Made by a program: the position numbers and the translations under genes. This document shows positions 1-7,414 of a DNA stretch of 7,414 nt, piece after piece. Position 1 is the first letter of the stretch; each line of letters starts with the position of its first letter. The notes under the pieces were generated by a model, which had not been told where the DNA came from, ran no database searches, and saw only the letters and a list, made by a program, of their open reading frames with translations. The stretch is from Acidobacteriota bacterium (GTDB lineage: Bacteria > Acidobacteriota > Terriglobia > Acidoferrales > UBA7541): contig JAFAZL010000184.1 of assembly GCA_019239815.1 (NCBI GenBank), positions 1 through 7,414 of the forward strand. The letters run 5' to 3'.

Positions 1-100
1 CTCCAAGAACGAAAGTTCCGTCGGCCCGGTGATCGCGCGATATCGTCGCTCTCCAGAGGCGCTCCGCCGCGCTCCCGGTAATTCCTGCCGTTGGTTGCAT
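1..100 (-). CDS. ada: Ada-type methylphosphotriester-DNA repair protein / regulator, N-terminal fragment (partial)
   Basis: An open frame reads leftward from ATG at 100-98 and leaves the window, giving 33 complete codons. It contains W16-RATISRD-HRADGTFVLG. This matches the start of the Ada zinc-binding domain, where E. coli Ada has W-QSVLARDPNADGEFVFAV before the cysteine cluster that accepts methyl groups from phosphotriesters. The incomplete last codon starts with G, which fits the expected Val. The metal-binding cysteines would lie just outside the window. The family repairs alkylated DNA and, once methylated, activates its own regulon. The frame stays open upstream with further ATGs at 118 and 139. 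I chose 100 because it puts the Trp at residue 16, close to W13 in E. coli Ada. No candidate has a convincing ribosome-binding site. It could instead be an Ada-AlkA fusion, because only the shared N-terminus is visible. It follows the exporter gene in the same direction. Confidence 0.7.
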   Translation of the reverse strand, partial: MQPTAGITGSAAERLWRATISRDHRADGTFVLG

Positions 101-123
101 ATTGCTTTGGTGTCTCATCACGT

Positions 124-211
124 CGCCAAAATAGCGCATCGCAAAATTCAAATCTATCCGTAAAGGGGCATCAAAGTGATTCGATGCCGAGGGGTGATCG
201 ATGTTTTGGCG
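124..211 (-). repeat. Nested inverted repeats in the exporter-ada spacer
   Basis: Three complementary pairs are nested in the 122-bp spacer upstream of the ada start. CGCCAAAA (124-131) pairs with TTTTGGCG (204-211). CATCG (137-141) pairs with CGATG (199-203), next to the outer arm on one side and offset by a 5-nt bulge on the other. GGCATC (167-172) pairs with GATGCC (183-188). A transcript of the ada strand could fold into a long bulged stem capped by a second hairpin. No T-run follows, so it does not look like a simple terminator after the exporter. A structured ada leader or a set of operators are both possible. If ada starts at the upstream ATG (139), part of this lies in the coding region. 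Confidence 0.4.
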
Positions 212-222
212 TCGAGAATACG

Positions 223-1248
223 TCAGAAAGCAGGATCTTCCGTAGCTTCGATCGTATCGGCGCGCGACGCAGTGGGCGCTTTCGAGGAACCGCGGTGTGG
301 CGCGGTGATGACCAGGAGCACCGCTGCCAGGATCACGACCCCGGCCAGAATCGTTCGCAGAGTGATCGATTCATGCACGAAGAGCCACCCCAGAAAGAGC
401 GCGACCACCGGATTCACAAACGCATACGTCGCCACGCGCGTGGCCGTGCTGTGTTTCAGGATGTACAGATATGACGAAAAACCAATCATCGACCCAAAAC
501 AAACCAGATAGGTGACCGCGATCCAGGAACGTGTCGTCACCGCCGAAAGGTGAAGCGCACCAATCTCGCCCGTCACGCCGCCGAGAATCCACAGAATCGC
601 TCCGCCGGTCAGGCTTTGCATCGCCGAGCCCAGCAAAGGAGAACTCGGCATCCGCCCGTGTTTCGCATAGATGGAGCCGCACGCCCAGGCGAACGAGCCA
701 ACCCCGAGAATCGCAGCACCGATGGGGTCGATTCGTCCCGACCCGCCGAGATCCTTCGGGCCGACAAGCAGCGCGAGTCCAGCGAATCCGAGGACAAGCC
801 CAACGATGACGCGCGGCACCGGCCGTGTTCCGCCAGGCCTCAGCCAGTCGATGAGAACCATCCACAACGACACCGTCGCGACCAGTAACGCTGCGATTCC
901 TGACGGGACGCGCTCTTCCGCCAGGCAGACTCCCCCGTTCCCGACCGCCAGCAAGAGGAACCCGGTTACGATCGTGCTTCTCCACTCTGCCCACGTAGGT
1001 CTGGCCTTCGTCTTCCACAACAGAATCGGAAATGCAATCAGACCAAACGTGAAATGCCGGATTCCGGCTACGAGCAATGGTGGAAAGGATTCATCGCCAA
1101 TTCGAATTGCGAGAAACGTCGATCCCCAGATCAGGTAAACCGCCGCAAAAGCCGCGAAGAGAATCGTCGGATTTGACGATGCGTGCGGGTCGTGCGTGGA
1201 AGAGATTACCTTGAAGCTACTAACAGATTGGGGTTCCGTTGCCGACAT
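223..1248 (-). CDS. yedA: YedA-type EamA/DMT-superfamily exporter
   Basis: This 341-residue inner-membrane protein has about ten hydrophobic segments, near residues 28-48, 58-78, 93-109, 115-134, 146-163, 174-195, 205-223, 241-263, 272-291 and 298-315. They form two EamA repeats. Hallmarks shared with E. coli YedA include YLIWGSTFLAIRIG (38-51) with PPLLVAGIR, LLLAVGNGG (98-106), VPSGIAALLVATV (114-126), SFAWACGSIY (185-194), FGSMIGFSSYLY (251-262) and YAFVNPVVALFLG (275-287). Family members export metabolites or drugs, probably using the proton gradient. The substrate here is not predictable. The N-terminus is about 20 residues longer than usual, and ATG 1246-1248 has no clear ribosome-binding site, so translation may begin downstream. 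The C-terminal 25 residues are hydrophilic and cytoplasmic. It is divergent from the PilZ gene and upstream of ada in the same direction. Confidence 0.93.
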   Translation of the reverse strand: MSATEPQSVSSFKVISSTHDPHASSNPTILFAAFAAVYLIWGSTFLAIRIGDESFPPLLVAGIRHFTFGLIAFPILLWKTKARPTWAEWRSTIVTGFLLLAVGNGGVCLAEERVPSGIAALLVATVSLWMVLIDWLRPGGTRPVPRVIVGLVLGFAGLALLVGPKDLGGSGRIDPIGAAILGVGSFAWACGSIYAKHGRMPSSPLLGSAMQSLTGGAILWILGGVTGEIGALHLSAVTTRSWIAVTYLVCFGSMIGFSSYLYILKHSTATRVATYAFVNPVVALFLGWLFVHESITLRTILAGVVILAAVLLVITAPHRGSSKAPTASRADTIEATEDPAF

Positions 1249-1261
1249 TGGACCGTTGAGC

Positions 1262-1279
1262 CGACGTTACCGAACGTCG
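1262..1279 (-). promoter_or_regulatory. 18-bp palindrome upstream of the exporter start
   Basis: CGACGTT (1262-1268) and AACGTCG (1273-1279) are perfect 7-bp inverted arms around a 4-nt spacer, ending 13 bp before the exporter start codon. The size and position suit a dimeric repressor operator, for example of the TetR class that often controls exporters. A short hairpin in the mRNA leader is also possible. No regulator gene is next to it in this window, so the cognate factor is unknown. Confidence 0.45.
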
Positions 1280-1433
1280 ACAGTTCACACAAATGTAGAT
1301 TCGACACGGCGGGAGATACAGCACCATTTTGGAGTGGATTCCCCGCAACCACATTCTGTTGGGCAGCGGAGGCGAAATCTATCCGCTAATCGTGGTCGAA
1401 TTTCCGACGGTTGTTCGCCGCCCAATAGACCCC

Positions 1434-1468
1434 TTTCTATCTTCCAATTTCCATTTTCCGATTTCCAA
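1434..1468. repeat. Degenerate 7-bp tandem repeat (about five units)
   Basis: Five consecutive heptamers read TTTCTAT, CTTCCAA, TTTCCAT, TTTCCGA and TTTCCAA. The consensus is TTTCCAW. On the other strand this is a purine-rich TTGGAAA-type tract. Pyrimidine and purine are almost fully segregated between strands, unlike the flanks. Confidence 0.6.
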
Positions 1469-1567
1469 CCTCCGCCTCCCCGTACCATAACCATCCGTTT
1501 GATCTTAGGACACTTGGGGCGTTTTCCACAGGTTGACGCTGCACCTCCTTCAATGACATCTTAGCGA

Positions 1568-1611
1568 CCCAACTTTTACATGTTGGGGGCTTGCCTGGTC
1601 GGTACTAGAAT
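1568..1611 (+). promoter_or_regulatory. Probable promoter of the PilZ gene with an overlapping hairpin
   Basis: CCCAAC (1568-1573) and GTTGGG (1582-1587) form a 6-bp inverted repeat with an 8-nt loop. The right arm overlaps a -35-like TTGGGG (1583-1588). A 17-bp spacer then leads to TAGAAT (1606-1611), five of six matches to the sigma-70 -10 consensus. Transcription would begin about 60 bp before the PilZ start codon. The -35 keeps only TTG, so the site may need an activator or may be repressed through the inverted repeat. A second TAGAAT at 1650-1655 is an alternative -10. Confidence 0.35.
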
Positions 1612-1656
1612 CAAGGGCGCAAATTGATAGCTGGGTGGGTAAGTCGGATTAGAATC
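1598..1656 (+). repeat. Direct repeat GTCGG-N(2-3)-TAGAATC, two copies
   Basis: GTCGG-TAC-TAGAATC (1598-1612) and GTCGG-AT-TAGAATC (1643-1656) are about 45 bp apart upstream of the PilZ gene. Twelve bases are shared, with a 1-bp difference in spacer length. They could be duplicated promoter -10 regions or paired binding sites for one regulator. Confidence 0.45.
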
Positions 1657-1676
1657 GGTATCGCTGAGGGGCGATC

Positions 1677-2231
1677 ATGAGGTCCACGAGCCTCGCGTTA
1701 ATTCTTGACTCCACTGCCATCGACTCCATACCGGAGGTCCGCGCGACGCTCGCCGTCGCCGCTCCCGCTCCGCTAGCTCCAGCCGCGACATCTGAGCGGC
1801 GCCCTTCGCTTCGTGTCATGCCTCTCCTGAGCGAGACCAAGACTCGACAGTTCGTACGCGTCCCGACTCACGCCGTTGGCGTCCACCCCGAACACCGCGA
1901 ATATCCACGCGCAACGTTGCGCCTGCCGCTGCGGCTTCGCAGCGTCAACGAGGTTCAAGAACGATTCCCGATCACCTTAGTCACACGCGACATCAGCTCC
2001 AGCGGAGTCTTCTTCCTCTGCCCCAAGCACTTAGCCGCGGGCACGAAGATCGAAATCGAAATTATTCTCGTGAGCCGCCCGATGGGCCGCGGCAATGTGG
2101 TCGTCGCGACCGCCGCCCGTGTGAAACGCCTCGAACCCGCCGCAACTCCGGGGTGGTACGGCGTCGCCGCCCTTTTCGAAGACGTCGCATTCGATCGCGA
2201 CGACCGCGTCCCCACTCGGTTCATGAGTTAG
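1677..2231 (+). CDS. PilZ-domain protein, predicted c-di-GMP receptor
   Basis: This is a 184-residue cytoplasmic protein. PilZ domains bind cyclic di-GMP and pass the signal to motility, exopolysaccharide or transcription machinery. Both binding motifs are present: RxxxR at R74-EYP-R78, and DxSxxG at D105-I-S107-S-S-G110. The barrel continues through GTKIEIEIIL (122-131), ARVKRLE (147-153) and the typical ending GVAALFEDV (162-170). Residues 1-70 precede the domain, are rich in Ala and Pro (especially 24-37), and match nothing I recognise. They may be a disordered linker. The start at ATG 1677 has a good Shine-Dalgarno site, GAGGGG at 1666-1671, 5 nt upstream. Met48 is an alternative. The gene stands alone, between its own promoter region and a terminator. 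No GGDEF or EAL enzyme is nearby, so its target is unknown. Confidence 0.88.
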   Translation: MRSTSLALILDSTAIDSIPEVRATLAVAAPAPLAPAATSERRPSLRVMPLLSETKTRQFVRVPTHAVGVHPEHREYPRATLRLPLRLRSVNEVQERFPITLVTRDISSSGVFFLCPKHLAAGTKIEIEIILVSRPMGRGNVVVATAARVKRLEPAATPGWYGVAALFEDVAFDRDDRVPTRFMS

Positions 2232-2240
2232 CCTTGGACT

Positions 2241-2262
2241 GCGGTGCCTCGGCGCCGCTTTT
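2241..2262 (+). terminator. Rho-independent terminator after the PilZ gene
   Basis: GCGGTGC (2241-2247) pairs with GCGCCGC (2252-2258) as seven pairs including one T-G wobble, with a CTCG tetraloop. TTTT (2259-2262) follows. It lies 9 bp after the PilZ stop codon, and the downstream phosphatase gene starts 62 bp later. The T-run is short, but the stem is very GC-rich. Confidence 0.6.
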
Positions 2263-2324
2263 GCGATTCAAGCCCAACCGACCGCCGTTTCGTTCCGGGC
2301 CAGGTTTCGCGCTAATCTCCTTCG

Positions 2325-2987
2325 ATGCCCCCGCGATCAGTCCGTCAACTTCAAGCTGTTCTATTTGACTGGGACGGCACGCTCCTTGACTCGTTCGACG
2401 CCGATTCTTCCGCCTACCTCGCGATGTTCCGCGAACTCGGCATCCCCTGGGGATTGAAAGAATTAGCCATTCACTACACGCCCAACTGGCATCGTGTCTA
2501 TCGCGCCGCCAAAATCCCCCGTTTGAAATGGGATCTCGCCGACAAACTCTGGGCCAAAAATTACGCTCACCACGAACCGAAGCTCGTCTCAAGCGCCCGC
2601 AGCGTGCTCTCCTGGGTCACTCGCCGCTATCACGTCGGCCTCGTCACGAGCGGTGATCGCGCCCGCGTCCTGCGCCAGCTCCGCTACTTCGGCCTGACCC
2701 GCGTTTTCGCCACGCGCGTCTGCTCCGGTGACACTCCGGAGAAAAAGCCGCATCCGGCGCCGTTGCGCCTCGCCCTCAAACAGATGTGCCTCAAGCCCAG
2801 CGCCTGCGTCTACGTCGGCGACTCCCCGCATGACCTGGAAATGTCAGAGCGCGCAGGAGTTCGCGCCATCGCCGTCATCGGCCGCTTCCCCACCGAGGCA
2901 GGCCTCCGCGCCGCAAATCCAGAATTTCTGCTGAATTCGCTGAAGGAACTTCCAGCAACCCTCAAGTCTTTAGAAAAACAATCGTGA
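2325..2987 (+). CDS. HAD-superfamily hydrolase, phosphoglycolate-phosphatase-like (subfamily IA)
   Basis: This 220-residue soluble phosphatase has all four HAD motifs. Motif I is D15-W-D17-G-T-L, with D15 the aspartyl nucleophile and D17 the acid/base. Motif II is VTSG (107-110). Motif III is K141 in KKPHP. Motif IV is GDSPHD (165-170), with D166 and D170 binding Mg2+. Residues 22-95 form the helical cap that selects the substrate, as in Gph and PpaX. The length is normal for the group. The substrate cannot be read from the sequence. Phosphoglycolate, pyrophosphate or another small phosphate ester are options, so I give no gene symbol. ATG 2325 is the only credible start. It has no Shine-Dalgarno site, and a -10-like GCTAAT (2311-2316) lies just upstream, so the mRNA may be leaderless. 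It is separated from the PilZ gene by a terminator and faces the next gene at 9 bp. Confidence 0.9.
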   Translation: MPPRSVRQLQAVLFDWDGTLLDSFDADSSAYLAMFRELGIPWGLKELAIHYTPNWHRVYRAAKIPRLKWDLADKLWAKNYAHHEPKLVSSARSVLSWVTRRYHVGLVTSGDRARVLRQLRYFGLTRVFATRVCSGDTPEKKPHPAPLRLALKQMCLKPSACVYVGDSPHDLEMSERAGVRAIAVIGRFPTEAGLRAANPEFLLNSLKELPATLKSLEKQS

Positions 2988-2996
2988 GGAAAAAAC

Positions 2997-3926
2997 TCAC
3001 CGCTGCGGTGGCGGCGTAAGTTGAGGCTGCGACTGCGGCGCAGATTGCGGAGTTGGCTGCGTTGGTGCCGAACTCGATGGCGCCGAACTCGCGGCCGGCG
3101 CAGGCGTCGTATCCGAAACCGCAGCCGCCAGCGGCTTAAAATCCGTCCACTTGATCACCAGCCGCACCGGAAAATCGCCTTCTTTCACGTGCACCGTTTC
3201 GTCTGACCGCTCATAATTCGGAAACCAATATTTCCCGTCCACATTTTCCCGATACGTCTCAAACGTAGTGAATGGCATCTTCGCAAATTTCACATCCCCC
3301 AATTCATTCACCCATCGCCCATACGTCTTCACGACTTCCAGATATTGCTGATCCACCCAAATGATCCCGTCTAGATACGCGCTCTTGCGATCCACAACCT
3401 TCGGCGTCACTTTAAAAATATACGTGTCGAGCTCGTCGACCTTCTCAGTCCCGATATATTTCAAATCGTATTTTGCGAGCTGCGACGAATTGATCGGAAA
3501 TTGCGGAATCCGCTCCAGTTCCTTCACATCTTCCGGCTCGAGCGCAAAAACATGTAGCGTCGATTGCGGATGCTCAAGCACTTTGTTCACGACGCGCCCG
3601 TCCGGCATCCGCGTCACTTCCGACACCTGCAAATACTGTCCCATGATGGTTCCGTTTCGATCGTACTCATCGATTCGAATCGTCTTTTTCGCCACAAACG
3701 TCGGCCGCACCGACGCAAACTGATCTTCCTTCGCCACAAATTTTCGAATGATTTCATCCGGCGGCAGCGACGGCGGCTCCGGAGCCTCCGGCGTATTCCC
3801 CAGCCGCTTCACATCGTGTTCCGGAGGCGGCGTCATCGGCCGCTCTTCCTGCGCCCGCGCCGCTCCATTGCCCCACAGCAACAGTGCCGCGCACGCCAGC
3901 AATCCGACTTTCAACCCAGCTTTCAT
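2997..3926 (-). CDS. Secreted LolA-like protein (outer membrane lipoprotein-sorting protein family)
   Basis: This is an exported protein of 309 residues. Residues 1-25 are a signal peptide: K2 and K6, hydrophobic VGLLACAALLLWG, then ARA before Q26. C12 follows LLA and might be read as a lipobox, but the hydrophobic stretch before it is too short to be convincing. Residues 27-58 are Pro- and Glu-rich. The core at about 59-265 has the alternating strand pattern of LolA/LolB-like proteins, for example KKTIRIDEYDRNG (80-92), DTYIFKVTPK (167-176) and LDGIIWVDQQYLEVVKT (185-201). Residues 270-309 are a low-complexity Ala/Ser/Pro/Gln tail, partly encoded by a duplicated 10-mer (3067-3076, 3082-3091). 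The frame is open up to 4106. I chose ATG 3926 because it begins the signal peptide and avoids overlapping the acylphosphatase gene. The ribosome-binding site is weak. The precise role is unknown; family members act on the envelope side of the inner membrane. Confidence 0.8.
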   Translation of the reverse strand: MKAGLKVGLLACAALLLWGNGAARAQEERPMTPPPEHDVKRLGNTPEAPEPPSLPPDEIIRKFVAKEDQFASVRPTFVAKKTIRIDEYDRNGTIMGQYLQVSEVTRMPDGRVVNKVLEHPQSTLHVFALEPEDVKELERIPQFPINSSQLAKYDLKYIGTEKVDELDTYIFKVTPKVVDRKSAYLDGIIWVDQQYLEVVKTYGRWVNELGDVKFAKMPFTTFETYRENVDGKYWFPNYERSDETVHVKEGDFPVRLVIKWTDFKPLAAAVSDTTPAPAASSAPSSSAPTQPTPQSAPQSQPQLTPPPQR

Positions 3927-4029
3927 ATTCAGTGAGATGCGCTCAGGTCTTCCCGCGCAACTTTGCCTCTCGACGCAGCCTCTCTCTCGAGCCCACAGCT
4001 TACTCCACGGAACCCTTTCTCGCCTCCGC

Positions 4030-4058
4030 CTGACTTCCCTCCGCGCTTTCGCTACAAT
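4030..4058 (+). promoter_or_regulatory. Sigma-70-like promoter of the acylphosphatase-apt pair
   Basis: CTGACT (4030-4035, four of six to TTGACA) and TACAAT (4053-4058, five of six to TATAAT) are separated by exactly 17 bp. Initiation would fall near 4064-4066, only a few bases before the GTG start at 4069, giving an almost leaderless message. This agrees with the lack of a Shine-Dalgarno site there. Confidence 0.5.
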
Positions 4059-4068
4059 TTCAAAGCTT

Positions 4069-4362
4069 GTGGACAACGCAAAAAAAGCATCCCGTTTCTT
4101 CGTCACAGGTCTCGTGCAAGGAGTCGGCTTCCGTTTCTTCGCGCAGGCCGAAGCCGAACGCCTCGGCCTCAGCGGCTACGTTCGCAATCTGCGTGACGGC
4201 CGCGTCGAAGCCTACGCCATCGGCACGCCCGAACAGCTCGCGCAATTTCGAGCGCGCCTCGAAAAAGGTCCGCGCCTTTCTGTCGTCAGGTCCGTCGCCG
4301 AACAAGCCGCGGAAATTGAATCTGAACACGCATTCGGTTTCGTCACAGCTCACACCCTCTGA
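4069..4362 (+). CDS. acyP: Acylphosphatase
   Basis: This small cytoplasmic enzyme (97 residues) hydrolyses the carboxyl-phosphate bond of acylphosphates such as acetyl phosphate or 1,3-bisphosphoglycerate. The first signature is V12-TGLVQGVGFR22, where R22 binds the phosphate. The second is GYVRN40-LRDGRVEA, where N40 is the catalytic Asn. The length is typical of the family. The frame extends far upstream, but only from 4069 does the protein have family size. GTG 4069-4071 is the nearest start codon, and a promoter-like TACAAT sits 10 bp before it. It lies 21 bp upstream of apt and probably shares its transcript. It is divergent from the secreted-protein gene across a 142-bp region. Confidence 0.92.
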   Translation: MDNAKKASRFFVTGLVQGVGFRFFAQAEAERLGLSGYVRNLRDGRVEAYAIGTPEQLAQFRARLEKGPRLSVVRSVAEQAAEIESEHAFGFVTAHTL

Positions 4363-4383
4363 ATTTCACAGGAGCCCGCAAGG

Positions 4384-4905
4384 ATGGACGATCTAAAAAG
4401 TTTGATCCGTGAAGTACCCGATTATCCGAAGCCAGGAATTCTGTTCTACGACCTCACCACCGTTCTCAAGGACAAGCAAGGCTTCCACAATCTGATCGAC
4501 CAGCTTTGCGCGCACTACAACGGGCACAAGATCGACGTCGTCACCGGCATCGAAGCCCGCGGCTTCATCTTCGCACCAGCGCTCGCCTACCGACTCGGGG
4601 CCGGTTTCGTCCCAATTCGAAAGCCCAAAAAACTTCCCGCCAAAACGCGCTCCGTCTCCTACGCGCTCGAGTACGGCACTGATTCGATCGAAGTCCACGA
4701 AGACGCCATCAAGCCCGGCGACCGCGTCATCATCTGCGACGACTTGCTCGCCACCGGCGGCACCGCCGCGGCCGCCGCAAAACTCGTCCTGGAACTCGGC
4801 GGCAAAGTCGAAGGCCTCGCCTTCGCCGTCGAACTCACCTTCCTCAGCGGCCGCAAAAAACTTCCCGACTTTGACGTCTTCTCCCTGATCCAATACGACA
4901 AATAG
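4384..4905 (+). CDS. apt: Adenine phosphoribosyltransferase
   Basis: This purine-salvage enzyme makes AMP and pyrophosphate from adenine and PRPP in the cytoplasm. At 173 residues it has the standard bacterial length. The PRPP-binding signature of type I phosphoribosyltransferases is V115[12 protein letters not shown]127, with the acidic pair D119-D120. Other Apt hallmarks are [15 protein letters not shown] (12-26), GIEARGF (55-61), the flexible-loop segment RKPKKLP (79-85), and [17 protein letters not shown] (93-109). ATG 4384 is preceded by AGGAG at 4370-4374 with 9 nt spacing, the clearest ribosome-binding site of this strand after the PilZ gene. It is the second gene after acylphosphatase and faces rlmB across a 176-bp spacer with REP-like elements. 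Confidence 0.97.
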
Positions 4906-4961
4906 CTCGTCCCTCGAACTGAGTGGCGCTCGTTCGACCAACCAACCTTCCGCCACACCGT

Positions 4962-5029
4962 TGTCATCCTGAGGCGCGCGAAACGCGCCGAAGGATCTCA
5001 GCGTTAAACCCTACTTCTACTCTCAGCGA
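4962..5029. repeat. REP-like hairpin element, copy A
   Basis: This 68-bp element begins TGTCATCCTGAG. ATCCT (4966-4970) pairs with AGGAT (4992-4996). A GA/GA internal mismatch follows, then GGCGCG (4973-4978) with CGCGCC (4984-4989) around a CGAAA loop. About 33 bp of conserved tail follows. It lies between the convergent ends of apt and rlmB. No T-run follows on either strand, so any termination would not be of the classical intrinsic type. See copy B at 5866-5933. Confidence 0.65.
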
Positions 5030-5059
5030 CGCGCACAACCCCGCTCTCAAATAGAAACC

Positions 5060-5080
5060 TGTCATTCCGGGCGAAGGGAC
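5060..5080. repeat. Degenerate fragment of the REP-like element
   Basis: TGTCAT-TCC-GGGCGAAGGGAC keeps the outer parts of the element (TGTCAT and GCGAAGGGA) but has lost most of the stem. It ends 1 bp beyond the rlmB stop codon. It may be a decayed copy or a related short variant. Confidence 0.35.
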
Positions 5081-5081
5081 A

Positions 5082-5843
5082 CTACTTCTTCGCGTCCTTC
5101 CCTTTCGCCTTCCTCTGTCTCACCACCTCAAACAACACCACGCCTGCCGCCACCGAAACATTCAGCGACTTCACCGGCCCCACCGTCGGCAGCGACACGA
5201 CAAAATCGCACCGCTTCCTCGTCAACTCGTGCAATCCCTTGCCCTCGCCGCCCATCACAATGCCCACCGGCGATGTAAAATCCACCTCGGTGTACTCGCG
5301 ATCGCCCTCTTCATCCAGTCCCACCAGCCAAAATCCCGCCTCTTTCAACTCTTCCATCGTCCGCGCAAGATTCGTCACCTTCGCCACCGGCAGATGGGAC
5401 AGCGCTCCCGCCGAAGCTCGCGCCACCGTGTCCGTCAATCCCGCCGCCCGCCTCTCCGGAATTACCACGCCATGCGCACCGGCCGCCAGCGACGTTCGAA
5501 CGATCGCGCCCAGATTGTGCGGATCTTCCACGCCATCCAATAAAACAACCAAGCCCTTCTCGCCGCGCGCGGCGCCCGCGTTCGCGGCCTCGATAATTTC
5601 CTCAATCGTTCCCGCCGCCCGCGCCGCCACCAGCCCGACAATCCCTTGGTGATCCTTCGAATCCGCCAACCGGTCAATCTGCGACCGATCTTCAAACCGC
5701 ACCGGAATATTTCGCGCCCTCGCCAGCTGCACAATCTCTTCCACACGCGAATCCTGCCGCCCGCGCGCGATCACGATGCGGTCAAACGCCCGCCCTGCCT
5801 CCAACGCCTCCCGCACCGCATGTATTCCCGTCAACCGATCCAC
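5082..5843 (-). CDS. rlmB: 23S rRNA (guanosine-2'-O)-methyltransferase RlmB (TrmH/SpoU family)
   Basis: This 253-residue enzyme transfers a methyl group from S-adenosylmethionine to the ribose 2'-O of a guanosine in 23S rRNA; in E. coli this is G2251. An RNA-binding substrate domain (residues 4-76: GIHAVREAL near the start, DHQG at 64-67) precedes the knotted SPOUT domain. Motif 1 is N110-LGAIV-R116, where R116 is the catalytic Arg. Motif 2 is GIVMGGEGKGL with E200. Motif 3 is LPTVGPVKSLNVSVA with S226 and N228. The C-terminus is Lys-rich. The frame also offers GTG at 5849. I chose GTG 5843 because GGAG (5852-5849) lies 5 nt before it, while 5849 has no site. It is the last gene of the leftward ispD-ispF-orphan group. 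TrmH (tRNA) is a possible relative, but the N-terminal domain favours RlmB. Confidence 0.92.
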   Translation of the reverse strand: MDRLTGIHAVREALEAGRAFDRIVIARGRQDSRVEEIVQLARARNIPVRFEDRSQIDRLADSKDHQGIVGLVAARAAGTIEEIIEAANAGAARGEKGLVVLLDGVEDPHNLGAIVRTSLAAGAHGVVIPERRAAGLTDTVARASAGALSHLPVAKVTNLARTMEELKEAGFWLVGLDEEGDREYTEVDFTSPVGIVMGGEGKGLHELTRKRCDFVVSLPTVGPVKSLNVSVAAGVVLFEVVRQRKAKGKDAKK

Positions 5844-5865
5844 ACCCACTCCATCAAGTCTGATC

Positions 5866-5933
5866 TGTCATCCTGAGCCGACCGCAGGTCGGCGAAGGAC
5901 CTCAACGTCCAGTCCTACCCCAAGACTCAACGA
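5866..5933. repeat. REP-like hairpin element, copy B
   Basis: This copy has the same 68-bp length and orientation as copy A. It starts with the same TGTCATCCTGAG. The stem is GCCGACC (5877-5883) with GGTCGGC (5887-5893) around a GCA loop. It is flanked by the same GA/GA mismatch and by TCCT (5871-5874) with AGGA (5896-5899). The last 40 bp match copy A at about 28 positions. It fills most of the 99-bp gap between the orphan gene and rlmB, ending 23 bp before the rlmB start on the transcribed strand. Confidence 0.65.
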
Positions 5934-5942
5934 CATTCCTCG

Positions 5943-6497
5943 CTATTCCATCACCGAGCAAAACTCCACCATCCGCTCCCTCACCGTCTTCACCGCAAAT
6001 CCCGCCTCCGCCGCCGCATCCACCAACAAAATCACGCGATCCAATTCTCCCTCACCCGATCTTCCCGCCAGCGCCAATCGGAGCGGATGAAACAATTCCC
6101 GCCCGCGAATATCCAACTCCGCCTTCATCGTCGTTACAATTTCGCTGAACCGTTCCGGCGTGCAAGCCCCTCCATCCAACACGAGCCGCGCCAGCATTCG
6201 AACCACATCGCGCGCCGCATACCGTGTCATCACGTTGTGCGCTTCAACATCATCCAGCACGCGGACCGCGTCATACTCAAAAACCAGCCGCAGCAAATCC
6301 GCCAGCCCGTCGCGATCCGCAACCTGCGGCCCCAACAGAAACGCCGCGCGCTCGCACCACACTCGCCGTGCTCCGTCGTCGCCGCGCTCCTCACACACAT
6401 CCCACCCGCGCGACGCCAACACTTCGGCAATATCCGCCATGGAAAACGGATTCAACGCGACTGCCTGATTTTCTCCAGGAATTTCGCCCGCGCTCAT
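5943..6497 (-). CDS. Orphan protein resembling the GluRS anticodon-binding domain
   Basis: This is a predicted 184-residue cytoplasmic protein. Residues 113-180 resemble the C-terminal part of glutamyl-tRNA synthetase. TPERFSEIV (113-121), then KAELDIRGRELFHPLRLALAG (125-145), ELDRVILLVDAAAEAGF (151-167) and VRERMVEF (172-179) follow the family pattern KGRELFHPxRLALTG...PELDxxxPL. Residues 45-90 (WCERAAFLLG, LLRLVFEYDAV) could be the preceding helical subdomain. The whole catalytic half is missing: no HIGH, no KMSKS, and only 35 bp separate it from ispF. It therefore cannot aminoacylate alone. It may bind tRNA, assist another synthetase, or be a gltX remnant kept in frame. Its place between ispF and rlmB matches gltX in Bacillus. 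ATG 6497 lacks a clear ribosome-binding site, and Met20 is an alternative. I am sure it is coding, and moderately sure of the homology. Confidence 0.75.
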   Translation of the reverse strand: MSAGEIPGENQAVALNPFSMADIAEVLASRGWDVCEERGDDGARRVWCERAAFLLGPQVADRDGLADLLRLVFEYDAVRVLDDVEAHNVMTRYAARDVVRMLARLVLDGGACTPERFSEIVTTMKAELDIRGRELFHPLRLALAGRSGEGELDRVILLVDAAAEAGFAVKTVRERMVEFCSVME

Positions 6498-6532
6498 CGG
6501 AAAGATTCTACAGCAGGCTCAACCAACTGCAG

Positions 6533-7015
6533 CTAAGCTCGGCCACTCAACGTAGCCGCCACATGGCACGCGATCGCCTCGCCGCGTCCAACCGCATCCA
6601 CACCCTCGTTTGTCTTCGCTTTCAAGTGAATCTTGGCAGCAGGAACGCCCAGCGCCTTCCCCAGCGCCTCTCTCATCTTCGGAAAATGCGGTCCCAACTT
6701 CGGCCGCTCCAGAATCACCACAGCATCCACCCACTCAATCGCAAACCCTGCGCCATCCAGCAGCCCCCGCGCATGCTCCAAAAATTTCAAACTGTCCGCG
6801 TTCTTCCATCGAGGATCCGTATCTGGAAAATGCTTCCCGATGTCCCCAAGCCCCGCCGCACCCAGCAACGCATCGCACAACGCGTGCGCCAGCACATCTC
6901 CATCTGAATGCCCGACCGGCCCTTTGTCGAACGGCACCTCGACGCCGCCGATCATCAACTTTCGCCCTTCCGCCAGTCGATGCAGGTCGTACCCAATCCC
7001 GCAGCGCACGCTCAT
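6533..7015 (-). CDS. ispF: 2-C-methyl-D-erythritol 2,4-cyclodiphosphate synthase
   Basis: This is the fifth enzyme of the MEP isoprenoid pathway. It cyclises the CDP-methylerythritol 2-phosphate intermediate to MEcPP, releasing CMP. At 160 residues it has family length and probably forms a homotrimer. The zinc ligands are D10-x-H12 in GIGYDLHRL, and H44 in DVLAHALCDALLGA. GHSDGD (35-40), KHFPDTDP (61-68) and KAKTNEGVDAVGRGEAIA (132-149) are the conserved substrate and nucleotide segments. The variant TNEGVDAVGRGEA in place of the E. coli TTTEKLGFTGRGEG form is common in other phyla. ATG 7015 overlaps the ispD stop as ATGA, which suggests translational coupling and explains the poor ribosome-binding site. 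Confidence 0.97.
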   Translation of the reverse strand: MSVRCGIGYDLHRLAEGRKLMIGGVEVPFDKGPVGHSDGDVLAHALCDALLGAAGLGDIGKHFPDTDPRWKNADSLKFLEHARGLLDGAGFAIEWVDAVVILERPKLGPHFPKMREALGKALGVPAAKIHLKAKTNEGVDAVGRGEAIACHVAATLSGRA

Positions 7016-7414
7016 TTCGCCGCGTGCCCCTTCCCGCTCGCCGAACCCGCTGCCTGTTCCCGCTCCAGATAAAACTTCGCCAACTCCATATCCGCCGGCT
7101 TCGTAATCTTGATGTTCCGCTCCGATCCCAGCACCACAAAAACTTCCTGCCCGAGCCGCTCCACCAACCCCGCTTCGTCCGACGCGCTCACTCCATCTGC
7201 CTCCGCCCTCGCAAACGCTTCCTTCAGCAATTTCGTCGTAAAAACCTGCGGCGTCTGCGCCAGCACCACGCGCTCGCGCGGAATCGTTGCCGTAATCAAC
7301 GCCACGTCCTCCGGCAGACTCGCGCGCTTTACTTCCTTCACCGTGTCCATCGCCGGAATTCCCAGAATCGCGGCCTTATGCTTCCGCGCCTCTTCGATCA
7401 CGCGCACGATCTGT
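7012..7414 (-). CDS. ispD: 2-C-methyl-D-erythritol 4-phosphate cytidylyltransferase, C-terminal part (partial)
   Basis: This enzyme joins CTP and MEP to give CDP-methylerythritol, the third step of the MEP pathway. The window holds the last 133 codons, a little over half of the usual 230-240. The N-terminal CTP-binding motif lies beyond the right edge. Conserved parts are visible: GIPAMDTVKEV (the DTxK segment), LAQTPQVF, SDEA and GSERNIKITKPADM. The last 17 residues or so (GSASGKGHAAK end) are a loose tail beyond the fold. The reading frame is open at the edge, so no start is present. The stop overlaps the ispF start by 4 nt, so the two are cotranscribed. Confidence 0.95.
   Translation of the reverse strand, partial: QIVRVIEEARKHKAAILGIPAMDTVKEVKRASLPEDVALITATIPRERVVLAQTPQVFTTKLLKEAFARAEADGVSASDEAGLVERLGQEVFVVLGSERNIKITKPADMELAKFYLEREQAAGSASGKGHAAK

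Follow-up and report, generated by a model that had tools for sequence, protein, structure and literature searches.

The window, a stretch of 7,414 nucleotides from an acidobacterium, encodes a 184-amino-acid protein that is a stand-alone anticodon-binding domain of bacterial glutamyl-tRNA synthetase (GluRS). We are confident that this domain originated from a former second GluRS (GluRS2) whose catalytic half was lost in the ancestry of one acidobacterial order.

A GluRS anticodon-binding domain without the enzyme

The gene lies at 5943..6497 on the minus strand and begins with ATG, as an earlier note on this DNA had described. Its upstream neighbor, at a distance of 35 nt, is ispF (6533..7015, minus strand; PF02542, E = 3.4e-62; TIGR00151), which is preceded by ispD (7012..7413, minus strand, cut by the end of the window; PF01128, E = 8.9e-27). 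Downstream, after 93 nt, is rlmB (5082..5849, minus strand; TIGR00186, 238.2 bits, with a cut-off of 160.15). Because ispF and rlmB are so close, there is no space for a catalytic domain, and searches of Pfam and NCBIfam with the 184-aa protein found no match to one. The note was right on both points. It had also recognized a GluRS-like pattern in RGRELFHPLRLALAG, ELDRVI, and VRERMVEF, and all three strings are in the second half of the protein.

The rest of the window (223-4905) has ordinary content: an EamA transporter, a PilZ protein, a HAD hydrolase, an acylphosphatase, a weakly LolA-like protein, and a phosphoribosyltransferase that is probably apt. Two similar imperfect palindromes (tcatcctgag...cgaagga...ctca) are found in intergenic regions at 4963-5002 and 5867-5909, and they look like a dispersed repeat.

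The earlier note had proposed a profile search and a structural comparison with GluRS, and both identified the domain. Using hhalign, a profile of 59 members of the family aligned with the C-terminal end of full-length GluRS across 159 columns (99.9% probability, E = 2.8e-33). The predicted model of the 184-aa protein (pLDDT 92.2) contains helices only and has the helical fold of the bacterial GluRS C-terminal domain (PF19269, Anticodon_2); its best 22 structural matches were all GluRS. Thus, hhalign and the fold agree on the C-terminal anticodon-binding domain. PF19269 was also found at E ≤ 1 in 36/36 aligned relatives (best E = 7.4e-7), and it is among the precomputed annotations of relatives.

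Might this be a chance resemblance, with the 184-aa protein being an unrelated helical protein? Its single-sequence matches are weak: it matches PF19269 with E = 4.6e-4 and 21.0 bits, which is under the gathering score of 23.6 bits, and it matches TIGR00464 (gltX) with E = 4.2e-4 at positions 353-456 of 470, with 19.3 bits (the cut-off is 289.95) and without the HIGH/KMSKS catalytic domain. No GluRS appeared among the PDB sequence matches of the single protein, the 36-row profile, or the 59-row profile, so the link to GluRS in PDB comes from fold comparison, not from sequence search. And when GluRS rows were left out, the predicted model was poor (pLDDT 52). Against this stand the profile match over 159 columns, the intermediate forms described below, and the full-length gltX that occupies the same slot in relatives. 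The profile match and the intermediates in effect refute a chance resemblance already, and we give it practically no credence.

Searching PHROGs with the 184-aa protein gave nothing useful, and searching plasmids gave one unrelated weak match. A scan of genome contigs with the single protein was unproductive; a later, alignment-based scan yielded 55 loci with the gene. Several relatives of about 180 amino acids are named "nondiscriminating glutamyl-tRNA synthetase" by one source even though the enzyme part is missing. Our finding exposes this naming as an annotation error.

From GluRS2 to a bare domain

According to PMC3927822, two of the acidobacteria examined have two GluRS: GluRS1, which has an HφGG motif, and GluRS2, which has HφGN and is predicted to be inactive. 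Acidobacterial GluRS2 is reported there for Koribacter versatilis and Acidobacterium capsulatum. The GluRS that our stand-alone profile matched are of the HφGN type in 21 of 24 rows by pattern (the pattern missed the other three), and HφGN is present in 15/15 of the GluRS2 regions that we fetched from the class. GluRS1 rows matched the stand-alone profile with E = 0.011 and a probability of 3.9%. Given the difference between 2.8e-33 and 0.011, the sequence comparisons support GluRS2 (HφGN), not GluRS1, as the probable source of the domain, which refines the earlier reading of a former "gltX." Also, the columns that hold ELDRVI are a gap in both of the GluRS1 rows (n = 2) of a joint alignment.

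When 48 anticodon domains were placed in a tree, a 100/100 branch put the 184-aa protein on the same side as GluRS2. Grouping it with GluRS1 was not rejected by the AU test (p = 0.13), and because both branches are long, this tree alone does not decide between GluRS1 and GluRS2. The clade of stand-alone and eroded forms is weakly supported (72/36) in this tree.

The genomes that carry the gene keep a GluRS elsewhere. As the note had suggested checking, we looked for full-length gltX, and it is over the family cut-off in 44 of 50 relatives' genomes that carry the gene. This GluRS is GluRS1, with HVGG in 16/16 aligned rows.

The slot between ispF and rlmB preserves a series of forms. Across the phylum, we fetched the best-scoring matches, each with about 1.5 kb of flanking sequence, which gave 29 loci with full-length GluRS; rlmB adjoins it in 19, ispF in 6, and both in 5. 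Within the class, all 15 fetched GluRS2 have SKRHG as well as HφGN, and rlmB comes after 9 of them. At the base of the order, a degenerate GluRS2 of about 333 amino acids occupies the slot in four genomes (G446, G447, G449, and G450, where it is cut by the contig's end). In these proteins, HIGH and SKRHG are gone and the C-terminal domain is intact. We tested two of them, and both matched PF19269 but no catalytic family at E ≤ 0.01. The degenerate gene is directly followed by rlmB in 3/4 of these genomes, and ispD and ispF lie roughly 270-900 nt upstream in 3/4 (they were not found upstream in G446). These observations bear out the note's proposal that an ancestral gltX at this locus lost its catalytic half: gltX is found here in relatives, and dead, shrunken intermediates fill the slot.

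The protein database contains 91 such eroded GluRS2, with lengths of 249-351 amino acids (median 332), and a wide gap in score separates them from full-length GluRS. None of the 91 has HIGH or SKRHG, and PF00749 is precomputed for just 4 of them. This eroded family (L145, L147, L148, and L149; P0121-P0211) is apparently undescribed itself.

The eroded and the stand-alone forms share a mark near the C-terminus, Glu-Phe-Cys, which in the 184-aa protein is residues 178-180 (5958..5966, minus strand). It is found in the last 15 amino acids of 111/120 stand-alone proteins and 73/91 eroded GluRS2, versus 0/24 and 0/29 full-length proteins of the GluRS2 type and 0/16 GluRS1.

The note had also proposed a survey of gene order. 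In 51 of the 55 loci, ispF, the stand-alone gene, and rlmB are in this order on one strand. Of the four exceptions, L006 and L016 are truncated at contig ends, L027 lacks rlmB within its final 525 nt, and L002 has rlmB inverted. The distance from ispF to the gene is 394-1067 nt in five loci. In two related loci, ispF and the stand-alone gene have an opposite-strand ORF of about 270-290 codons between them (L045:5161-5967 and L049:7996-8874, both minus strand). The loci are titled Acidobacteria gp2, Candidatus Acidiferrum or Acidiferrales, or Terriglobia, with two odd labels: L009 is titled Betaproteobacteria and L045 Bacillota, and as these loci group with Acidobacteria, they are probably mislabelled bins. 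By ispF and rlmB, the window's nearest relative is L003, from Candidatus Acidiferrum typicum.

In the order that contains genome G003, the gene was matched in 69 of 95 genomes. According to the listing, 61 of these have the main type, 1 has a second type, 4 have eroded GluRS2, 2 have two-piece frames (G046 and G478), and 1 has a remnant (G490). In the class, 119 of 299 genomes match, and all matches in frames shorter than 265 amino acids come from this order. In the phylum, where at most 8 candidates were scored per genome, 143 of 396 genomes match, and among the matches listed, G003 alone has a short frame (182 amino acids; the next shortest is 250).

The order has 27 genomes without an intact copy, and ispF is present in 21 of them. 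In 18 of those 21, ispF and rlmB are neighbors whose matches lie no more than about 235 nt apart; the other three are G490, with its remnant, and two that are cut. This ispF-rlmB arrangement is the state after repeated loss of the stand-alone gene. We built a tree of rlmB with 51 rows (the window, 28 of the 55 loci, 9 rows without the gene, 4 basal genomes, and 9 outgroup rows) and rooted it on genomes with full-length GluRS2. Its well-supported branches require that the gene's presence changed at least four times. A 97/96 clade unites the main stand-alone forms with the losses, and the eroded forms branch at the base, as does a second, small group of stand-alone proteins.

This second, divergent group has the same slot (L146:7167-7721, minus strand, in G451; P0241-P0247). 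The group, to which seven of the eight matches from its search belong (183-191 amino acids), stands apart near the base. It is possibly an independent truncation; none of the trees settles whether the stand-alone forms had one origin or two.

Conservation and possible roles

The note had held that the tRNA-binding part was retained with its frame intact, and it had suggested examining dN/dS. The stand-alone form is indeed widespread and under purifying selection. The frame is full in 54 of 55 loci (L050 is cut at 157 amino acids, beside an ambiguous base), and the 12 closest pairs have dN/dS values of 0.10-0.23. When all 539 pairs with dS below 1.6 are taken together, dN/dS has a median of 0.28 and does not exceed 0.62. 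In most of the same close pairs, ispF and rlmB evolve more slowly than the stand-alone gene.

Among 59 diverse stand-alone rows, 21 columns are invariant. Residues that do not vary in the stand-alone rows include Arg96, Arg100, Arg140, Gly145, Leu152, Asp153, Arg154, and Arg175. Most of the invariant residues are within residues 132-160 (GRELFHPLRLALAGRSGEGELDRVILLVD; 6018..6104, minus strand), which is the counterpart of the PLRxALTG anticodon-contact region of GluRS. Arg140, the arginine of the PLR motif (codon at 6078..6080, minus strand, from the per-position residue table), and Arg175 are also 100% conserved in 33 GluRS2 rows. We take Arg140 and Leu152 to correspond to the T. thermophilus anticodon contacts Arg435 and Leu447. 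Arg140 is replaced by Gln in 23% of 22 eroded rows. Other residues are invariant in the stand-alone family and not in GluRS2: Gly148, Gly150, Val155, Leu157, Leu158, Asp160, Phe167, and Cys180. The domain is net acidic (median -4, compared to -3 for full-length GluRS2) and is poor in lysine (median 3 versus 10).

Could the gene be a decaying, functionless relic of gltX? It has been lost repeatedly, it left a remnant in G490 and two-piece copies in G046 and G478, and in most close pairs its evolution is faster than that of ispF and rlmB. But 61 genomes of the order have the main type, and neither the low dN/dS values nor the 21 invariant columns fit with decay, so we consider a relic very improbable. 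Because residues of the contact region were kept and new invariants arose, the conservation pattern seems to fit better with an active but changed role, in which the anticodon-contact region was retained and then newly constrained.

The note had suggested a tRNA-binding helper, an accessory to another GluRS or amidotransferase, or a regulator, and these roles are plausible. We favor a role as a helper that would bind tRNA-Gln and/or tRNA-Glu in trans. In this proposal, the former GluRS2 lost its catalytic half, with domains 4-5 being kept as a separate protein, and charging passed to the full-length GluRS1 that is encoded elsewhere. Most likely, the domain would still hold on to one or both of tRNA-Gln and tRNA-Glu by the anticodon arm, and it may help GluRS1 and/or GatCAB to handle the tRNA during conversion of Glu-tRNA-Gln to Gln-tRNA-Gln. 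The invariance of Arg96, Arg100, Arg140, Arg154, and Arg175 in the stand-alone rows points to such a role. The GluRS2 of Helicobacter pylori and A. ferrooxidans are tRNA-Gln-specific, as stated in PMC3927822, which makes a leftover GluRS2 domain a natural candidate for a tRNA-Gln binder. Dubois et al. (2009) reportedly had a truncated GluRS stimulated in trans by a free distal domain of GluRS, which is in favor of a helper. In PMC3927822, acidobacterial GluRS2 is predicted to be inactive rather than tRNA-Gln-specific, which argues against it. Also arguing against a helper are the acidic, lysine-poor composition, the Gln at position 140 of some eroded rows, and the repeated loss from genomes that are equally equipped with GluRS and gatB. 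Overall, we judge a GluRS2 origin together with tRNA binding in trans to be somewhat probable.

Forming Gln-tRNA-Gln from mischarged Glu-tRNA-Gln by transamidation is an established pathway, and it is presumably how this order makes Gln-tRNA-Gln: GlnRS is over the cut-off in 0/95 genomes of the order (weaker matches, over the N-terminal part of the glnS profile, are found in 82), and gatB is over the cut-off in 84/95. Genomes that lack the gene share this equipment of GluRS1 and, for the most part, gatB (GluRS is over the cut-off in 26/27 without an intact copy, and gatB is matched in 24/26 without any match), so the pathway as such does not require the gene. We also considered whether the gene's presence tracks GlnRS or GatB, which these counts do not support. 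No gene for a separate catalytic half that the domain could complete stands out in the GluRS listings; there is an extra partial GluRS match in G485, which is a genome without the stand-alone gene.

Instead of recognizing tRNA, the helical fold might have been repurposed as a scaffold, making the protein an adaptor or regulator that binds RlmB, GatCAB, GluRS1, or the ribosome. The invariants that are absent from GluRS2 suggest a new constraint, and rlmB is a steady neighbor (the 51 loci mentioned above). However, the neighborhood says little about partners because it was inherited from full-length gltX, and Arg140 and Arg175, which are shared with GluRS2, are kept in every stand-alone row. We view an adaptor as possible but doubtful. 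If the domain does bind tRNA, it might instead be a competitor or sensor that binds uncharged tRNA-Glu or tRNA-Gln and limits or reports on charging. The same sequence evidence would apply, and the gene is easily lost in some lineages, but we saw no regulatory domain or partner and the domain is net acidic, so we regard this as decidedly unlikely.

A more specific version of the helper proposal is that the remaining GluRS2 domain acts as a natural anticodon-reading subunit, picking out tRNA-Gln in trans and guiding GluRS1 and GatCAB to this tRNA. We consider this version rather unlikely. If it is true, then formation of Gln-tRNA-Gln would rely on an anticodon reader outside the charging enzyme, and the eroded forms of about 333 amino acids would be steps from an enzyme to such a subunit.

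Relation to known systems

Bacterial proteins that derive from synthetases are better known for keeping the catalytic core, and GluQ-RS/YadB is the example from GluRS. Like the 184-aa protein, GluQ-RS is half of GluRS as a separate protein, but it is the opposite half, a catalytic domain without the anticodon domain (PMC3927822); the 184-aa protein has no GluRS-like catalytic domain. Proteins of the Trbp111 or Arc1p type are also stand-alone tRNA-binding modules beside a synthetase, as ours may be, but those have an OB fold (PMC11286949), while the model of our protein is all helices, with no OB beta-barrel. Acidobacterial GluRS2 has a homologous C-terminal domain and is beside rlmB, and sometimes also ispF, in relatives; the stand-alone protein differs by lacking any catalytic domain and by its new invariant residues. 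The closest in form are the eroded GluRS2, with the same slot beside rlmB, an intact anticodon-binding domain, and the C-terminal Glu-Phe-Cys, except that they keep a shrunken N-terminal remnant. Synthetase-derived proteins are known, but in the open-access literature that we searched, we did not come across a natural stand-alone protein of this kind that consists of the anticodon-binding domain of a bacterial GluRS.

For GluRS, this is a conserved natural reverse of the GluQ-RS/YadB case. A single locus preserves the complete enzyme, the dead and shrunken enzyme, the bare domain, and its loss, and because the intermediates survive, the locus is more informative than the earlier note stated. 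With this system, one could directly test whether a domain that recognizes anticodons is able to function separately from its enzyme, in a lineage that seems to depend on Glu-tRNA-Gln from GluRS being amidated by GatCAB. In these soil Acidobacteria, the half-eroded relatives show how an enzyme became a protein that no longer charges tRNA and probably still holds it.
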